A DNA stretch of 64,000 nt from Bacteroidetes bacterium GWF2_38_335 (GTDB lineage Bacteria; Bacteroidota; Bacteroidia; Bacteroidales; GWF2-38-335), in contig MEOH01000027.1 in the NCBI GenBank assembly GCA_001769535.1, forward strand, positions 282,553 to 346,552. Direction: 5' to 3'. The position numbers and the translations under genes were made by a program. Below are positions 1 to 64,000 of the stretch, one piece after another. Position 1 is the stretch's first letter. The number at the start of each line of letters is the position of its first letter. The notes beneath the pieces were generated by a model, which saw nothing but the letters and a program-made list of their open reading frames with translations, was not told where the DNA came from and ran no database searches.

Positions 1-797
1 ACTACCCCGTTTTTTAATAACCCAAACCAAATCAATCCGGCCTGATCAATTCCCATCCAAACAATTTTGTTTTCAAAAGCCACATAATCAACATCTTTAC
101 CCTTTTCAAATACAAATAAGAGTTTTCCCTTGGCAAGCAGATATTTATTTTTTAGCTTTTCAGCATAGGAATATCCTTCAGTATTATATAAAGATGCATC
201 GTATTTAAATGAAAATGTGTCACTGCTAAGTTTAAATGTAATTTCAGGAACAAATAATCTGGTTTTTGGTATTATTTTTCCTTTATATTCCCAAACAACA
301 TTTTTATTGAATGGTGTTTCCTCCACTTTAATTTTCCCTTCATTGGAAATACGAACTGTTCCCAAATTGAAAGATTCCAAAATAATATTGTCATTTTCAT
401 CAACAAAAAAACAGTTTTTCAGGGGGTTGGGTGTGTTGTTGGGTATGCTCTGAATGAGGTTATTGTACTTATAAGGGATAATTTTACCATTATAATAATA
501 GGACAATTTAGATGAAAATGTGACAAACCATATTCTTCCCTTATAATCTTCATAAATTTCAAATACAGTATTATCGGGCAAACCGTTTTCCATATCGAAG
601 TTAGTGAAGTTTTCACCGTCGTATTTGCAAACCCCATTGTTTGTGGCGAACCAGATATACCCCTTTGAATCCTGAAAAACATGATAAACCTCATTGCTGG
701 GAAGGCCGTTTTCAGAGGAAAAATTTATAAAATGAGGTGACTGCGAAAAAACCCCGACAGTATAAAGAAAACATATAAATTTAAGGATAATTTTCAT
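1..797 (-). CDS. Two-component regulator propeller protein, N-terminal part (runs off left edge)
   Basis: The minus strand is open from an ATG at 797 to the window edge (265 codons visible, no stop). It begins with a signal peptide (MKIILKFICFLYTVGVFSQ), then shows two regulator-propeller repeats: GLPSNEVYHVFQDSKGYIWF at about residues 32-51, and GLPDNTVFEIYEDYKGRIWF about 40 residues later. In Bacteroidota these beta-propeller blades form the periplasmic sensor of one-piece sensor kinases or of LytS/LuxR-type regulators. The effector domain would lie left of the window, so the output type is unknown. The start lies 50 bp past the stop of the gene at 848. A near-consensus -7 box (GATATTTG on the minus strand, 831-838) lies about 34 bp upstream. 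The fold assignment is firm; the kind of regulator is inferred. Confidence 0.85.
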   Translation of the reverse strand, partial: MKIILKFICFLYTVGVFSQSPHFINFSSENGLPSNEVYHVFQDSKGYIWFATNNGVCKYDGENFTNFDMENGLPDNTVFEIYEDYKGRIWFVTFSSKLSYYYNGKIIPYKYNNLIQSIPNNTPNPLKNCFFVDENDNIILESFNLGTVRISNEGKIKVEETPFNKNVVWEYKGKIIPKTRLFVPEITFKLSSDTFSFKYDASLYNTEGYSYAEKLKNKYLLAKGKLLFVFEKGKDVDYVAFENKIVWMGIDQAGLIWFGLLKNGV

Positions 798-847
798 CCG
801 GAAAAATTACATTCCTTTATTAATCATTCACAAATATCGTAAAAATT

Positions 848-3800
848 CTATGGGATAAAAATCTTTTTTGTGAGATAGCTTCCGGAATCTGAAATATTAA
901 TAAAATAAATGCCTGTGGTAATACTTATTTCATCAAGGTTTATTTCCGTTGTACCATGCAACAGATTACTGTAAATTGTTCTTCCGGTAACATCACAAAT
1001 TGACATTCTGATTAACTGCAAATTATCATTGCTCACAACGTGGATAGTATTGGTATTGTTATCGGCATAAACATTCAGAATGTTTTCATTGGCAGCGTTT
1101 ACTGCAACAATTTCAGAATATGAAAATTTGCCATCAAAATCAGTTTGTTTCAGTCTGTAATAAGATGTACCGGTATGCGGATTATAATCTGTGTCGCTGT
1201 AATCAATTCTGGTAAAAGAAGTTCCGGCACCGGCAATCCGTTTTAGTTCATCAAACAGAAATCCATCGGACGAGCGTTCAATTGTAAAGTAATCGTTATT
1301 TTGTTCCGATGATGTTGACCATGTTAGTTCAACATTACCTCCTTCAAAAACTGCATTAAAACTGATGAGTTCAATGGGCAGTAAAAATGCGGATATTCCA
1401 ATTGCATGGTGGCTAAAAGAAGTAATATTGTTCCGTTGTGCATAACCCCCTGCAAGAGTGGTTCCGGGAGTACCCGGCGCATTGAGTGATCCTGTTGATT
1501 CTCCAGCCCAATCAGAAGCAAGGGTAGAAGATGAGTTTCTTTTCAGCGGACCAAATTGTCCATCGACAATTCCTGAGAACGGGCTTGCGCCTCCTCCGTC
1601 GTTAAACCACAATTTTATGTCATAATCTCCAGCCGATGGTCCGGCATCCGGGTCAATTTGCCAGATACCCTCGGTGCAGATTGTTGAATAAGGTGTTCCG
1701 TAGTCAATTGCGATTGCAGTATTCAGACTTCCTGTATTACCAAAAGTTTCGAGAAATTTTGCATCAAGGTATGTCACACCGGCAAGGTTTCCGTTAACAA
1801 GTTCAGCCAAAGTATAGCGTGTCAAGGATCCAACAGGCAAGCCATAAGTAGCAGTATTTGTTGCAATGTATCTTCTTAGATTTCCGTTAATATAGGAATT
1901 TGTGTTATATCCTGAAACAGAAGTTGCAGAACTGTTTGATACGATAAGCTTGTAAATTCCTGTGGTGATTATCCCATTTGTCAACGTCAGAAGATTGTTT
2001 ACGGTAAGATCTGTTCCGAGAGTAGCAGTTCCGGATGCCCTGTTTACCGTAAGATTTCTAACCTGATCAGAACCAGATGTGAAATATATCGTCCCCATGG
2101 CGCCCGAGCCCCCGATTGTTAATTCAGAAAGAGCTGAACCCGATACTGTTCCGGTTCCCGAGGTAGTTCCGCTTATGGTTAGGTGTTTATCATTAATAGA
2201 AAGGATGCCGCTCACAACAGCCAGTTGTCCGCTCACTGTAAGGTTGGTTCCCATGGTAACAATGCCGGAGGATGCGCGGTTGATATTCAGGATATCAAGA
2301 AATTCGCCGCCTGCCGAAAACCACAGCGGCGTTGCCAGATTGCCTGTACCGTTAATGATGAGATCGGACGTTGATGACCCAGTGAAATAGCCGGTATTAC
2401 GAGAAAGACTTTTTTGCAGGGTGAGCGAAACACCATTTATTACAAGATTACCAGTATTAAGATATAAATCATTAGTGACAGTAACATTGGCACCCAAAGA
2501 AACATTGGCAGAATTTTTTATTTCGAGATCATAAAATGTTTCACCACCGGGAGTGCTGATTGTTTGTAATGCCGATCCATCGAAGGTAACCAAACCGGTA
2601 CCTTCGGTAAATCCGGCCGACGAGTAGTTTGTCCATGTTCCTGAAACAAGAAGATCATTTACACCGGGGGATACGATACCCGGACTGGCAACGGAAATAT
2701 TGTGAAAATTTTCAATTCCTGAGGAACTGGTTATTGTATGGGTAGCAGTACCTGTAAAATTTACAGTACTGTTTCCGCGAAGGAAACTGTTTGTTGTAGA
2801 ATTATTTGTCCAGGTACTAGCAACATTAATAGTTCCATCAGCAGTAGCATTGTTTCCATCATCAAAATCAATGGTACCTGCATTGATTACTAAATGTCTG
2901 TAGATATTCAGAACTTTAGTTGCACCGTTTTCACCTTTGATGGAATACGATGCATTACTGATAGTAAAATCTTTACACTCGGCTGTTTCACCTGCTATTA
3001 AGACAATATTGTTTTCAACTTCAGTATCATTAGGAATGACCACATTAGTCGACCAGATTGGTACTCTTAAAGTTCCCCAGTTTGCACAATCAAACCATTC
3101 GGTACTTTTATGGCCGTACCAGTTGTAAGCTGCGTCTATTCCGGCTTCCGTAATACTAATTGTCTGGCCGGTAGTATAATTTGGAGCGCCGGCATAATAT
3201 CCTGAACAATCAGTATAGTTTGTCCAGTTTGAAGGATCGTTCACTCGTCCAACCCATTCAATTTGAGAGCATGGATCAGTAGGGCCTGTGTATTTGAGAA
3301 AATCCTTAGCAACATTTGGGGTCATGGTAAAACAATCCATACCAACAAGCATTCCTGAGTTTTGTGAACGTCCGTTACCACTTACATCATTTACCACATC
3401 ACAAACTCCGGCCAGCCAATCATCGTTGGTATTAAACCCGAATAAATATGTGCCTCCTGTGTAAGTTGCATCTTCACAATCATCAGTTCCTGTTCCTGAG
3501 TTAAATCCTGTGGGATTACAAGTATGCAGTCCGTCATTCCAAGTTCCTCCCTGCATAAAATACAGTTGGTCTCCATTTGAGTTCATAATCACCGACCTGA
3601 TGTCTGTGATAATTGTCCAGTTGTTATCAGGATAAATACCTGTTAAGGCGGCACCAGTTTGATTAAGTCTGATGGTAATAACAGTACCTGCAGGAATTGT
3701 GGAAGTGGTTCTTTGGATTCTCAGAAACCCTTCTGAATTTCCCCATTGACCGGTATGGCATCTTTCCCATCCCTCATCGGTCAAGTCAAGAAAAGTATTG

Positions 3801-6442
3801 GGTGTGATGTCTTTAAAACAAACAAATGATATTTCGTCATCACCTGCAGATCCGCCAACACATGCAGCAATGTTTGAATTTACGCCCATAACTATCAGGT
3901 CGCCGGGAACTAAAACCGCAGCTACAGAAACAGCTGTTGTAACCTGACTATTGGGATTATTAGTGGCGGTATTTACATTATAAACAGTGTTGGTTCCGGT
4001 ACAATTATATTCATAAACCCTGAACCAGTATGTAGTTGAAGGAGAAAGACCTGTGACGGAAACGCTATTACCCGAATTGTTATAAACCACTTGTTCGCCG
4101 CTGCCACCGTAAACTGAATTGGCAGTGGGGTCGGTTCCGTTAGCGGGATTTGTGAAGGAATTTGAGGTGTTAATTTTTACAACTCTTTTGCTGCCGTTGC
4201 CGTTTGTCCAGTTAATAGCCATAGAATTGTCAGAAACTGAAGAAAAAGTAATCGACGAGGCCTGTGTTGTTGGAGCCACACAGGATATGGTTGCTTGTGA
4301 ATTGGGATTGCTTGCTGCAACTGAGGTTATGTACACGGTATTTGTTCCTGAGCAATTGTATTCATATACTCTGTACCAATATGTTGTAGCAGGGCTCAAT
4401 CCAGAGATTGAAACCGAACTTCCTGAATTATTATAAACAACTTGTTCGCCGCTGCCACCATATACTGAATTGGCAGTTGGATCGGTGCCATTTACCGGAC
4501 TGGTAAACGAATTGGAAGTGTTCATTTTAACGATTCTTTTATCGCCATCTCCAATAGTCCAGGATAAAATCATTGACACATCAGTAACTGATGAAAAAGA
4601 AATCGCACTTGCCTGCAATAAAGGAATTGCACAAGAACCACAAAGGAATTCAACATCATCAAGGTACCATGTGTTAAAAGTAGAATTAAAACGAAAATAC
4701 ACTTCAGAATATGCAGATAAGTCAACACCTCCAACATTGGTTAGGTTAACAGTAATATATGATTCAGTTGTACTAACAGTAAAGGAAGTACATGAAGTCC
4801 ATGCACCACCTGCCCCGATTTTATAATCAACAGTTGCAGTGCTTCCAGATCCACCGCTGCTGGCATCCTGTTGGAATTTCAATTGGGTTGGATAATCAAC
4901 AAATGGAGAGATAATGTATGTTCCTGTTCCAAGTGCTCTGCATTCATCATTAGGAGCGCAGTGTAGATTGTCAGCAGCTGTTCCGCTATTTGTCCAATCC
5001 GTAAATGACACAAAATCCTCGCTGTAACATGGTCCGGTAGAAACAGTAACAGTAGTGGTTGCAATACAACCAGAGAGCGTATAAGTAATAACAGAAGTTC
5101 CGACAGACACTCCCGTAACCACTCCTCCTGCGGAAATTGTTGCAACGCCTGTACTTCCACTAGACCATGTTCCTCCTCCGGGACTACCGGTTAAAGTTGT
5201 ATTTGCGCCAACATTAACAGTGGTTGTTCCACTAATAGTTGGAGTAGGATTTATAGTAATCGCAGCTGAGGCAACGGCGCCGGAGCTCCAGCAAGTTCCG
5301 TTGTAGGCTCTTGCGTAATATGTTCCTGAGGTAGTCACAGTATAGGCAGATGTTGTGGGACTTGCGGTGCTTGTGCCCGTAGCCGATGTTTGCCAGTAAA
5401 TGGCTGCATTGGGTGATGAGTATGTCAGTGTTGTGGATGTACAGGCAGGATTTGCTCCGGGAGTTATTGTTCCTGAAGGGTTGGCAGGCAAAGAATTTAC
5501 TGTTAATGTTGCAGCACTGGAAGTTGTGGTAGGATTTGATCCACAAACACAGGTAACAACTACATCATAATTTGCAGCATCGCCAACTGCTACCGAAGGA
5601 ATGGTATAAGTTGACGAAGTAGCCCCGGAAATATTCGTACCGCCCTTACGCCACTGATAATTCAATGCACCACTCGCACAGGTTGCTGTGACTGAAAATG
5701 TTACAGATTCGCCAACACATTTTGTGGAGCTTGTTGGTTGGGCAGTTATTGTGGGGGCTGTGCAGGAAGCTAAAATACCAGTTATTTTAAAATCATCAAT
5801 ACACCATCTTTCACTTGTTGAATTATTCAATAAGGTAATTCTAACTGTTAAACTAGCAACAGCAGGCAACCCTGAAATTGTAATTGTGCTATATCCATCT
5901 GTGGTTCGATTTCCACCTCCAACAGGTGCAAAATCTACAGGTGTTGAATTGCCATCATAAGCAGTTGAAGCATTTCCCGTACCAGTAGAATAAGCCCAGC
6001 ATGCATTGGAGAAACCTAAAACCCTTGCTGTACTGTAATATGTGGCACCTCCATCGGGACTAATTTCAACAGTTACGATATCTCCGGCATCTGCACCGTT
6101 TGTAGCTCCACCTATAGAAAATGAAGTCAATCGTAGAGTTAAATTAACTGAAGAGTATCCCGTTGTATTAATTGCATTTGAAGTAATACCTAATGTAGCA
6201 TTTGATTTTCCTAAAGAATAGGTGTTTAAAACAGCAAAAGGAGATGAGGCAGGTAAATCTCCTACCGCAGTATTTCCACTATAATATGATGCTGTCCCTG
6301 TTGTAACAGAAAAAGTTGTAAGGGTATTTTCAAAATCTTCAGAGGCAATTGTTACCTGTCCCCAACTAACCCCAATAAAAAAACCCACTCCCGCCAAAGT
6401 CAGCAGTAGTTTTTTCCCAGAGTTATTTAAATACCTTTTCAT
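848..6442 (-). CDS. Large secreted surface protein with Ig-like and fibronectin III domains and T9SS type A sorting domain
   Basis: An exported modular protein of about 1,864 residues. I start it at the ATG at 6442 because it is followed at once by a signal peptide (KRYLNNSGKKLLLTLAGVG, ending SWGQ); an upstream ATG at 6502 would add 20 residues before it. Order: a possible carbohydrate-binding or MAM-like region, Ig-like domains (about 220-480), two very similar fibronectin III units (about 602-830), a lamin-tail-like segment with conserved Cys (about 844-1090), a long array of short beta-strand repeats resembling a beta-solenoid (about 1100-1600), then the common LPIELISFNA linker and a C-terminal T9SS type A signal ending KKIFIP. 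It should cross the outer membrane through T9SS and be anchored or released. No catalytic motif is visible, so adhesion or a matrix role is only a guess. Confidence 0.85.
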   Translation of the reverse strand: MKRYLNNSGKKLLLTLAGVGFFIGVSWGQVTIASEDFENTLTTFSVTTGTASYYSGNTAVGDLPASSPFAVLNTYSLGKSNATLGITSNAINTTGYSSVNLTLRLTSFSIGGATNGADAGDIVTVEISPDGGATYYSTARVLGFSNACWAYSTGTGNASTAYDGNSTPVDFAPVGGGNRTTDGYSTITISGLPAVASLTVRITLLNNSTSERWCIDDFKITGILASCTAPTITAQPTSSTKCVGESVTFSVTATCASGALNYQWRKGGTNISGATSSTYTIPSVAVGDAANYDVVVTCVCGSNPTTTSSAATLTVNSLPANPSGTITPGANPACTSTTLTYSSPNAAIYWQTSATGTSTASPTTSAYTVTTSGTYYARAYNGTCWSSGAVASAAITINPTPTISGTTTVNVGANTTLTGSPGGGTWSSGSTGVATISAGGVVTGVSVGTSVITYTLSGCIATTTVTVSTGPCYSEDFVSFTDWTNSGTAADNLHCAPNDECRALGTGTYIISPFVDYPTQLKFQQDASSGGSGSTATVDYKIGAGGAWTSCTSFTVSTTESYITVNLTNVGGVDLSAYSEVYFRFNSTFNTWYLDDVEFLCGSCAIPLLQASAISFSSVTDVSMILSWTIGDGDKRIVKMNTSNSFTSPVNGTDPTANSVYGGSGEQVVYNNSGSSVSISGLSPATTYWYRVYEYNCSGTNTVYITSVAASNPNSQATISCVAPTTQASSITFSSVSDNSMAINWTNGNGSKRVVKINTSNSFTNPANGTDPTANSVYGGSGEQVVYNNSGNSVSVTGLSPSTTYWFRVYEYNCTGTNTVYNVNTATNNPNSQVTTAVSVAAVLVPGDLIVMGVNSNIAACVGGSAGDDEISFVCFKDITPNTFLDLTDEGWERCHTGQWGNSEGFLRIQRTTSTIPAGTVITIRLNQTGAALTGIYPDNNWTIITDIRSVIMNSNGDQLYFMQGGTWNDGLHTCNPTGFNSGTGTDDCEDATYTGGTYLFGFNTNDDWLAGVCDVVNDVSGNGRSQNSGMLVGMDCFTMTPNVAKDFLKYTGPTDPCSQIEWVGRVNDPSNWTNYTDCSGYYAGAPNYTTGQTISITEAGIDAAYNWYGHKSTEWFDCANWGTLRVPIWSTNVVIPNDTEVENNIVLIAGETAECKDFTISNASYSIKGENGATKVLNIYRHLVINAGTIDFDDGNNATADGTINVASTWTNNSTTNSFLRGNSTVNFTGTATHTITSSSGIENFHNISVASPGIVSPGVNDLLVSGTWTNYSSAGFTEGTGLVTFDGSALQTISTPGGETFYDLEIKNSANVSLGANVTVTNDLYLNTGNLVINGVSLTLQKSLSRNTGYFTGSSTSDLIINGTGNLATPLWFSAGGEFLDILNINRASSGIVTMGTNLTVSGQLAVVSGILSINDKHLTISGTTSGTGTVSGSALSELTIGGSGAMGTIYFTSGSDQVRNLTVNRASGTATLGTDLTVNNLLTLTNGIITTGIYKLIVSNSSATSVSGYNTNSYINGNLRRYIATNTATYGLPVGSLTRYTLAELVNGNLAGVTYLDAKFLETFGNTGSLNTAIAIDYGTPYSTICTEGIWQIDPDAGPSAGDYDIKLWFNDGGGASPFSGIVDGQFGPLKRNSSSTLASDWAGESTGSLNAPGTPGTTLAGGYAQRNNITSFSHHAIGISAFLLPIELISFNAVFEGGNVELTWSTSSEQNNDYFTIERSSDGFLFDELKRIAGAGTSFTRIDYSDTDYNPHTGTSYYRLKQTDFDGKFSYSEIVAVNAANENILNVYADNNTNTIHVVSNDNLQLIRMSICDVTGRTIYSNLLHGTTEINLDEISITTGIYFINISDSGSYLTKKIFIP

Positions 6443-6948
6443 CGCAAAATATCTTAGTACTTTTACGAAGCTGGTTTCAGCCATGTTGCATGTTTGCAAC
6501 ATCCATCAAGGAATTCAACTTCAAAAATTAATCTGAAAAATGGAAAGTAAAAAAAGTCGTTAACTATTCCCATTTGCTATAAATAGCCATACTTATCCAA
6601 ATTCCAAAACGAAAATTAAGACAAGCATCTATGTAGTTTAATTAATTCTTTCGCTTAATTAATCATCTGTGTAGCTCGTGGTGTAATCCGTTACAAATAT
6701 AAATAAAAAACAAACAAAAAATATTGTGCTCGTGTAATTTAAGATAAAATTAACAATGAGTTTTCAACAGCTTAATCAACATCCCGGCACATTCAAGTTA
6801 ATCTCTTAAATACTAATTAGTTTTACGGATTTTTAGTAAAAAAGTTCAGTATTGAAAAACCAACCTTTATCAGAACACCACTTCTCTATTATTGTTTGTC
6901 ATTATGAAACGCAAATTGATAAAAAAAAACAAACATAAAATATCCTTT
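6443..6948. other. Intergenic region between divergent surface-protein genes
   Basis: About 500 bp, AT-rich, without a convincing gene. It contains a direct repeat CATCT(A/G)TGTAG at 6626-6636 and 6664-6674, each beside a TTAATTAA-type stretch. A minus-strand match to the Bacteroidetes -7 box (TATATTTG, 6694-6701) would give the leftward gene a leader of about 250 nt, but no -33 box accompanies it. I see no terminator or structured RNA that I can support. Confidence 0.4.
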
Positions 6949-6981
6949 TTTGAGTCAAATCATTTTTAATGAATATATTTG
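6949..6981 (+). promoter_or_regulatory. Bacteroidetes-type promoter for the PKD/SprB adhesin gene
   Basis: TTTG at 6949-6952, 21 bp, then TATATTTG at 6974-6981, matching the TTTG / TAnnTTTG promoter of Bacteroidota. Transcription would start near 6985, placing the ATG at 7003 in a short leader. This rules out the in-frame TTG at 6979, which lies inside the -7 box. Confidence 0.65.
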
Positions 6982-7002
6982 CATGTCTATTATACAATAA
7001 CT

Positions 7003-10000
7003 ATGAAAATGAAGATTTTACTCTCAGTTTTGCTAATCACTGCCCTGTTGAATATTAACGCACAGGTTACAATTTCTTTTAACGCGGATCAGACTGAAGG
7101 ATGCGCTCCATTGTCGGTCAATTTCACCAACACCAGCTCCGGCGCAGATAATTATGACTGGACGGTTTTTAACTACGCAACCGGAGAAACTTTTTCTTTC
7201 TCCACGACTGATTTAAATTTTAGTTTTACTGATCCCGGAGACTATGTTGTAACCCTGAATGGTTATGATGAGTTTTATGCACATCTTGGAAGTTACAGCA
7301 TGAATATTACAGCTAAGGGCATACGGCCTTTCTGGATGTCATCAAACGGACAGGCTTGCCCGGATGAAGAAATACATTTTAATGCTTCAAACTGGAATTA
7401 TTCAGAACTAAACTGGGATTTTGGTGATGGAACAACCGGTGATCACCATGACATGGCCCACACCTACAACTTACCCGGAACCTATACCGTTACACTTACC
7501 TTAAATACAACCTGTGGAATTGAAACTACCTCTCAGGAAATTGAGGTAACAAATTCTGCTATTCCTTCTGTTGATTTTAGTCAATCAGGCGGCTCTGAGT
7601 TTTGCTATCATGATGAGGTTCAATTCTTTTCTCACAGGGCTGCAACAAATTATTTTTGGGATTTTGATGACGGAACTTCTTCGACCGAAAGAAATCCTTT
7701 TCACACCTACATTTACCCCGGAAATAAAGTTGTAACCCTTACTGTAACAAATGTTTGCGGTAATTCAAACTCAAAATCAGAGTATATTAATATCAGAACG
7801 GATATCCCTGCCGATGCCACTTTCGACATTGACCCCAATCCGGTTTGCCCGAGTACAGCAGTAACTTTTCATCCCCATTCCCTCGGGACTTATTTATGGA
7901 GTTTTGGAACCGGCTCTGTTTCTACTCAAAAAAACCCTCAATATATCTATACCGCAGAGGGCATGTATATGGTACAGCTTAACCTGACCAACGGATGTGG
8001 CAATTCAGCTTCTTTCAACACTTCTGTAACTGTACAACCTGACCCTTTTTCCAAGCCCTTTGCCCGTGCATATTTTATGAATATCCAAAATTCCGACGAA
8101 ACTGATACCTTGGTTTTATGTCCGGGTGAAGAATTTATAATTGAAAACTTTACTGAAGATAAAAATCCCCTGACATACTTATGGAAAACCGGCGATGGCA
8201 GCGAAATAACTGAAAAAAATCTGATTTATTCATTTGATGAACCGGGTATTTATGAAATCACTCTATATGCCACAAACAGCTGTATGGGTGTTGATTCTGC
8301 AAAAAAATGGGTGGATATTGACCTGTCGGCAATGCCCAATTCGCAACTTGGAACCATGCAAGACACTATTTGTCCCGGCGAAGCCATGTACTTTGTTGAC
8401 TTTATTTCTGATGTGAAAGACAACACTTATTCTTATTCAATTTGGTTTGGGGATGGAGAATCCTTACTGGATATGACAGAATATCCCGATCCCACTATGC
8501 CGGTTTTTTATCATATTTATGATGAACCCGGTGTTTATGATTATCTTTTTACCGTAACCAACCTTTGTGGAAACACCTTGTCCTTTGATGGAACAATTGT
8601 TGTAACAACATCCGACCACGAAACATTTTATTATGCGAACAACTCCACTCTTGATGATACTTCAAGGTACGGATGTCCTAATGATGATGTGGAATTTTTC
8701 ATTTTTGGCGGACTGGATTATGTCTGGTATTTTGGTGATGGGCAAACCGCAACCGGTCCGCATGTACTTCACTCCTACGCCGATACCGGAATTTATAATG
8801 CTTATGTAATAGTCACCAATGCCTGTGATGATATTGACACCCTTTATACTCAGGCAACTGTAGTAAGTAATAATTATCCCGAAACATGGTTCGATATTTC
8901 ACCTTCAAATCAGGTCTGCGCCAATGACACCCTCACATTTGAATATCACGGAAACGCAAACATTCAAAGCAATGTTGATGTTTTTTGGGATTTTGGCGAC
9001 GGCAATACTTCTGACCAATGGGAAACTCAACATGCCTTTGCTTCCGGCGGTGAGTATCTGGTTAAGCTCAAAGTAACCAACGGATGTGGAAGCGATTCAA
9101 CCTACAGAGTTGTTTTTGTGAACCAGCCTGTAATTAATTTTACCGCTTCTAATACAACAATTTCAATGTCAGAATCGGTTACTTTTTCTAACCTTACATC
9201 TGGCGGAGCTACTTATCATTGGGATTTTGGAGATGGATCAACATCAGATGACATCAGTCCGACACATTCCTGGGCCGAACAGGGAATATATGATATTTCA
9301 CTCACTGCAACCAGTAATTATGGCTGCTCCGGCACGCAAACTTTTAATGATTATATTACTGTCAGCTCCCTCTATATCAACACCTATACTTACGGAAACG
9401 TATCGTGCTACACAGGAAGAGATGGATTTATTGATATTGCTGTAACCGGTGGCTACACACCCCTTTTCTTTGAATGGTCGGATAGCGCACAATCCACTAC
9501 CGAAGATATTTCAGAACTTGCCGCAGGGTTTTACACCGTAACCGTCTCTGATTATTCAGGAATTTCAATCACTCATACATTTGAAATTACCCAGCCTGAT
9601 ACCCTTATTTCCAGTTTATCCGGCACCGATATTTCATGTTATGGAAATAATGACGGAACAGTTTCTGTTGTTCTTTCTGGCGGAACCGCACCCTATTCCT
9701 ATCTGTGGTCAAATGGATCTGTAAGCTCTACTATCTCAGATCTTCCTGCCGGCACCTACAGCGTATCTTTATCAGATGCAAATGGATGTTCTGCTGAAAC
9801 AAGCACTGAAATTACCCAGCCGGGCGGAATTGTATGCAGTCCATCCGCATGGCCTGCAACAACCTGTGGTGGCACTGATGGTGTTGCAACAGTGGATGTC
9901 TGGGGAGCCCCTGGTCCCTATTCGTATGAATGGAATACCTTCCCGGTTCAAACGACTCAAACAGCTACCGGATTGGCTGCCGGAGTATATACTGTTTATG

Positions 10001-11787
10001 TTACCTACGGATCGTGTATTGACTCGGCAACCGTTATAATAAATGAAAATGGCGGACCAAATTTCCATACCCAAAATATTTACAATACACCACTTTGTCC
10101 TGGTGAAGCCAACGCATCAGTTACATTGTTGGCAAACGGTGTTGAACCCATTACATACGAATGGTCAAATGGTTTGGTCGGATCGGTATTCTATGATAAT
10201 ATTGCTGCCGGCACCTATATTGTCACTGCAACAGACAACAATGGATGTATGTCAATTGCCAGCTTTGAAGTTACGGCTTTTGATCCAATTATCACCACAG
10301 TTGTAACTTCAGATCCTCTTTGTTATGGAGGATACACAGGAAGTGCAATGGTTTATGCCTCGGGCGGAACAGGATCATTTAATTATTACTGGTCTAACGG
10401 CTCAACCTCCAATTCGATAATCTACAGACCAGCTGGAGTATATACCGTTACCGTAACCGATGGCTATTGCCCGGTCACCGATGAAGCCCATCTTATGAAT
10501 CCTACTCCAATGGGAGTATTGTTGTATAAATCAGATGTTTCATTTTATGGTATGGCTGATGGCATGATTTCCTCACTGGTATCCGATGGCATTCCATCAT
10601 ACACTTATAACTGGTCGAACGGAGATACTGAGAGCACCGCTTATGGATTAACCGCAGGAACCTACACCCTTACGGTAACCGATGGAAATGGCTGCACAGC
10701 AACCGAATCAGAAACCATAAATGAACCGGATGCAGTTGAATCTTCAATACTGGCATCGGGAGAAACCACTTTCTGCTATGGAAACACAATAACCCTCGAT
10801 GCAGGTTCAGGATATCTTGAATACCAATGGTCAACCGGCGAAAGCACCCGAATGATAACCGTAGGTGAAACAGGAACTTATACTGTTACTGTATATGAAT
10901 CTGACAGCTACGGCATCAGTTCCATTGCAGTAAATGCGGTCGAACCTTACGCATATCAGGAAATCTGTCTTGTTACAGTTGATACTGCATCGGGACATAA
11001 TGTGGTAGCCTGGGAGAAACCCTACAGGGATGATATTGTAAGTTTCAATATTTACAAGGAAACAACGGTAGCATACGATTATGACCTGGTTGCAACCATT
11101 CCTTATGATGATCTAAGTGCATATCTTGATGAAGATTCTGATCCAAATGTTCAGTCGTATCGATACAAAATCTCAGTTGTTGATACCTGTGGAAACGAAT
11201 CCGAATTAAGTGATGCTCATAAAACCATGCACTTAACAGTTAGTACAGGAATAGGTGTTTACAACCTCATTTGGGAAAATTATGAAGGGTTTCCCTTCGG
11301 CTCGTATTTAATTTATAGAGGCACAAGTCCATCCACATTAACACCTCTGGCAGCCATTGCGAGCAGTATAACAACCTACACCGATTATGCTTCGGTATTG
11401 CCTTATTATTACCAGATTGCTGTTTTAAAAGAAGACACCTGTTATCTTACCGGTGGTTCAAAGGATATTTCAGGTCCATACAGTCAGTCGGTTTCAAATC
11501 TTGAGGATAATGGCATTGCTGTTAATGTTGCCCAGCAATATTTAAAGGAGCATGGGATGTTGGTATATCCAAATCCTTCAAAAGATTTCGTGAATATTGA
11601 AACCTACAATCCTGAAAGAAAAAACTACCAATTAAGGTTATTTGATGTTTCAGGAAAGGTTATCATAGCTGAAAACAGTATCAATTCAGAAAAAACAGTC
11701 CTCGACCTGAGAAATCTTGAACCTGGTTGCTATTTCCTTGAGCTTAGTGGAGAAAACAAATATTACGAGAAAATTATTATTGAATAA
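7003..11787 (+). CDS. PKD- and SprB-repeat secreted adhesin with T9SS type A sorting domain
   Basis: A secreted modular protein of about 1,594 residues. It has a signal peptide (MKMKILLSVLLITALLNINA), about eight to nine PKD domains over residues 25-785 (recurring WDFGDG or WYFGDG cores), then SprB-type repeats at about 790-1242 (CYGNNDGTVSV...GG..PYSYLWSNG, with AGTYTVTVTDxNGC endings), a stretch resembling fibronectin III (about 1320-1500), and a T9SS type A tail (YPNPSKDFVNIE through YYEKIIIE). SprB repeats are named after the gliding adhesin of Flavobacterium; they mark surface adhesins but do not prove motility. ATG 7003 is chosen over an in-frame TTG at 6979 because the promoter overlaps the latter. 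A strong terminator follows at 11810, so it is probably transcribed alone. Confidence 0.88.
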   Translation: MKMKILLSVLLITALLNINAQVTISFNADQTEGCAPLSVNFTNTSSGADNYDWTVFNYATGETFSFSTTDLNFSFTDPGDYVVTLNGYDEFYAHLGSYSMNITAKGIRPFWMSSNGQACPDEEIHFNASNWNYSELNWDFGDGTTGDHHDMAHTYNLPGTYTVTLTLNTTCGIETTSQEIEVTNSAIPSVDFSQSGGSEFCYHDEVQFFSHRAATNYFWDFDDGTSSTERNPFHTYIYPGNKVVTLTVTNVCGNSNSKSEYINIRTDIPADATFDIDPNPVCPSTAVTFHPHSLGTYLWSFGTGSVSTQKNPQYIYTAEGMYMVQLNLTNGCGNSASFNTSVTVQPDPFSKPFARAYFMNIQNSDETDTLVLCPGEEFIIENFTEDKNPLTYLWKTGDGSEITEKNLIYSFDEPGIYEITLYATNSCMGVDSAKKWVDIDLSAMPNSQLGTMQDTICPGEAMYFVDFISDVKDNTYSYSIWFGDGESLLDMTEYPDPTMPVFYHIYDEPGVYDYLFTVTNLCGNTLSFDGTIVVTTSDHETFYYANNSTLDDTSRYGCPNDDVEFFIFGGLDYVWYFGDGQTATGPHVLHSYADTGIYNAYVIVTNACDDIDTLYTQATVVSNNYPETWFDISPSNQVCANDTLTFEYHGNANIQSNVDVFWDFGDGNTSDQWETQHAFASGGEYLVKLKVTNGCGSDSTYRVVFVNQPVINFTASNTTISMSESVTFSNLTSGGATYHWDFGDGSTSDDISPTHSWAEQGIYDISLTATSNYGCSGTQTFNDYITVSSLYINTYTYGNVSCYTGRDGFIDIAVTGGYTPLFFEWSDSAQSTTEDISELAAGFYTVTVSDYSGISITHTFEITQPDTLISSLSGTDISCYGNNDGTVSVVLSGGTAPYSYLWSNGSVSSTISDLPAGTYSVSLSDANGCSAETSTEITQPGGIVCSPSAWPATTCGGTDGVATVDVWGAPGPYSYEWNTFPVQTTQTATGLAAGVYTVYVTYGSCIDSATVIINENGGPNFHTQNIYNTPLCPGEANASVTLLANGVEPITYEWSNGLVGSVFYDNIAAGTYIVTATDNNGCMSIASFEVTAFDPIITTVVTSDPLCYGGYTGSAMVYASGGTGSFNYYWSNGSTSNSIIYRPAGVYTVTVTDGYCPVTDEAHLMNPTPMGVLLYKSDVSFYGMADGMISSLVSDGIPSYTYNWSNGDTESTAYGLTAGTYTLTVTDGNGCTATESETINEPDAVESSILASGETTFCYGNTITLDAGSGYLEYQWSTGESTRMITVGETGTYTVTVYESDSYGISSIAVNAVEPYAYQEICLVTVDTASGHNVVAWEKPYRDDIVSFNIYKETTVAYDYDLVATIPYDDLSAYLDEDSDPNVQSYRYKISVVDTCGNESELSDAHKTMHLTVSTGIGVYNLIWENYEGFPFGSYLIYRGTSPSTLTPLAAIASSITTYTDYASVLPYYYQIAVLKEDTCYLTGGSKDISGPYSQSVSNLEDNGIAVNVAQQYLKEHGMLVYPNPSKDFVNIETYNPERKNYQLRLFDVSGKVIIAENSINSEKTVLDLRNLEPGCYFLELSGENKYYEKIIIE

Positions 11788-11809
11788 AACCGGTTGGTCG
11801 GTTTCTTCT

Positions 11810-11841
11810 AAAGGTGTTCTGAGTTTCAGGACACCTTTTTT
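11810..11841 (+). terminator. Rho-independent terminator after the PKD/SprB adhesin
   Basis: A 13-bp stem, AAAGGTGTTCTGA (11810-11822) with TCAGGACACCTTT (11826-11838), has one G-T pair and a 3-nt loop, and is followed by a T run. It lies 22 bp after the stop codon. Confidence 0.9.
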
Positions 11842-11938
11842 GTTTCTCTCAGCTATTCATTTACGTGATTTCCCTTACCAAAATATAGAGTGAATAAACC
11901 ATTTTTAAGGTCTTTGCAACGATTTTAAGGTTAAAGAC

Positions 11939-11969
11939 TTGTTATTGATTAGCGGCTTTTGTATTTTCA
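11939..11969 (+). promoter_or_regulatory. Weak candidate promoter for the first Omp28-like gene
   Basis: TTG at 11939-11941, 20 bp, then TATTTTCA at 11962-11969. The spacing is right but the -7 box misses the final two consensus bases (TAnnTTTG). The ATG follows 33 bp later. Confidence 0.35.
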
Positions 11970-12002
11970 CAGAGATAAATTGTCTAACTAAATTTAGCAC
12001 AG

Positions 12003-13838
12003 ATGAAAAAAATTTACTTTCTTTTTTTATTTCTTGTATCAACAGCAATGAGCTTTGCCCAAACAACGATCATTTCTGAAGATTTTGAGTCCTACACAGC
12101 AGGACAGGGCATTGCCCAGGCAGCAGGAGCCCCATGGACAACATGGAGTGGCACGACAGGGGGCAGTGAAGACCCTGATGTAACAACAGCAATGGCTCAT
12201 GGCGGTTCTCAATCAATCTATGTTATTGCCAACAATGATTGCGTTGTAAATTTTGGTGACCTAACCACTGGTCGCTATCAAATACAATTTTACATTTATG
12301 TAGTCACAGGCAAAGTTGCTTACTTTAATTTGCTTTCAGATTTTGCCGGTTCTTCCAGCGAATGGGCTACACAGGCATTCTTTAATATTGATGGCACAGG
12401 AACAGTTGACGCCAACGGTGAAAGTGCAGGCACATTTACATTCAATCATGCCGAATGGATTCATGTAAACTACATTATTGACCTTGATGATGATTTTGCC
12501 ACACTGTATATCAATGGCAATGAAGTAACTTCATGGCAATACACTAAAGGTTCTTTTGGAAGCGGATGTGAAAAGAAACTGGATGCAATCAACATCTATG
12601 GATGGTCCGACGATTTAGGAAACGCATCTACTTTTTATGTTGATGATTTTTCATTCATTGAGCAGGTTTCCTATGATGCTCCTCTAAACCTTGTTGCCAC
12701 AGTTACCGGCAGTGACATTGGAACCACCTGGGAAGCTCCCGCATCAGGAACTCCAGACAGCTATCTTCTCATGAGCAACGGAAACGTTGTTGCTTCGGGA
12801 ATCAATGATCTTTTCTATGACCAGACTAACTTATATCCAGGGACCTATGCTTACACAGTTCGTGCACATTTTGACGGTCTGGGTTACTCACCCTCATCAA
12901 ACGAATCATCCGGGACTGTTGAAGGAGGCGTAGACCGCAATCTGGTTCTTTTCGAAATCAATACCGGAACATGGTGCGGATATTGTCCGGGAGCAGCCAT
13001 GGGCGCTGATGATTTGATTGAAAACGGACATGATGTTGCAATCATTGAATATCATAACGGAGATCCTTATGCAACAGCAGACTGCGCCACAAGAGAAATC
13101 TATTATACCGTTGAAGGATTCCCCACAACAACTGTGGATGGTATTTCAGGATTTTCAGGAGGAAATGCAACAACAAGTTTATATGACAGCTACGTGCCTT
13201 TATATGATGCACGCGTTGGTGTTCCCTCATTGCATATTACAGATCTTGTTATCGTACAAACAGGTGCAACAACTTATGAAGCAACTCTTGACATCGAACA
13301 AACCAACAGTTATTTTACAGACGGACTTGTATTAAGAGCCGCTCTTACAGAAACTCACATACCTGAAGTATGGCTTAGCGGTTTAACAGAAATAAATTTT
13401 GTTTGCCGTCAGATGTTTCCCGATGCAAACGGAACAACTCTGGATTATTCAGGATCTGCAACCTCAACCCATACCTTTACCTTTGACATCGGAACCTATG
13501 TAAAAGACAATTGTGAATTTATTGTTTTCATTCAGCATGATCCCACAAAAGAAGTGGTACAGACTGCAAAAATAGATCTTGAAACAATTGTTGGCATAAA
13601 CGAACTCAGCGAGACTAAAATTGCATTTTACCCCAATCCTGCAAAAGATTACATTAACATATTCAGCAACGGAAAAGGAAAAGTTGAAATCGTAAACATT
13701 TCAGGTCAGGTTGTTCTCACAGAAGAAATTTCTGTATCAACACAAAAAATCAATCTGAACAAACTTGAATCGGGTATATACATGGTAAACATCATTACCC
13801 CTGAAAAAACTGTCAACAGCAAACTTATCATTGAATAA
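12003..13838 (+). CDS. Omp28-like secreted protein with thioredoxin-type CxxC and T9SS type A sorting domain
   Basis: 611 residues. A signal peptide (MKKIYFLFLFLVSTAMSFAQ) leads into a jelly-roll, LamG-like domain (about 25-220), then a fibronectin III-like segment (about 225-300). An Omp28-related region with a thioredoxin-like fold follows: TGTWCGYCPG puts the CxxC cysteines at 325 and 328, and a conserved GFPTTTVDG follows. The tail is a T9SS type A signal (FYPNPAKDYINIF through NSKLIIE). Omp28 proteins are outer-membrane or surface proteins of Bacteroidota with unclear roles; the CxxC suggests a redox or disulfide function, which is inferred. The next gene carries the same Omp28 module, but the two are separated by a strong terminator, so they are tandem paralogues rather than an operon. 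Confidence 0.85.
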   Translation: MKKIYFLFLFLVSTAMSFAQTTIISEDFESYTAGQGIAQAAGAPWTTWSGTTGGSEDPDVTTAMAHGGSQSIYVIANNDCVVNFGDLTTGRYQIQFYIYVVTGKVAYFNLLSDFAGSSSEWATQAFFNIDGTGTVDANGESAGTFTFNHAEWIHVNYIIDLDDDFATLYINGNEVTSWQYTKGSFGSGCEKKLDAINIYGWSDDLGNASTFYVDDFSFIEQVSYDAPLNLVATVTGSDIGTTWEAPASGTPDSYLLMSNGNVVASGINDLFYDQTNLYPGTYAYTVRAHFDGLGYSPSSNESSGTVEGGVDRNLVLFEINTGTWCGYCPGAAMGADDLIENGHDVAIIEYHNGDPYATADCATREIYYTVEGFPTTTVDGISGFSGGNATTSLYDSYVPLYDARVGVPSLHITDLVIVQTGATTYEATLDIEQTNSYFTDGLVLRAALTETHIPEVWLSGLTEINFVCRQMFPDANGTTLDYSGSATSTHTFTFDIGTYVKDNCEFIVFIQHDPTKEVVQTAKIDLETIVGINELSETKIAFYPNPAKDYINIFSNGKGKVEIVNISGQVVLTEEISVSTQKINLNKLESGIYMVNIITPEKTVNSKLIIE

Positions 13839-13854
13839 AAAATAAAATGTGAAT

Positions 13855-13882
13855 AAAAAAGGACACCATGGTGTCCTTTTTT
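13855..13882. terminator. Perfect 28-bp palindromic terminator
   Basis: AAAAAAGGACACCA at 13855-13868 is followed directly by its exact reverse complement through 13882, with more T residues after it. It sits 17 bp past the stop of the first Omp28-like gene and can work in both directions. Confidence 0.9.
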
Positions 13883-13932
13883 ATTTTTTTTGTAATTTGC
13901 ACATTAATACTAAACTTAAATAATCATTGCTT

Positions 13933-16329
13933 ATGAAAAAATCTCTATTTCTCGCTCTTTTTTTAGTTTCAGCGGTTTTCTCTACCTACGCCCAGTGGGT
14001 TGAGCAGTCAACCGGATTTGCAACAGTATCAAGAGGTATCAAATACATTTGTCCGGTCGACGAAAACATCGTTTGGGCAACTGCATATAACGGTACATCT
14101 ACTTCTACTTATATCACCGAATTTACCCGCACTTCAAACGGTGGAACAACATGGACTCCGGGTACTGTTGCCGGATACACCACCAACTATGGTTCATCAA
14201 TGATTTATGCCATTGATGCCAATACTGCATGGATGCCGGTGTTTAACTCATCAGCAGGCGGCGGTAAAATTTTAAAAACCACTGATGGCGGAACCACCTG
14301 GACTCCTCAGACCACAGCAACTTTTGCTGCTCCTGCAGGATTTCCAAATGTTCTTCATTTCTGGGATGCCAATAACGGATGGTGCATGGGCGACCCCAAT
14401 GGCGGATATTTTGAAATTTACACTACCACTGATGGTGGAACAACCTGGACAAGGGTTCCAACTGGTGATATTCCTGTTCCATCAGCTACTGACGAATATG
14501 GTGTTACAGGATTTTATTCAGTTGTCGGCGACAATGTATGGTTTTCTACTAACAAAGGAAGATGTTTTAAGTCAACCGACCGTGGTTTAACCTGGGCAGT
14601 TTATACAACACCTTTTACCAACCAGTTTAAAATTATCTTCAGGGATGCTCTTAATGGTATTGGTTACCAAATTGATAACGAAACAATAGCCGAAACATCA
14701 GATGGTGGCGAAACCTGGACAGTATTTACTCCGGCAGGAAATTGTTACTCAAGTGACATTGCTTACGTTCCCGGAACACCTAACACATGGGTTACTACAG
14801 GAAACGAATCAGGTGCATCATTCAGCTTATATGGTTGTCATATGTTTGAAGATTTTGCATCTTTCCCCGGCCAGATGTTAACCACAGCATGGGTTAGCAA
14901 CACTTGCGGATATGTAGGAAACTTTAATACTGATGCAACAACCGGCGGAATGTATAAATTTACCGGAACCATCACCGATCCTTACAACAATGATGTTGGA
15001 GTTATCGGAATAAACAATCCTGTTAGCGGTGCTGTTTTATCAGCCACTGAAAACATTGAGTTACAGATAATGAACCTTGGATTAAATCCCCAAACCGGTT
15101 TTGATGTATCTTATTCAGTAAACGGCGGTGCCGTTGTTACAGAAACCGTATCAGCAACTATTGATCCGGGCGCAACTTATAATTATGCTTTTACAGCTAC
15201 CGAAGATTTTTCAGTTGCAGGCGTCTATGACATTGCTGCCAATACTTCACTTACAGGTGATGAAGACGCTTCGAACGACAATTTCACTACTGAAGTACTT
15301 CTGTTGAACTGGCTTCCCGAAAAACGTGTTGTTGGTGAAGAAGGAACTGGCACATGGTGCGGCTGGTGTGTTAGAGGTCATGTTTTTATGGAACAAATGG
15401 CTGATGATTATCCTGACACATGGATTGGAATTGCTGTTCATGATGGTGACATAATGACTATTTCCGAATACGATACAGATTATGGTACTTATGGAACTGC
15501 AATCGCCACTGCAACTGGTGCGACTTTTGGTTATCCTTCCGGATTTGTTGACAGGGAATATAAACTTTATGATCCAATGGATTTTGAGGGTGCATATCTC
15601 GGACACATTACCGAAATTCCTCTTGCAGCAATTTCTGTTGAAAATGTTACCTGGAACTCCGGAACACGTGAAATTACTTACGATGTAACCAGTCATTTCG
15701 CATGTGATATCCCAACTGCCAACTACAGACTGAATTCTGTGATCATTGAAAACAATGTTACTGGTCCATCACCAGATTACGATCAGGAAAATTACTATTC
15801 AGGTGGTACATACGGACCAATGGGCGGATACGAATCACTTGCCGCTACTGTTCCTGCTTCACAAATGGTATATCAGAATGTTGCCAGAGCAATCTTAGCC
15901 GGATGGGAAGGCACAGCAGGTTCTGTTCCTTCAGTGGTTGCCGAAGATGACTATTTTACAGAAAGTTATTCCTACACACTGCCTGCAGATTATGATGAAA
16001 ACGAGATTGTACTTATCGGTATGATTATTGACCAAACAACCGGTGCCATCATGAATGCCAACACAGGAAGTCTGCCTGTTTCAGTAGGCGAAAACTTCGT
16101 TACCGAATTAATGGTGTATCCGAACCCTTCAAACGGTATCGTATATGTTCGCAATGCAGAAAATGCTGACATCATTGTTACCAATATTCTTGGTGATGTA
16201 GTTGCTTCATTCAGCAATATTAACTCAAATGTTGCCCTCAACCTGAACAATCAGGCACAGGGAACTTACATTGTTAAGATTACCGATAACGGTAAGGTTA
16301 CTACTAAGAAAATTGTAATCAATAAGTAA
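13933..16329 (+). CDS. Secreted BNR-repeat plus Omp28-like protein with T9SS type A sorting domain
   Basis: About 798 residues from ATG 13933; an in-frame TTG two codons earlier is less likely. Signal peptide MKKSLFLALFLVSAVFSTYA. The first ~330 residues form a BNR/sialidase-like or photosystem-stability-factor-like propeller with repeated TTDGGTTW, STDRGLTW and TSDGGETW blades. A CARDB-like beta domain (about 355-450) follows, then an Omp28-related thioredoxin-like domain with GTWCGWC (Cys 476 and 479), and a T9SS type A tail (MVYPNPSNGIVYVRN through TKKIVINK). The propeller probably binds a ligand or glycan rather than acting as a sialidase, because no catalytic FRIP-type motif is visible. 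It shares the Omp28 module, but not the N-terminus, with the gene before it. Confidence 0.85.
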   Translation: MKKSLFLALFLVSAVFSTYAQWVEQSTGFATVSRGIKYICPVDENIVWATAYNGTSTSTYITEFTRTSNGGTTWTPGTVAGYTTNYGSSMIYAIDANTAWMPVFNSSAGGGKILKTTDGGTTWTPQTTATFAAPAGFPNVLHFWDANNGWCMGDPNGGYFEIYTTTDGGTTWTRVPTGDIPVPSATDEYGVTGFYSVVGDNVWFSTNKGRCFKSTDRGLTWAVYTTPFTNQFKIIFRDALNGIGYQIDNETIAETSDGGETWTVFTPAGNCYSSDIAYVPGTPNTWVTTGNESGASFSLYGCHMFEDFASFPGQMLTTAWVSNTCGYVGNFNTDATTGGMYKFTGTITDPYNNDVGVIGINNPVSGAVLSATENIELQIMNLGLNPQTGFDVSYSVNGGAVVTETVSATIDPGATYNYAFTATEDFSVAGVYDIAANTSLTGDEDASNDNFTTEVLLLNWLPEKRVVGEEGTGTWCGWCVRGHVFMEQMADDYPDTWIGIAVHDGDIMTISEYDTDYGTYGTAIATATGATFGYPSGFVDREYKLYDPMDFEGAYLGHITEIPLAAISVENVTWNSGTREITYDVTSHFACDIPTANYRLNSVIIENNVTGPSPDYDQENYYSGGTYGPMGGYESLAATVPASQMVYQNVARAILAGWEGTAGSVPSVVAEDDYFTESYSYTLPADYDENEIVLIGMIIDQTTGAIMNANTGSLPVSVGENFVTELMVYPNPSNGIVYVRNAENADIIVTNILGDVVASFSNINSNVALNLNNQAQGTYIVKITDNGKVTTKKIVINK

Positions 16330-16351
16330 TATTGATTTAAAATAAATATTG

Positions 16352-16384
16352 AAAAACGCTCCTGAACCGGAGCGTTTTTTTTTG
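16352..16384 (+). terminator. Rho-independent terminator after the BNR/Omp28-like gene
   Basis: Stem AAAAACGCTCC (16352-16362), loop TGAACC, complementary arm GGAGCGTTTTT (16369-16379), then a T run. The tail runs into the -33 box of the next promoter. Confidence 0.9.
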
Positions 16385-16412
16385 TTATCTGGCATTATTT
16401 TTGTTAAATTTG
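16381..16412 (+). promoter_or_regulatory. Bacteroidetes-type promoter for the 172-residue barrel protein
   Basis: TTTG at 16381-16384, 20 bp, then TAAATTTG at 16405-16412, a full match to TTTG / TAnnTTTG. The ATG follows 22 bp later. The -33 box lies in the T tract of the preceding terminator. Confidence 0.7.
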
Positions 16413-16434
16413 AATTGGATTTTAAAATAGTGTC

Positions 16435-16953
16435 ATGTCAAAAAAATTATTCTGCTTACTTCTTTTTTACTTTTTATTAAGTCAGCTTCCAGCGCAAAAA
16501 ATAACCAGTAGTCTTCACCAGATTTACGCTGCAGGATTGAGTGGAAAAAATAATGAAACTGAGACCAAACAAACTAGTTATGGGCTGGGATTAATCAATG
16601 GTTTTCTGACTGATCAGGGGTTTTTTATTGGAATCAGATCGGAGCTTTTAAGAGAAAACTCGGAAAATATTATTCCTGTATCCCTTCGCTTTGCCAATTA
16701 TTTTTCAGATAATAAAGTTGCACCGGTTTTGGGACTGGAAGGTGGCTATATATTTTATAAATCAAATGATAGCAAAGATCCTTTTTTTGGTAAACCCTTC
16801 TATGAAATAAATATAGGAACTGATATTTTATTTAAATCGAATTTTGCAGGCAGCTTCACTCTTGGCCTCAGGAAAATTGCTAATTTTTCTAATATTAAAC
16901 ATGACATTAATTCACTTATAAATATCAATCTGGGTCTGACGTATTATTTATAA
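16435..16953 (+). CDS. Putative small outer-membrane beta-barrel protein
   Basis: 172 residues. The N-terminus is a typical signal peptide (MSKKLFCLLLFYFLLSQLPA, then QK). The rest alternates polar and hydrophobic residues in short strands such as GLGLINGFLTDQGFFIGIRS and VAPVLGLEGGYIFYK, and ends on an aromatic strand (NINLGLTYYL), as expected for an eight-stranded outer-membrane barrel. No named family is recognised. It has its own promoter and faces the porP/sprF gene tail to tail. It could be a small porin-like or OmpW/OmpA-like barrel; this rests on composition alone. Confidence 0.65.
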   Translation: MSKKLFCLLLFYFLLSQLPAQKITSSLHQIYAAGLSGKNNETETKQTSYGLGLINGFLTDQGFFIGIRSELLRENSENIIPVSLRFANYFSDNKVAPVLGLEGGYIFYKSNDSKDPFFGKPFYEINIGTDILFKSNFAGSFTLGLRKIANFSNIKHDINSLININLGLTYYL

Positions 16954-17044
16954 AAAAATAAAAGTAAACAAATAAACGTGTAACACTTTTATAAAACTAT
17001 TAGGTAATTGACCATTTGGCAACCCTAATTTTCCCTAATCACCA

Positions 17045-18052
17045 TTAAAACTTCGGGCAAGGCACAATCACTTTTTTTCTTCCTTTTGCTTTCTGATTCT
17101 GGAAAAACTCATAAATGATAGATATCTCATGCGATCCACCTGAGCGGCCCACCAGCCTTGAAACTGTAAAGTCATAACTATAACCGATTTTTACTTCCGG
17201 CAGATGATATCCTGCCATAAAAGAAACAGCATCATGGTTTCCAAAACCCGGAGCATAATGTTTAAATCCGGGAATTCCTCTGTACCAAAATCCCAAAACG
17301 ATTGGTTTCCTTGCCCAATACATACCTATATCCAATTGATCAAATTTCTTTTGGGATTTATATAAAAAAGATGCAGTGACGCTGCGCTCATTCTCAGCAT
17401 TTACAAGTTTATTATGGGAAAACTTTTTGCCCCCAAAGAATTTAAATTGTCCCGGAATTTCAGCAATATGGCCCTGGAGAGATTCATTGGGCTTATTCAT
17501 ATGGGTAAAAACTATTCCGGCCCATTCATTTACTCCAAATGCCATTAAAGAGAAAGTAAAGTCCATATATGAAATTTTCTCAAGGGTTTCGGCTTCTGAA
17601 TTAATAGGAAGAATCTGACTGAAAGTAAGCTGTTCATAGAAAATTAATTTTTCAAAATCTATTTTTCTTTGAGATATTTGCATTTGCAAAGCAGGTCTCA
17701 TATACCACTGAGGTGTCAGTTTGATATTATAGGTGTACTGTAATCCGATATTGGTGGTGCTCAGATTTGCCGAACCGGCTACATCTTTATTGAAGAAAAG
17801 CCCCATTCCGCTTGTCTGTGCAGGAAAATAATGATCAAAGGAAACTGCATAAGTCTGGTAAGCCACATTGATGGCAGGCCACTGGTTGCGGTAGTTCATC
17901 ACAACCCTGCTTCCACTTGTGGAGCCGGCAAATGATGGTGCAAGATAAAGCGGGCATGCGTAGTACTGACTCAATTGCGGATCCTGGGCCTTGCCCTCCG
18001 AAATGCTCAGTATTACAATTGCAGTTATTATATATAATAGCTTTTTCATCAT
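17045..18052 (-). CDS. PorP/SprF family type IX secretion system membrane protein
   Basis: 335 residues with a signal peptide (MKKLLYIITAIVILSISEG, then KAQ). The mature start DPQLSQYYACPLYLAPSFAG and the NYRNQWPA motif are typical of PorP/SprF proteins, which are outer-membrane barrels. In Flavobacterium johnsoniae SprF is needed to put SprB on the surface, and PorP-like proteins are thought to hold or export type B T9SS cargo. It starts 1 bp after the stop of the giant type B adhesin, so the two are co-transcribed and translationally coupled, which is the normal cargo-plus-SprF layout. The likely role is a dedicated partner for that adhesin. The start could be either of two adjacent ATGs (18052 or 18049). 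Confidence 0.92.
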   Translation of the reverse strand: MMKKLLYIITAIVILSISEGKAQDPQLSQYYACPLYLAPSFAGSTSGSRVVMNYRNQWPAINVAYQTYAVSFDHYFPAQTSGMGLFFNKDVAGSANLSTTNIGLQYTYNIKLTPQWYMRPALQMQISQRKIDFEKLIFYEQLTFSQILPINSEAETLEKISYMDFTFSLMAFGVNEWAGIVFTHMNKPNESLQGHIAEIPGQFKFFGGKKFSHNKLVNAENERSVTASFLYKSQKKFDQLDIGMYWARKPIVLGFWYRGIPGFKHYAPGFGNHDAVSFMAGYHLPEVKIGYSYDFTVSRLVGRSGGSHEISIIYEFFQNQKAKGRKKVIVPCPKF

Positions 18053-18053
18053 C

Positions 18054-21000
18054 TTATCTTAATAAGGTTACATCTCCTGTTTTAACAAACCGTTCGCCAT
18101 TGCCGCAAACGTAAGTAGCTTTCCAGACATAAACGTCCTGTTTACTGAGTTCATCGCGATACATTCCATCCCATCCCTCATCGGGTTCATAGCTTACAAA
18201 AATCAACTCACCCCATCTGTTGAAGATTTCAAGGCGGTACTCAATCACACCCTTATAAATTGGCTTAAACACTGTGTTTTCACTCCTCATTGCTCCACCT
18301 GGCGCAAAGGCATTGGGGTAAATAACCTGACAATCGGTTTGTGCAAGTATTGCTTCATTAAGGAGCATGGAATCCACACATCCATCAGGTGAAATCACAT
18401 ACAGATAAACATCATACAGTCCTTCGGCAGCATAAGCATGTGTTGGCTGGAAGGCAGTATCGTTGGCACCGTCACCAAAGTCCCAGTAATAATGCTCTCC
18501 GTTTTCTGAAAGATTAAAGAAAGTAACATACTCATCAGGGATAGCTACGACTGTGGGTATTGGTTTAAAATATGCCAATGGTTGTTCATATACCGTGATT
18601 GTCCTTGATTCGGCAAGTGCCTCCTCTCCATGGTATCCGATAACTTTGAGTGTAACAATGTAAATACCCGGGTTATGGAAGGTATGTGAGGGAGTTTCAA
18701 GGTAAGAAGTTCCTCCATCGCCAAAATTCCACTCATAATTTGTGGCATACAAAGTATTGTTTTCAAAATCTACTGTAAAGGGTGCACAACCTGAAGCATC
18801 CGGTTCAAAAGCGGGATAAGGAGGAGGAGCGTCAATAATTATTGTGTATGAAAGAGTATCTGCACAATGATCACCGGTGGCAATTAATGTTATTTCATAC
18901 TCATTCCAGGTTGCATAGGTATGTGTTACCGGTTCTGATACAGTGCTTCCTGTTTCGTCACCAAATGTCCACTGGTAATCCCATTCACCCGATGTGTGAT
19001 TTGCAATTGAGACTGTTGTAGAAGGATAAACCTGATAGGTGGGTGTTGCGGTGAAATCGGCAACCGGAGTAGCCCAAACGGTTATCTGATTGATAAAAGT
19101 ATCCTGACAACCATATTCAGAAGTTGCAACCAAACCAACATTGTAAATTGCATCATTCAGTGTAAAATTGGTGAATGTATGGAAGGGATCCGATTCACCC
19201 GATGAAGCACCATCGCCAAAATGCCAGTAATAGCTTTCTGCACCCTGAGACATATTTGTAAAATTAACAGTCAGGGGACTGCATCCCTCGGTATAGCAGA
19301 TAAAACCTGCTTCAACGTCGGGGTAAATAGTTACTGCCTGATCTTCAAAATCTTCACAACCAAAATCATTTGTAACATAAAGATCCAGAAAATAGGTAGC
19401 TGTTAACCCGCTGTAATTTCCGTAAGTATGGTTTATAATTGCATTGCTTGTTGTATCGGATGTACCGTCGCCAAAATCCCAGTAATAATGATCAGCGCCC
19501 TGACTACTATTTGAAATGATGGCGCTAAACGGACTGCATCCTGTAATTTCATTTATTGAAAAAACACCCTGAGGTGTCGGGTAGATGGTAATGCCAATTG
19601 CTACTGAGTCATAACAACCATATTCAGAAGTTGCAACAAGCATGGTTGTATTGGTTTCAACGTTTACGGGATCAAGGTTAAAGAAGGTATGGACCGGGTC
19701 TTCATCATTTGATGTTCCTCCGTCGCCAAAATCCCAGTCATAAGTAACCGCTCCTGTAGAATAATTATTGAATTCCACTTCAAGTGGATGACAACCGGTA
19801 GTTTCAGCAATGATGATCGGGGTGACTTCGGGGTAAACAGTGATCTGATGCCATGCAGTATCAATACAGCCACCACTGTTTGAGGTTGTAAGGATGATAT
19901 CGTATGTAACAGGGTTTAGCGTTGCATTGACAAAAACATGATCAAATTCGGCATCAGAAGTTGCAGAAGATGTTCCGTCATCAAACTGCCAGTTGTAGGT
20001 TCCAACAGCCAGCGATGAATTTTCAATATGTACATTAAACGGTGAGCATCCTGAACTGCTGTTTATGGTGAACACTGCCTGCGGACGGGCAAATACAGTA
20101 ACATCCTGATAAGCTGTATCGGGACAACCGTAGGTTGAGAGTGTAACCAGGTAAGCATGATAGGTAGTATCATTCAAACTTGGATTGATATAAGTATGAG
20201 TCGGACCGTTGTTGGTTGAAGTATTACCATCGCCAAAATACCAGAAATAGGATACTGACCCCATTGATTGGTTAACAAAGGTTGCTGTAAATGGAGTACA
20301 GCCATCAGTATTGACTGCAAAATCGGCCATAATTTCCGGAAAAATATCAACTGTTTGCATAACCATATCCATACAACCAAAACTATTGGAAACAGTCAAC
20401 TGAATTTCATATGTTTGAAGCAGACCTGTAAGATTTTCATAATGATGGGTAAATGTGGTGCCGGGAACTGAGGATGTTGATCCGTCACCAAAATCCCACA
20501 AATAAGTTGTTGCACCTGATGAGGCATTGGTAATCGTAGCATCATAGGGTGAGCATCCGGCAGAGTTGAGTATACCGTAGTTCGCATCCGGCTTGGGATG
20601 GACAGTTATGTTATAGGTTGCAGTATCAAGACAGCCATAGATTGATGAGGAAATCAGTTGCGTTGTATAGATGATGTTCATAAAACCATTGTTCACAAAA
20701 GTATGGGATGGATTGGTATTTGTTGAGGTGCTTCCATCCCCAAAATCCCAATAATATGCATCTGTGCCCATGGATGCATTGGTAAAATCAACCTCGAGGG
20801 GTGAGCAACCAATGGTATCGGAGATATAGAAACCCGAGTGTGATGCCGGATAAACATTGATGGTTTTTGAAGTAACGCTGGTACAGCCGTTCGGACTTTC
20901 GGCCACAAGCTGCACATTATAACTTACCGGTGATAATCCCGGGTTAAAAAATGTATGGGTAAAGTTTGGCGAGGCAGTAGTGCTGGTCGTTCCGTCACCG

Positions 21001-24000
21001 AAATTCCAGGTGTATGTTGTTGCCCCGAAGGATGTATTTTCGAATGCCACAATCAGTGGAGTACAGCCATTCATGGTATCCACGGTGAAATCTGCTACCG
21101 GAGAAGGATGTATTACCAAATCATGTTCTGTTGTATCAGTACATCCAAAGAATGTAGTTGTTACCAATTCAACTGTATAGGTAGTATCAAACAACGAAGT
21201 GCTGGTATATGGATGCCATGCATAAGCACCAGCCATTTGAGAAGTGCCATCGCCATAAAACCATTCGTAGGAATATTCACCCGGAACAGTTGCAAGTGCA
21301 ATCATAGAAGGGTTGCAAGCCGAATCGGGCGTGATGGTAAAATCATACTCGGGGTTTGGAAAGACTGTTACATAAACATTGGTCGAATCGACACATCCAA
21401 AGGGAGAAAATGCAGTAAGCACCACGTTGAAATACATGATAAATGAAGTGTCATTTACAAAGGAATGGCTTGGTGCAGCGAGCGTTGAATTGGGAGTTCC
21501 GTCATGGAAATTCCATGAATAGGATGCTGCTCCGGTTGACATGTTAAAGAAATCAACGACAAGCGGACTGCAGTCGGGCATTGCGTTTGAGGTTATAGCA
21601 GCCATGGGGTCGGGATGCACGGTAATCGGAATAATTAATGTGTCGGAGCAACCTGCCGGTGAATATCCGATCAAAGTAACATTGTAAACCATGTCATTTG
21701 GACTGGTATTGATGAATGTATGCGAGGGAGATGGAATAATTGAAGTTACTCCGTCGCCAAAATTCCACCAATAGCTTGATGCTCCAGTTGTATTATTTGT
21801 AAAAGTGACTGTCATCAGGTTGCATCCGGCAGTAGCGCTGGGGATGACATCAAAAAGCGGTATAGGATCAACAACTATTTTAAAGGTATCTGAATTGGAA
21901 CAATCATCTGTTGTAACGGTCAGAATAACATCATAGTTACCCGGACCGGCATAGATATGGGTCGGGTTTTGCAGTATGCTTGTTCCCCCGTCACCAAATT
22001 CCCAGTACCAGGAAATTATTGTGTCATCAGCAACTGTGGATATATCTTGAAAATAAGTTGGTGTCATCGCGCAAAGACCATCAATCATTGCCTCTGCATC
22101 GGGTGTTGGCAAAATGCTGATGCTGTTTACCTGCCAATCGGTACAGTTATAAACATCAGTCACATAAAGTGAAACATCGTATGAGCCGGGCAATTCATAT
22201 AACTGTGGAGCGGGGGCCTGGTTAACGTCTGAAAAACCGTTACCGAACAACCAAAACCAGTCAACTGCTCCGATAGATTCATCCGCAAAAATCACCAAAT
22301 CACCTGAGCAATCAGGTGAATATGAAAAGTCGGCGATTGGAAGCGGGTGCAGTGTTACCTGCTGAACAATTGTATCAGTACATCCGATATTTGAAAACAC
22401 AACAAGCTGAACATCGTAAATTCCGGGCGAAGTAAAAGCATTCACGGCATTTTGTGTATACGCATGAGTAAGTCCGAAATCCCATTCATTAAATAAAATG
22501 TACCCTTCACTGACCGTTGATGTATTTGTAAATAAAATATTCTGATATAGACAAACAGTATCTGAAAAATCAAAATCAGCAACCGGATTCACTCCAAAGT
22601 TAATCAGGGTTGTGTCAGAAACCGGAAAACAATCACCGTTATTTGTTGATGTAAGTACCAGAATGACATTGCCGTTCAGAAGATCTGCGGCAGTTACATT
22701 ATAAATGGCATTCAGGTTAGAGGCAGACGGAGAGAATGTTCCTGTTCCGTTCACTGTTGACCAAATTCCGGTTGTTGCACCAAGCGAGACACTTCCATGA
22801 AGCTGTACGCCGGTCACTACCGAACAGATGATCTGATCATCGCCGGCGTCAACCAGGGGGGCCGGAGTAATGGTAATCCGCATGGTATCCCTCACCGGAA
22901 TACAGGTATTGGTCGAGGTGAAAATTATTGTTACAAATCCATTTAAAGCATCGTTTGCGGTAGGCATATAGGTTGTTGTCAGACTGGTATTTGAGGGTGT
23001 AAATACACCGGTTCCATTGGGTGTTGACCATTCGCCTGTTCCGGGATCGCCAAAAACAACACCGTTCAATAAAGTATTCGGGTCATTTGCACAGACAGTC
23101 TGGTCAGGACCTGCATTGACCGCCGGAATATCAGTTATTGTAACAAGGATGGTATCGGTAACCGGATAACAATCGCCGTTATTTGTTGAAGTTAATAGGA
23201 GATAAACATATTCGTTTACCAGATCAGCAGAGCCAAGAAAATAAGTGCAAGTCAAACTAGACGGAGAAGGGAAAAACATTCCCGAACCAAGTGTTGACCA
23301 GGTTCCGTTGATGGTTGGCCCGCTTACACTTCCGGTTAGTGTAACAGAAGTCACTCCTTCGCAGATAAATAAATCGGCACCCGCATTAACATTTGGTCCG
23401 TCATAAAATGAAACTGTCATAATATCGGTTACAGGGAGACATAAACCATTTCCTGTTGAAGTCAGTGTAAGTTGGACCGAACCGGCCAATACATCAGCAG
23501 CTGAAGGATTATAGGTTGCATTTAAGACAATATTTGATGGTGAAAACGAACCTGTGCCTGAAGTGGTCCATATTCCTCCGGTTGCAATGGTTACAGAGCC
23601 GGAAAGATCTACTGACGGATTGTTTTCACATGCAATCTGGTCAGGACCTGCATTAACAACGGGAGCTGGTTGGATGGTTAAAAGCACCTGATCTGCCGAG
23701 GGGTCACAACTGCCATTGTTAATTGAAACAAGGGTAAGATTTACCGATCCGGCTGCAATATCAACAGATCCTGGCGTATAGGTTGCATTCAGGGCATAAG
23801 CATCGGGTGAAAAAGTGCCGTTTCCCGGGGTAGTCCACATTCCCTGACCTGATCCGCCGGAGATGATACCGGCAAGTACTGCAGAATTATTGGCACAGAC
23901 AATTTGATTTGGTCCGGCATTAGCAACGGGTGGAGGCACAATATTTACGGTCATTGTTGCCTGTGAAGGATCGCAGGCACCGTTATTAACTGAAGTCAGC

Positions 24001-26996
24001 GTAAGTACAACTGTCCCAAGAAACAAATCCCCCGGTGAAGGCATATATACAGCATTCAGATCATTGGCATTGGGAAAGAACACTCCTGTTCCCGAGCTTG
24101 TCCAAACCCCGGGCAATGCCCATGATGACACTACTCCGTCAAGGTAAACATCGGGGTCACTTTGGCAAACAACCTGATCGGGCCCTGCATCAACAAAGGG
24201 AGCCCCGGTAATGGTCAGGGTAAGCTGATCAGCTTCCGGAATACAGGCATCAGTTGCTGTAAGGGTAAGGATAACACTTCCTGCAGCAGTATCAGCCATA
24301 CTTGGCACATATACTGCATTAAGATCGGTAGCATCGGGGACGAAATAACCGGTTCCGCTTGATGTCCAGATTCCAGTTTCGGCACCCTGAATAACCACAC
24401 CATTGAGCGAGGCAGTCTGGTTTCCGCAAATTGTCTGATCAGGACCTGCATCAACAATTGGCTCTGATGTCATAATGATTTGGGTAACATCCAAGACGGG
24501 CAGACAACTGCCGTTATTGGTTGAGGTAAGGGTAATTGTTACCGAGCCGGCGGCAGTATCAGCATTACTGAGGTAATATGTGGCATTGAGGGTTCCGGGG
24601 CCCGGACTAAAAGACCCTGTGCCCATCGAAGTCCAAAGTCCGGTTGAAGCACCGGCAGATACAACCCCGTCGAGAGCAGCAGAAGTTTCACCATAGCAAA
24701 TATAATAAGGGCCGTTTGCGTTTACGTATGGCGCAGGGGTATAGGTGATATTCATTTGATCGGTAACCACGGTACATCCGTCAGTAGATGAAAGAGTCAG
24801 AATAATGAATCCGGCAGCAGTATCCGCTGATGAGGGGACATAGTTTGCATTCAGTGTGGTTGCATTTGGAACAAAAGTGCCAGTTCCCGAGCTGGTCCAT
24901 ATTCCCTGGGTTGCACCATTTGTAACAACACCCGAGAGGGTGACAGTTCCATTATTTGAACAGACAATCTGGTTGGGACCCGCAAATACAACGGGTTCGG
25001 GTAAAATCGTAACAACTAAGTTATCGTAAGCAGGAACACAGGTTCCGTTATTTGTTGAGGTCAGGATTAAGGTAAATGATCCCAGTGAATAGTCATAAGC
25101 ACTCGGGTAATATGTTGCATTGAGAAAAGTATGATTTGGATTGAATACTCCGGTTCCATCGGGTGAGGTCCAGATTCCTGTTCCCGAACCGCCGGTAATA
25201 GTTCCATTAAGATAAACGGGATCAAAATTACAAATGGTTATATTTGGTCCGGCATTGGCAACCGGCACATCAAGCAGGGAAATAACCAATTGATCGGAAA
25301 CCGGATTACAGCTTCCGTTATTAGTTGAGGTTAAGGTTAAGGTAACACTCCCGGCAGTGACATCCCCCGCACCAAAGTTATAATTTGTATTGAGGTTTGT
25401 GGCAGCCGGAGAGAAAAATCCAGAACCTGAAGTTGTCCAAAGACCTGTAGAAGTTGCTCCTGAAATTACACCACTAATGGAAGTTCCAATATCTGTTTCA
25501 CAAACTAAAAGATCAGGTCCGGCATTCACATAGGGTGCCGGCAATATGTTTAAAACAAGGTTATCAAAAATGGGAGCACATCCGTTCGTTGCAGTAAAGG
25601 TGAGTATTACTGTTCCGTTTGCAGTATCCAGACTACTTGGAGTATACAATGCATTCCATGAAGTTGCTGTTGGAGAAAATGATCCGGTTCCTGAAGAAGT
25701 CCAAATTCCTGCTGTTGCATTTAGAATGTTACCCGAAATGCTAACAACACTGTTATTTGCACATACAGTTAAATCGGGTCCGGCAGTAACAATGGGCTCA
25801 GGCAAAAAGGTCACGGTCATCATGTCTGTAACCGCAGGACAACCGCCATTGCCTGTGGTGGTGAGATACAGAGTAAGAGTGCCAGCAGCAATTTCAGCAG
25901 CGGTTGGAGTATAAACTGCATTGAGTGAAGTAATAGAAGGAACAAAAATACCTGTGCCACCCGACCATATTCCGCCAGTAGCTGTACCCACTGCTCCGGT
26001 TAAAGAAACATCGGGGTCATTAATACAAACTATTTGATCAGGTCCGGCATTGGCAGTAATTGGAGCCAGATGCTGTGTAACAATAACCACATCGGTAACC
26101 GGCGGACAAACCGTTTGGTCGGTTACCGAAACGGTATAAGTTCCTACGCCAACCATAATTGACTGTGTTGTTTCTCCGGTACTCCATAGATATTCGTAAG
26201 GCGGGTGACCTCCTGTAGGGTATGCCGTTATGGTTGCATTTGTAGCGCCAAAACAAACAACCGGATTATCGGGGAGGATATTTACAAATCGGTCATCATA
26301 AAAATAAACCCTAACGGTATCTGTAGTCATAAAACCGCTACACGGTCCTTCCATTGCACCGCTGACTTCAAAATCAATATAAGGAGGATAACCGGCTAAA
26401 ACCTGAACATTTGCTGTGTCGCAGCCGACAGTACAATCCAGATAAGAATTATATTGACCATAAATACCGGGGTAAATAGAGTTCCAGACGATTGACGGCT
26501 CATCAAGCCCGGTAGCCCATATCATTCCGGTACAGCCATCGGCCACGCCGATATCGGGAGAAGCCTGAACAATCTCTGAAACGGTGATACTATACTGACT
26601 CAGGTCGGCACCCGGTTTACAATAAACAATACAATGAGGACCGACACCAGTAATGCAAAGAGGCTCTCCAACAGAAACATGGGGGCCACATTCGTATTGA
26701 TATTCCTGTCCGGGAGGAATGGGAGGTGTTGCAATATTAAAAGAAATAAGGTCGGCATCAGGATGTGTTATGACAATAAACCGAAGGCATCGCATTCCGG
26801 GGTTAATGCAACACTCACCTTCACGTTGGGTATCAGGGCTGATCCAAGTAGCGTTTGGACTGGATGACAGGTCAACATAAAATGTCGTAGTATGATCACA
26901 TGTATCACACTGAGCATTGGCATGTTGAGTGGCTATAATAAAAAAAATGAGTGTGGGGAGAAGCCGCCATAACACCCATTTTGTTTTTGCTTTCAT
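18054..26996 (-). CDS. Giant PKD-repeat adhesin with T9SS type B (gliding-motility-associated) sorting domain
   Basis: About 2,980 residues from ATG 26996, which begins a signal peptide (MKAKTKWVLWRLLPTLIFF, ending ANAQ); the upstream TTG at 27038 is rejected. Order: a Cys-rich N-terminal domain (about 25-220, with CDTCDH and GECC motifs), one SprB-like unit (about 245-300), thirteen units of ~89 residues beginning xVNAGPDQxVC (312-1470), seventeen PKD-like units of ~83 residues with WDFGDG cores (1471-2888), and a type B CTD beginning CQVIYPNAFAPGG with FNRWGELIF, WDG and VYVWK motifs. Type B CTDs direct export through T9SS and usually need a PorP/SprF partner, which is the next gene. It is most likely a long surface filament for adhesion or gliding; ligand unknown. 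No frame disruption is seen over 9 kb. Confidence 0.92.
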   Translation of the reverse strand: MKAKTKWVLWRLLPTLIFFIIATQHANAQCDTCDHTTTFYVDLSSSPNATWISPDTQREGECCINPGMRCLRFIVITHPDADLISFNIATPPIPPGQEYQYECGPHVSVGEPLCITGVGPHCIVYCKPGADLSQYSITVSEIVQASPDIGVADGCTGMIWATGLDEPSIVWNSIYPGIYGQYNSYLDCTVGCDTANVQVLAGYPPYIDFEVSGAMEGPCSGFMTTDTVRVYFYDDRFVNILPDNPVVCFGATNATITAYPTGGHPPYEYLWSTGETTQSIMVGVGTYTVSVTDQTVCPPVTDVVIVTQHLAPITANAGPDQIVCINDPDVSLTGAVGTATGGIWSGGTGIFVPSITSLNAVYTPTAAEIAAGTLTLYLTTTGNGGCPAVTDMMTVTFLPEPIVTAGPDLTVCANNSVVSISGNILNATAGIWTSSGTGSFSPTATSWNALYTPSSLDTANGTVILTFTATNGCAPIFDNLVLNILPAPYVNAGPDLLVCETDIGTSISGVISGATSTGLWTTSGSGFFSPAATNLNTNYNFGAGDVTAGSVTLTLTSTNNGSCNPVSDQLVISLLDVPVANAGPNITICNFDPVYLNGTITGGSGTGIWTSPDGTGVFNPNHTFLNATYYPSAYDYSLGSFTLILTSTNNGTCVPAYDNLVVTILPEPVVFAGPNQIVCSNNGTVTLSGVVTNGATQGIWTSSGTGTFVPNATTLNANYVPSSADTAAGFIILTLSSTDGCTVVTDQMNITYTPAPYVNANGPYYICYGETSAALDGVVSAGASTGLWTSMGTGSFSPGPGTLNATYYLSNADTAAGSVTITLTSTNNGSCLPVLDVTQIIMTSEPIVDAGPDQTICGNQTASLNGVVIQGAETGIWTSSGTGYFVPDATDLNAVYVPSMADTAAGSVILTLTATDACIPEADQLTLTITGAPFVDAGPDQVVCQSDPDVYLDGVVSSWALPGVWTSSGTGVFFPNANDLNAVYMPSPGDLFLGTVVLTLTSVNNGACDPSQATMTVNIVPPPVANAGPNQIVCANNSAVLAGIISGGSGQGMWTTPGNGTFSPDAYALNATYTPGSVDIAAGSVNLTLVSINNGSCDPSADQVLLTIQPAPVVNAGPDQIACENNPSVDLSGSVTIATGGIWTTSGTGSFSPSNIVLNATYNPSAADVLAGSVQLTLTSTGNGLCLPVTDIMTVSFYDGPNVNAGADLFICEGVTSVTLTGSVSGPTINGTWSTLGSGMFFPSPSSLTCTYFLGSADLVNEYVYLLLTSTNNGDCYPVTDTILVTITDIPAVNAGPDQTVCANDPNTLLNGVVFGDPGTGEWSTPNGTGVFTPSNTSLTTTYMPTANDALNGFVTIIFTSTNTCIPVRDTMRITITPAPLVDAGDDQIICSVVTGVQLHGSVSLGATTGIWSTVNGTGTFSPSASNLNAIYNVTAADLLNGNVILVLTSTNNGDCFPVSDTTLINFGVNPVADFDFSDTVCLYQNILFTNTSTVSEGYILFNEWDFGLTHAYTQNAVNAFTSPGIYDVQLVVFSNIGCTDTIVQQVTLHPLPIADFSYSPDCSGDLVIFADESIGAVDWFWLFGNGFSDVNQAPAPQLYELPGSYDVSLYVTDVYNCTDWQVNSISILPTPDAEAMIDGLCAMTPTYFQDISTVADDTIISWYWEFGDGGTSILQNPTHIYAGPGNYDVILTVTTDDCSNSDTFKIVVDPIPLFDVIPSATAGCNLMTVTFTNNTTGASSYWWNFGDGVTSIIPSPSHTFINTSPNDMVYNVTLIGYSPAGCSDTLIIPITVHPDPMAAITSNAMPDCSPLVVDFFNMSTGAASYSWNFHDGTPNSTLAAPSHSFVNDTSFIMYFNVVLTAFSPFGCVDSTNVYVTVFPNPEYDFTITPDSACNPSMIALATVPGEYSYEWFYGDGTSQMAGAYAWHPYTSTSLFDTTYTVELVTTTFFGCTDTTEHDLVIHPSPVADFTVDTMNGCTPLIVAFENTSFGATTYTWNFGDGTTSTTASPNFTHTFFNPGLSPVSYNVQLVAESPNGCTSVTSKTINVYPASHSGFYISDTIGCSPLEVDFTNASMGTDAYYWDFGDGSTSTNTNPSHTFVNNGFMNIIYTTQLISSSIYGCLDTATYNITVHPKPDANYGILNSAGCSPYDATITNASSGATTYLWDFGDGSTSSVPGTTFTHHYENLTGLLQTYEIQLTVSNSFGCMDMVMQTVDIFPEIMADFAVNTDGCTPFTATFVNQSMGSVSYFWYFGDGNTSTNNGPTHTYINPSLNDTTYHAYLVTLSTYGCPDTAYQDVTVFARPQAVFTINSSSGCSPFNVHIENSSLAVGTYNWQFDDGTSSATSDAEFDHVFVNATLNPVTYDIILTTSNSGGCIDTAWHQITVYPEVTPIIIAETTGCHPLEVEFNNYSTGAVTYDWDFGDGGTSNDEDPVHTFFNLDPVNVETNTTMLVATSEYGCYDSVAIGITIYPTPQGVFSINEITGCSPFSAIISNSSQGADHYYWDFGDGTSDTTSNAIINHTYGNYSGLTATYFLDLYVTNDFGCEDFEDQAVTIYPDVEAGFICYTEGCSPLTVNFTNMSQGAESYYWHFGDGASSGESDPFHTFTNFTLNDAIYNVGLVATSEYGCQDTFINQITVWATPVADFTATPTYQVYPSTTVSIANHTSGEWDYQWTFGDETGSTVSEPVTHTYATWNEYEITLIATGDHCADTLSYTIIIDAPPPYPAFEPDASGCAPFTVDFENNTLYATNYEWNFGDGGTSYLETPSHTFHNPGIYIVTLKVIGYHGEEALAESRTITVYEQPLAYFKPIPTVVAIPDEYVTFFNLSENGEHYYWDFGDGANDTAFQPTHAYAAEGLYDVYLYVISPDGCVDSMLLNEAILAQTDCQVIYPNAFAPGGAMRSENTVFKPIYKGVIEYRLEIFNRWGELIFVSYEPDEGWDGMYRDELSKQDVYVWKATYVCGNGERFVKTGDVTLLR
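18333..22583 (-). repeat. Array of about 17 PKD-like units with two-unit periodicity
   Basis: This coding repeat averages 83 residues (about 250 bp) per unit. Units 9, 11 and 13 resemble each other (SxGCSP near the start, endings such as VDIFPE, ITVYPE, VTIYPD) and units 10, 12 and 14 resemble each other (LVxTSEYGC, endings in a Pro doublet such as ARP, PTP, ATP). This suggests that two-domain blocks were duplicated, not single domains. Confidence 0.75.
22584..26060 (-). repeat. Array of 13 Ig-like units of about 89 residues
   Basis: Thirteen consecutive coding units (about 267 bp each) share the pattern AGPDQ-x-VC, then GxWTSSGTGxFxP, LNAxYxPSxxD, AGSVxLTLTSTNNGxC and a short linker ending in Pro. 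The 1,159 residues divided by 13 give 89.2 per unit. The sixth unit replaces AGPDQ with ANGPY. The units are diverged at DNA level, so the array looks old rather than freshly expanded. Confidence 0.85.
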
Positions 26997-27143
26997 AGTT
27001 TTGGTCTTTCCTTTATGAAGTTTTACGGCAATAAACAAATCAGTGTTACCAATTATGTCAAAGAGTAATAAACAATCTTGATGTTATAAAAAATTGTCAC
27101 CTTTTAACAGATTGCCCGTAAGATATTAATGCGTGGTAAAATA

Positions 27144-27803
27144 TTAAATATTAATCAGTTTCTTTTTAATAGCAAACTTTACCAGGTCAATAATTGAGTT
27201 CATTTCAAGTTTGTGCATGATGTTGGTACGATGGGTTTCAACGGTACGGACGCTGATAAATAATTTATCGGCAATATCTTTGTTTGAGTTGCCTTCGACA
27301 ATCATGGTAAGGATTTCGAGTTCGCGTTGGGTAAGTGCTTCAATTTTTTGGGCAGCCCTTCCTCCGGGGTCTTTTTCCTTTTCAATGTAATCAATGAGCA
27401 GGGTATTGGAAATAGTACCACTGAGAAAATTTTTTCCATCAAAAACATCGTTAATGGAATTGATAATTTCCTGATTGCTGGCTTCCTTGGTCATAAACCC
27501 TTTGGCACCGGCCCTGATGGATTCAAAAATAAACTGCTCATTGGTATGGGCAGTAAAGATAATAACCTTGAGTTCGGGATATTTCTGCTTTAAAATTTCG
27601 GCAACTTCAATTCCTGATTTTTCAGGCAGAGAAATGTCAAGGATTACAACATCGGCTGTGATTGTTTCAAGAAGTGAAATAAGTTTTTCGCCACTTGAAG
27701 CCTCTCCCACAACTTCAATGTTATCAGCATTAAGCAGTGAAATTTTTAAGCCATCCCTGACCACCTGATGGTCATCAACAAGAATTACCCTGATTTTTCT
27801 CAT
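27144..27803 (-). CDS. NarL/LuxR-family response regulator
   Basis: 219 residues. The receiver domain (1-125) has the acidic pair D10/D11, phospho-acceptor D56 (VVILDISLP), T84 and K106. The C-terminal LuxR-type helix-turn-helix (about 150-215) contains LTQRELEIL, SNKDIADKLFISVRTVETH and NIMHKLEMNS. It binds DNA when phosphorylated. It starts 6 bp after the stop of the three-PAS sensor kinase, which is almost certainly its partner. Targets are not visible; the genes on the left are surface proteins, but a regulatory link is speculation. Confidence 0.95.
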   Translation of the reverse strand: MRKIRVILVDDHQVVRDGLKISLLNADNIEVVGEASSGEKLISLLETITADVVILDISLPEKSGIEVAEILKQKYPELKVIIFTAHTNEQFIFESIRAGAKGFMTKEASNQEIINSINDVFDGKNFLSGTISNTLLIDYIEKEKDPGGRAAQKIEALTQRELEILTMIVEGNSNKDIADKLFISVRTVETHRTNIMHKLEMNSIIDLVKFAIKKKLINI

Positions 27804-27809
27804 AGTCTA

Positions 27810-30800
27810 TTAATTTTTAAAACCCGGTCTGAACAATGTAAAGATAATAGAAGTTCCTTGTCCCCGCTTACTTTTAACTTTAATTTTTCCTCCATTTTTT
27901 TCAACAAATTCTTTGCAGAGGATCAATCCCAATCCAGTTCCCTTTTCCTCGAGTGTGCCCTGGGTGGTATGCCTGATATCGATTCTGAAAAGCTTTTCAA
28001 GATTTTCTTCAGATATACCAATCCCATTATCAATAACATTCACTTCAACATACCGGTTATTATTTTTCACTAAGATATCAATTTTACCACCAATATTGGT
28101 AAATTTTATGGCATTATTTATCAAATTTCTTAAAACGGTATTTAACATATCAACATCTGCAAGTACTTTGGTATTTTCCTCAATGGAAAAAGTCAGATCT
28201 ATTTCCTTTTTCTCGGCATCTCTTTTTATCAGATCAATGTTTTGAGCAAGAACTTCATTAAGCAGGATATTTTCGGGATTAAAAATCATTCCGCCTGTCT
28301 GGAAAATAGACCACTGCAGCAAGTTTTCAAGAAGTTTATACAAGTGACTTGCCGAGTCGTTAAGCCCTTTTGCAAAATGGATCATCTGCTCACGGGTAAC
28401 ATTATGCGATGGGTTTGAAAGATAATCCGACACCGTCAGAAATGAACTGATGGGGCTGCGCAGATCGTGTGCCACAATACTAAAGAACTTGTCTTTCATG
28501 GCATTCAGCTCTTCGAGGTTTGATTGTGATTCGAGCAGTTTTTTATTTGTTTCCTGCAGCTTTATGTTTTTCTGCCTGATTTCTTCTTCAGCTTCCTTGA
28601 TGTTATTAATATTTGATTCAATCACAACGATGTTCGATAAAATACCGTTGTGGTCAATAACCGGACTAAGAGTTGTGTGCAGCCACACCTTGTCTCCGTT
28701 TTTTTTATGAGAAAAGGATGAATACACAAAAGATTCCTTGTTGTTTATGCAACTGTGCAAAATCTGTCGGATATTAGGATTGGAGCTGGTATTAACGATA
28801 TTGACTCCGAATTTCCTGGTGTAATCCTCAAAAGAATAATCATACATCCTGGTAAAGCCATCGTTGGCCCACTGAAAATTTCCATGTGCATCCATAATCA
28901 TAACCGAATTATCGGTTTTACTTGCCACAATTGAAAGCCGGGCGAGTTCAAGATTTGTTTTCTCAAGCATCAGGTTGATCTTGCTGATTTCCTTTTCGGC
29001 AATTTTTATATTGGTGATGTCGGAGTCAATGGCAATGAGATCGCTAATCTGGCCCGAATCGTCCATAACCGGTGTAAGAGTTGTCTGCAACCAAAGATGT
29101 TTACCCCATTTTGAAATTTTATCAGACGAGTAAATGATTGATTTTTTTTGTTCTTTACATTCCTTGAGGATTGATATGATATTGGAATTTGAGCTGATAT
29201 CGGTGAGGTTTCTGCCTTTTTTAAGTTCAATAAACTCTTCAAGGGTATATCCGAATAAGTTTACAAAACCATCATTTACCCAAACAAAATTTCCTTCGGC
29301 GTCCATTATCGAAACAGCGTTATCTGTTTTGGAGGCAATAGCCGCCAGTTTGCGGAGTTGTTCCGATTGTTTTTTCATTGAATCCTCGGATAAGATCAAT
29401 TGCCTGTTTTTTTCCTCAAGCTGTACATTTTTCTCCTGAATTTCCTTTTCGGCATCTTTCAATTGAGTAATGTCGGAGTCAACGGCCACCAATTTAACAA
29501 TTTCCCCCTTTTGGTCCAAAACAGGTGTAAGTGTGGTTTGCAGCCACATATTTCGTCCGTTTTTTGCAAAATGAGGCGAAGTATAGGAAACCGTTGTTTT
29601 TATACTTATACATTCATCAATAATCTGATCAATTTTATCATTAAAACTGGCTTTTCGGATGTTGGTAATACCCCTTCTCCTGTAATCATCAAAACTGTAA
29701 CCCGAAAGCTTGACAAATTCCTCATTCATCCATTCAAAATTTCCTTCGGGATCCATAATCAGAATGGCATTCTGGGTTTTATTAAGAATTACGAAAAGCT
29801 CTTCAAGTTTTTTTGACTGTTCCCTGTATCTCTTTTCAGACTTATGTTTTATCCTGTTACGGCTGTAAAAAACCACCGCCACTAAAAGGATAAGCAGACT
29901 AACTGCGATGAGAAAATTTTTATCGCTTCGGTGTCTTTGTTCGGCAAGCTCGGTAATTTGTTTGTCTTTCCTGAGCAATTTATTTTCACGCTCCATTTCA
30001 GTATAGCGGGTTTCCATTTCAAGATCGCTGATTTTCTTTCGCTCCATTTCGCTGAATAATGAATCCTTAAAACTGATATACTGATTCAGGTAGCTGTAAG
30101 CGCTGTCAAGTTTATGCTTTTCAAAATAGATTTTAGAAATACCAAGCAAGCCATTGAGGATATCCTGATCAACCCCCTGGTTTTTGGCATTTATAAGGGC
30201 ATAAGAGTAATAAAAAAACGCACTGTCGGTTTTGTTTACCGACCTGTAAACATTAGCCAGATTGATCAGCGACCTTGACAGTCCGGCCTTATCATTGATG
30301 TTGTAATAATCATTGTATGCCTTTCGGAAATAAAAGGTGGCTGAATCCCTTAAATTTTGAGATTCAAAGATTTCACCCAAACTTAAATGAACCTTGGCGT
30401 TTATTTCAAGGTCATTCAGGCGCAGGTTTCTTTTAAGTGCCTTGTTCAGGTACATAATGGCTTTGTCATATTCATCCAGGTTCGAATACACCAGAGAAAT
30501 ATTAACTAAAGCAATAAGCTTGACTTTTTCGCCATCATTTCCAAAAGGAGCCACATTATATGACATAAAATAGTACTCCAGAGCAAGATCATAATTTTTA
30601 AGAGCCTCCAGGTAAACATTGCCGATATTACCAAGTATTTTTGACTCAACCAATCTGTTCTCAACTTTCCTGATCAGCTCATATGATTTTAAAAAATAAT
30701 CAAGCGCCAAGGGATATTTATCCTGCGTCATTTTAATATTTCCAAGATTCACGAGGGAATAAATATAAAATTCAGTGGTATCTGAAACACCTGAGCTAAT

Positions 30801-31112
30801 ATATCGAAGGTAGTATTTTTCGGCATTTTTGAATTTTTTAAGATGAAAGCAACATTTGCCGGCATAATAAAAGTTTTCACGTTCTTCAAGAGTTACACCG
30901 AAAAAATCGGATGATCTTATTGATTTGTTGAAAAAGTAATAAGCAGAGTCGTAACGTTCTTCTGCAAGAAATTCCTTTGCCAACTTGCTATACAACGATA
31001 TTTTTTGTTTTTCGTTTGATCTATTGACCAAACCAAGCAGACTATCTGTCTTCGACTGACTGAATCCGCCACAGGTCCATAAAACCAGAAAAAACAATAA
31101 CAAAAAACGCAT
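27810..31112 (-). CDS. TPR sensor histidine kinase with three PAS domains
   Basis: 1,100 residues. Signal sequence (MRFLLLFFLVLWTCGGFSQS), periplasmic TPR repeats (about 30-370), a transmembrane helix (about 396-416, FLIAVSLLILLVAVVFYS), then three PAS/PAC domains (about 440-560, 590-705 and 727-845) that are clear duplicates: each has (K)TxNA or TDN, IMDxxGNF and WLQTTLTPV or WLHTTLSPV. The HisKA domain has IVAHDLRSP (phospho-acceptor H882) and the ATPase has NLINNAIKF, DNGIGIS and GTGLGL. The regulator gene 6 bp downstream is its partner. TPR-PAS hybrid kinases in Bacteroidota tend to sense envelope or metabolic cues; the ligand is unknown. The conserved PAS core could bind a small molecule or haem. 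Confidence 0.94.
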   Translation of the reverse strand: MRFLLLFFLVLWTCGGFSQSKTDSLLGLVNRSNEKQKISLYSKLAKEFLAEERYDSAYYFFNKSIRSSDFFGVTLEERENFYYAGKCCFHLKKFKNAEKYYLRYISSGVSDTTEFYIYSLVNLGNIKMTQDKYPLALDYFLKSYELIRKVENRLVESKILGNIGNVYLEALKNYDLALEYYFMSYNVAPFGNDGEKVKLIALVNISLVYSNLDEYDKAIMYLNKALKRNLRLNDLEINAKVHLSLGEIFESQNLRDSATFYFRKAYNDYYNINDKAGLSRSLINLANVYRSVNKTDSAFFYYSYALINAKNQGVDQDILNGLLGISKIYFEKHKLDSAYSYLNQYISFKDSLFSEMERKKISDLEMETRYTEMERENKLLRKDKQITELAEQRHRSDKNFLIAVSLLILLVAVVFYSRNRIKHKSEKRYREQSKKLEELFVILNKTQNAILIMDPEGNFEWMNEEFVKLSGYSFDDYRRRGITNIRKASFNDKIDQIIDECISIKTTVSYTSPHFAKNGRNMWLQTTLTPVLDQKGEIVKLVAVDSDITQLKDAEKEIQEKNVQLEEKNRQLILSEDSMKKQSEQLRKLAAIASKTDNAVSIMDAEGNFVWVNDGFVNLFGYTLEEFIELKKGRNLTDISSNSNIISILKECKEQKKSIIYSSDKISKWGKHLWLQTTLTPVMDDSGQISDLIAIDSDITNIKIAEKEISKINLMLEKTNLELARLSIVASKTDNSVMIMDAHGNFQWANDGFTRMYDYSFEDYTRKFGVNIVNTSSNPNIRQILHSCINNKESFVYSSFSHKKNGDKVWLHTTLSPVIDHNGILSNIVVIESNINNIKEAEEEIRQKNIKLQETNKKLLESQSNLEELNAMKDKFFSIVAHDLRSPISSFLTVSDYLSNPSHNVTREQMIHFAKGLNDSASHLYKLLENLLQWSIFQTGGMIFNPENILLNEVLAQNIDLIKRDAEKKEIDLTFSIEENTKVLADVDMLNTVLRNLINNAIKFTNIGGKIDILVKNNNRYVEVNVIDNGIGISEENLEKLFRIDIRHTTQGTLEEKGTGLGLILCKEFVEKNGGKIKVKSKRGQGTSIIFTLFRPGFKN

Positions 31113-31177
31113 AGGGTTAGAATGCTTTAGTGAGGCAAGTTAGTATTTTTTATTAGAAAACAGAAATTGAGGGAAAG

Positions 31178-31333
31178 GATATTTGATTGGTGATATTTGG
31201 CTTCGTTGATATAGACTTCGCCGATATTTGCTTCGCGATATTTTTCCAATATCAGCCAATATCGCCGCAGGCCAATATCTAATATTCCCGCTGGCACGTA
31301 TCCAATATCGCAATGTTAATATCCAATAATATC
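31178..31333. repeat. Intergenic GATATTTG / CCAATATC repeat cluster between divergent sensor kinases
   Basis: On the left half GATATTTG occurs at 31178, 31192 and 31223, with variants GATATAGA (31208) and GATATTTT (31237), several followed by GCTTCG or ACTTCGCC. On the right half its near-reverse complement CCAATATC occurs at 31246, 31256, 31272 and 31292, with a degenerate copy at 31322. The whole cluster could fold on itself. Its position between two divergent sensor operons would suit a shared regulatory site, but it may equally be a genome-wide intergenic repeat. Confidence 0.6.
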
Positions 31334-31355
31334 ATTTTATTTATAACTTAGCAGT

Positions 31356-33242
31356 ATGAAATTTCTTTGGATAATAAATTCTGTTTTTTGGTTGCTTTTT
31401 TTATTGCCTGAAATATCTTTTTGCCAGAATTCAAAGGATGTTAAGGATGGTGACCGTTATTATAACCTCGGCAGATTTGACAGTGCTGTGGTTTGTTACC
31501 AGAAAGCCATTGAAAACAAAAATGCTGATCTGAAAAATACTGAAATTATTGATCTTCTTGGAAAAACAGGCAATTCGTATGAAGAGTTGGGCGACTATAA
31601 TAAAGCTTTCACCTTTTACCGCGAAGCACTGAACAACGCCACTGAAGGATCTTATTACGAAGGCATTGCAAATTCATACAATCACCTTGGAAATATTTAC
31701 TATCGCTGGGGAAGCTTTGAAAAAGCAATGATTCATTATAAGAACGCCCTGAAAACTGCTGATGAAAACAATTTGAAAAACATTCAGCCAAGTATTTTCA
31801 ATAATATTGGGAATATTTATTACAGTTTTGGCGAGTATGAACTTAGTCTGGAGCATTACAAGGCAGCACTGGATACCAAACTTGAAAACAACGACAGTGT
31901 TGAAATTGAAAGCTATCTGATCAATATCGGCAGTTCATATCTGGGAATGAAAAATTATAAAGAAGCACTTTCCTATTACAATAAATCACTTGAAATTGCT
32001 AACAGGCAAAACAATCAGCAAAGTATTGCAAACTGTTTCATCAATATTGGTTATCTGTTTAATGAACAAAAGGAATACAACAAAGCCATTGATTATTACA
32101 ACAAAGCCATTAAAATTATTGAGAAAACCCAAAGTAAGCTGATCCTGGCAATTGCTTTTAAAAATCTGGGTGAATCAAATAAAAATCTGGGCAATATTCA
32201 GGAGGCAATATTTTATCTGAAAAGCAGTATGATAATTTGTTACGAAGGAAATCTTAACGAACAGGCTGCAGATGTTTATTCCCAGCTTTCAACAATTTAT
32301 GAATCAGAAGGTAGTTTTAAAGAAGCTCTGTATTACCAAAAAAAATACAAAGAAATGACCGATTCGGTTTTTAACCGTAAAAGTCATTATCAGATTTCTG
32401 AGCTAAGGGCCGAATATGAATCTGAAAAAAAGGAGCTTGAAATTGCCGAAAAAGATCAACAAATCGCAGAAAACGAGAAATCTCTATATAACCAGAAAAT
32501 AATTTTTACTCTGGGAATTTTGATTTTGCTGGCCATTTCGATCATTGCTTTTATGTTTTTCAGAAATCGGGAGCATAAAAAAAGGGTGTCGCTCGAAAGC
32601 GAGATAGACAAACAGATGCAACTTGCCCTAAGTGCCCAGATGAACCCTCATTTTATTTCAAATGCCCTTAATTCTATTCAAAAATATTTTTTGAACAATG
32701 ATATTGAAAAGGCCAACGGATATCTGGCCGATTTTGGTGCACTCATCAGAACGGTTTTGGCAAATTCACGGGAGATGAAGATTTCAGTAGGCGAGGAAAT
32801 AAAATCCATCGAACTATACCTTTCACTGGAAGCATTAAGACTGGATAATAAGTTTACCTACCAAATTCAAACCGATGAAAACCTGGATGTTTCAAAAACC
32901 CTGGTCCCTTCGCTAATTATTCAGCCCCTTGTTGAAAATGCCATTTGGCATGGAATTGCGCCAATGGAAGGAAAAGGGCATATCAGCATATCTTTTAAAC
33001 TGGAAAACAACAATCTGGTTTGCACTGTGATAGACAATGGCATTGGACTGATTGAATCGGCCCGTCTTAAACAGCAAACCAATTCGCGGAGAAAATCATT
33101 CGGACTTGAGATAAACAAAAAGCGAATTGAACTGCTTAACGGTTCAGAAAAAACAAAAATGGACCTGAGAATCGAAGACATGAGCGTTTTATTCCCCGGA
33201 CAAACAGGAACACTGGTTGAATTTAAAATTCCACAGCAATGA
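31356..33242 (+). CDS. TPR-containing LytS-type sensor histidine kinase
   Basis: 628 residues. Signal peptide (MKFLWIINSVFWLLFLLPEI, ending SFCQ), six to eight TPR repeats (about 30-340, for example YNKAIDYYNKAIKI), a short coiled coil, one transmembrane helix (about 380-400), then a His_kinase domain of the LytS/YehU kind: AQMNPHFISNALNSIQ with H432, and an ATPase with NAIWHG (about 528) and DNGIGL (about 558). The next gene, a LytTR regulator, overlaps it by 4 bp (ATGA), so the pair is a two-component system. It is divergent from the other TPR kinase. A TAACTTAG box (31344-31351) ends only 4 bp before the ATG, so the transcript may be nearly leaderless. Confidence 0.94.
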   Translation: MKFLWIINSVFWLLFLLPEISFCQNSKDVKDGDRYYNLGRFDSAVVCYQKAIENKNADLKNTEIIDLLGKTGNSYEELGDYNKAFTFYREALNNATEGSYYEGIANSYNHLGNIYYRWGSFEKAMIHYKNALKTADENNLKNIQPSIFNNIGNIYYSFGEYELSLEHYKAALDTKLENNDSVEIESYLINIGSSYLGMKNYKEALSYYNKSLEIANRQNNQQSIANCFINIGYLFNEQKEYNKAIDYYNKAIKIIEKTQSKLILAIAFKNLGESNKNLGNIQEAIFYLKSSMIICYEGNLNEQAADVYSQLSTIYESEGSFKEALYYQKKYKEMTDSVFNRKSHYQISELRAEYESEKKELEIAEKDQQIAENEKSLYNQKIIFTLGILILLAISIIAFMFFRNREHKKRVSLESEIDKQMQLALSAQMNPHFISNALNSIQKYFLNNDIEKANGYLADFGALIRTVLANSREMKISVGEEIKSIELYLSLEALRLDNKFTYQIQTDENLDVSKTLVPSLIIQPLVENAIWHGIAPMEGKGHISISFKLENNNLVCTVIDNGIGLIESARLKQQTNSRRKSFGLEINKKRIELLNGSEKTKMDLRIEDMSVLFPGQTGTLVEFKIPQQ

Positions 33243-33976
33243 ACAGGATAAAAGCAGTAATTATTGATGATGAATCAGGAGCAAGGCAAACCCTGCAAAT
33301 GCTATTGGAAAAATTCTTTCCCGAAGTTGAAATCATGGGCGAAGCCGATTCGGTGAAATCCGGAACAGAGTTATTGCAAAATACTAGTGCCGACCTGGTA
33401 TTTCTGGATATTGAAATGCCTCCCGGAAACAGTTTTGACATTCTGGATAATCTGAAAAAAATTGATTTTGACATTATCTTCATCACTGCTTACAACCAGT
33501 ATGCGCTGGAAGCATTTAAATTTTCGGCCGTTGATTATTTACTCAAACCGGTAAAGATCAGTGATTTAAAATCTGCTCTTGAAAAATTCAAAAAGCGCCG
33601 GGGAAACAGCCAGGAACAAAAGATCCGGGTGCTTTCAGATCATCTCCGACAGGAAATAAATCGCATTGTATTGCCAACCACGGCGGGTTTTGAGATAGTT
33701 TCCATTTCGGAGATCATGCGTCTTGAAGGCGACCGCAATTACACTAATTTTGTATTTACCAACGGGAAAAAAATCCTGGTAAGCAAAACCCTGAAGGAAT
33801 TCGAAGATATGCTGGTAACATATGGATTTTTCAGAATCCACCAGTCGTACATCGTAAACCTCAAACACATAAAAAAATACTACAAGGGCAATGGTGGTGA
33901 GATTGAAATGGTTGACGGGCAGATTTTGGGTGTAGCAAGAAACAGGAAAGATGATTTTCTGAAACAGTTTGTGTAG
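33239..33976 (+). CDS. LytTR-family response regulator
   Basis: 245 residues. The receiver domain (1-120) has D10/D11, phospho-acceptor D57 (LVFLDIEMP) and the DYLLKP motif with its lysine. The LytTR DNA-binding domain (about 140-243) has EIMRLEGDRNYTNF, KILVSKTLKEFE, FFRIHQSYIVNLKHIK and the closing VARNRKDDF. LytTR regulators bind direct repeats of about 9 bp. The 4-bp overlap with the LytS-type kinase marks them as one system. The stop codon overlaps the promoter region of the Fic gene. Confidence 0.95.
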   Translation: MNRIKAVIIDDESGARQTLQMLLEKFFPEVEIMGEADSVKSGTELLQNTSADLVFLDIEMPPGNSFDILDNLKKIDFDIIFITAYNQYALEAFKFSAVDYLLKPVKISDLKSALEKFKKRRGNSQEQKIRVLSDHLRQEINRIVLPTTAGFEIVSISEIMRLEGDRNYTNFVFTNGKKILVSKTLKEFEDMLVTYGFFRIHQSYIVNLKHIKKYYKGNGGEIEMVDGQILGVARNRKDDFLKQFV

Positions 33977-33998
33977 TGGAAAGAAATCACTAAATTTG
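33968..33998 (+). promoter_or_regulatory. Bacteroidetes-type promoter for the Fic gene
   Basis: TTTG at 33968-33971, 19 bp, then TAAATTTG at 33991-33998. The -33 box lies inside the last codons of the LytTR regulator. The Fic ATG is 45 bp downstream. Confidence 0.6.
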
Positions 33999-34042
33999 AG
34001 TGAAATAAATAATGGGTTGAAAAATAATCCTGAGAAATTGGA

Positions 34043-34777
34043 ATGTATATGAATATTTTTTCTGAGATAGATCAGCTTCAAATTAAAATTGAAAAAATCA
34101 GACCTCTGTCCGAAGACCAAAATCTTGAGCTGAGAAGGTATTTCAATATTGGCCTGGCTTACAGCAGTAACGCAATTGAAGGAAACACCCTGACCGAAAG
34201 CGAAACCAAAGCAGTTATTGAAGACGGATTGACCATTGGAGGAAAACCATTAAAGCACCATCTTGAAGCCACAGGCCATCATGATGCTTTCAATTTTATG
34301 TATTCGCTTATCAAGAAAAATGGAATCATTGAAGAGGATATTAAGAATCTTCATCATTTGCTTTATCGCCAGATTGAGCCTGAAAAAGCAGGAGTTTACC
34401 GAAAAATAAAAGTATTTATTTCAGGATCTTCTTATTCATTGCCCGATCCAAAAGAATTAAAAACATTGATGAAAAAATTTGAAGATAAATATAAAATTTA
34501 CGATAAAAACATCCACCCTGTCAGACTTGCTGCTCTTGCGCATAATGATTTTGTATTTATCCATCCGTTTTTAGACGGCAATGGCCGTATAGCCCGTTTA
34601 ATCACAAATCTTATTTTAATACATTCAGGCTATCCGGTAACAATCATTCCGCCTGTCCTGAGAATGGAATATATTGCTCTGCTTGAAAAAGCACACGAAA
34701 ACGATGAGGATTATATCAATTTTATGGCTGAAAGGGTAAAACAGTCACAGTTGGAGTATATCAGGATGATGGGGTAG
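34043..34777 (+). CDS. Fic-domain protein (class II, self-inhibited AMP transferase type)
   Basis: 244 residues. The Fic core motif HPFLDGNGRIAR is intact at 174-185, with catalytic H174. An N-terminal inhibitory helix motif SxxxEG is present at S42-E46-G47 (SSNAIEGN), which makes this a class II Fic protein whose own helix blocks ATP binding. Such enzymes usually transfer AMP from ATP to hydroxyl groups of target proteins in the cytoplasm. No separate antitoxin gene is beside it, as expected for class II. It has its own promoter, and its 3' end faces the 34804 gene with 26 bp between. The target is unknown; MYMN gives two possible starts (34043 or 34049). Confidence 0.92.
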   Translation: MYMNIFSEIDQLQIKIEKIRPLSEDQNLELRRYFNIGLAYSSNAIEGNTLTESETKAVIEDGLTIGGKPLKHHLEATGHHDAFNFMYSLIKKNGIIEEDIKNLHHLLYRQIEPEKAGVYRKIKVFISGSSYSLPDPKELKTLMKKFEDKYKIYDKNIHPVRLAALAHNDFVFIHPFLDGNGRIARLITNLILIHSGYPVTIIPPVLRMEYIALLEKAHENDEDYINFMAERVKQSQLEYIRMMG

Positions 34778-34803
34778 AATAATGAGGTTTTCTCAAAAAA
34801 TAA

Positions 34804-36240
34804 TTATTCTTTAACGATTTTTATAGTCTTAATCATCAAATTGGTATTATCATATAGCTTTAAAATATATAATCCGCTGTTTAATTCTGAAATATCAATT
34901 TCATTCTGAAATCCAGCTTCAAACATTAACTGTCCGAAAAGGTTAAAAATTTTGAAGTATAAAATTTCCTTATCCGTTTTGATTTTTATAATTCCATTAG
35001 TCGGGTTTGGGTAAACATTAATGTCTTCTTGAGATTTCATTTCCATAAATCCTGTAGCGCATTTAGCAATTCCGTTTGAATAATCATAACCTGAAATAAA
35101 TCCAGGAATGCTCATTGAGCAATAGTTACCGTCCAAATCAACGCCATAATCAATATAATTACAGGCAACACCTTCTTCGTTGGGGTTTTGAATTACATCT
35201 AAAAATGGCTTGTCAAATATTGCAACGTAAATTTTATTATCTGGTCCAAGTTGCATACCAAATACTTTATTGCCTCCGCTGTAATTATACGACACTGTAG
35301 TTTTTGAACTTCTAATTGAGTCAGCATTTCCCTCTCCTGCAGACAGATCGTACTGGCAAATATAACTATAGTCATTATTTGCAAAATACAATTTTGTATT
35401 ATCAGGGGAAAATTCTACTCCATATGCCCCCAAATCTTCTGAATTTGTAGGCAAACTAATAAAATTTGAAACAACTCCGGATGTAGTATTAAAATCAAAA
35501 AGTTCAGTAACAGAAGGATTTGTATTTGAGAAACAAAGCGCAAGTTTTGAACCATCGGGTGAGACTTTCATCTGTCCGATCGCACAACCGGTATGAGTAG
35601 TATCCCAAACATCAATATGTACCGATCCGATATTTGAAACAACGGTACTTGTAAACCCATCGCTTGTAAGCAGAAAAGCATAAAAAGCATCTGAGAAATA
35701 TTCATGGGTAATAATCCAATAATCAATTCCATTTGAATGCCTGACTGCTGAAATTTTCTCAGCTACAGTATCAACAAGTAAAATATTTCTTTTGCCAGCT
35801 ATTACATCACCTAAACCATCATCAAGGCACATATCAACAATTGAATATCTGAGTCCGAACATTAAATTATGCTGAAAAAATCCATCCACCGAAAAAACAT
35901 AAAACAGACTGTCGCTTTCCGGGGCAGGCACTATTAGTGAGGCCTGTGTTGATGAACAACTTCCCAGAATGTGCCCGCCGGGTAAAATCTCATGGTTTCT
36001 GTTCCAAATAACTTCACCGTTACAATATAGCAATAATGCCCCTGAACTGTCGCAAACGGTTGAGCAACCCTCATTGTGATAAAAACCCGGCAGTAAATAG
36101 GTTTGACCATCAGAAAGTGCAACAGGAGACCCGGTGTTAAAATCAAGTCCGGCCCCATCTCCAAAATACCAGATATTTCCCTGTTTTTGGGACAATGAAA
36201 TTTGAGCAACAAATATCAATATTACCAGTAAACCCCTCAT
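34804..36240 (-). CDS. Secreted beta-propeller-like protein with T9SS type A sorting domain
   Basis: 478 residues. Signal peptide (MRGLLVILIFVAQISLS), then NIWYFGDGAGLDFNTGSPVA, a start common to a large set of Bacteroidota T9SS proteins, followed by WD40-like blades (MKVSPDGSKLALCF, GVEFSPDNTKLYFAN, MQLGPDNKIYVAIF). The tail VYPNPTNGIIKIK through IKTIKIVKE is a type A sorting signal. It is probably a surface or secreted protein of unknown function. It lies 60 bp behind the gene at 36301 on the same strand. Confidence 0.82.
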   Translation of the reverse strand: MRGLLVILIFVAQISLSQKQGNIWYFGDGAGLDFNTGSPVALSDGQTYLLPGFYHNEGCSTVCDSSGALLLYCNGEVIWNRNHEILPGGHILGSCSSTQASLIVPAPESDSLFYVFSVDGFFQHNLMFGLRYSIVDMCLDDGLGDVIAGKRNILLVDTVAEKISAVRHSNGIDYWIITHEYFSDAFYAFLLTSDGFTSTVVSNIGSVHIDVWDTTHTGCAIGQMKVSPDGSKLALCFSNTNPSVTELFDFNTTSGVVSNFISLPTNSEDLGAYGVEFSPDNTKLYFANNDYSYICQYDLSAGEGNADSIRSSKTTVSYNYSGGNKVFGMQLGPDNKIYVAIFDKPFLDVIQNPNEEGVACNYIDYGVDLDGNYCSMSIPGFISGYDYSNGIAKCATGFMEMKSQEDINVYPNPTNGIIKIKTDKEILYFKIFNLFGQLMFEAGFQNEIDISELNSGLYILKLYDNTNLMIKTIKIVKE

Positions 36241-36272
36241 GTTCTTATATTAGATTGAAAATATTAAAATTA

Positions 36273-36280
36273 CAAAAATA
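36273..36280 (-). promoter_or_regulatory. Possible -7 box for the 478-residue T9SS protein
   Basis: On the minus strand TATTTTTG at 36280-36273 fits TAnnTTTG and lies 32 bp before the ATG. A TTTG is 16 bp upstream, closer than the usual 19-21 bp. Confidence 0.35.
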
Positions 36281-36300
36281 TATATTGGATGTCAATCAAA

Positions 36301-37284
36301 TCACTCATTAATATTTTCAAGAATCACAGTATCTATTAATTTCAAATATTCATTAAAAATATAAAAAGTTCTTTTTAGTGTAAAGTTGAGTTTCGTGCCT
36401 TCCTTTCTTGCACTTTGTAATTTTTCTTTTAGTTCTTCGGGGGCAAACTGAAGGATGAATTCAGTTTCGTTTTCTGAATCGGTAAATCCGCCATTAAATA
36501 TACCAGTAGTAACAAAGCTTATTTCATTCTCTTTTTCGCTGGTGATATTCGTAAACCATTCTCCATATTCTGTATTGAATAATGACACAAAATCTTCTTT
36601 ATGAATATTGAAAAAAGTGTCGTTTTTCACTAAAAAAACATTTGTAATACCTGTATAAACTCCTCCGGCCCCACCATTGGCATATGTGAGAAAAAATATA
36701 AAGTTATTTCCTGTTTTAATAATTTGAGGAGCAGGCGGACGACCGAAACTTCCAAAGCTACCTAGGACAGGATTAAAGTTTTTCAATTTCCATCTTCCAT
36801 TTTCCTCTTTAAAAAGTGCCGCCCCAATGTTAGCACCCCTGAACCTCCCGCAGAATTCAGGAAACATTTCGGTTGTTTGGTAGAAAAAGAAAAACCGGAA
36901 ATGCCCTGTTTCGCTTATTATGAGAGTATCAAATAGTTCGACGGTGGTATTCCATGCAGAGTCAGGAACGTATTCCGAAAAATCGGGCATATAATCATAT
37001 ACTGAAAGTACAGGTTTGCATTCGTGGCACAGCCAGTAAATCATTGAAATTGTGTCATCTGAAAAAGAAATCTCCTTATGAAATTTTCCGGGGAACAGCA
37101 CATGCAAAAGGGAATCACCACAGGCATCAATCGGAACAGAAACATCTCCGGGATGAAAAGTTTTCCAACCCAGCTCTGTTGCCTGCGGGGGAATGAAAGA
37201 TGAATCAGAATCATACTGTGCTGCACAGGGCTGGAAAAGCAGAAGGGCGATTGTTAAAAGGAGATGTGATTTTTTTAATTGCAT
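36301..37284 (-). CDS. Secreted protein of unknown function
   Basis: 327 residues from ATG 37284, which begins a signal peptide (MQLKKSHLLLTIALLLFQPC, then AAQ). A longer reading from 37338 is rejected because a canonical -7 box (TATCTTTG, 37311-37304 on the minus strand) lies between the two starts. The mature part has an acidic, aromatic composition and a CHEC motif (LCHECKPVL, about residue 83). I recognise no family. The presence of a signal sequence and the neighbouring secreted gene suggest a periplasmic or outer-membrane location. Confidence 0.75.
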   Translation of the reverse strand: MQLKKSHLLLTIALLLFQPCAAQYDSDSSFIPPQATELGWKTFHPGDVSVPIDACGDSLLHVLFPGKFHKEISFSDDTISMIYWLCHECKPVLSVYDYMPDFSEYVPDSAWNTTVELFDTLIISETGHFRFFFFYQTTEMFPEFCGRFRGANIGAALFKEENGRWKLKNFNPVLGSFGSFGRPPAPQIIKTGNNFIFFLTYANGGAGGVYTGITNVFLVKNDTFFNIHKEDFVSLFNTEYGEWFTNITSEKENEISFVTTGIFNGGFTDSENETEFILQFAPEELKEKLQSARKEGTKLNFTLKRTFYIFNEYLKLIDTVILENINE

Positions 37285-37303
37285 TTTTGGTTTTGCATTT
37301 ATA

Positions 37304-37311
37304 CAAAGATA
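37304..37311 (-). promoter_or_regulatory. -7 box for the 36301-37284 gene
   Basis: TATCTTTG on the minus strand, a canonical Bacteroidetes -7 box, ends 20 bp before the ATG at 37284. A TTG lies 16 bp upstream (37330-37328), a short spacing. The box decides the start of the gene. Confidence 0.5.
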
Positions 37312-37518
37312 TGACGAAATAATATTACAAAAATTCATTTTTTATTTGAAATTAATTGGTCATCCTATTTCGATTATAACATAAAAACCTCAAACCCCTG
37401 AAAGCAAATTCAAAATTAAGTCGTAATATTGGCTTACTTTTTTTAGCACAAATATCTACATGTTCTGATTTTTGTCTTTTAAAAGTAAAATGAACTTTTT
37501 AAACCCATCGGTAATTAT

Positions 37519-39261
37519 ATGTTTGGCTGGACCGGAAAAATATTGGCAATAGATTTAACATCAAAAAAATATTCATTTATTTATCCTGATGAGAATATCT
37601 ATCTGAAATATGTCGGGGGAAAAGGAATTGCAGGTTATTATCTGAAAGATCATATCACAAAACCGTGGGATTCTGAATCAATGCCTTTGTTGTTTTTTAC
37701 CGGACCTTTAGTCAATACACAGGCACCAACCTCAGGCAGAACAACGGTTATGTCGCGCTCACCATTAACCGGAACAATCGGGGACACTTCGGTGGGCGGA
37801 ACGCTGGGTTCTCAGATTAAAAAAGCCGGACTTGATGGAATTATTATCACCGGAAAAAGCGAAAAATTTATTGGCATCGAGATAAACGACAGCTCCATTG
37901 AATTTATCAATGCTGAACCATTAAAGGGATTGCTAATCTCTGATGTTCACAAAAAAGTATTTAACGGTGGTTCGGTGGCGAGTATTGGTCCGGCTGCAGA
38001 AAACGGCGTGTTGTTTTCTACTATTTCCATAGATAATCATTACATGGCAGGAAGAAACGGTCTGGGATTGGTTATGGCCGCTAAAAACCTCAAATATATT
38101 TCTGTAAAAGGCTCTGGCACCACTGCCGTTTATGACAAAAACGAATTGCTCAAAGCCAGGGAAGATATTTTTCGTCTGACAGCCGCCAGTCCGGCATTAC
38201 AGGGCGAATTCGGACTTGCGAATTTCGGCACCGCAGCCATCTATGACCTGATGCACCTGCGCAAGATGATGCCCACCGACAATTTCAGGAAAACAAGGTT
38301 TGAAAATGCTGCCAACATGAACGCCTGGCATTTTAAACAGCAATACAAGACGAAAAAAGACGGATGCCGGGGTTGCCATATTCTGTGCAAAAAAATTGGT
38401 GAGAAAAAAGATGTCATGCCTGAGTTTGAAACGCTTTCTCATTTCAGTGCATTAATTGAAAATACCGACGCTGAAGCTGTCGTCAAAGCAAATAAACTTT
38501 GCAATGATCTTGGCATGGATACCATTTCGGCCGGAGCAACCATCTCATGTTACAAGGAAATCTCAGGAAAAAAAATCAGTCCGGATGATTTGCTGAATCT
38601 TCTGAATGACATTGGTTACAGCAAAAACGAAGGAGCTGCATTAAAACTGGGTTCATTCAGGTACGCCGAATCAAAAGGCCAGCCGCATACTTCCATGACA
38701 GTTAAAAAGCTTGAACTTCCCGGTTATGATCCCCGGGGAGCGTACGGAATGGCATTGGCTTACGCCACCTCAACACGCGGAGCATGTCATCTCAGAGCTT
38801 ACACCATTGCCCATGAAATACTGCGAAAACCTGTTCTTTCAGATAGATTTTCCTTTAGCGGCAAGGCAAGGATTATTAAAATTTCGGAAGACATGAACGC
38901 CATGGTGGATTCGCTCACCGCCTGCAAATTCATATTCTTTGCTGCCACGCTCGAAGAATATGCGCATGCTTATTCGGCGGTAACCGGAATAAAATCGAGT
39001 GCACAGGATCTTTTGAATATCGGGGAACGAATTTATTACAATGAATGGGTCATGAACGCCATGAATGGTTTTTCGGACAGGGATGTTGTTCTGCCCGAAC
39101 GCTTTTTCAATGAACCGGGGAGCAGTGGCGAAGGAGTCATTATAAACCCCATCAGCAAAGAAGAATTTCAGCAGGCAAAGGAAAATTATTATAAAATAAG
39201 GGGACTTGACAGCAATGGCATGCCCACTTATGAGAAACAAAAATCGCTGGGGCTTTTATAA
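37519..39261 (+). CDS. Aldehyde:ferredoxin oxidoreductase family protein
   Basis: 580 residues, close to the 600-620 usual for the family. The N-terminal domain opens GWTGKILAIDLTSKKYS with the GGKGIAGYYL and GRTTVMSRSPLTG motifs. The [4Fe-4S] cluster ligands are visible as CRGCHILC (C283, C286, C290) plus C469, matching the 288/291/295/494 pattern of the Pyrococcus furiosus enzyme. The pterin-binding motif DxxGL(C/D) appears as DLGMD and, in the second copy, as DSLTAC, where the GL is replaced by TA. These cytoplasmic tungsten or molybdenum bis-pterin enzymes oxidise aldehydes to acids and reduce ferredoxin in anaerobes. A class II aldolase gene follows 219 bp later on the same strand; a metabolic link is inferred. 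Substrate unknown. Confidence 0.93.
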   Translation: MFGWTGKILAIDLTSKKYSFIYPDENIYLKYVGGKGIAGYYLKDHITKPWDSESMPLLFFTGPLVNTQAPTSGRTTVMSRSPLTGTIGDTSVGGTLGSQIKKAGLDGIIITGKSEKFIGIEINDSSIEFINAEPLKGLLISDVHKKVFNGGSVASIGPAAENGVLFSTISIDNHYMAGRNGLGLVMAAKNLKYISVKGSGTTAVYDKNELLKAREDIFRLTAASPALQGEFGLANFGTAAIYDLMHLRKMMPTDNFRKTRFENAANMNAWHFKQQYKTKKDGCRGCHILCKKIGEKKDVMPEFETLSHFSALIENTDAEAVVKANKLCNDLGMDTISAGATISCYKEISGKKISPDDLLNLLNDIGYSKNEGAALKLGSFRYAESKGQPHTSMTVKKLELPGYDPRGAYGMALAYATSTRGACHLRAYTIAHEILRKPVLSDRFSFSGKARIIKISEDMNAMVDSLTACKFIFFAATLEEYAHAYSAVTGIKSSAQDLLNIGERIYYNEWVMNAMNGFSDRDVVLPERFFNEPGSSGEGVIINPISKEEFQQAKENYYKIRGLDSNGMPTYEKQKSLGLL

Positions 39262-39480
39262 CTAATTTATTATGAATTTAATACATTAGGTTGTTTAAAT
39301 ATAAAAATGCAAATTTTTGATTTATGAACAAGGAACATCGATATTCGATTTTAGAAGTTTACTTCAACTAAAAACTCATATTCATTTTCTTTTTTTATAA
39401 AATTTTAAAAAATCAAAAGTTGTAAAAATAGGATTGTGAATTTTAATCAAGTATGAATTAGTAAAAACAGTATCTGAGCA

Positions 39481-40653
39481 ATGATAAACCTGATAAAAAA
39501 ATACGAGAACAAGCTAATTGAGCACGGTTTATGTGAACAGGAGCAGATATTGCTGGGAGGCCGGGATGCCGAAATAGTCTGGAATAAAGATTCCGAAGCC
39601 ATCCCCATGTTGGAAAAGGTTTTTAAAAACCTCAACATCAACAGTCTGTTATTTGCAAAGCCCAAAGAACCTGTACTTTCCATACTTAATTATATTGTTG
39701 AGGAAAATCTTGCATTGGGCGAGATTTCACCAAATGATGCAGAAACCCGGACTTTCCTGCACACCATACCTCTTACCGGTGAGTGCTCACACGAAATAAT
39801 CATTCAGAAATTAAAAGAGCGAAAAAGTATTATTATAGCCAATCACGGAATTGTAACCTATGGATCAGTAACGCCCGAGCAGGCCTTTGTGGTGTTTAGT
39901 TCGGTTTGTTTTGCCGTTTTTGTGAAGTTCTTTGCCGATTACTACTATTCTTACAAGCAAAACAATGTAAACCCAAGGCAGAAAGAGATTCTGGAAAAAA
40001 CCATCAGCCACTATAAAAAGCAAATGGAGCAGTATAAAGCGGGGAAAAATCTGAAAACAGGTCCGTTCAGCAACAACGAAGAGGTTTTAACCGCCATATT
40101 TGAAGCCGGAAAGAGCATTGTTGATTTCAGGATGGTCGATTCCTTTTTCGGAAACATTTCCTATCGTTTGGGCAATTCCATTATCATTTCACAAACAGGA
40201 AGTTCGCTTGATGAACTGCCCGGCTGTATTGATATTTGTCCGGTTGACGGTTCAAGCTGTGTAGGCATAACCGCCTCGAGCGAGTACAGCGCACACAAAT
40301 CCATTCTGATGGAAGAAGACCATTTATGCATTTTGCACGGGCATCCGAAATTTTCGGTAATCATGTCATTGCTGTGTGACAATGAAGATTGTGCCGACAG
40401 GGGCTTGTGTTACAAAAAATGCCCTGAACAGCGTTTTATAGAAGACATTCCCATCATCACCGGCGAAGTGGGAACCGGACCGACAGGAATATCAAACACC
40501 CTTCCGCCGGCAATAAAAAACAGCAGAGGAGTGATTGTATTCGGTCACGGAGTATTCACCAAAAGCAGGAAAGATTTTAACGAAGCATTTTCCAACCTCA
40601 CGCAGATTGAGCGAATGTGTTTTGAGGGGTTTTTGGGGAGGGTGAATTATTAG
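39481..40653 (+). CDS. Double-domain class II aldolase/adducin family protein with a four-cysteine insertion
   Basis: 390 residues with two class II aldolase modules. The first (about 1-175) keeps the IIANHGIVTYG segment (H122) but lacks the HxH zinc pair. The second (about 190-388) has NISYR, SSEYSAHKSILM, LHGHPKF (H286, H288) and VIVFGHGV (H356), so it holds the likely zinc site. Class II aldolases cleave sugar phosphates or act as epimerases through a zinc-bound enediolate. Between the HGHP and GHG motifs is an insertion, CDNEDCADRGLCYKKC (C299, C304, C310, C314), which could bind a metal or an iron-sulfur cluster. With the upstream oxidoreductase it may supply or consume an aldehyde. Both ideas are inferred. 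Confidence 0.85.
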   Translation: MINLIKKYENKLIEHGLCEQEQILLGGRDAEIVWNKDSEAIPMLEKVFKNLNINSLLFAKPKEPVLSILNYIVEENLALGEISPNDAETRTFLHTIPLTGECSHEIIIQKLKERKSIIIANHGIVTYGSVTPEQAFVVFSSVCFAVFVKFFADYYYSYKQNNVNPRQKEILEKTISHYKKQMEQYKAGKNLKTGPFSNNEEVLTAIFEAGKSIVDFRMVDSFFGNISYRLGNSIIISQTGSSLDELPGCIDICPVDGSSCVGITASSEYSAHKSILMEEDHLCILHGHPKFSVIMSLLCDNEDCADRGLCYKKCPEQRFIEDIPIITGEVGTGPTGISNTLPPAIKNSRGVIVFGHGVFTKSRKDFNEAFSNLTQIERMCFEGFLGRVNY

Positions 40654-40857
40654 TTGGCTTACCGAGGAAAATCAGTAAAAGCATTCTCACAAATTGCTTA
40701 GGAAAACGGAATCCACATCAACACCCTCCGCCGGTGGATTAAATCTATTATAAACGATGGGAAACTGAATAATTGGAAACTATTGTTGCCTTGGGAGGCG
40801 GAGTTGAAAATTATACCCCAATTGCATTTTTTGTTTACCGGTGTTTTTTTCAGTTAG
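40654..40857 (+). pseudogene. Decayed copy A of the small helix-turn-helix element
   Basis: This copy starts with TTG directly after the stop of the aldolase gene. The reading continues SVKAFSQIA, then a TAG at 40699, then ENGIHINTLRRWIKS and WKLLLPWE, so it is clearly the same gene as the intact copy at 63552 but broken by a stop and several missense changes. The frame drifts into unrelated sequence and ends at 40857. Confidence 0.75.
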
Positions 40858-40895
40858 TTTTTAATATTCAGCAACTTCCATTAGACATATTCCTA

Positions 40896-40923
40896 CTCCC
40901 CCTCCGCCATCCCCAATGTTTTC
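40896..40923. repeat. Dispersed repeat R2, partial copy
   Basis: The stretch CCTCCGCCATCCCCAATGTT (40901-40920) matches the first part of the longer R2 copies at 47591 and 61371. Only about 28 bp is recognisable here. The rest of 40858-41039 is AT-rich and I see nothing else in it. Confidence 0.5.
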
Positions 40924-41039
40924 AATGAATTATATTAGAATCGCGCTTCAATTAATTAATTTTTGCTCGAAAATTTTGATGATTCTATTTTATTATTTAA
41001 TTTTCAATTATATTTAAAATAAATTCCGGATAATAAAAT

Positions 41040-43112
41040 ATGAGAGTAATTATAATTTATATCATATTAGTTATTTTTAATTCCGAGAGCTTTTCTCAAA
41101 TTTCAAAATTTAATGGTCTGTATTGTAAAGGACCAATTCCAAGACAGGTGGTGTCTCCGGTTTATATTGAGTCAGATAAGAATATTGAAAAAGAGATCAA
41201 GGAAGGGGATAAACAATCTAATATAAAGTCAAAAACAAAATTTGTATTAAGCAGCAGTTACTTTATTAATGAATTAATGAGTTCCGGAAAAGTAGTGTTT
41301 AATGATACAATAAGCCAATATTTAAATCAGATAAAAAACTTGCTTCTTACCGGTGAGAAAGAGCTTTCAGATAATATTCAGGTATTTTTAATCAAATCGC
41401 CTGTTGTTAATGCATTTGCTGCGCATGGGGGTAATGTGTTTGTAACAACTGGATTATTATCCAGACTTAATACAGAAGCAGAGCTTGCTTATATTTTATC
41501 ACATGAAATAAGTCATATAATAAAAAAGCATTCATTGAATGCTTATATCGAAAAAAGCAGATTATTTAAAAATGATCATCAATTTAAAAAACTTTCAGAT
41601 ATTGAAAAAGTAAAAACTATTTGCGATATGTCTAAGGAAAACGAAAAAGAAGCAGATGTAACCGCATATACTTTTTTCCATAAAACACTATATAACAAAA
41701 ATGCACCATATTCCAGCTTTGAAATATTAAAAAAATCAGTTTTACCATTCGATACAACAGTGGTAATGATTGATTCTAATTTTATTACCAAAAAAGCCAG
41801 AATCAATAATTATCTCAACAAAATTGATTTCAGTTCTATTGAACAGGCAAACAATAAAAAAGATTCCATAAGAAATGTTTTTTCAAGTCATCCCGGAATT
41901 GAAGAGAGGATAGCTACCGCATTACAAATGACTGATTTAGGTAAAGGCGAAAAAGATTTTCTGATATCCGCCGAGTGGTTTTCATATTGCAAACAATTAG
42001 CCAGAATAGACAATGTTGAGCAATTAATTAATTCGAAATTATATGACCATGCTCTTTATTACATATATCTTCTGGATAATGAAATTCCAAATAACGAATA
42101 TATTAACACTTTAAAAATAAGACTGTTTTATGAGGTTTCAAAGATAAAAAAATATGAGCAAGATTTTGAAATAGAATGTAATCTTGGTTTTGATTTTCAG
42201 TCCATTTCAGTTCTTGGTTCCCTTCTGTTAGCATATGAAATTTGTTATCAAAACACATTGCAATTTGGTGAATCCATATATTCCTCATTAGTATTAAATG
42301 ATATAAATTCTGAATTATCCGGCATGAAAATCGATTCTGAAACTGAATTTTCTGAATTGTACGATTTTTATCTGAAAAACAAAAGCAGTGTTTATAATAA
42401 ATCAACTCCAAAAAAGGATTTTGCCCTTGATAGTTTACTAACCAGAAAGGAAAGAATTGAACACCTAGAGAATTATTATAGAAGTTCGGATCGCTATAAT
42501 AAAATCCTGCTTGTTGATCCAAGTTGGAATTTCTTTGATACCCGTAATGGTTTAAATCAGGTGACAAGTGAAAAAAGGACCATTAAGTTTAATGATGTTC
42601 TTTTTGATAATGCCAGAAAAACTAAATTAGATATCAAATTATACGCAATAAGTTCTCTTGACTCATCTGATATCAAAAAATTTAATAACAGGATTATTTT
42701 ACTGGAATATGTAAATTTTTGCTTAGCCAAGGGCAATGCATATAATATGATCTTTCCCCAAATTGATAAACTTCAGGAAATAACTACAAAAGAAGAAACC
42801 TCCATCATAGCATTAACAAGTATAAACTCATTATTAATCAGCAAAAGCAAATTCAGTTATGCTTTTTTAGGTATTGCTTCAGCTTTAAGCATGTTAACTC
42901 CAATGTACTCCCTGGTTTTGCCCTATTCTGTTTCTAATCTTTTAATTAACAGCTATATAACATTTACATATTTTATTGTTTTTGACACAAAAAATGAATC
43001 AATAGAATTTGCTGATTTAAATCTAATAAAACAAAATTCAAACCTTATGTCTGTAAATTCATACTATTTTGAGTATTTTGAATTACTGACAAAAAGCAAA
43101 AAGAAGAATTGA
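41040..43112 (+). CDS. M48-family zinc metallopeptidase, exported
   Basis: 690 residues. Signal peptide (MRVIIIYIILVIFNSESFSQ). The peptidase domain (about 70-300) has NAFAAHGGNVFVTTGL, the zinc motif HEISH (H155, E156, H159) and the third-ligand segment ENEKEADVTAY (E204), all as expected for family M48. SSHPGIEERI further on is another M48 hallmark. The long C-terminal half has helical stretches that could be TPR-like, with hydrophobic segments near 600-640. Periplasmic M48 proteases such as BepA act in outer-membrane protein quality control. It is first in a four-gene operon whose members overlap by 1-4 bp, with barrel, lipoprotein and T9SS-cargo genes following, so a role in envelope biogenesis is plausible. 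Confidence 0.88.
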   Translation: MRVIIIYIILVIFNSESFSQISKFNGLYCKGPIPRQVVSPVYIESDKNIEKEIKEGDKQSNIKSKTKFVLSSSYFINELMSSGKVVFNDTISQYLNQIKNLLLTGEKELSDNIQVFLIKSPVVNAFAAHGGNVFVTTGLLSRLNTEAELAYILSHEISHIIKKHSLNAYIEKSRLFKNDHQFKKLSDIEKVKTICDMSKENEKEADVTAYTFFHKTLYNKNAPYSSFEILKKSVLPFDTTVVMIDSNFITKKARINNYLNKIDFSSIEQANNKKDSIRNVFSSHPGIEERIATALQMTDLGKGEKDFLISAEWFSYCKQLARIDNVEQLINSKLYDHALYYIYLLDNEIPNNEYINTLKIRLFYEVSKIKKYEQDFEIECNLGFDFQSISVLGSLLLAYEICYQNTLQFGESIYSSLVLNDINSELSGMKIDSETEFSELYDFYLKNKSSVYNKSTPKKDFALDSLLTRKERIEHLENYYRSSDRYNKILLVDPSWNFFDTRNGLNQVTSEKRTIKFNDVLFDNARKTKLDIKLYAISSLDSSDIKKFNNRIILLEYVNFCLAKGNAYNMIFPQIDKLQEITTKEETSIIALTSINSLLISKSKFSYAFLGIASALSMLTPMYSLVLPYSVSNLLINSYITFTYFIVFDTKNESIEFADLNLIKQNSNLMSVNSYYFEYFELLTKSKKKN

Positions 43113-43975
43113 AAAATATTGTAATTACCATATCATTCTTATTAATTACTGCAATTTGCCAATGTCAGTTTTTTGGTTATTGTGGTAAAAAGTTTGAGGT
43201 ATCAACACAATTATCAATTATGCCAAGCAGGGGCTATATTAATGCATCAAAATTTGGAATAAACAGGAACAGTCCAAAAAATGCACAATTACCTGTAAAT
43301 ATAAATTTTGGTTTTAATTATGCTGTTTCAAGAACAAGTGGAATAGGTCTTACTTTTTGGTACGCTCCAAATTTTGTCGGATATAGGACACCATGGTCTG
43401 ACAGATCGGGCTATGAATATAAATATAATGAAGGTCAAATTGACCTTTCGGACTCAAAACTATTTAACTTTGACCGGAATTATAAAATTCGAACTTTATT
43501 TACCGGATTTATATACAGGAGATATTCAAACGGCTTTTTAGCTCCGGCTGGAAATTATCTTGAATTGGGATTCGGATTTGTCAATGTTTTATACAGCCCC
43601 GACAACATTTACAAGTATCAAACAAAGGATTGTTATTTTAGTGAAAATGATGCGATTCCAGATTCCATAACCAGCCTCAAATTGCATGAAATGAAGCAGC
43701 CAAAATTTAAACCCATTCCTGTATTAACTTTTGGATACTGCTACAGAAATAAATTTCCAAATTCTAATAAAATACTATATGAAATAGGTTTAAATTCAAC
43801 ATTTGGAATTTTTAAACCAAAATCTGTTGAACGAATAAACAAAATGGGCAATGATTATTCAGTAATTGTTGGAGAAAAGGAAGATCTTGAAAATCTTATA
43901 ATAGGAAGCTCTTATGTATATATAATTAAAAGAAATAGTTTAAAAATAAATTTAGGAATTATTTACCTGTTTTAA
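43109..43975 (+). CDS. Putative outer-membrane beta-barrel protein, TTG start
   Basis: 288 residues. The start is a TTG at 43109 that overlaps the TGA of the peptidase gene; no ATG would keep the signal peptide (KNIVITISFLLITAICQCQ), so translation is probably coupled. The mature part has alternating amphipathic strands ending in an aromatic or aliphatic residue (LPVNINFGFNYAV, TSGIGLTFWYAPNFVG, YLELGFGFVN, SLKINLGIIYLF), typical of a 10-12-stranded outer-membrane barrel. No named family is recognised. Neighbours suggest it works with the M48 peptidase and the lipoprotein. Confidence 0.72.
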   Translation: MKNIVITISFLLITAICQCQFFGYCGKKFEVSTQLSIMPSRGYINASKFGINRNSPKNAQLPVNINFGFNYAVSRTSGIGLTFWYAPNFVGYRTPWSDRSGYEYKYNEGQIDLSDSKLFNFDRNYKIRTLFTGFIYRRYSNGFLAPAGNYLELGFGFVNVLYSPDNIYKYQTKDCYFSENDAIPDSITSLKLHEMKQPKFKPIPVLTFGYCYRNKFPNSNKILYEIGLNSTFGIFKPKSVERINKMGNDYSVIVGEKEDLENLIIGSSYVYIIKRNSLKINLGIIYLF

Positions 43976-44481
43976 TGAAAAAGTTTTTTTTTCTATATTT
44001 TATATTTGCTATTGTTTTGTTTTCTTGTTCAAAAGAAAAAATAACAGAGCCGCCTAATGATTATTACTTTTTTGATAATTATATTGAAGTAAGTCTAAGT
44101 GACACCTTATTCTCATCTGATTCGTTGCATATTTTCCTTTATGATGAAACAGGGTATCAAACAATAAAAATGTCAGTAAAATTAAATCAAATACTTGATA
44201 ACTGGTCGTACATTGCAGATATTAAATATACGACTTTTGGGTTTAGCGAACCAATACATGACCCAAATGCTTATCTCTGCATAAGATCCTTTGAGAAGTA
44301 TGCTGATGACTATGATTATATTGGAATTAGTAATGGTTCAATACTTCTTATTAATTCAGCATATAAGTATTCATCCGATTATAGTAGAATTGATTCAATA
44401 TTTGGAAGTACTGTAATTACTCCAAGTGATCATTACATTTTTGGTAATTCCAGCACCTACAAAATAAAAATATTTTACTAA
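43975..44481 (+). CDS. Putative lipoprotein of unknown function
   Basis: 168 residues. The N-terminus MKKFFFLYFIFAIVLFSCSK is a lipoprotein signal with lipobox LFSC, so it should be lipid-anchored. The rest is acidic and rich in Tyr, Ser and Asp, with no domain I can name. The ATG overlaps the previous stop by one base (TAATG), so translation is coupled, and the next gene overlaps its own stop in the same way. Confidence 0.72.
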   Translation: MKKFFFLYFIFAIVLFSCSKEKITEPPNDYYFFDNYIEVSLSDTLFSSDSLHIFLYDETGYQTIKMSVKLNQILDNWSYIADIKYTTFGFSEPIHDPNAYLCIRSFEKYADDYDYIGISNGSILLINSAYKYSSDYSRIDSIFGSTVITPSDHYIFGNSSTYKIKIFY

Positions 44482-46187
44482 TGAGGTTTATTATTACAAT
44501 ATGGATTATTTTTCTTTGCTCTGGTCTTTTTGGCCAGGAATTGGAATGGGCTTTTCCGATTTCTTCAAACGGCGAAGAGGATTATGATGAAATAACCCAT
44601 GTTAAAATTGATCAGGGCAATAATATGTATATCTGCGGATATTTCAATGGCATTGTAGATTTCGATCCGTTTAGTCCGCCATTTTTTCTACCTCCAGACC
44701 ATTTATCCCTAAAGCGTTATCTTTTTTTGGCCAAATATGATTCCTTAAGAAATATTCAATGGGTAGATTTATTTGCTTCAAATAAATTTAATATTTCAAA
44801 TTTAGAGTTGGATGGTGCAGGAAATCCAATTATTTCAGGATATCCAAATGGCTATTCAGGAGTAGTTATTGATTTAGACCCTTCAGAAAATAATGAATTG
44901 GTTTATGAGGATGAAATTTTTATCTCCAAATATGATCCTGATGGAAATTATATTTGGCATGGAACAATTAATAATCACTCAACATCTGTACAAAAAATCA
45001 TTACAGATTCCTCTGAAGATTTTATTGTTTTTTATTCTTTTAACGATTCTATTAATGTTAACTTGAAAGGCGTGACTAGTATGGTTTATGGTGATAATTA
45101 TAAACATTCGTGTTTTGTAAAATATTCATCGGAAGCTGAAATCAAATGGTCGTTCCCTTACTATACTTCAGCTGATATTGAAATGAACGATAATGGTGAA
45201 ATAGCTATCGCCGGAAATTATGACTCTAGTTATGAAATTGATTTAGATCCAAATGACACCATTGATTGTTTCTTCTCAAATCCATTTGGATTGTCTTATG
45301 TTACACGGTTTAATTCAAATGGCATCTATCAAAACACCTTTGTTTTAAATAGAAAAGACTATTATGATTCAGGAATAAATGATGTAATTATTGACAACGA
45401 AAATAATATATATTCCATTTTTTTTCTATACACACCCATTGACATTGATCCAGGCCCCGTTGAAAATATTATTCAATATGATGGCTCTGTTTATAGTTTT
45501 TCAAATCCAAAAAATAATGTAATAGCCAAATATAACAATTCAAATGAATTAGAGTGGTTTGACATTATTAGTGGACATAGTTCTGTTTATTTTAACAGTT
45601 TTGACGATATGCATCTATACATTTATGGATCGTATACAGATTCACAAGTTGATTTAAATTCAAATAACAATTCCATAAATGAAACAATGTCCGGCGGACC
45701 AGGAAATTACATTGCAAGATATGACACAAATGGAGACCTGGACTGGTATATTGGTCAGGGAGGTGATATAGCATATACAAAGCATATTTATGCAGCATTT
45801 AACGCTTTATATATTTGTGGCTCATATTATTCGGATGATGATTTAGATTTAAATCCACTTACTGTGAAATTTTTATTTAATTATGGATACAGCGATGGTT
45901 ATGTTTTAAAATACACTTTTTTTTACTCAGGTATTACTACTGAAAACAAACCTGTTATTGCAGTAGCTTACCCGAATCCTTCAAGTGATTTTATTAATAT
46001 CAAGCTTTCAAATAATACTACAAAAACTAAAATTGAATTATTTGATTGTACCGGAAAATTAATCCTGCTCAGGGAAATGAATAAATCAAATGAAACTATT
46101 GATGTTTCAAACATTAAAAGTGGTTACTATTTAATGCTATTAACGAACTCCAAAGAAGTTTATAATATTCCGGTGATTATTGAATGA
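44481..46187 (+). CDS. Secreted SBBP-like propeller protein with T9SS type A sorting domain
   Basis: 568 residues, overlapping the lipoprotein stop by one base (TAATG). Signal peptide (MRFIITIWIIFLCSGLFGQ). The body has repeated blades of the form NNMYICGYFNGIVDFDPF, NEIFISKYDPDGNYIW, RYDTNGDLDWYIGQGGD, as in SBBP/beta-propeller repeats, and aspartate-rich turns such as VDLNSNNN and IDLDP that might bind calcium. The tail AYPNPSSDFINIKL to IPVIIE is a T9SS type A signal. As last gene of the operon it may be the exported product that the M48 peptidase, barrel protein and lipoprotein serve. That link is inferred. Confidence 0.82.
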   Translation: MRFIITIWIIFLCSGLFGQELEWAFPISSNGEEDYDEITHVKIDQGNNMYICGYFNGIVDFDPFSPPFFLPPDHLSLKRYLFLAKYDSLRNIQWVDLFASNKFNISNLELDGAGNPIISGYPNGYSGVVIDLDPSENNELVYEDEIFISKYDPDGNYIWHGTINNHSTSVQKIITDSSEDFIVFYSFNDSINVNLKGVTSMVYGDNYKHSCFVKYSSEAEIKWSFPYYTSADIEMNDNGEIAIAGNYDSSYEIDLDPNDTIDCFFSNPFGLSYVTRFNSNGIYQNTFVLNRKDYYDSGINDVIIDNENNIYSIFFLYTPIDIDPGPVENIIQYDGSVYSFSNPKNNVIAKYNNSNELEWFDIISGHSSVYFNSFDDMHLYIYGSYTDSQVDLNSNNNSINETMSGGPGNYIARYDTNGDLDWYIGQGGDIAYTKHIYAAFNALYICGSYYSDDDLDLNPLTVKFLFNYGYSDGYVLKYTFFYSGITTENKPVIAVAYPNPSSDFINIKLSNNTTKTKIELFDCTGKLILLREMNKSNETIDVSNIKSGYYLMLLTNSKEVYNIPVIIE

Positions 46188-46220
46188 ATTACCCTGGAGC
46201 AGAGCGATCAATATCCAAAT

Positions 46221-47522
46221 TCATTTTGCAACAAATCTCTCCTTTTCCCTATCCCATGTATAAATAATTTCAGTTTTTAAGTCCGCTTTTTTTATTAATT
46301 CAGCTAATTCCAAAAAATCATTTTCACTTTGAGTAATCTCTTTATTTTCTTCGTAATATGAAATTTCTTCTGAAACACTTCCGTGGCTCAGTGATAATTC
46401 TGCTTTTATAATATTATCTTCTTTCAGAAACTGATAATTGATTTTCAAATATTTTGTCATTTTGTTTTTTTCCAATTGAACCAGGACTTCCTTGTTTTGA
46501 ATAAAATCCTTATAATCAATACTTGGTAATAATTCTGCCTTTTTATAATTACCATCTTCAATTTCATAAAAAAAAGTCTTGTAAATTCCGTAGTTTACAT
46601 TGCTGTTGTGATAGGTAAATCCCAAAAATACTTTTGAATCAACTCCTTTGAATAACCTGCCTTCCTGATAACTTATTCCGGCCATTTCTTCAAAATATCT
46701 AAAATACATAGAATCTGTTGAATATGTTTCTTTTTGATAAGTTTCCAGTTTGGATTTTTTGTACAATTTCAATTTAAACATGACGGTGTCTGATGTGTAA
46801 ATATCTTTTTGGGACGGAATGACACTTGTAATAACCGGAATTAATTCATCAGGAATGTTCCGATAATAATCAACTGCTCTCATATTGTAGCATTCATTAA
46901 CTAAGTCCTTAATTTCATTCAATTTTTTTTTGTTTAACATCCATGCCCTTGGAATTACAGGATACAATTCAATACGATCTTGATATACTGTCAACTTACC
47001 AACAATTTTGTTCAAATCTTTTATCACTAGTACTTCATATTCTTTAACCGGACTACATACGGGGTTATAAAACCTTATATAATAATAAGTCAAAGTATCA
47101 TTAATAATAGCCAACAAATTTTCTGCTTGTTTTTCAGTGAATACTTTTCCTTTTAATACCAAGTCTTCTAATATATATCCGTCTTTATCAATTAAACATC
47201 TTTTTCTGTGATCTATTTCCTTTTTGTATTTAAAGCCGATTATTTTGTCAAAATCAGAAAGGGGAAACAACAAGGTGCTGTCTCTCCATAATTTATTTTT
47301 GTTCTTTTGAAACTCGGCGTCAGCCCATGGATCATTCGGATTATTATTAACTGATTTGTGATTAAACGGACTTGCCAGAGAATCCGGTAAATATTTTATG
47401 GATGTTTCGTATTTAATTTTTGATGGAAAATGCTGACCTGTTTGTTGACCGTTTATTGAGCCAATTATAAATATCGATATTAAAATCAGTATTTTTATTT
47501 TATAAATTATTGAATTCATCAA
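46221..47522 (-). CDS. Secreted protein of unknown function
   Basis: 433 residues with a signal peptide (MMNSIIYKIKILILISIFIIG, ending SINGQQ). The mature protein is rich in Lys, Glu and Tyr and has no domain I recognise. It faces the preceding operon tail to tail with only 33 bp between stops, and it has its own promoter (TTG, 20 bp, TATTTTTG). It is probably periplasmic or outer-membrane associated. Confidence 0.72.
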   Translation of the reverse strand: MMNSIIYKIKILILISIFIIGSINGQQTGQHFPSKIKYETSIKYLPDSLASPFNHKSVNNNPNDPWADAEFQKNKNKLWRDSTLLFPLSDFDKIIGFKYKKEIDHRKRCLIDKDGYILEDLVLKGKVFTEKQAENLLAIINDTLTYYYIRFYNPVCSPVKEYEVLVIKDLNKIVGKLTVYQDRIELYPVIPRAWMLNKKKLNEIKDLVNECYNMRAVDYYRNIPDELIPVITSVIPSQKDIYTSDTVMFKLKLYKKSKLETYQKETYSTDSMYFRYFEEMAGISYQEGRLFKGVDSKVFLGFTYHNSNVNYGIYKTFFYEIEDGNYKKAELLPSIDYKDFIQNKEVLVQLEKNKMTKYLKINYQFLKEDNIIKAELSLSHGSVSEEISYYEENKEITQSENDFLELAELIKKADLKTEIIYTWDREKERFVAK

Positions 47523-47545
47523 TTAGGCTATTTTTTCTTTTCTAT

Positions 47546-47576
47546 CAAAAATACAATAATTACCTTTAATAATCAA
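47546..47576 (-). promoter_or_regulatory. Bacteroidetes-type promoter for the 433-residue protein
   Basis: On the minus strand TTG (47576-47574), 20 bp, then TATTTTTG (47553-47546), a full match to the consensus and spacing. The ATG at 47522 follows 23 bp later. Confidence 0.65.
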
Positions 47577-47590
47577 GTAGTAACATCACG

Positions 47591-47714
47591 GTTCCTCCCC
47601 CCTCTGCAATCCAAACTTTCCCGCACCCATCCACTTTTTAAAATTCCACTCCAAGCGACTAAATCAGTTTCGGTATAAAAAAAAGATTACGCTTTATCAG
47701 TTACAGCATATGAA
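47591..47714. repeat. Dispersed repeat R2, long copy
   Basis: The stretch with CTTTCCCGCACCCATCCAC and CCAAGCGACTAAATCAGTTT is about 80% identical over roughly 85 bp to the copy at 61371-61456, and weaker similarity continues to 47714. On the minus strand it reads FFIPKLI, stop, SLGVEF, stop, against FFSIPKLIKSLGMEF, stop, in the other copy, so both may be tails of one decayed gene. A fragment is also at 40896. Confidence 0.6.
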
Positions 47715-47819
47715 AATTTATACCGTCAATCTGTTACAAATAAATGTTCATCATACCGTCTTTTTATTACAATTGTTTGTCATTATTACCGTCTATTCAT
47801 AACAAAGCATTATATTTGC
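47688..47819 (+). repeat. 33-bp iterons upstream of the DUF4143 ATPase gene
   Basis: TACCGTC occurs at 47721, 47754 and 47787, exactly 33 bp apart, each followed 6 bp later by TTACAA or TAACAA (TACCGTC-N6-TTACAA). A weaker unit in phase begins at 47688 (TACGCTTTATCAGTTACAG), inside the R2 homology. Spacing of three helical turns puts all units on the same face. The last unit occupies the place of the -33 box. This is most simply a protein-binding array controlling the gene. Confidence 0.8.
47811..47818 (+). promoter_or_regulatory. -7 box of the DUF4143 ATPase gene
   Basis: TATATTTG, a canonical Bacteroidetes -7 box, 17 bp before the ATG at 47836. There is no TTTG or TTG 19-21 bp upstream; TACCGTC of the last iteron lies there instead. 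Confidence 0.6.
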
Positions 47820-47835
47820 ATTAAAAAAATTAGCC

Positions 47836-49173
47836 ATGATTCAGCGTAACGTATTACAACAGTTAATAATCTGGAAAGATTCCGAAAATCGTAAACCCTT
47901 AGTGCTACGAGGAGCCAGACAAGTTGGTAAAACAACCTTGGTTAATGAGTTTTCCTCCGGATTTGAGGTTTTTCTTACTTTGAACCTTGAAAAAAACAGC
48001 GACAGAGAGTTGTTTGACCGTTATACGGAAATTGAATCTCTTTTGCCGGCCATTTATTTATATAACAAAAAAACAATTCAAAACAGGCCAACATTGCTGT
48101 TTATCGATGAAATACAGTATTCTGTAAAAGCAATTTCCATGTTGCGCTATTTTTACGAAGAAGCCCCACATATCCACGTTATTGCGGCAGGGTCATTATT
48201 AGAGGCTTTGCTTAATAAAGAAAAAATTTCCTTTCCTGTTGGTAGGGTCAGCTATTTGCCGGTTCGTCCGTGTAATTTTCTCGAATTTCTTGACGGGATA
48301 GGCGAAAGCTATGATAAAAATTTGATTATTAATATAAATGGAGATTCGGTTCATCAAAGATTAATGGATTATTTCAGAAAATATACTTTAATAGGCGGAA
48401 TGCCCGAGGTCATAACTGAATATGCGAAAATTAGAGACGTTTTGGCTTTGCAAAATGTTTACGATTCATTATTGGCTTCCTATATTGATGATGCTGAAAA
48501 GTATTCTGATACAGATTCCCAAATTCAAATTATCAGGCATATTCTTAAAGTCGGCTGGAAAATGGCGGCAGAATGTATTGTTTTTGAAAACTTCGGAGAA
48601 TCAAAATTCAGATCGCGGGAAGTTGGCAATGCTTTCCGGACTTTACAAAAAGCGTTTCTTCTGGAGCTTGTTTACCCTGTTTCGCAAACAAAATTGCCAT
48701 TGAATCAGAATTTTCGTAAAAAACCCAAACTATTTATGATAGATACCGGTTTGGTTAATTATTATTCAAAAATACAAACCGACGTTTTTTCTGCAAAAAA
48801 CATTCAGGATGTATGGAGAGGGAAAATCGCTGAACATATAGTTGGGCAGGAGCTGATTTGCCTGGAAAACTCCACACTGTCTGAAAGATATTTTTGGAGA
48901 AGGGATAAAGCCGGCTCAGAGGCTGAAGTTGATTTTGTTTATCCATTTAAAGGCAAAGCTATTCCGGTTGAAGTAAAAACAGGCCATAATTCAAAATTAA
49001 AATCATTGCACATGTTTATGGAAAATGCTCCTCATGACATAGCAGTACGAATCTGGGGGGAAAACTTTTCAGTTGATAAAGTAAAATCCCTGAATGGAAA
49101 GGAATTCAGATTAATTAATTTACCATTTTATTATGCTTGTGTTTTGGACAAAGTTTTGGATAATAATATTTAG
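47836..49173 (+). CDS. AAA ATPase with DUF4143 domain
   Basis: 445 residues. Walker A GARQVGKTT (26-34), Walker B TLLFIDEIQ (about 92-100), then HVIAAGSLLEALL, VGRVSYLPVRPCNFLEFL and GGMPEVI, all typical of AAA_14/DUF4143 ATPases. The C-terminal DUF4143 part has LFMIDTGLVNYYS and a nuclease-like EAEVDFVYPFKGKAIPVEVK motif (E-x-D, then EVK), resembling a PD-(D/E)XK core. These genes are very common in Bacteroidota and some archaea, and their biological role is unsettled; toxin-antitoxin, DNA-handling and mobile roles have been suggested. The 33-bp iterons upstream give a clear regulatory hook. It lies in an accessory stretch with dispersed repeats. Confidence 0.9.
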   Translation: MIQRNVLQQLIIWKDSENRKPLVLRGARQVGKTTLVNEFSSGFEVFLTLNLEKNSDRELFDRYTEIESLLPAIYLYNKKTIQNRPTLLFIDEIQYSVKAISMLRYFYEEAPHIHVIAAGSLLEALLNKEKISFPVGRVSYLPVRPCNFLEFLDGIGESYDKNLIININGDSVHQRLMDYFRKYTLIGGMPEVITEYAKIRDVLALQNVYDSLLASYIDDAEKYSDTDSQIQIIRHILKVGWKMAAECIVFENFGESKFRSREVGNAFRTLQKAFLLELVYPVSQTKLPLNQNFRKKPKLFMIDTGLVNYYSKIQTDVFSAKNIQDVWRGKIAEHIVGQELICLENSTLSERYFWRRDKAGSEAEVDFVYPFKGKAIPVEVKTGHNSKLKSLHMFMENAPHDIAVRIWGENFSVDKVKSLNGKEFRLINLPFYYACVLDKVLDNNI

Positions 49174-49182
49174 ACATCTCAC

Positions 49183-49494
49183 TGATAATCAATAATTAAA
49201 ACTATTATACTTCATTTATATTCCATATATTGCATTTGATAATCAGTACTTGTTTCCATTGAAAAAACAGTAAAAACGCTTTCGCAGATTGCTTCGGAAT
49301 ACGGAATCCACATCAACACCCTCCGCCGGTGGATTAAACCAATTAAAAACGATCTGAAACAAAATAACCGGAAACTTTTAGGTGGAGATGGTTTATGGTT
49401 TTTTAAACAACAATTTCCAGCAATGATTTTCCTATATGCTTTTACCCCCGGCTTAACTTTTTATCAATTTCTCTATCGTAATCCCATCTTCTGA
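49183..49494 (+). pseudogene. Altered copy B of the small helix-turn-helix element with its 5' flank
   Basis: Positions 49183-49380 are almost identical to 63477-63674, including about 75 bp of non-coding 5' flank with TGATAATCA at 49183 and 49237. The ATG of the intact copy is ATT here (49258). The reading TVKTLSQIASEYGIHINTLR is intact, but after RKLL the C-terminus is replaced by unrelated residues ending at 49494. Without a start and with a changed end it is probably not functional. The rest of 49174-49557 holds only the terminator. Confidence 0.7.
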
Positions 49495-49510
49495 AACAAT
49501 TATAATAAAA

Positions 49511-49550
49511 GCAAAAAGGATGTTTCAAATTGAACATCCTTTTTTATTGC
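49511..49550. terminator. Bidirectional terminator between converging genes
   Basis: AAAAAGGATGTTTCAA (49513-49528) pairs with TTGAACATCCTTTTT (one bulged T), with A and T runs on both sides. It can end transcription from the left and from the receptor operon on the right, whose last gene stops at 49558. Confidence 0.85.
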
Positions 49551-49557
49551 TTAAAAA

Positions 49558-52305
49558 TTACCTGTTCTTCACATCCACCGAAATTCCCGAATTAAACTGT
49601 GCCTTGGTAAGGCGGTATTTTAATGTCAACATAAGATACCGGCTTATCACGTTGGATCTTCGTTCCATCAGGTAGTTTAACTGACTTATCCGCTCCAACC
49701 CTTTATTTTTATCAAGGATGTCGTAACATTCTATGGATACCGATCCCCGGCGGTTTTTCAGGAAAAAGTATGTGGCTTCGGCTTTCAGCAAGGGAATGTC
49801 AATTTGCTCACCAAAACTGCGTGCATCGTAACGGGTCACGTCAAAAGTAACCGCAAAATGCCAGTTTGTAAAGGGCGTGTAGCTGACCTCGGTCCAGCCA
49901 TTGATGTTCAGATATTTTTTATTGAGCGATTCCATGATTGAATAACGGGCATCAGACAATATTGCTGTGCTTCCAAAAGAAACATCCAGCTTTTCGTTTT
50001 TCCGCTTGTAAAAACTTATGGCAACCGAATGGCTGTAATTTGTCAATTGGTTTTGGGCATCGTTGACCAGACTGATTCCCTGTGACCAGTTCTCATTCAG
50101 CGATAACTGCAGGTTTAGACCGATCTTTCTCAACGGGGTGGAAAAATCAATTCCGGCCCCTGCCCGGTAATCATCTTTTACATTTACAAGAGTTGTTTTT
50201 TGCGAAAGATCGGGAAGGATATTCTGTGACAGATTGATCTTATCCTGCGTGTAAGTGCCGTTGAGATTGGCAAAAACAGAGGTCTGCGAAAACTGGTCAA
50301 ACATCATCCAGTTTGCCTGCAGCACATGCATGGTTTCGGGTAAAAGATCCCTGTTCCCGTTGAAAATGTTCAGCGGATTGGCGTAGCTGCCCGTTGGCAA
50401 CAGCTGTGATGCCTGCGGGGTGTTTACCAATGATTCATAGTAAAGCGACAAACTTCGGCTCTGACGGTAATCATATCTCCATGATGCCGAGGGAAGGAAC
50501 TTCATGATGCTTTTTTCCTTCCTGTCTTCATCCGAAAAACCGTTGGAAAGTAGTCCGTTTTCCATTCCGGCCGTAAATGAAAGTTTTGACTTTTTTGTGT
50601 TGCGCTTTAATGATAATCCTGCGTTTACATCAGAATATCCTGTTTTGAAATGCGGACTTAATGAGTCAATGACCGTTTCTTCGCTTCCGGCCAGACCGTT
50701 TTTCCTGTCAAGATCTTCCTCATTGCGAGACATGGAAAGTGAAGGAACTAAATACAACAGTTTGGATATTTTTCTCGTTGCAGAAACCGAAGCGGTTAGC
50801 TGGTTTACGCTGTTCTGGTCATCAAGAAAGCGGTTATCTGAATAAACATTTTCAGGACTGTAAAAACTGGTGATATTGTTCCAGTCCGACGAAGAAAGTG
50901 TCCTTTGCATGTTACCGCCCACCCCTGCTTTAAACAGTTTCCAGTTGCCCACTCCGCTCCTCAGGTAGTTCGCATTTGCTTTTGCCTGCACAACCCGGCT
51001 GTTGTCGCGCGAGTATCCGGACAACCCGTTAACGAGATAATCATTGACGAATGAATGTGACAAACTTGACTGTGTATTGTCTCCGGTAGTTAAACGGGCA
51101 TTCCCGTCAAGATTGAATTGGGTGAGTGAGTCGATGCGGTTTTTCCATCCGAAGTTGAGGCGGTTTGCCCGGTCTTTTGAATCGGTTTCCGAATCGGAAT
51201 TCTGAATAAAAGACCCTGTTTGGGTAAAATTTGTTGATGAGGAGGTCTCCGACAGAAATTTATTTGCCCCGCTGCCCAGATATGAAATATTGAATCTGTT
51301 GTTTTCACGTGCCTCGTACATATAATTCAGTCCGGTTGCCCCCGAAGTCACCAGTCCGGTAACCGGCCTTCCGAAATCCACCGGCATTCCGGCATCCATT
51401 TCCGACGAAAGGGTAATTCCTCCCCCTGACATCATGCTTTGCAATCCGCCGTTAAAATCAATATAATCCTTGAAAGAAAACCCGTATTTGTTGATATTGT
51501 TGAGCATCCCCAGAGCAGCAAACTGGTACTTTTTGTTGAAACGGTAAAGCTTGGCTCCGGCCTGAAACTTATTATCCTTGGCATATCCGCCGGTAACATC
51601 ACCGAAATAGGCATTTTTTCGTCCATCCTTCAGAATGATGTTGAGGGTTTTCTGATACGAACCGTCATCAATACCGGTAAGTTCTGTTTCATCCGATTTT
51701 TTATCGAAAACCTGCACTTTGGAAATGGCATCGGCCGGAAGGTTTTTTGTTGCCACCGTGGGGTCGGAGCTGAAAAATTCCTTTCCGTCAACAAGTACTT
51801 TCTGCACATCCTCGCCCTGTGCCTTGATATTTCCCGAACGGTCAACCTCAACGCCGGGAAGCTTTTTCAGCAGATCTTCGGCAACGGCATCGGGATTGGT
51901 TTTGAATGATTCGGCGTTGTACTCAACGGTGTCCTGTTTGATGAGGATGGGAATGCGCTCGGCAACTACATTAACGGTTCCGACAGTCTGCACCGCCTGT
52001 TTAAGTACAATAATTCCAATATTCCCGTTGGATACGGGCACCGAAATGCTTTTAAAATACGACTCATATCCCAGAAATGATGCCTGCAGCAGATATTTTC
52101 CGCTGCTCACATTTTTTATTTCAAACGCTCCCTGTGAATCCGAAATCCCATAGTACAAAAGAGTTGAATCGGCAGGGTTGAGCAGCACCGCTGTGGCATA
52201 GGTGAGCGGACTGCCTTTGTCGTCGTAGATTAAACCTTTGACGGCGCTTTGTTGTGCAAAAAGTGTCGTTGTAAGGACGCTGAAAATAATGATAAGGTTT
52301 TTCAT
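49558..52305 (-). CDS. TonB-dependent-receptor-like outer-membrane beta-barrel protein
   Basis: 915 residues. Signal peptide (MKNLIIIFSVLTTTLFAQ), a carboxypeptidase-regulatory-like domain (about 20-105, VKGLIYDDKGSPLTYATAVL), a plug-like domain (about 120-225, LLKKLPGVEVDRSGNIKAQG and VLVDGKEFFSSD), then a long barrel. It belongs to the outer-membrane beta-barrel family related to SusC/TonB receptors but without a clear TonB box. It follows a GLPGLI gene by 13 bp, a frequent pairing. The substrate is unknown. The divergent sensor kinase and response regulator with shared operator repeats suggest that this operon is their target. Confidence 0.88.
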   Translation of the reverse strand: MKNLIIIFSVLTTTLFAQQSAVKGLIYDDKGSPLTYATAVLLNPADSTLLYYGISDSQGAFEIKNVSSGKYLLQASFLGYESYFKSISVPVSNGNIGIIVLKQAVQTVGTVNVVAERIPILIKQDTVEYNAESFKTNPDAVAEDLLKKLPGVEVDRSGNIKAQGEDVQKVLVDGKEFFSSDPTVATKNLPADAISKVQVFDKKSDETELTGIDDGSYQKTLNIILKDGRKNAYFGDVTGGYAKDNKFQAGAKLYRFNKKYQFAALGMLNNINKYGFSFKDYIDFNGGLQSMMSGGGITLSSEMDAGMPVDFGRPVTGLVTSGATGLNYMYEARENNRFNISYLGSGANKFLSETSSSTNFTQTGSFIQNSDSETDSKDRANRLNFGWKNRIDSLTQFNLDGNARLTTGDNTQSSLSHSFVNDYLVNGLSGYSRDNSRVVQAKANANYLRSGVGNWKLFKAGVGGNMQRTLSSSDWNNITSFYSPENVYSDNRFLDDQNSVNQLTASVSATRKISKLLYLVPSLSMSRNEEDLDRKNGLAGSEETVIDSLSPHFKTGYSDVNAGLSLKRNTKKSKLSFTAGMENGLLSNGFSDEDRKEKSIMKFLPSASWRYDYRQSRSLSLYYESLVNTPQASQLLPTGSYANPLNIFNGNRDLLPETMHVLQANWMMFDQFSQTSVFANLNGTYTQDKINLSQNILPDLSQKTTLVNVKDDYRAGAGIDFSTPLRKIGLNLQLSLNENWSQGISLVNDAQNQLTNYSHSVAISFYKRKNEKLDVSFGSTAILSDARYSIMESLNKKYLNINGWTEVSYTPFTNWHFAVTFDVTRYDARSFGEQIDIPLLKAEATYFFLKNRRGSVSIECYDILDKNKGLERISQLNYLMERRSNVISRYLMLTLKYRLTKAQFNSGISVDVKNR

Positions 52306-52318
52306 GAAAACAGAATTT

Positions 52319-53095
52319 TTACTGCGTTACGGTTTTTATCACTACCCTTACGTTTCCACCTTCAGATGAACCGCCCATTTCTTCGGTTTTTTTCATGACC
52401 ATTTCTTCAAACTCCTTAGTGGTCATTTTTTTTCCTTTAGTCGGTTTCACGATTTTATCTTTTTCAATTTCTTTGAGGTCAACAGATTTAGCAGTGATGG
52501 TGCGGTCACCGTTATTGGTGCTGATTGCCAGAATCATTCCGGGCAGTCCGCCATAATCTTCCGGTCCGGCTGAAACAGGAATTCCGGGGCAAAACCATGC
52601 TGTTACCAAATCTTCCTTTTCTTTGCTGGTAGCTTCAAGACAAGGATACCCGCCGATCATTTTTTGTCCGCCGGTCATTTTCCATTCCCTTTTGGTAAAT
52701 TCATCCTCAATGAGAAAAGTTCGATCCATAAAGTCAACCTGCTGAACCACTTTGTTTCCAGTAAGATTTCTGTAGCAGATGTTTTGCGATCCGCCGCCCA
52801 TACTAATAACCACCATTCCACCTTCACCTGATTCGCTAATTTCTTCCTCTTTTGATGCAGATGGCTGATAAATACTTGTGCTTTCATTGAAATAAAGTGT
52901 CATTTCAGATTTTGTTTCAGTAGGCATCATTCCCCTGATTTCCTCAGGCAAACTGTCGAGATTGATTTCCATCTTAAAGACATCTTCATAAGTGATGGTG
53001 CCCTGATTGGCTTTTTGAGCGTTAAGCTGCATGCTGCATATAAAGCCCAGAAGTGCAAAAATAAGTACTGATTGCTTTTTTGAAATTTTTTCCAT
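52319..53095 (-). CDS. GLPGLI family protein
   Basis: 258 residues. Signal peptide (MEKISKKQSVLIFALLGFICS, ending LNAQ), then GTITYEDVF, the family's usual opening, and the naming motif in the form YGGLPGMIL (about 188). Acidic and Lys-rich ends include EEEISESGEGG and a MTTKEFEEMVMKKTEEMG helix. GLPGLI proteins are secreted Bacteroidota proteins of unknown function, often encoded beside TonB-like receptors. Here it is the first gene of the operon and starts about 25 bp after the minus-strand -7 box. The function is unknown; a role in sensing or binding a ligand or metal at the envelope is only a guess. Confidence 0.9.
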   Translation of the reverse strand: MEKISKKQSVLIFALLGFICSMQLNAQKANQGTITYEDVFKMEINLDSLPEEIRGMMPTETKSEMTLYFNESTSIYQPSASKEEEISESGEGGMVVISMGGGSQNICYRNLTGNKVVQQVDFMDRTFLIEDEFTKREWKMTGGQKMIGGYPCLEATSKEKEDLVTAWFCPGIPVSAGPEDYGGLPGMILAISTNNGDRTITAKSVDLKEIEKDKIVKPTKGKKMTTKEFEEMVMKKTEEMGGSSEGGNVRVVIKTVTQ

Positions 53096-53119
53096 GTTTA
53101 TTGATGTTTTTGTTCAGGA

Positions 53120-53127
53120 CAAAATTA
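53120..53127 (-). promoter_or_regulatory. -7 box of the GLPGLI/receptor operon, lacking a -33 box
   Basis: TAATTTTG on the minus strand, about 25 bp before the GLPGLI ATG. At the expected -33 position, 20 bp upstream, there is no TTG; the first AAGGTTAAT repeat (53147) occupies it instead. This suggests activator dependence. Confidence 0.55.
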
Positions 53128-53146
53128 GCCCTGGTAAGCAAGGGGT

Positions 53147-53186
53147 AAGGTTAATGACAGGCCAATTAAGGTTAATTAAGGTTAAT
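53147..53186. promoter_or_regulatory. Operator candidate: three AAGGTTAAT direct repeats
   Basis: AAGGTTAAT occurs at 53147-53155, 53168-53176 and 53178-53186, with starts 21 and 10 bp apart, so all lie on the same helical face. They sit between two divergent -7 boxes (53120-53127 and 53199-53206), over both missing -33 positions. OmpR/PhoB-family regulators bind direct repeats about 10-11 bp apart, and an OmpR-family gene is in the right-hand operon. Binding by that regulator is inferred. Confidence 0.7.
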
Positions 53187-53198
53187 GAACTGAAAAGG

Positions 53199-53206
53199 TA
53201 TCTTTG
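53199..53206 (+). promoter_or_regulatory. -7 box of the sensor kinase/regulator operon, lacking a -33 box
   Basis: TATCTTTG, the canonical Bacteroidetes -7 box, 22 bp before ATG 53229. A second match (TATTTTTG at 53214-53221) is too near the ATG. No TTTG lies 19-21 bp upstream; repeat 3 covers that position. Confidence 0.55.
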
Positions 53207-53228
53207 TTTTATTTATTTTTGTTCTCAA

Positions 53229-54698
53229 ATGCTGACGATGAACAAAATACGAATAACCGGAATATTAATGATTTTCAGTCTGCTCCTGCTGACAGTTTTT
53301 CTGACCAGCTGGTTGATAAACCAATACAGCGGACAAAGAAAACTTTTGGTTGATGATTTAAAACTTGGGCTTCAGAATTCAGAGCAACAGGTGATGGATT
53401 CACTTTTGGCCAAACAGTTTATTGATCCCTTAAAAGCTGAAGCGGGATGGGTTTCAATTGCAGTTAACTCCACAGAAAGTCCTGAAAAAATCAATCACCA
53501 AATTTCATCTTATAGGGTATGTTCAGACAGCGCCATAACCAATATGTATGTTGATACCATCAAAATGGTGATCAGGGATTCTTCGGCCCGAATGAAAATT
53601 AATATCCAAAGAGATGAAAAGGTGTTGTTTCAGGGAATGCGGATGTTTGTAACTGAATTTGGGCATATCGGAGCCGATTCACTCTGCTCCGATTCATTAA
53701 TTGCAGTTGGTCTGGACGCCGACACCCTGCTTCTGCAAAATATTTTTGGTGATTTTATGGAATCACGTGATTACAATTTTTCGGTGCTTTGGCTTAAAAC
53801 AAATGATACCAGCGGGATTGACGAAGAAAACAAGATCGTTTTGAAGTGCCATTATTTCAATAATATTTCCGCAACAGAAATAAGCGGATTCAGAATATTT
53901 CTGTTACGTAAGATCAGTACACAAATAATTTTTGCTTTGGTGTTGTTGATTGTTACCGCTCTGGCATTCAGAATGGCCTACCGGAGCATGAGGAGTCAGC
54001 GCCGGCTCCTTGCCATGAAAAATGATTTTATCAGCAACATCTCACATGAGTTGAAAACACCGGTATCAACGGTAAAAGTTGCCCTGGAAGCGCTGAAAGA
54101 TTTCGACATGAAAAACAATCCTGAGGTGGTCAACGAATACCTGAGCATGTCATTACAGGAAATGAACCGCCTCGACGACCTTGTGGCAAAGATACTCAAC
54201 GCCACGGCACTGGAGGAGGGCAGGAATATTGTAAGACTTGAAAAGACTGATTTGAACCGGTTGGTAACCGAAACGCTGGATTCAATACACTGGCAACTTG
54301 AAAAATCGGGTGCCGTGGTTGAAACCTTTCTTGAAGAAAACCTTCCAGAAATTATGGCTGATCCGCTGCATCTCAGGGGTGTTCTGGTGAATCTGACAGA
54401 TAATGCCGTAAAATATTCGGGTGAAAAACCCCTGATAAGGATTTCGGTTAAAAGAGAAAAATCAGGTATCGTTTTGTCGGTAGCAGATAACGGACCCGGA
54501 ATTCCCGATGAATACCTGAAAAAAATCTTCGAGAAGTTTTTCAGGGTTCCACAGGGCAACACCCACAATGTTAAAGGTCATGGTCTGGGACTTTATTACG
54601 CGCAGGTAGTTGCAAAACAACACAATGCCACGCTCACCGCGCGCAACCTGAAAGAGGGCGGATGCGAGTTATTACTATATTTTCCTGATAAGCCATGA
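53229..54698 (+). CDS. Two-transmembrane sensor histidine kinase
   Basis: About 489 residues from ATG 53229 (53238 is also possible); a longer reading back to 53031 overlaps the divergent gene and its promoter and is rejected. TM1 (about 8-28, LMIFSLLLLTVFLTSWLI), a periplasmic sensor region of about 200 residues, TM2 (about 233-253), then HisKA with NISHELKTPVSTVKVAL (H273), the N box NLTDNAVKYSGE (about 387), DNGPGIP (about 419) and GHGLGLYY (about 450). This is a classic EnvZ/PhoR-type kinase, close to the RprX group of Bacteroidota. The next gene overlaps it by 4 bp and is its regulator. The periplasmic sensor shows no domain I can name; the divergent receptor/GLPGLI operon is the likely target. 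Confidence 0.93.
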   Translation: MLTMNKIRITGILMIFSLLLLTVFLTSWLINQYSGQRKLLVDDLKLGLQNSEQQVMDSLLAKQFIDPLKAEAGWVSIAVNSTESPEKINHQISSYRVCSDSAITNMYVDTIKMVIRDSSARMKINIQRDEKVLFQGMRMFVTEFGHIGADSLCSDSLIAVGLDADTLLLQNIFGDFMESRDYNFSVLWLKTNDTSGIDEENKIVLKCHYFNNISATEISGFRIFLLRKISTQIIFALVLLIVTALAFRMAYRSMRSQRRLLAMKNDFISNISHELKTPVSTVKVALEALKDFDMKNNPEVVNEYLSMSLQEMNRLDDLVAKILNATALEEGRNIVRLEKTDLNRLVTETLDSIHWQLEKSGAVVETFLEENLPEIMADPLHLRGVLVNLTDNAVKYSGEKPLIRISVKREKSGIVLSVADNGPGIPDEYLKKIFEKFFRVPQGNTHNVKGHGLGLYYAQVVAKQHNATLTARNLKEGGCELLLYFPDKP

Positions 54699-55387
54699 AA
54701 ACCAGAATATTATATGTTGAAGACGAACCCTTTCTCGGGAAAATAGTAAGGGAGACACTGGAAAGTCAGGGCTTTGAAGTGTATCTGGTGGCTGATGGTG
54801 CAAAAGTTATCTCCATGGTTGGCACCACAAAACCCGATATTTGTGTGCTGGATGTGATGCTGCCCAATGTTAATGGTTTTACGCTGGGAAAACAAATTAA
54901 AGGTGCCTATCCACATTTACCCGTCATTTTTCTTACGGCAAAAGTTGAGACCGAAGATATCATCACCGGTTTTAATTCGGGAGGCACCGATTACATCAGA
55001 AAACCATTCAGTGTTAAGGAACTGATTGTGCGCATCAACAACCAGTTAAAGCTGGCCAAACACACCAGTCATGGAGAAACAAAAATATCAGGTGATATTG
55101 CCCTTGGAAAAGTTGTTTTTAAACCGGATATAATGGAACTTCATGTGCCCGGCGAGGTGATCAAGCTGTCTTCAAGAGAATCAGAAATCCTCACCATGTT
55201 GATTTCAGGAATCAACGAATGTGTTGAGCGAAAAACCATTTTAAAGACCATCTGGGGCGACGATTCCTTTTTCAATTCGCGCAACCTTGATGTTTATATA
55301 CGCAAGATAAGAGGATATCTGTCGGCTGAACCCGGAATAGAAATTCTCACTCTTAAAGGCAAGGGTTACAGGGTGGTTTGTAAATAA
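54695..55387 (+). CDS. OmpR/PhoB-family response regulator
   Basis: 230 residues, overlapping the kinase by 4 bp (ATGA). Receiver domain with E9/D10, phospho-acceptor D53 (ICVLDVMLP), T81 and K103 (YIRKPF), then a winged-helix trans_reg_C domain (about 135-228) with LSSRESEILTMLI, LKTIWGDDSFFNSRNLDVY and the closing LKGKGYRVV. It resembles RprY-type regulators. OmpR-type proteins bind head-to-tail repeats, and three such repeats lie in front of this operon (53147-53186), so autoregulation and control of the divergent operon are both likely. That control is inferred. Confidence 0.94.
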   Translation: MKTRILYVEDEPFLGKIVRETLESQGFEVYLVADGAKVISMVGTTKPDICVLDVMLPNVNGFTLGKQIKGAYPHLPVIFLTAKVETEDIITGFNSGGTDYIRKPFSVKELIVRINNQLKLAKHTSHGETKISGDIALGKVVFKPDIMELHVPGEVIKLSSRESEILTMLISGINECVERKTILKTIWGDDSFFNSRNLDVYIRKIRGYLSAEPGIEILTLKGKGYRVVCK

Positions 55388-55438
55388 ACTCTGAGGACCA
55401 AAGCCTCACAAACCACTAAAAGCAGCTGATTTTTTAGT

Positions 55439-55756
55439 TTAAATGAAATTATTAATTCTCAAATGTTTATTAATGTTTTTTATTTTCTCTTTAGGAATCT
55501 CCAATTCCGTTGCTATTTTATTCCATTGGCTTACTGCAAGGATAACCTCTTGTAAAATATCATTTGCTTTTTTGATTCCAAATGATTTGGCAAACTCAAG
55601 CAGGTCGTCTTTTGTGAAGTTATCGTACTTGCCATTAATTGATGATTGATGAACGTTGGTCCAATTTCCACCGGGACTATACGAAAAACAAATGTCATAG
55701 GCTGGAGATATTTTCCATCGTCCATCCTGAGTCATTAGGAAAGAAAAAATATTTAA
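55439..55756 (-). pseudogene. hipA remnant (C-terminal part of HipA kinase toxin)
   Basis: The open reading (55439-55735) ends as a HipA C-terminal domain does: GRWKISPAYDICFSYSPGG, HQSSINGK and the helices to the end. The homologous reading continues upstream of the ATG as LNIFSFLM until a TAG at 55757-55759. HipA toxins have about 310-440 residues and this is only the last ~107, without the ATP-binding and catalytic part or a HipB partner. It is thus a dead fragment. An attC-like structure and a higBA cassette begin about 110 bp further on. Confidence 0.8.
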
Positions 55757-55865
55757 CTATTAAAATATTAATAGAAAATATTCTAAAATTATAATAACTA
55801 TAAATAATACGAAAGTTATTTTTAAATTTAATTAGGGTTGATTATTAATTTGGCTTGGACGTTCC

Positions 55866-55976
55866 GCGTGTTGGTTCTGTTTGGGCTTAAAAACCGCTTA
55901 ACCATTCGCCTGCAGTAAAGCTAATTAATTGTAGCGAGCTTTCCAAACCGACGGGCGCCCAAAAAAATTAACACGC
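55866..55976. repeat. attC-like paired inverted repeat beside the higBA cassette
   Basis: Two 7-bp blocks on the left (GCGTGTT 55866-55872, TTTGGGC 55880-55886) are matched in reverse complement on the right (GCCCAAA 55957-55963, AACACGC 55970-55976), with 7- and 6-bp gaps. This two-block stem with one extra base is the layout of integron attC sites. GTTAGGC (fits GTTRRRY) follows at 55985. The outer blocks do not fit the R-box consensus and no integrase is in the window, so attC identity is unproven. Confidence 0.4.
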
Positions 55977-55994
55977 TGTTAGCTGTTAGGCGTT

Positions 55995-56300
55995 TTATCC
56001 AATCATTAGGCTTATTCGTTTTCCAAGTCCGAATTCGAATATTCTGTATAGAGTCGAAAGTTGAATATCACATTTACCATTTTCAAGTCTTGAAATATAG
56101 CTTTTCTTTGTTCCGACTTTTTCAGCAAGCTGCTCCTGTGTCATTTTTGCTTCTTTTCTTGCTTCTTTCAGCATTTCACTGATAACAAAATACTGTGCTT
56201 TTTCTTCAAAAACATCTCGTTTTTCAGTTCCGATTTTTCCGTATTTAATGTCTAACAACTCATCAAAGGTTGTAGCATTTTTTATTTTTTCTTTTTTCAT
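55995..56300 (-). CDS. higA: HigA-like antitoxin (XRE helix-turn-helix)
   Basis: 101 residues. The helix-turn-helix (about 43-95) reads MTQEQLAEKVGTKKSYISRL and ENGKCDIQLSTLYRIFE. It overlaps the preceding toxin gene by 4 bp, in the toxin-first order that defines HigBA systems. As an antitoxin it should bind and neutralise the HigB RNase and repress the operon by binding a palindrome; a perfect one lies in the promoter at 56658-56671. The stop is directly followed by the inverted-repeat end of the cassette. Confidence 0.88.
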   Translation of the reverse strand: MKKEKIKNATTFDELLDIKYGKIGTEKRDVFEEKAQYFVISEMLKEARKEAKMTQEQLAEKVGTKKSYISRLENGKCDIQLSTLYRIFEFGLGKRISLMIG

Positions 56301-56647
56301 GACTTTTTTTCTTTTGAGTTAAAATATTCGTTCTTCAATTTCAGCACTAATTCGATTTCTTTCTTAGGTGTCTTCTGGGACTTTTTATGAAATGCATTAA
56401 ACAATACAACTAAATTGCCCTTGTCAAAACAACAAAATATTCTATAAATATTGCTTTCAAACTCTATTCTGATTTCATAAAGTCCGTCAGTCCCTTTCAA
56501 ATGCTCAAGAAATTTTTTCGGTACATTCTGAACATTTCGAATAATTCTGAAAACGTATTCGATTTTTTCCTGCACTTTTTCATTTTGCTTCACATAGAAG
56601 TCAACGAAATAGTGTCCGTGAAAAATGATTATTCTATTTGCATCCAT
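56297..56647 (-). CDS. higB: HigB/RelE-type toxin
   Basis: 116 residues with the RelE/HigB fold pattern: YFVDFYVKQNEKVQEKIEYV helix, LKGTDGLYEIRIEFESNIYR, then IFCCFDKGNLVVLFNAFHKK and the Lys-rich tail TPKKEIELVLKLKNEY. Toxins of this group cut mRNA on the ribosome in most studied cases. It is the first gene of the pair and overlaps higA by 4 bp. The -7 box (TAACTTTG) ends only 4 bp before the ATG, so the transcript is probably leaderless or nearly so. Confidence 0.88.
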   Translation of the reverse strand: MDANRIIIFHGHYFVDFYVKQNEKVQEKIEYVFRIIRNVQNVPKKFLEHLKGTDGLYEIRIEFESNIYRIFCCFDKGNLVVLFNAFHKKSQKTPKKEIELVLKLKNEYFNSKEKKS

Positions 56648-56651
56648 TACG

Positions 56652-56682
56652 CAAAGTTAACTTATAAGTTATCATTTTGCAA
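56652..56682 (-). promoter_or_regulatory. higBA promoter with palindromic operator
   Basis: On the minus strand TTG (56682-56680), 20 bp, then TAACTTTG (56659-56652), matching the consensus and spacing. A perfect 14-bp palindrome, TAACTTATAAGTTA, at 56658-56671 covers the upstream edge of the -7 box and the spacer. This is a typical place for an autorepressing antitoxin to bind. Confidence 0.65.
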
Positions 56683-56730
56683 GTATTTCAGCATCTTTTT
56701 TACAATGGGGTTCTGACGCTTACCGCTAAC

Positions 56731-57000
56731 TCATATATATCATCATAAACCTGACAAAATATATAATGACCTATGTTCAAATTTATGATTTTTGTATTAC
56801 AATACTACCTAAAATAAATATCTAAACCAAAAAACATATTTAAAATGATGGCTGAGCAATGATGCCAACCGCAGGATAAAAAGATCGGGAAATACTTATC
56901 GATAATTTGATCAAATTCCACTTCGGCATAATTTTTGACGAATGTTTTTCATTATCTTTACCTCTCTTTATTCCCCGCATAAATTATTTAATTTTGAGCA
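56731..57000. other. Non-coding stretch before the carboxypeptidase-like gene
   Basis: AT-rich sequence with no gene. TATCTTTA at 56953-56960 is one base from the -7 consensus, but its nearest TTTG is only 15 bp upstream. I see nothing else here. Confidence 0.4.
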
Positions 57001-58761
57001 ATGAAAACAATTTTTCAATTGGTGTTTATTTTCTTTTTCGGAACGGTTTGTTCTCAAAAGTCGCTTGATATTACAGTTAAAGACAAAAACTCAAAAGAGC
57101 CGCTGCCTTACTGCAACATAGTGGTTGAGGGGAGCACAAAGGGAACCATGACCAACATAAACGGTGAAGCCAGAATATCGGCCGATCCCGAAAAGGATGT
57201 TGTGGTTTTTTCTTATCTGGGATATCAGCCCCAAAAGGTCAGGGCATCGGAACTGGTTAAATCGGGTACTGTATATCTGGTACCGAAGGACATGATTTTA
57301 AAAGAAGTAACAGTGCGGCCCGATAATGATTACCTCTATGATTTTGTGGTAAAATGCCGAAAAAAGCTAATGTCAAACCAGACTGTAAATACATCAAAAG
57401 CTTACTACGGACTTGAAGTTCATTCCGGAGCATTTCCTATTGAGATGCTTGAATGTTATTATAATGCTGCCTTTAACGGAGTTGACCTTTCATCGCTGAA
57501 TTTCAGGAACGGGAGGGTTGGCCATTCCTCTGTTGATGAAAATTATTTTATCTCGCTCAATACCTCAAAGGCAATAGTGGAAATGAAACTGACATCAGAC
57601 AATGGTTATTTTCCTGCCAATCCGCTCCACCTGGGAAAAAACAAAATGAAGGAATTATTTGAAATGGAAGTGAAAAGCTTTTATGATTCGGTTTATGTGA
57701 TCACATTTACCCCTAAAAATAAAAGCGGCGATTGTTTTTCGGGCGATATATGGCTTGAAACAAAAAGCTTCAACCTGCTTAAAATAAATTTGAATATTGA
57801 AAATGCATCCATCCATCCCTTTCTTCCATTCCTCAACAGCGATACACTTAAAGAAATATCAATGAGCATCAGCAATAATTATACGATGCACAAAAAAACC
57901 ATGGTTCCCGATTACATAAATTTCAACTACTCCTTTGTTTATAAAAGCATCAGGGATTCACTAACGGTTTTAAAACCAAAAATATCCGTTCGAGAAATAT
58001 CCACAAAGGTCCTGATGTATTTTTATGAGTACGACAGCACTTTTATTCTCCCCTATTTTGAATACGACAATAATTTTTCAGATTACAAGAAAATATCCCT
58101 GATACCCTTCAATGAAGATTTCTGGAACAATAATTCAGCTGTCCTGTTGAATACAGATCAGAAAAAAATGGTAGAATATTTTGTCAAAAACGGAAAGCTC
58201 TATAATTATTACGACAAAAATTACGGTTATGATTTCAGGGTAAATTCAAATCAGGCCCATTTCGAATACAGCATGAGTTTTTGGTCAGCCGACAAAAGAA
58301 TAGTCCTTCATAAAGAGAACGAAAACAACAAACCCTATACAAAAGAGGAAATCAACAGACACATTCCGTCTGATTTATATAATATCAAAGTCCAGATCCT
58401 GCTTGATGTTACTAAAGTCGGTGATTCCCTTTTATGCAAAACTTACACGGTTTTCGACGGATTTAAAACCTATTATCATTTTCCAGAAGATGAATTCACA
58501 AAAGTTTTTTTAAATCTCTTTTTCGATATTTGTGAGATAGAACGAAGAAAACTTGAAAAGGAGCTTACCGGCAAAAACCTTTCTCTGAAAGAAATAGAAT
58601 CAAAATACAAATCGGCCCTCGAAAACATGGATAAAGTCACCTCATTGTATTTAAAAGAAGTGCAGATGGGAAAAAATCCGAAGGGACTAAAAAAATGGAA
58701 CCTGTACGTTAAGGAACAGCTTTCAATTGATAATCTGAAAATGTTTGGGGTGGAACAGTAG
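57001..58761 (+). CDS. Carboxypeptidase-regulatory-like domain protein
   Basis: 586 residues. Signal peptide (MKTIFQLVFIFFFGTVCSQ), a carboxypeptidase-like regulatory domain (about 20-100: LDITVKDKNSKEPLPYCNIV, then VFSYLGYQPQKV), and a long region of unknown fold with beta-rich and aromatic segments (about 105-490), ending in a charged helical tail (CEIERRKLEKELTGKNLSLK). The N-terminal domain resembles those of SusC-like receptors but no barrel pattern is evident; a DUF5686-type protein is possible. It is probably periplasmic or outer-membrane bound. Copy C of the small helix-turn-helix element starts two bases past its stop. Confidence 0.78.
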   Translation: MKTIFQLVFIFFFGTVCSQKSLDITVKDKNSKEPLPYCNIVVEGSTKGTMTNINGEARISADPEKDVVVFSYLGYQPQKVRASELVKSGTVYLVPKDMILKEVTVRPDNDYLYDFVVKCRKKLMSNQTVNTSKAYYGLEVHSGAFPIEMLECYYNAAFNGVDLSSLNFRNGRVGHSSVDENYFISLNTSKAIVEMKLTSDNGYFPANPLHLGKNKMKELFEMEVKSFYDSVYVITFTPKNKSGDCFSGDIWLETKSFNLLKINLNIENASIHPFLPFLNSDTLKEISMSISNNYTMHKKTMVPDYINFNYSFVYKSIRDSLTVLKPKISVREISTKVLMYFYEYDSTFILPYFEYDNNFSDYKKISLIPFNEDFWNNNSAVLLNTDQKKMVEYFVKNGKLYNYYDKNYGYDFRVNSNQAHFEYSMSFWSADKRIVLHKENENNKPYTKEEINRHIPSDLYNIKVQILLDVTKVGDSLLCKTYTVFDGFKTYYHFPEDEFTKVFLNLFFDICEIERRKLEKELTGKNLSLKEIESKYKSALENMDKVTSLYLKEVQMGKNPKGLKKWNLYVKEQLSIDNLKMFGVEQ

Positions 58762-58763
58762 GT

Positions 58764-59006
58764 TTGGCTAAATTTTATAAGCTGTGTTCAAACCTGCGGA
58801 GTAATAATATTGAATTGAGCAGGATTGGGGTGTTGAGGAAGAGAAACAGTAAAACGCTTTCGCAGATTGCTTCTGAATACGGAATCCACATCAACATCCT
58901 CCGCCGGTGGATTAAACCCATTAAAAACGACCTGAAACTGAATAATCGGAAACTTTTATTGCCTTGGCAGGTGGAAATAATCAATAATTTTCTAGACAGT
59001 AGGTAA
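58764..59006 (+). CDS. Small helix-turn-helix protein, copy C of a dispersed element
   Basis: 80 residues if read from TTG 58764; the core shared with the other copies starts at about residue 29 (SKTLSQIASEYGIHINILRR). A later TTG (58815) or GTG (58830) may be the start. The helix-turn-helix (IASEYGIHINILRRWIKPIK) is followed by NRKLLLPWQVEIINNFLDSR, the typical end. Such short HTH proteins resemble the DNA-binding end of IS-type transposases and small MerR-like regulators. It shares no more than its core with copies A, B and D, and lacks their 5' flank. Function unknown; whether it is translated is uncertain. Confidence 0.5.
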   Translation: MAKFYKLCSNLRSNNIELSRIGVLRKRNSKTLSQIASEYGIHINILRRWIKPIKNDLKLNNRKLLLPWQVEIINNFLDSR

Positions 59007-59051
59007 ACCAAGATATTCAGAGAGTGATTATTTATGATTCAGAATTGAAAC

Positions 59052-59774
59052 TTAATTTTTTGGAACTATATAACAATTAACAAAAACATATTTGCATGGA
59101 TTCTCAAAACAATTGCTTTTTACCCTAAACGATCTTCTTATTCTTCCATACTTGCCTGAAATAATCCATTTAAAATTTATTTCACCATCTTCTCCGGGAG
59201 GTGTTTTTTCTTTAAAATATCCAACAATATCTCCACTGCCTAGAGCCCAATCAATTACTAAGGTGTCTGTCCCAATATTTTTAAACTTAAAGCATCCTTC
59301 AAGAACTCCGGGATTATTATATACTGTATCAAAATAATATTCTGTGGTATCAAAATGTATAATTGGATATTTTCCTTCTTTATAATAGGCCCCTTTTACT
59401 GATGCAAATCCCAAAAATTCCTTATTTTTCCTTATATGTATATTTTCCTGAAAATGCCGGGTTGTTACATTCTCAATGGTTATTTTAACTTTCAATGTGT
59501 CATCGGGCATAATAATTTTATTGGCCTCAATTTCTTTTATTGAACTGAAACTATTATCACACACTAATGTCATTGGATAGATACTTAAACTATCCAGACA
59601 AACAGGATTTGATGATTTATTTACAAAATTGATTACGGCTTTTTTGTTTTTAAAATCACTAATAACGCCAAAATCAAATTCTTTATTTACAGGTTGAAAT
59701 ACAAGCTGTGAAAATGATGAAACCACTATGAAAACAAGAATTATTTGTAGGCCAGTCTTTTTCATTTTCGGCAT
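59052..59774 (-). CDS. DUF1573 domain-containing secreted protein
   Basis: 240 residues. Signal peptide (MKKTGLQIILVFIVVSSFSQ from 59765; 59774 is an alternative start). The body has the DUF1573 pattern: FDFGVISDFKNKKAVINFVN with a late second half containing FKFKNIGTDTLVIDWALGSG and RSFRVKSNCFENPCKYVFVN. DUF1573 is an Ig-like (ASH/MSP-type) fold common in Bacteroidota envelope proteins. A second DUF1573 gene and a protein of unknown function lie just upstream on the same strand, making a small cluster. Confidence 0.82.
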   Translation of the reverse strand: MPKMKKTGLQIILVFIVVSSFSQLVFQPVNKEFDFGVISDFKNKKAVINFVNKSSNPVCLDSLSIYPMTLVCDNSFSSIKEIEANKIIMPDDTLKVKITIENVTTRHFQENIHIRKNKEFLGFASVKGAYYKEGKYPIIHFDTTEYYFDTVYNNPGVLEGCFKFKNIGTDTLVIDWALGSGDIVGYFKEKTPPGEDGEINFKWIISGKYGRIRRSFRVKSNCFENPCKYVFVNCYIVPKN

Positions 59775-59911
59775 TTATGTTGATTTTATTCAAACTAAAA
59801 ATATGCAAATAAAAAAGGGAATAAAAATTTAATTATCTTATTAACAAATCATTAGCATTAACAGTTACAAGTGGTATATATTTATCAAACACTGAAACTT
59901 TTTAATATAAC

Positions 59912-60763
59912 TTAGTCTAACTTTAATAACCTATTAAAATTTACAACTACATAAACTATATTTTCAATCTCAAATAACTTATTTATTTCATCAATTATTC
60001 CATACCCAATGGATGTATCAAAAACAATTTCATAACTATATGGACTATTGGATTTAAAAATATAATCTATATAATTTATTTCTTTTAAATGAACTTTTAA
60101 ACTATCAATTTCCATCGAATTTCTTAATGTTATTACAGCCTGATTAGTTAATATTATTGTTTCCTTATAAGTTACTCCGACAACATTAAACAAGCCACTT
60201 TCTCGTAAATTCTTTATAGATTGACAACCAACCCTGTCAAATATTTTATTATTCATTTTTTTTAAATAATAGTAGCAACCTGAATATCCCTGATATAATG
60301 AATCTACAATTATTAAATTGAGGCTGTCAATTAGAAATTTTTGTTTATCATTTAGTGGTTGTATGCAATCAATGATAATTAAGTCGTTTATAGGTTTGAA
60401 GGGTAATAAATCACTATACAAATACTCATAATCTCTATTTCCTAAAACGATTGAAATATCAATAAGACTTTTATATAGGAAAAGATGAACCTTTTTGTTT
60501 TTATAATTAGGGTGATCTATAAAAAGTATACAAGAATCTGTAATTTCATTGTCAATACTGTAGGTTTTAGAAACAGAATCATAATAAACATTCCCATTAT
60601 TATACTTCAAAACGGCATCATTTATTAATAAAGACTTATCTGTTTTATTGGAATAAATCCATTGATCGTAGTTTTTAACATCTATGACATAAAAAGTAAC
60701 CTTTTGAGAAAAGCTGTTGTACATTAGAAAGGTTAGAAAAAATATCATTAATGGCTTTTTCAT
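59912..60763 (-). CDS. Secreted protein of unknown function between two DUF1573 genes
   Basis: 283 residues. Signal peptide (MKKPLMIFFLTFLMYNSFSQ). The rest has many Ile, Tyr and Asn residues and no domain I can name; a Cys pair (YSGCYYYLKKM and DRVGCQSI) may form a disulfide. Its ATG overlaps the stop of the upstream DUF1573 gene by 4 bp (ATGA), so they are translated together. The lower DUF1573 gene begins about 140 bp downstream, so the three may form one operon. Confidence 0.72.
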   Translation of the reverse strand: MKKPLMIFFLTFLMYNSFSQKVTFYVIDVKNYDQWIYSNKTDKSLLINDAVLKYNNGNVYYDSVSKTYSIDNEITDSCILFIDHPNYKNKKVHLFLYKSLIDISIVLGNRDYEYLYSDLLPFKPINDLIIIDCIQPLNDKQKFLIDSLNLIIVDSLYQGYSGCYYYLKKMNNKIFDRVGCQSIKNLRESGLFNVVGVTYKETIILTNQAVITLRNSMEIDSLKVHLKEINYIDYIFKSNSPYSYEIVFDTSIGYGIIDEINKLFEIENIVYVVVNFNRLLKLD

Positions 60764-61218
60764 TTTTCATTTTGTTGTTTCGAACCATTTAATATTGAGC
60801 TTTCTTTATAGATGCCAGAAACATTTAAAACGATACATGGAGTATTCACACAATTGCTTTTTACGGTCAATGCTTTTGTGAATTCTCCTTTTTTTCCTCT
60901 GGTATAAATGTAAAACCTTATTTCAGATTGCCATCCGGGGAGCACAGGCTTGTAATCAAAATCCTCTATCAGATTGCCACCTGTGTTTTTTACTGAATAA
61001 ACAATTAGAGTATCATCCCCAACATTTTTAAAAATAAATTTACCCCTATATACACTGTCGCAAGAAACTGATCCCAAATCGAGCGCAATACTTTCAAAAT
61101 CTATTATCGGACCAGTTTTCTTAAAACTTGTAACAACAGAATCACATTGTGCCAGCGTCCTTAAATGAATACAATTGGCCAACAACAATAAAAGTAAAAA
61201 TTTTTCTATCGTTTTCAC
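60760..61218 (-). CDS. DUF1573 domain-containing secreted protein, GTG start
   Basis: 152 residues from GTG 61218 (a TTG at 61242 is an alternative). The signal peptide (KTIEKFLLLLLLANCIHLRT, then LAQ) follows the GTG. The mature part has the DUF1573 pattern: IDFESIALDLGSVSCDSVYR, GKFIFKNVGDDTLIVYSVKN and LTVKSNCVNTPCIVLNVSG, all resembling the gene at 59052. The last bases overlap the next gene by 4 bp. The cluster probably makes periplasmic or surface Ig-like proteins. Confidence 0.78.
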   Translation of the reverse strand: MKTIEKFLLLLLLANCIHLRTLAQCDSVVTSFKKTGPIIDFESIALDLGSVSCDSVYRGKFIFKNVGDDTLIVYSVKNTGGNLIEDFDYKPVLPGWQSEIRFYIYTRGKKGEFTKALTVKSNCVNTPCIVLNVSGIYKESSILNGSKQQNEK

Positions 61219-61370
61219 AACTAATTTAATCACAAATATCAAACCAAAAAAATGAACTTTAACCTTTCTTTAAACTTCAGGTTTTCTTGAATTGTTTTAA
61301 TAACTACCTGTAACATTAACCAATATTACAATAAAATAACCAAATAACAATCAAAGCATTAGGAATATTT

Positions 61371-61500
61371 CTCACCTCCCCGTCCGCCATCCCCAAAGTT
61401 TCCCGCACCAATCCCTTTTTTTAAAATTCCATTCCAAGCGACTTAATCAGTTTCGGAATGCTAAAAAACAAAGATTGCACTTTACCAGCAACAACATCAA
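61371..61500. repeat. Dispersed repeat R2, long copy
   Basis: This copy runs from CTCACCTCCCCGTCCGCCAT to the end of the AbiEii gene. It matches 47591-47714, and its first part matches 40896-40923. On the minus strand it reads VVAGKVQSLFFSIPKLIKSL GMEF then a stop, which looks like a C-terminus out of place. The rest of 61219-61370 is AT-rich, with nothing else to report. Confidence 0.6.
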
Positions 61501-62291
61501 ATGATTTTTTCAATAAGCTCGCTTTTTATAAGTTCATAAGCATTTTCCGGATCATAATCAATTCCGTGTCTTAAAAGCGCTTTAGTGTCGCCCAGAAACT
61601 CACTATCAATGATCTTCTCCTCCATGTTCAATAAAAACTGTTTCTGTGTTGGTGGTTTGTCAACCGACCGGTTCATGTATTCTTTGTATGATTCAATTAT
61701 TGCATTTGTATTCAATTCGGGCTTCCTCATCAATGCAATATAAAGATCAAACAAATCACGCCCTTTTCTCCTTTGATACAATGCCCTTAATTTAGTTCCA
61801 AGCAATTCCTCCAAATTGTAGGTGTTTATCTCACAACATCCTGAATGCCATGAAGATTCAAGTTTAAATGATGTTTTATGGAATCCCATTACTGTAAAAT
61901 GTTCTCTAGTGTTTGTTTCAATTTTTAACCTTAACTTTTGAACCGGAGGAAACTCTGAATCAAACTTATAGAAAATCTGGTTCCCGTTTTTCTTTGGCTT
62001 AACAGAAGATTCACCAAGGAACGATAGAGCTTCCTGAATTCTTTGAATCGTTTCTTTAATTGGTTCCTTTCTAATTTGCACCAGATCTATGTCCTCAGAA
62101 TATCTGGCCTGAGGGCTCAGGTAGAGTTTATGCAAAGCCGTTCCGCCACGAAATGCGAGGCTTGATGCCAGCCATTCATCAGAAAACAGATGAATCAGGG
62201 CACGACAAATTACCAAATCCTGTTCAACTTGTTCATTGCTCTTCCATGGAACTTCATGACTCCATTCTGTAATATACGCCTGTGGTATCAT
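61497..62291 (-). CDS. AbiEii/AbiGii-type nucleotidyltransferase toxin
   Basis: 264 residues. The nucleotidyltransferase signature is intact: FRGGTALHKLYLSP (GG at 49-50), followed by YSEDIDLVQI (D67, D69), and further on TKLRALYQRRKGRDLFDLYI, all typical of the AbiEii family (NTP-transferase DUF1814). AbiE is a bicistronic abortive-infection system in which AbiEii is the toxin and AbiEi the antitoxin. It overlaps the upstream antitoxin gene by 4 bp. It should act in the cytoplasm by modifying nucleic acid, tRNA in the known cases. Confidence 0.92.
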   Translation of the reverse strand: MIPQAYITEWSHEVPWKSNEQVEQDLVICRALIHLFSDEWLASSLAFRGGTALHKLYLSPQARYSEDIDLVQIRKEPIKETIQRIQEALSFLGESSVKPKKNGNQIFYKFDSEFPPVQKLRLKIETNTREHFTVMGFHKTSFKLESSWHSGCCEINTYNLEELLGTKLRALYQRRKGRDLFDLYIALMRKPELNTNAIIESYKEYMNRSVDKPPTQKQFLLNMEEKIIDSEFLGDTKALLRHGIDYDPENAYELIKSELIEKII

Positions 62292-63094
62292 TCGTCAATT
62301 TCAATCTTTAAGTTTTCAATTATGTTCCATCTGTTTTTTGAAGAAAACCCCTTTACCTCTTTACTTGGTTTCAGGGGTATTCTGTACATTTTATTTTCGC
62401 CCACCTGCAAAAAAAGCGCATCCGATAACTCCCTGTTCTCACACGCATACTCAAGGATATAACCAAGCCTTTGCAATGTTCTTCCCTGAACATGGGAAAT
62501 CAGATTTTTGCAAAAATGCTCTGGTCTTAGTTCATCCACTAATTCAGATATAATGGTTGCAGCCCTGTTTATTCCACCTGTTTTATCTTCATACTGAATT
62601 AAATCTGCCGCTGTCAATGCGGGATTGGAAATATTTATATATCCCGTTTCAGTCTTTTTCTTTTCAATTAATTCAGTGGGTAATTTATTTATACTTAAAT
62701 AATTAAGCTTTACTCCGTTTTTAATTGTACTTTTTATTCTAGGATAATCTGTAACCACAAAAAATTCCTGTGGCTGCTGATGCGCTGCCCCGTGATAGGC
62801 CGCCGCTGTTAATAGGCCAACATAATAATCTCTTTTTAAATATTTCATTAGATTGTCAATAAACAAAGCAGGAGGAAGAATTCTCATTACTGAATATTGT
62901 GGAGGGATGATTATATAATACCCTTTATATATTGATTTGATTTTACCCTTTTCTGACAATCTTTGCAATGATCTTTTAATTGCCACGGGAGTGTAATCTA
63001 TCAAATCTACTCGAAGTTTATCTACTGAAAAAGATAATTTTCCTTTTGATTGGAGCAATTCAATCCATGTGGCAATTTTCATTTCATTTTTCAT
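62288..63094 (-). CDS. AbiEi-family antitoxin
   Basis: 268 residues. An N-terminal winged helix (about 1-60: KLSFSVDKLRVDLIDYTPVA and SLQRLSEKGKIKSIYKGYY), then the AbiEi C-terminal domain with YYVGLLTAAAYHGAAHQQPQ, FFVVTDYPR, NISNPALTAADLIQY and LGYILEYACE. In this type IV toxin-antitoxin system the antitoxin binds DNA and represses the operon. It has a clear promoter (63144-63114) and overlaps the toxin gene by 4 bp. Start 63094 is 14-20 bp from the -7 box; a second Met at residue 5 is possible. Confidence 0.92.
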   Translation of the reverse strand: MKNEMKIATWIELLQSKGKLSFSVDKLRVDLIDYTPVAIKRSLQRLSEKGKIKSIYKGYYIIIPPQYSVMRILPPALFIDNLMKYLKRDYYVGLLTAAAYHGAAHQQPQEFFVVTDYPRIKSTIKNGVKLNYLSINKLPTELIEKKKTETGYINISNPALTAADLIQYEDKTGGINRAATIISELVDELRPEHFCKNLISHVQGRTLQRLGYILEYACENRELSDALFLQVGENKMYRIPLKPSKEVKGFSSKNRWNIIENLKIEIDE

Positions 63095-63113
63095 TTCAAG
63101 ATGTTTTATGAGA

Positions 63114-63144
63114 CAAACGTACCTTTTTTAGGTTCTTTTAGCAA
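63114..63144 (-). promoter_or_regulatory. Bacteroidetes-type promoter of the AbiE operon
   Basis: On the minus strand TTG (63144-63142), 20 bp, then TACGTTTG (63121-63114). Both boxes and the spacing fit the consensus. The leader would be about 15 nt. Confidence 0.65.
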
Positions 63145-63476
63145 CAAAAAGGACTATTATTTTTCATATACTTGTCAGGATGAATTTAATTAAAGTTTTA
63201 AACAACGATAGATGTATGTAAATTTGTATGCAAATCCTAAAAACAAAAAAGCCCCTCATTTCTGAAAGGCTTAATTTTACTAGTGGTCCCACTCGGAGCA
63301 CCAATATTTTTGCAAAATCCTGTATTTCAAAGAATTGGGTGAGCAAATTTTTTACTGGCCACCGAATTGGCCACCAGTTTTATTTTTTGCTATTTTACAC
63401 TACAAATTTAATACATTTTAATGTGATTTGCTATATTTTGACATGAAAATTTCTCAACCACCCTGTTTTATTGCCC
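63145..63476. other. Non-coding stretch with hairpin, GGCCACC repeats and a tRNA-end-like sequence
   Basis: Contains a hairpin of the form AAGCC...GGCTT near 63250-63271, AGTGGTCCCACT at about 63281 (GTGGGACCA on the other strand resembles a tRNA 3' end) and GGCCACC twice at about 63357 and 63370. Such parts are often found where integrated elements end, but there is no integrase and no second copy in the window. Open frames here are short and without homology. Confidence 0.35.
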
Positions 63477-63551
63477 TGATAATCAATAAATAAAATTTTA
63501 AAACTTCATTTATATTCCGTAAATTGCATTTGATAATCAGTACTTGTTTCC
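63477..63551 (+). repeat. Conserved 5' flank of helix-turn-helix element copy D
   Basis: This 75-bp stretch is nearly identical to 49183-49257, with the near-palindrome TGATAATCA at 63477 and 63531 (54 bp apart, as in copy B). It is probably the element's own regulatory region. Confidence 0.6.
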
Positions 63552-63728
63552 ATGGAAAAAACAGTAAAAACACTTTCGCAGATTGCTTCGGAATACGGAA
63601 TCCACATCAACACCCTTCGCCGGTGGATTAAACCCATAAAAAACGATCTAAAACTGAATAACCGGAAACTTTTGTTGCCTTGGCAGGTTGATAAAATCTA
63701 TTTCTTTTTAAACGAAAACAATAATTGA
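63552..63728 (+). CDS. Small helix-turn-helix protein, intact copy D of a dispersed element
   Basis: 58 residues with ATG and TGA intact, below the usual ORF length cut-off. It begins MEKTVKTLSQIASEYGIHIN, continues TLRRWIKPIKNDLKLNNRKL and ends LLPWQVDKIYFFLNENNN. The helix-turn-helix is at about 9-30; the end LLPWQVDKI is shared with copies A and C. It resembles the DNA-binding start of IS-type transposases and small regulators, but no catalytic partner is present. The only copy with ATG, intact frame and 5' flank, so the likely source form. Its end lies 2 bp from the stop of the converging T9SS protein gene. Confidence 0.6.
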   Translation: MEKTVKTLSQIASEYGIHINTLRRWIKPIKNDLKLNNRKLLLPWQVDKIYFFLNENNN

Positions 63729-63730
63729 TT

Positions 63731-64000
63731 TTATTCTATAATTATTTTACCTGAAGCAATTAACCTATTTCCTTCAGACAATCTGATCAAATATATTCCG
63801 TCAACTAAATTATCCCTGTTTAATTTGATGTCTTTTCCTGAAACAGCTTCTAATTTTCTAACTTGAGTTCCAACTGAATTATAAATAACGAGTGTTGCTC
63901 CTTCTGTGTTATCCTTCAATTTAATTACTGTCTCATTTGAGAAAGGGTTCGGGAAAATCTCAAGATTTCCCGGTTTTTCTAACTCCGTAAAACTACTTGT
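63731..64000 (-). CDS. T9SS type A sorting-domain protein, C-terminal part (runs off right edge)
   Basis: The minus strand is open from the window edge to a TAA at 63731 (89 residues). It reads GNLEIFPNPFSNETVIKL, then VIYNSVGTQVRKLE, GKDIKLNRDNLVDGIYLIRL and a final GKIIIE, a complete T9SS type A signal. The secreted domains lie outside the window, so the protein's function is unknown. The shorter ORF from 63919 is an artefact of a TTG inside the frame. Confidence 0.88.
   Translation of the reverse strand, partial: TSSFTELEKPGNLEIFPNPFSNETVIKLKDNTEGATLVIYNSVGTQVRKLEAVSGKDIKLNRDNLVDGIYLIRLSEGNRLIASGKIIIE

Follow-up and report, generated by a model that had tools for sequence, protein, structure and literature searches.

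Three conserved direct repeats between divergent GLPGLI/beta-barrel and sensor kinase/regulator operons, a candidate operator of the adjacent OmpR-type regulator

Regulators of the OmpR/PhoB type usually recognize operators in which direct repeats follow each other at intervals of roughly one helical turn, and the promoters of the Bacteroidetes follow a sigma consensus with a -7 box TAnnTTTG and a -33 box TTTG. Riemerella anatipestifer, which provides one of the closest described systems, belongs to the same phylum as the host of the DNA analysed here. In Escherichia coli, sites with two to five direct repeats, some of them with three, are described for ArcA, the spacing being one or two turns (PMC3798270). 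The PhoP regulator (PhoPR) of R. anatipestifer recognizes a TTTAACA motif (reverse complement TGTTAAA) that is said to resemble that of ArcA, and it binds upstream of its own operon, its targets including GLPGLI and outer-membrane beta-barrel genes, as stated in the available part of the report (PMC9603813). A divergent GLPGLI/barrel operator is absent from the same part of that account (PMC9603813). For RprY of Bacteroides and Porphyromonas, the words motif, consensus and binding site are absent from one paper on RprY, which offers no site to compare (PMC3646045). No description of the operator or module presented below was found in the open-licence literature, including by the letters of the operator.

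The locus lies in a 64-kb stretch of DNA (the window), in which two operons diverge from a short intergenic region (Table 1). The original prediction placed a GLPGLI gene on the left and a sensor kinase with an OmpR-family regulator on the right, and TIGR01200 and Pfam matches bear this out. The first left-hand product belongs to the GLPGLI family with 154.1 bits against TIGR01200 (cut-off 50), while its Pfam family, PF09697, is labelled there as a protein of unknown function. An AlphaFold model of this protein (mean pLDDT 80) has PNGase F-II as its nearest solved fold (TM 0.53). VioE, ependymin-related proteins and LolA match it less well, and we draw no function from these likenesses. The second product carries PF14905 (OMP_b-brl_3, 7.4e-20) and PF13620 (an N-terminal carboxypeptidase-regulatory-like domain, 4.7e-09), and no plug or TonB-receptor Pfam family was detected in it at E<=0.001, a single scan and therefore weak evidence. 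The combination of a plug with a TonB-dependent barrel that defines a TonB-dependent receptor is not seen in this outer-membrane protein, and because no TonB plug was detected, its earlier description as a receptor in an uptake module finds no support. To our knowledge, neither GLPGLI proteins nor OMP_b-brl_3 barrels have a settled role. On the right, the kinase gene has an additional in-frame ATG at 53229, and the model of the kinase sensor has pLDDT <50 across most of residues 75-157. The regulator consists of a receiver domain and a C-terminal winged-helix domain, as is proper to the OmpR/PhoB type, and matches 19 distinct solved sequences at E<=1e-20, including MtrA, RegX3, PhoP and KdpE. 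Its best NCBIfam match is the RprY equivalog NF051850, yet at 209.9 bits it stays far under the cut-off of 370, and the Bacteroidetes PhoB equivalog NF053854 reaches 154.2 bits against a cut-off of 270; identification of the regulator as RprY or PhoB was rejected because both scores fall below these equivalog cut-offs.

Table 1. Coordinates of the genes, repeats and promoter boxes of the divergent locus, as positions in the window
Feature	Position	Strand	Remarks
Outer-membrane beta-barrel protein, 915 aa	49558..52305	-	ORF; second gene of left operon
GLPGLI family protein, 258 aa	52319..53095	-	First gene of left operon; PF09697
GLPGLI promoter -7 box TAATTTTG	53120..53127	-	Best box 21 bp from repeat 1
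Repeat 1 AAGGTTAAT	53147..53155	+	Core GGTTAA 53149-53154; at -33 position of GLPGLI promoter
Degenerate fourth half-site GGCCAA	53160..53165	+	Weak claim
Repeat 2 AAGGTTAAT	53168..53176	+	Core 53170-53175
Repeat 3 AAGGTTAAT	53178..53186	+	Core 53180-53185; 10 bp past repeat 2
TATCTTTG, plus -7 box of the original prediction	53199..53206	+	6/6 match; probably not the conserved box
TATTTTTG, most likely -7 box of the kinase/regulator promoter	53214..53221	+	6/6; 28 bp past repeat 3
Sensor histidine kinase, 486 aa	53238..54698	+	HisKA 2.3e-14, HATPase_c 7.6e-24
OmpR-type response regulator, 230 aa	54695..55387	+	Response_reg 1.1e-26, Trans_reg_C 1.5e-16

Between the two operons, the nonamer AAGGTTAAT occurs in the only three copies that the window holds, all on the plus strand and exact, with the starts 21 and 10 bp apart that had been claimed for them. 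Direct repeats about one helical turn apart (10 and 21 bp) are thus present in the window, as they are in its relatives. When the three GGTTAA cores are searched for as a spaced triple, they have a single zero-mismatch occurrence in the 5.27-Mb genome. At 2-3 mismatches the whole genome adds 6 sites, while the reversed control gives 15, so that nothing points to a wider regulon here; that candidate was rejected, a second site being absent from the 5.27 Mb. A reading as structured RNA was likewise rejected, with no Rfam match at gathering scores in 49300-56000.

The GTTAATTA core of the array is presumably comparable to the ArcA box. Common to both systems are also an OmpR/PhoB-type regulator and direct repeats on one helical face, as far as the available part of the ArcA study describes them (PMC3798270). 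The spacing, however, is different, ArcA repeats standing 11 (or 22) bp apart from centre to centre in that text (PMC3798270) and those of the window 10 and 21 bp, and ArcA has many genomic sites, whereas here one or two strict sites are found per genome, nearly all at one module. With R. anatipestifer PhoP the locus shares a two-component regulator, a TGTTAAA-type motif and, as putative targets, GLPGLI and barrel genes, but the PhoP system as given in the available part of its report has 583 DAP-seq peaks, other most-conserved letters and a different kinase and regulator (PMC9603813).

Relatives of the locus were found with the kinase, in a one-genome-per-species collection, from which the best 80 of 128 loci were taken, and in a second collection of 393 genomes from the order. 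Some loci may be present in both: L021 and L045 have identical regulators and are probably the same organism. Two loci that carry the site, L048 and L059, come from the cultured relatives Niastella sp. and Ohtaekwangia koreensis. A kinase row was taken as GLPGLI-linked when a divergent GLPGLI gene lay within 2 kb (45 loci listed, 47 rows), and its site was scored by GGTTAA at offsets 0, 21 and 31, with a maximum of 18. The original prediction had named relatives with the same gene order as the place to look for the repeats, and they are strongly kept there: among the matches listed, 43 of the 47 GLPGLI-linked rows score at least 16/18, or 44 when L081 is included, a locus whose kinase frame is broken by masked bases (first score 10, real site 17/18). 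As controls, 85 other kinase rows reach at most 14 and 9400 dinucleotide shuffles at most 15. The rows scoring at least 13, without L081, form a set of 46, of which only L056 (15), L032 (14) and L051 (13) stay below 16; in the last of these an additional gene lies between the GLPGLI gene and the kinase gene, and each has its own site, a complete array (18/18) before the GLPGLI gene and, before the kinase gene, a pair resembling repeats 2-3 that is followed by a box at 28 bp.

Grouped at 80% kinase identity, the 46 rows give 38 clusters, and the median identity between pairs of kinases is 40%. In repeats 2 and 3 each GTTAA column is conserved in 37 or 38 of these clusters (the GTTAA of the repeat 2 core in 38/38) and those of repeat 1 in 36-38, the whole GGTTAA core of repeat 1 giving 29-38 of 38, and most spacer columns between the repeats carry little information. 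An array that is near base-perfect over such deeply separated lineages would provide the regulator with an exact and short (40-bp) DNA target, and it is this depth of conservation, together with the tying of two protein families of unsettled role to one kinase/regulator switch, that makes the locus notable. The nonamer by itself is not rare, as 1.29 copies are expected per window and 12 of 100 shuffles contained three or more, and repeats 2 and 3 stand nearly head-to-tail, as could be expected if the repeats were due to chance or to neutral tandem duplication (AT-rich slippage) and had no role. With positions fixed at this kinase divergence, most spacer columns unconserved and further copies at genes that have moved, such an origin is refuted by the conservation data, and we assign it a vanishingly small probability.

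In the gap between repeats 1 and 2, GGCCAA begins 11 bp past the core of repeat 1 and 10 bp ahead of the core of repeat 2, and so fills it as a possible fourth half-site. Its last two positions are AA in 35 of the 46 rows, the remaining positions being unconserved, and a strong fourth half-site was rejected, the mean number of matches to GGTTAA at offset 11 being 2.35 as against 2.54 at offset 10 and 2.41 at offset 15. In L045 and L021, the nearest relative, the stretch from the start of the GLPGLI gene to the operator contains direct repeats of ~100 bp, two copies being almost identical and a third one partial.

On both sides the array is accompanied by a -7 box of the TAnnTTTG type at a conserved distance, and at neither promoter is there a TTG/TTTG -33 box 19-21 bp upstream. 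For the minus-strand box TAATTTTG this had been predicted correctly, repeat 1 occupying the position in question. Among the relatives, the best CAAAnnTA box (the -7 box read backwards) is located 21 bp before repeat 1 in 39 of the 46 rows, against a mean of 1.0 and a maximum of 5 in shuffled flanks; in the 7 rows that depart from this distance, the box lies at 20 bp in L021 and L045, and L038 and L054 have an equally scored box at 21. The kinase side is even more regular, with the best TAnnTTTG box 27-29 bp past the last repeat in 45/45 site-bearing relatives, each of them a 5/6 or 6/6 match (45 of the 46 rows, against a mean of 2.2 and a maximum of 7 in shuffled flanks). The 46th row is the window itself, in which the scan took the first of two perfect plus boxes, the one at 53199, 13 bp past the last repeat. 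It was this box, TATCTTTG, that had been claimed as the promoter of the kinase gene, and the relatives speak against the claim: a box of at least 5/6 at 12-14 bp past the last repeat is found in 1 of 45. Because their best box is at 27-29 bp throughout, TATTTTTG, judging by its position relative to the repeats, most likely serves the kinase/regulator promoter as its -7 box; the 53199 box was rejected as the main promoter, though both boxes may serve this genome. The resulting geometry, with one -7 box 21 bp ahead of the array, repeats at 0/21/31 and a second -7 box 27-29 bp past them, can serve to find and annotate the regulon in further genomes of this group.

With the kinase-side box at 53214, 28 bp past repeats 2-3, the two promoters are asymmetric, repeat 1 lying at the -33 position of the GLPGLI promoter and repeats 2-3 upstream of the -33 position of the kinase promoter. 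Replacement of the -33 box by a repeat, which had been claimed for both promoters, consequently stands for the GLPGLI side and fails for the kinase side, where the repeats are situated further upstream. On this promoter anatomy activation is likelier than repression, because repeat 1 occupies the GLPGLI -33 position and the kinase promoter has no -33 TTG. It is conceivable that the same regulator acts as a repressor of one operon or of both, for instance by blocking access of polymerase to the GLPGLI -33 position that repeat 1 overlaps, with phosphorylation relieving or causing the repression, and multi-repeat ArcA sites are known from both repressed and activated operons in the available part of the ArcA study (PMC3798270). 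However, the repeats stand in place of a -33 element and not beside one (a TTG 18-22 bp upstream of the kinase -7 box is present in just 2 of the 46 rows), repeats 2-3 end clear of that box, and a repressed promoter would be expected to retain a good -33 element; we regard repression as unlikely.

The array is also found beyond these relatives. A strict pattern, GTTAA-N16-GTTAA-NNAAGGTTAA, was searched for in 248 genomes of the order of G643, probably the Chitinophagales. It was found 57 times, in 40 of the genomes, and its reversed control once. When the neighbourhoods were inspected (41 newly fetched regions pooled with L162-L165 and L171), 56 of the 57 sites proved to be at this module. The sole site off the module, in L242 (G892) at 5145 (-), stands before a different kinase, and this genome has no regulator match at E<=1e-50. 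Upstream of a kinase gene are 36 of the sites, 35 of them with a GLPGLI gene on the opposite side (33 by script, plus L163 and L165, where the GLPGLI frame overlaps the site), and the kinase-side box is at 27-30 bp in 34 of these 36. On the GLPGLI side, 7 of the 36 depart from the 21-bp distance. In six of these (L204, L209, L210, L211, L222, L223) the box lies 10-11 bp from repeat 1, a shift of about one helical turn, and the barrel gene is apart from the GLPGLI gene.

The other 21 strict sites lie upstream of barrel genes that are separated from the operon. Their left box is at 21 bp in 20 cases; on the right there is no module gene, and the best right-hand box is at 27-29 bp in just 3, none of them a 6/6 match. 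The same association is seen when separated barrel genes are chosen by protein match (at least 340 bits, leaving out weaker or cut-off barrel genes such as those of L048, L049 and L282), as 27/27 have an upstream triple of at least 16/18, and five of the 27 (L058, L069, L209, L210, L211) are loci that the site pattern had not brought in there. Barrel gene and regulator are on different contigs of the draft assemblies of G935, G904, G928 and G994 and ~54-237 kb apart in G985, G1011, G953 and G965, so that regulation at these genes would be in trans. A different arrangement is observed in L170 (G582), where the barrel, GLPGLI and kinase genes are co-directional and the operator is upstream of the barrel gene.

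The occurrence of the strict site follows that of the regulator. In the same 248 genomes, the regulator match reaches 211 bits in 50, of which 39 have the strict site, as does 1 of the 198 others (Fisher p 2.8e-34), a line that was set after viewing the list and at which there is no wide gap, the next match having 210.3 bits and 44% identity; with the match defined by E<=1e-50, the counts are 39 of 76 and 1 of 172 (p 4.4e-23). In the 11 genomes that reach 211 bits without a strict site (14 regions, pooled with L172), 9 have a 16-17/18 variant, one has 14, and in one the contig ends in the kinase gene. A quick tree of 77 regulators, with a midpoint root and 4 of the Aquimarina-type rows (L085-L124) kept, unites the 46 site-bearing rows within one clade of 52 (SH-aLRT 100); its remaining six rows are L081, three loci where no adjacent GLPGLI gene was detected, and two on contigs beginning in the kinase gene. 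The recognition helix of the clade, (F/Y)FNSR(N/T)LDVY, is near-invariant, and the wing residues T219 and K221 are present in 52/52, while the 25 regulators outside the clade have mostly YF(N/T)xRSMDVY and N and H at the wing positions. The shared helix may reflect descent and not contact with these particular bases.

The half-site itself is less specific than the array. The loose pattern GTTAA-N16-GTTAA-N5-GTTAA was run over 395 genomes of the phylum, where it has 39 sites (in 31 genomes) and is unspecific, because the reversed control gives 31 hits; just 14 of the 39 belong to this module, and many of the rest are upstream of other kinases. Direct GTTAA repeats, often TGTTAAAAAATGTTAA, were observed before other kinases in most of L149-L160 and in L003, L004, L005 and L042-L044, and in L033, L034, L037 and L040 a pair similar to repeats 2-3 stands 27-29 bp before the box, the regulators of these four being outside the clade. 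Like the present one, these sites have direct repeats spaced by about one turn in front of a kinase gene, but they differ in their half-sites and in that no divergent GLPGLI gene was found alongside, and those of their regulators that were placed in the tree fall outside the clade. Because similar repeats occur at other kinases and regulators, the GTTAA half-site belongs to a wider operator family, and the sites at other kinases are perhaps, as a guess, a Pho-type operator of the phylum; the present site is set apart by its complete array, in which AAGG precedes the last repeat, and by the two promoters and the genes that go with it. From the repeats at other kinases it might be argued that a different regulator, an orphan of the OmpR type or a global factor, binds the array and that the kinase/regulator pair is merely a target. 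Yet the strict sites track this regulator across genomes and are nearly all at module genes, and a single site in the present genome is ill-suited to a global regulator, which makes a different binder quite improbable.

The conserved repeats, their spacing, the regulator clade and the operators at moved genes all speak for the original prediction of one OmpR-type regulator for both operons, and on these comparisons of sequence we consider it highly probable that the array is the operator of the adjacent regulator, which would activate both. In the mechanism that we infer, the neighbouring regulator would be the binder, phosphorylation the driver and activation the effect. Phosphorylated by the adjacent kinase, the regulator would bind the direct repeats as dimers on one helical face, one dimer on repeats 2 and 3, 10 bp apart, and a second on repeat 1, perhaps together with the weak half-site 11 bp downstream. 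The bound regulator would substitute for the missing -33 elements and recruit RNA polymerase outward in both directions, leftward for the transcription of the GLPGLI and outer-membrane-barrel genes and rightward for that of the kinase and regulator genes, which would amount to positive autoregulation.

We further propose, as a tentative extension that may well prove wrong, that the array could switch a widespread envelope-sensing regulon in two steps. With little phosphorylation, the strong pair of repeats 2-3 would be filled and the kinase and regulator alone raised, and at high phosphorylation occupancy would reach repeat 1 and the GLPGLI/barrel promoter would fire. Such a graded switch is suggested because three repeats are found at GLPGLI and barrel promoters and the pair alone at the kinase promoter of L051. 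For the barrel half, all 27 separated barrel genes examined keep three repeats, though in the 21 found by the strict pattern the right side has no module gene; for the kinase half, it is the single locus L051 in which the pair alone is kept. If the two-step view is true, the GLPGLI and barrel proteins would be the conserved output or a co-sensor of the system, which would give the GLPGLI family a testable role.

Several further features flank the module in the window. Just past the barrel gene, at 49513-49544, a stem of 12-13 pairs is terminator-like on both strands and possibly serves as a two-way terminator, and an AAA_14/DUF4143 ATPase gene adjoins the barrel gene at 47836-49173 (+). On the other side, 55439-55735 (-) encodes a 98-aa HipA_C fragment (30.1 bits against the Pfam cut-off of 30.5), apparently a remnant of hipA. 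Downstream of the regulator, at 55995-56647 (-), the genes for a Gp49-like (HigB-type) protein and a helix-turn-helix partner overlap by four bases and are likely to form a toxin-antitoxin pair.
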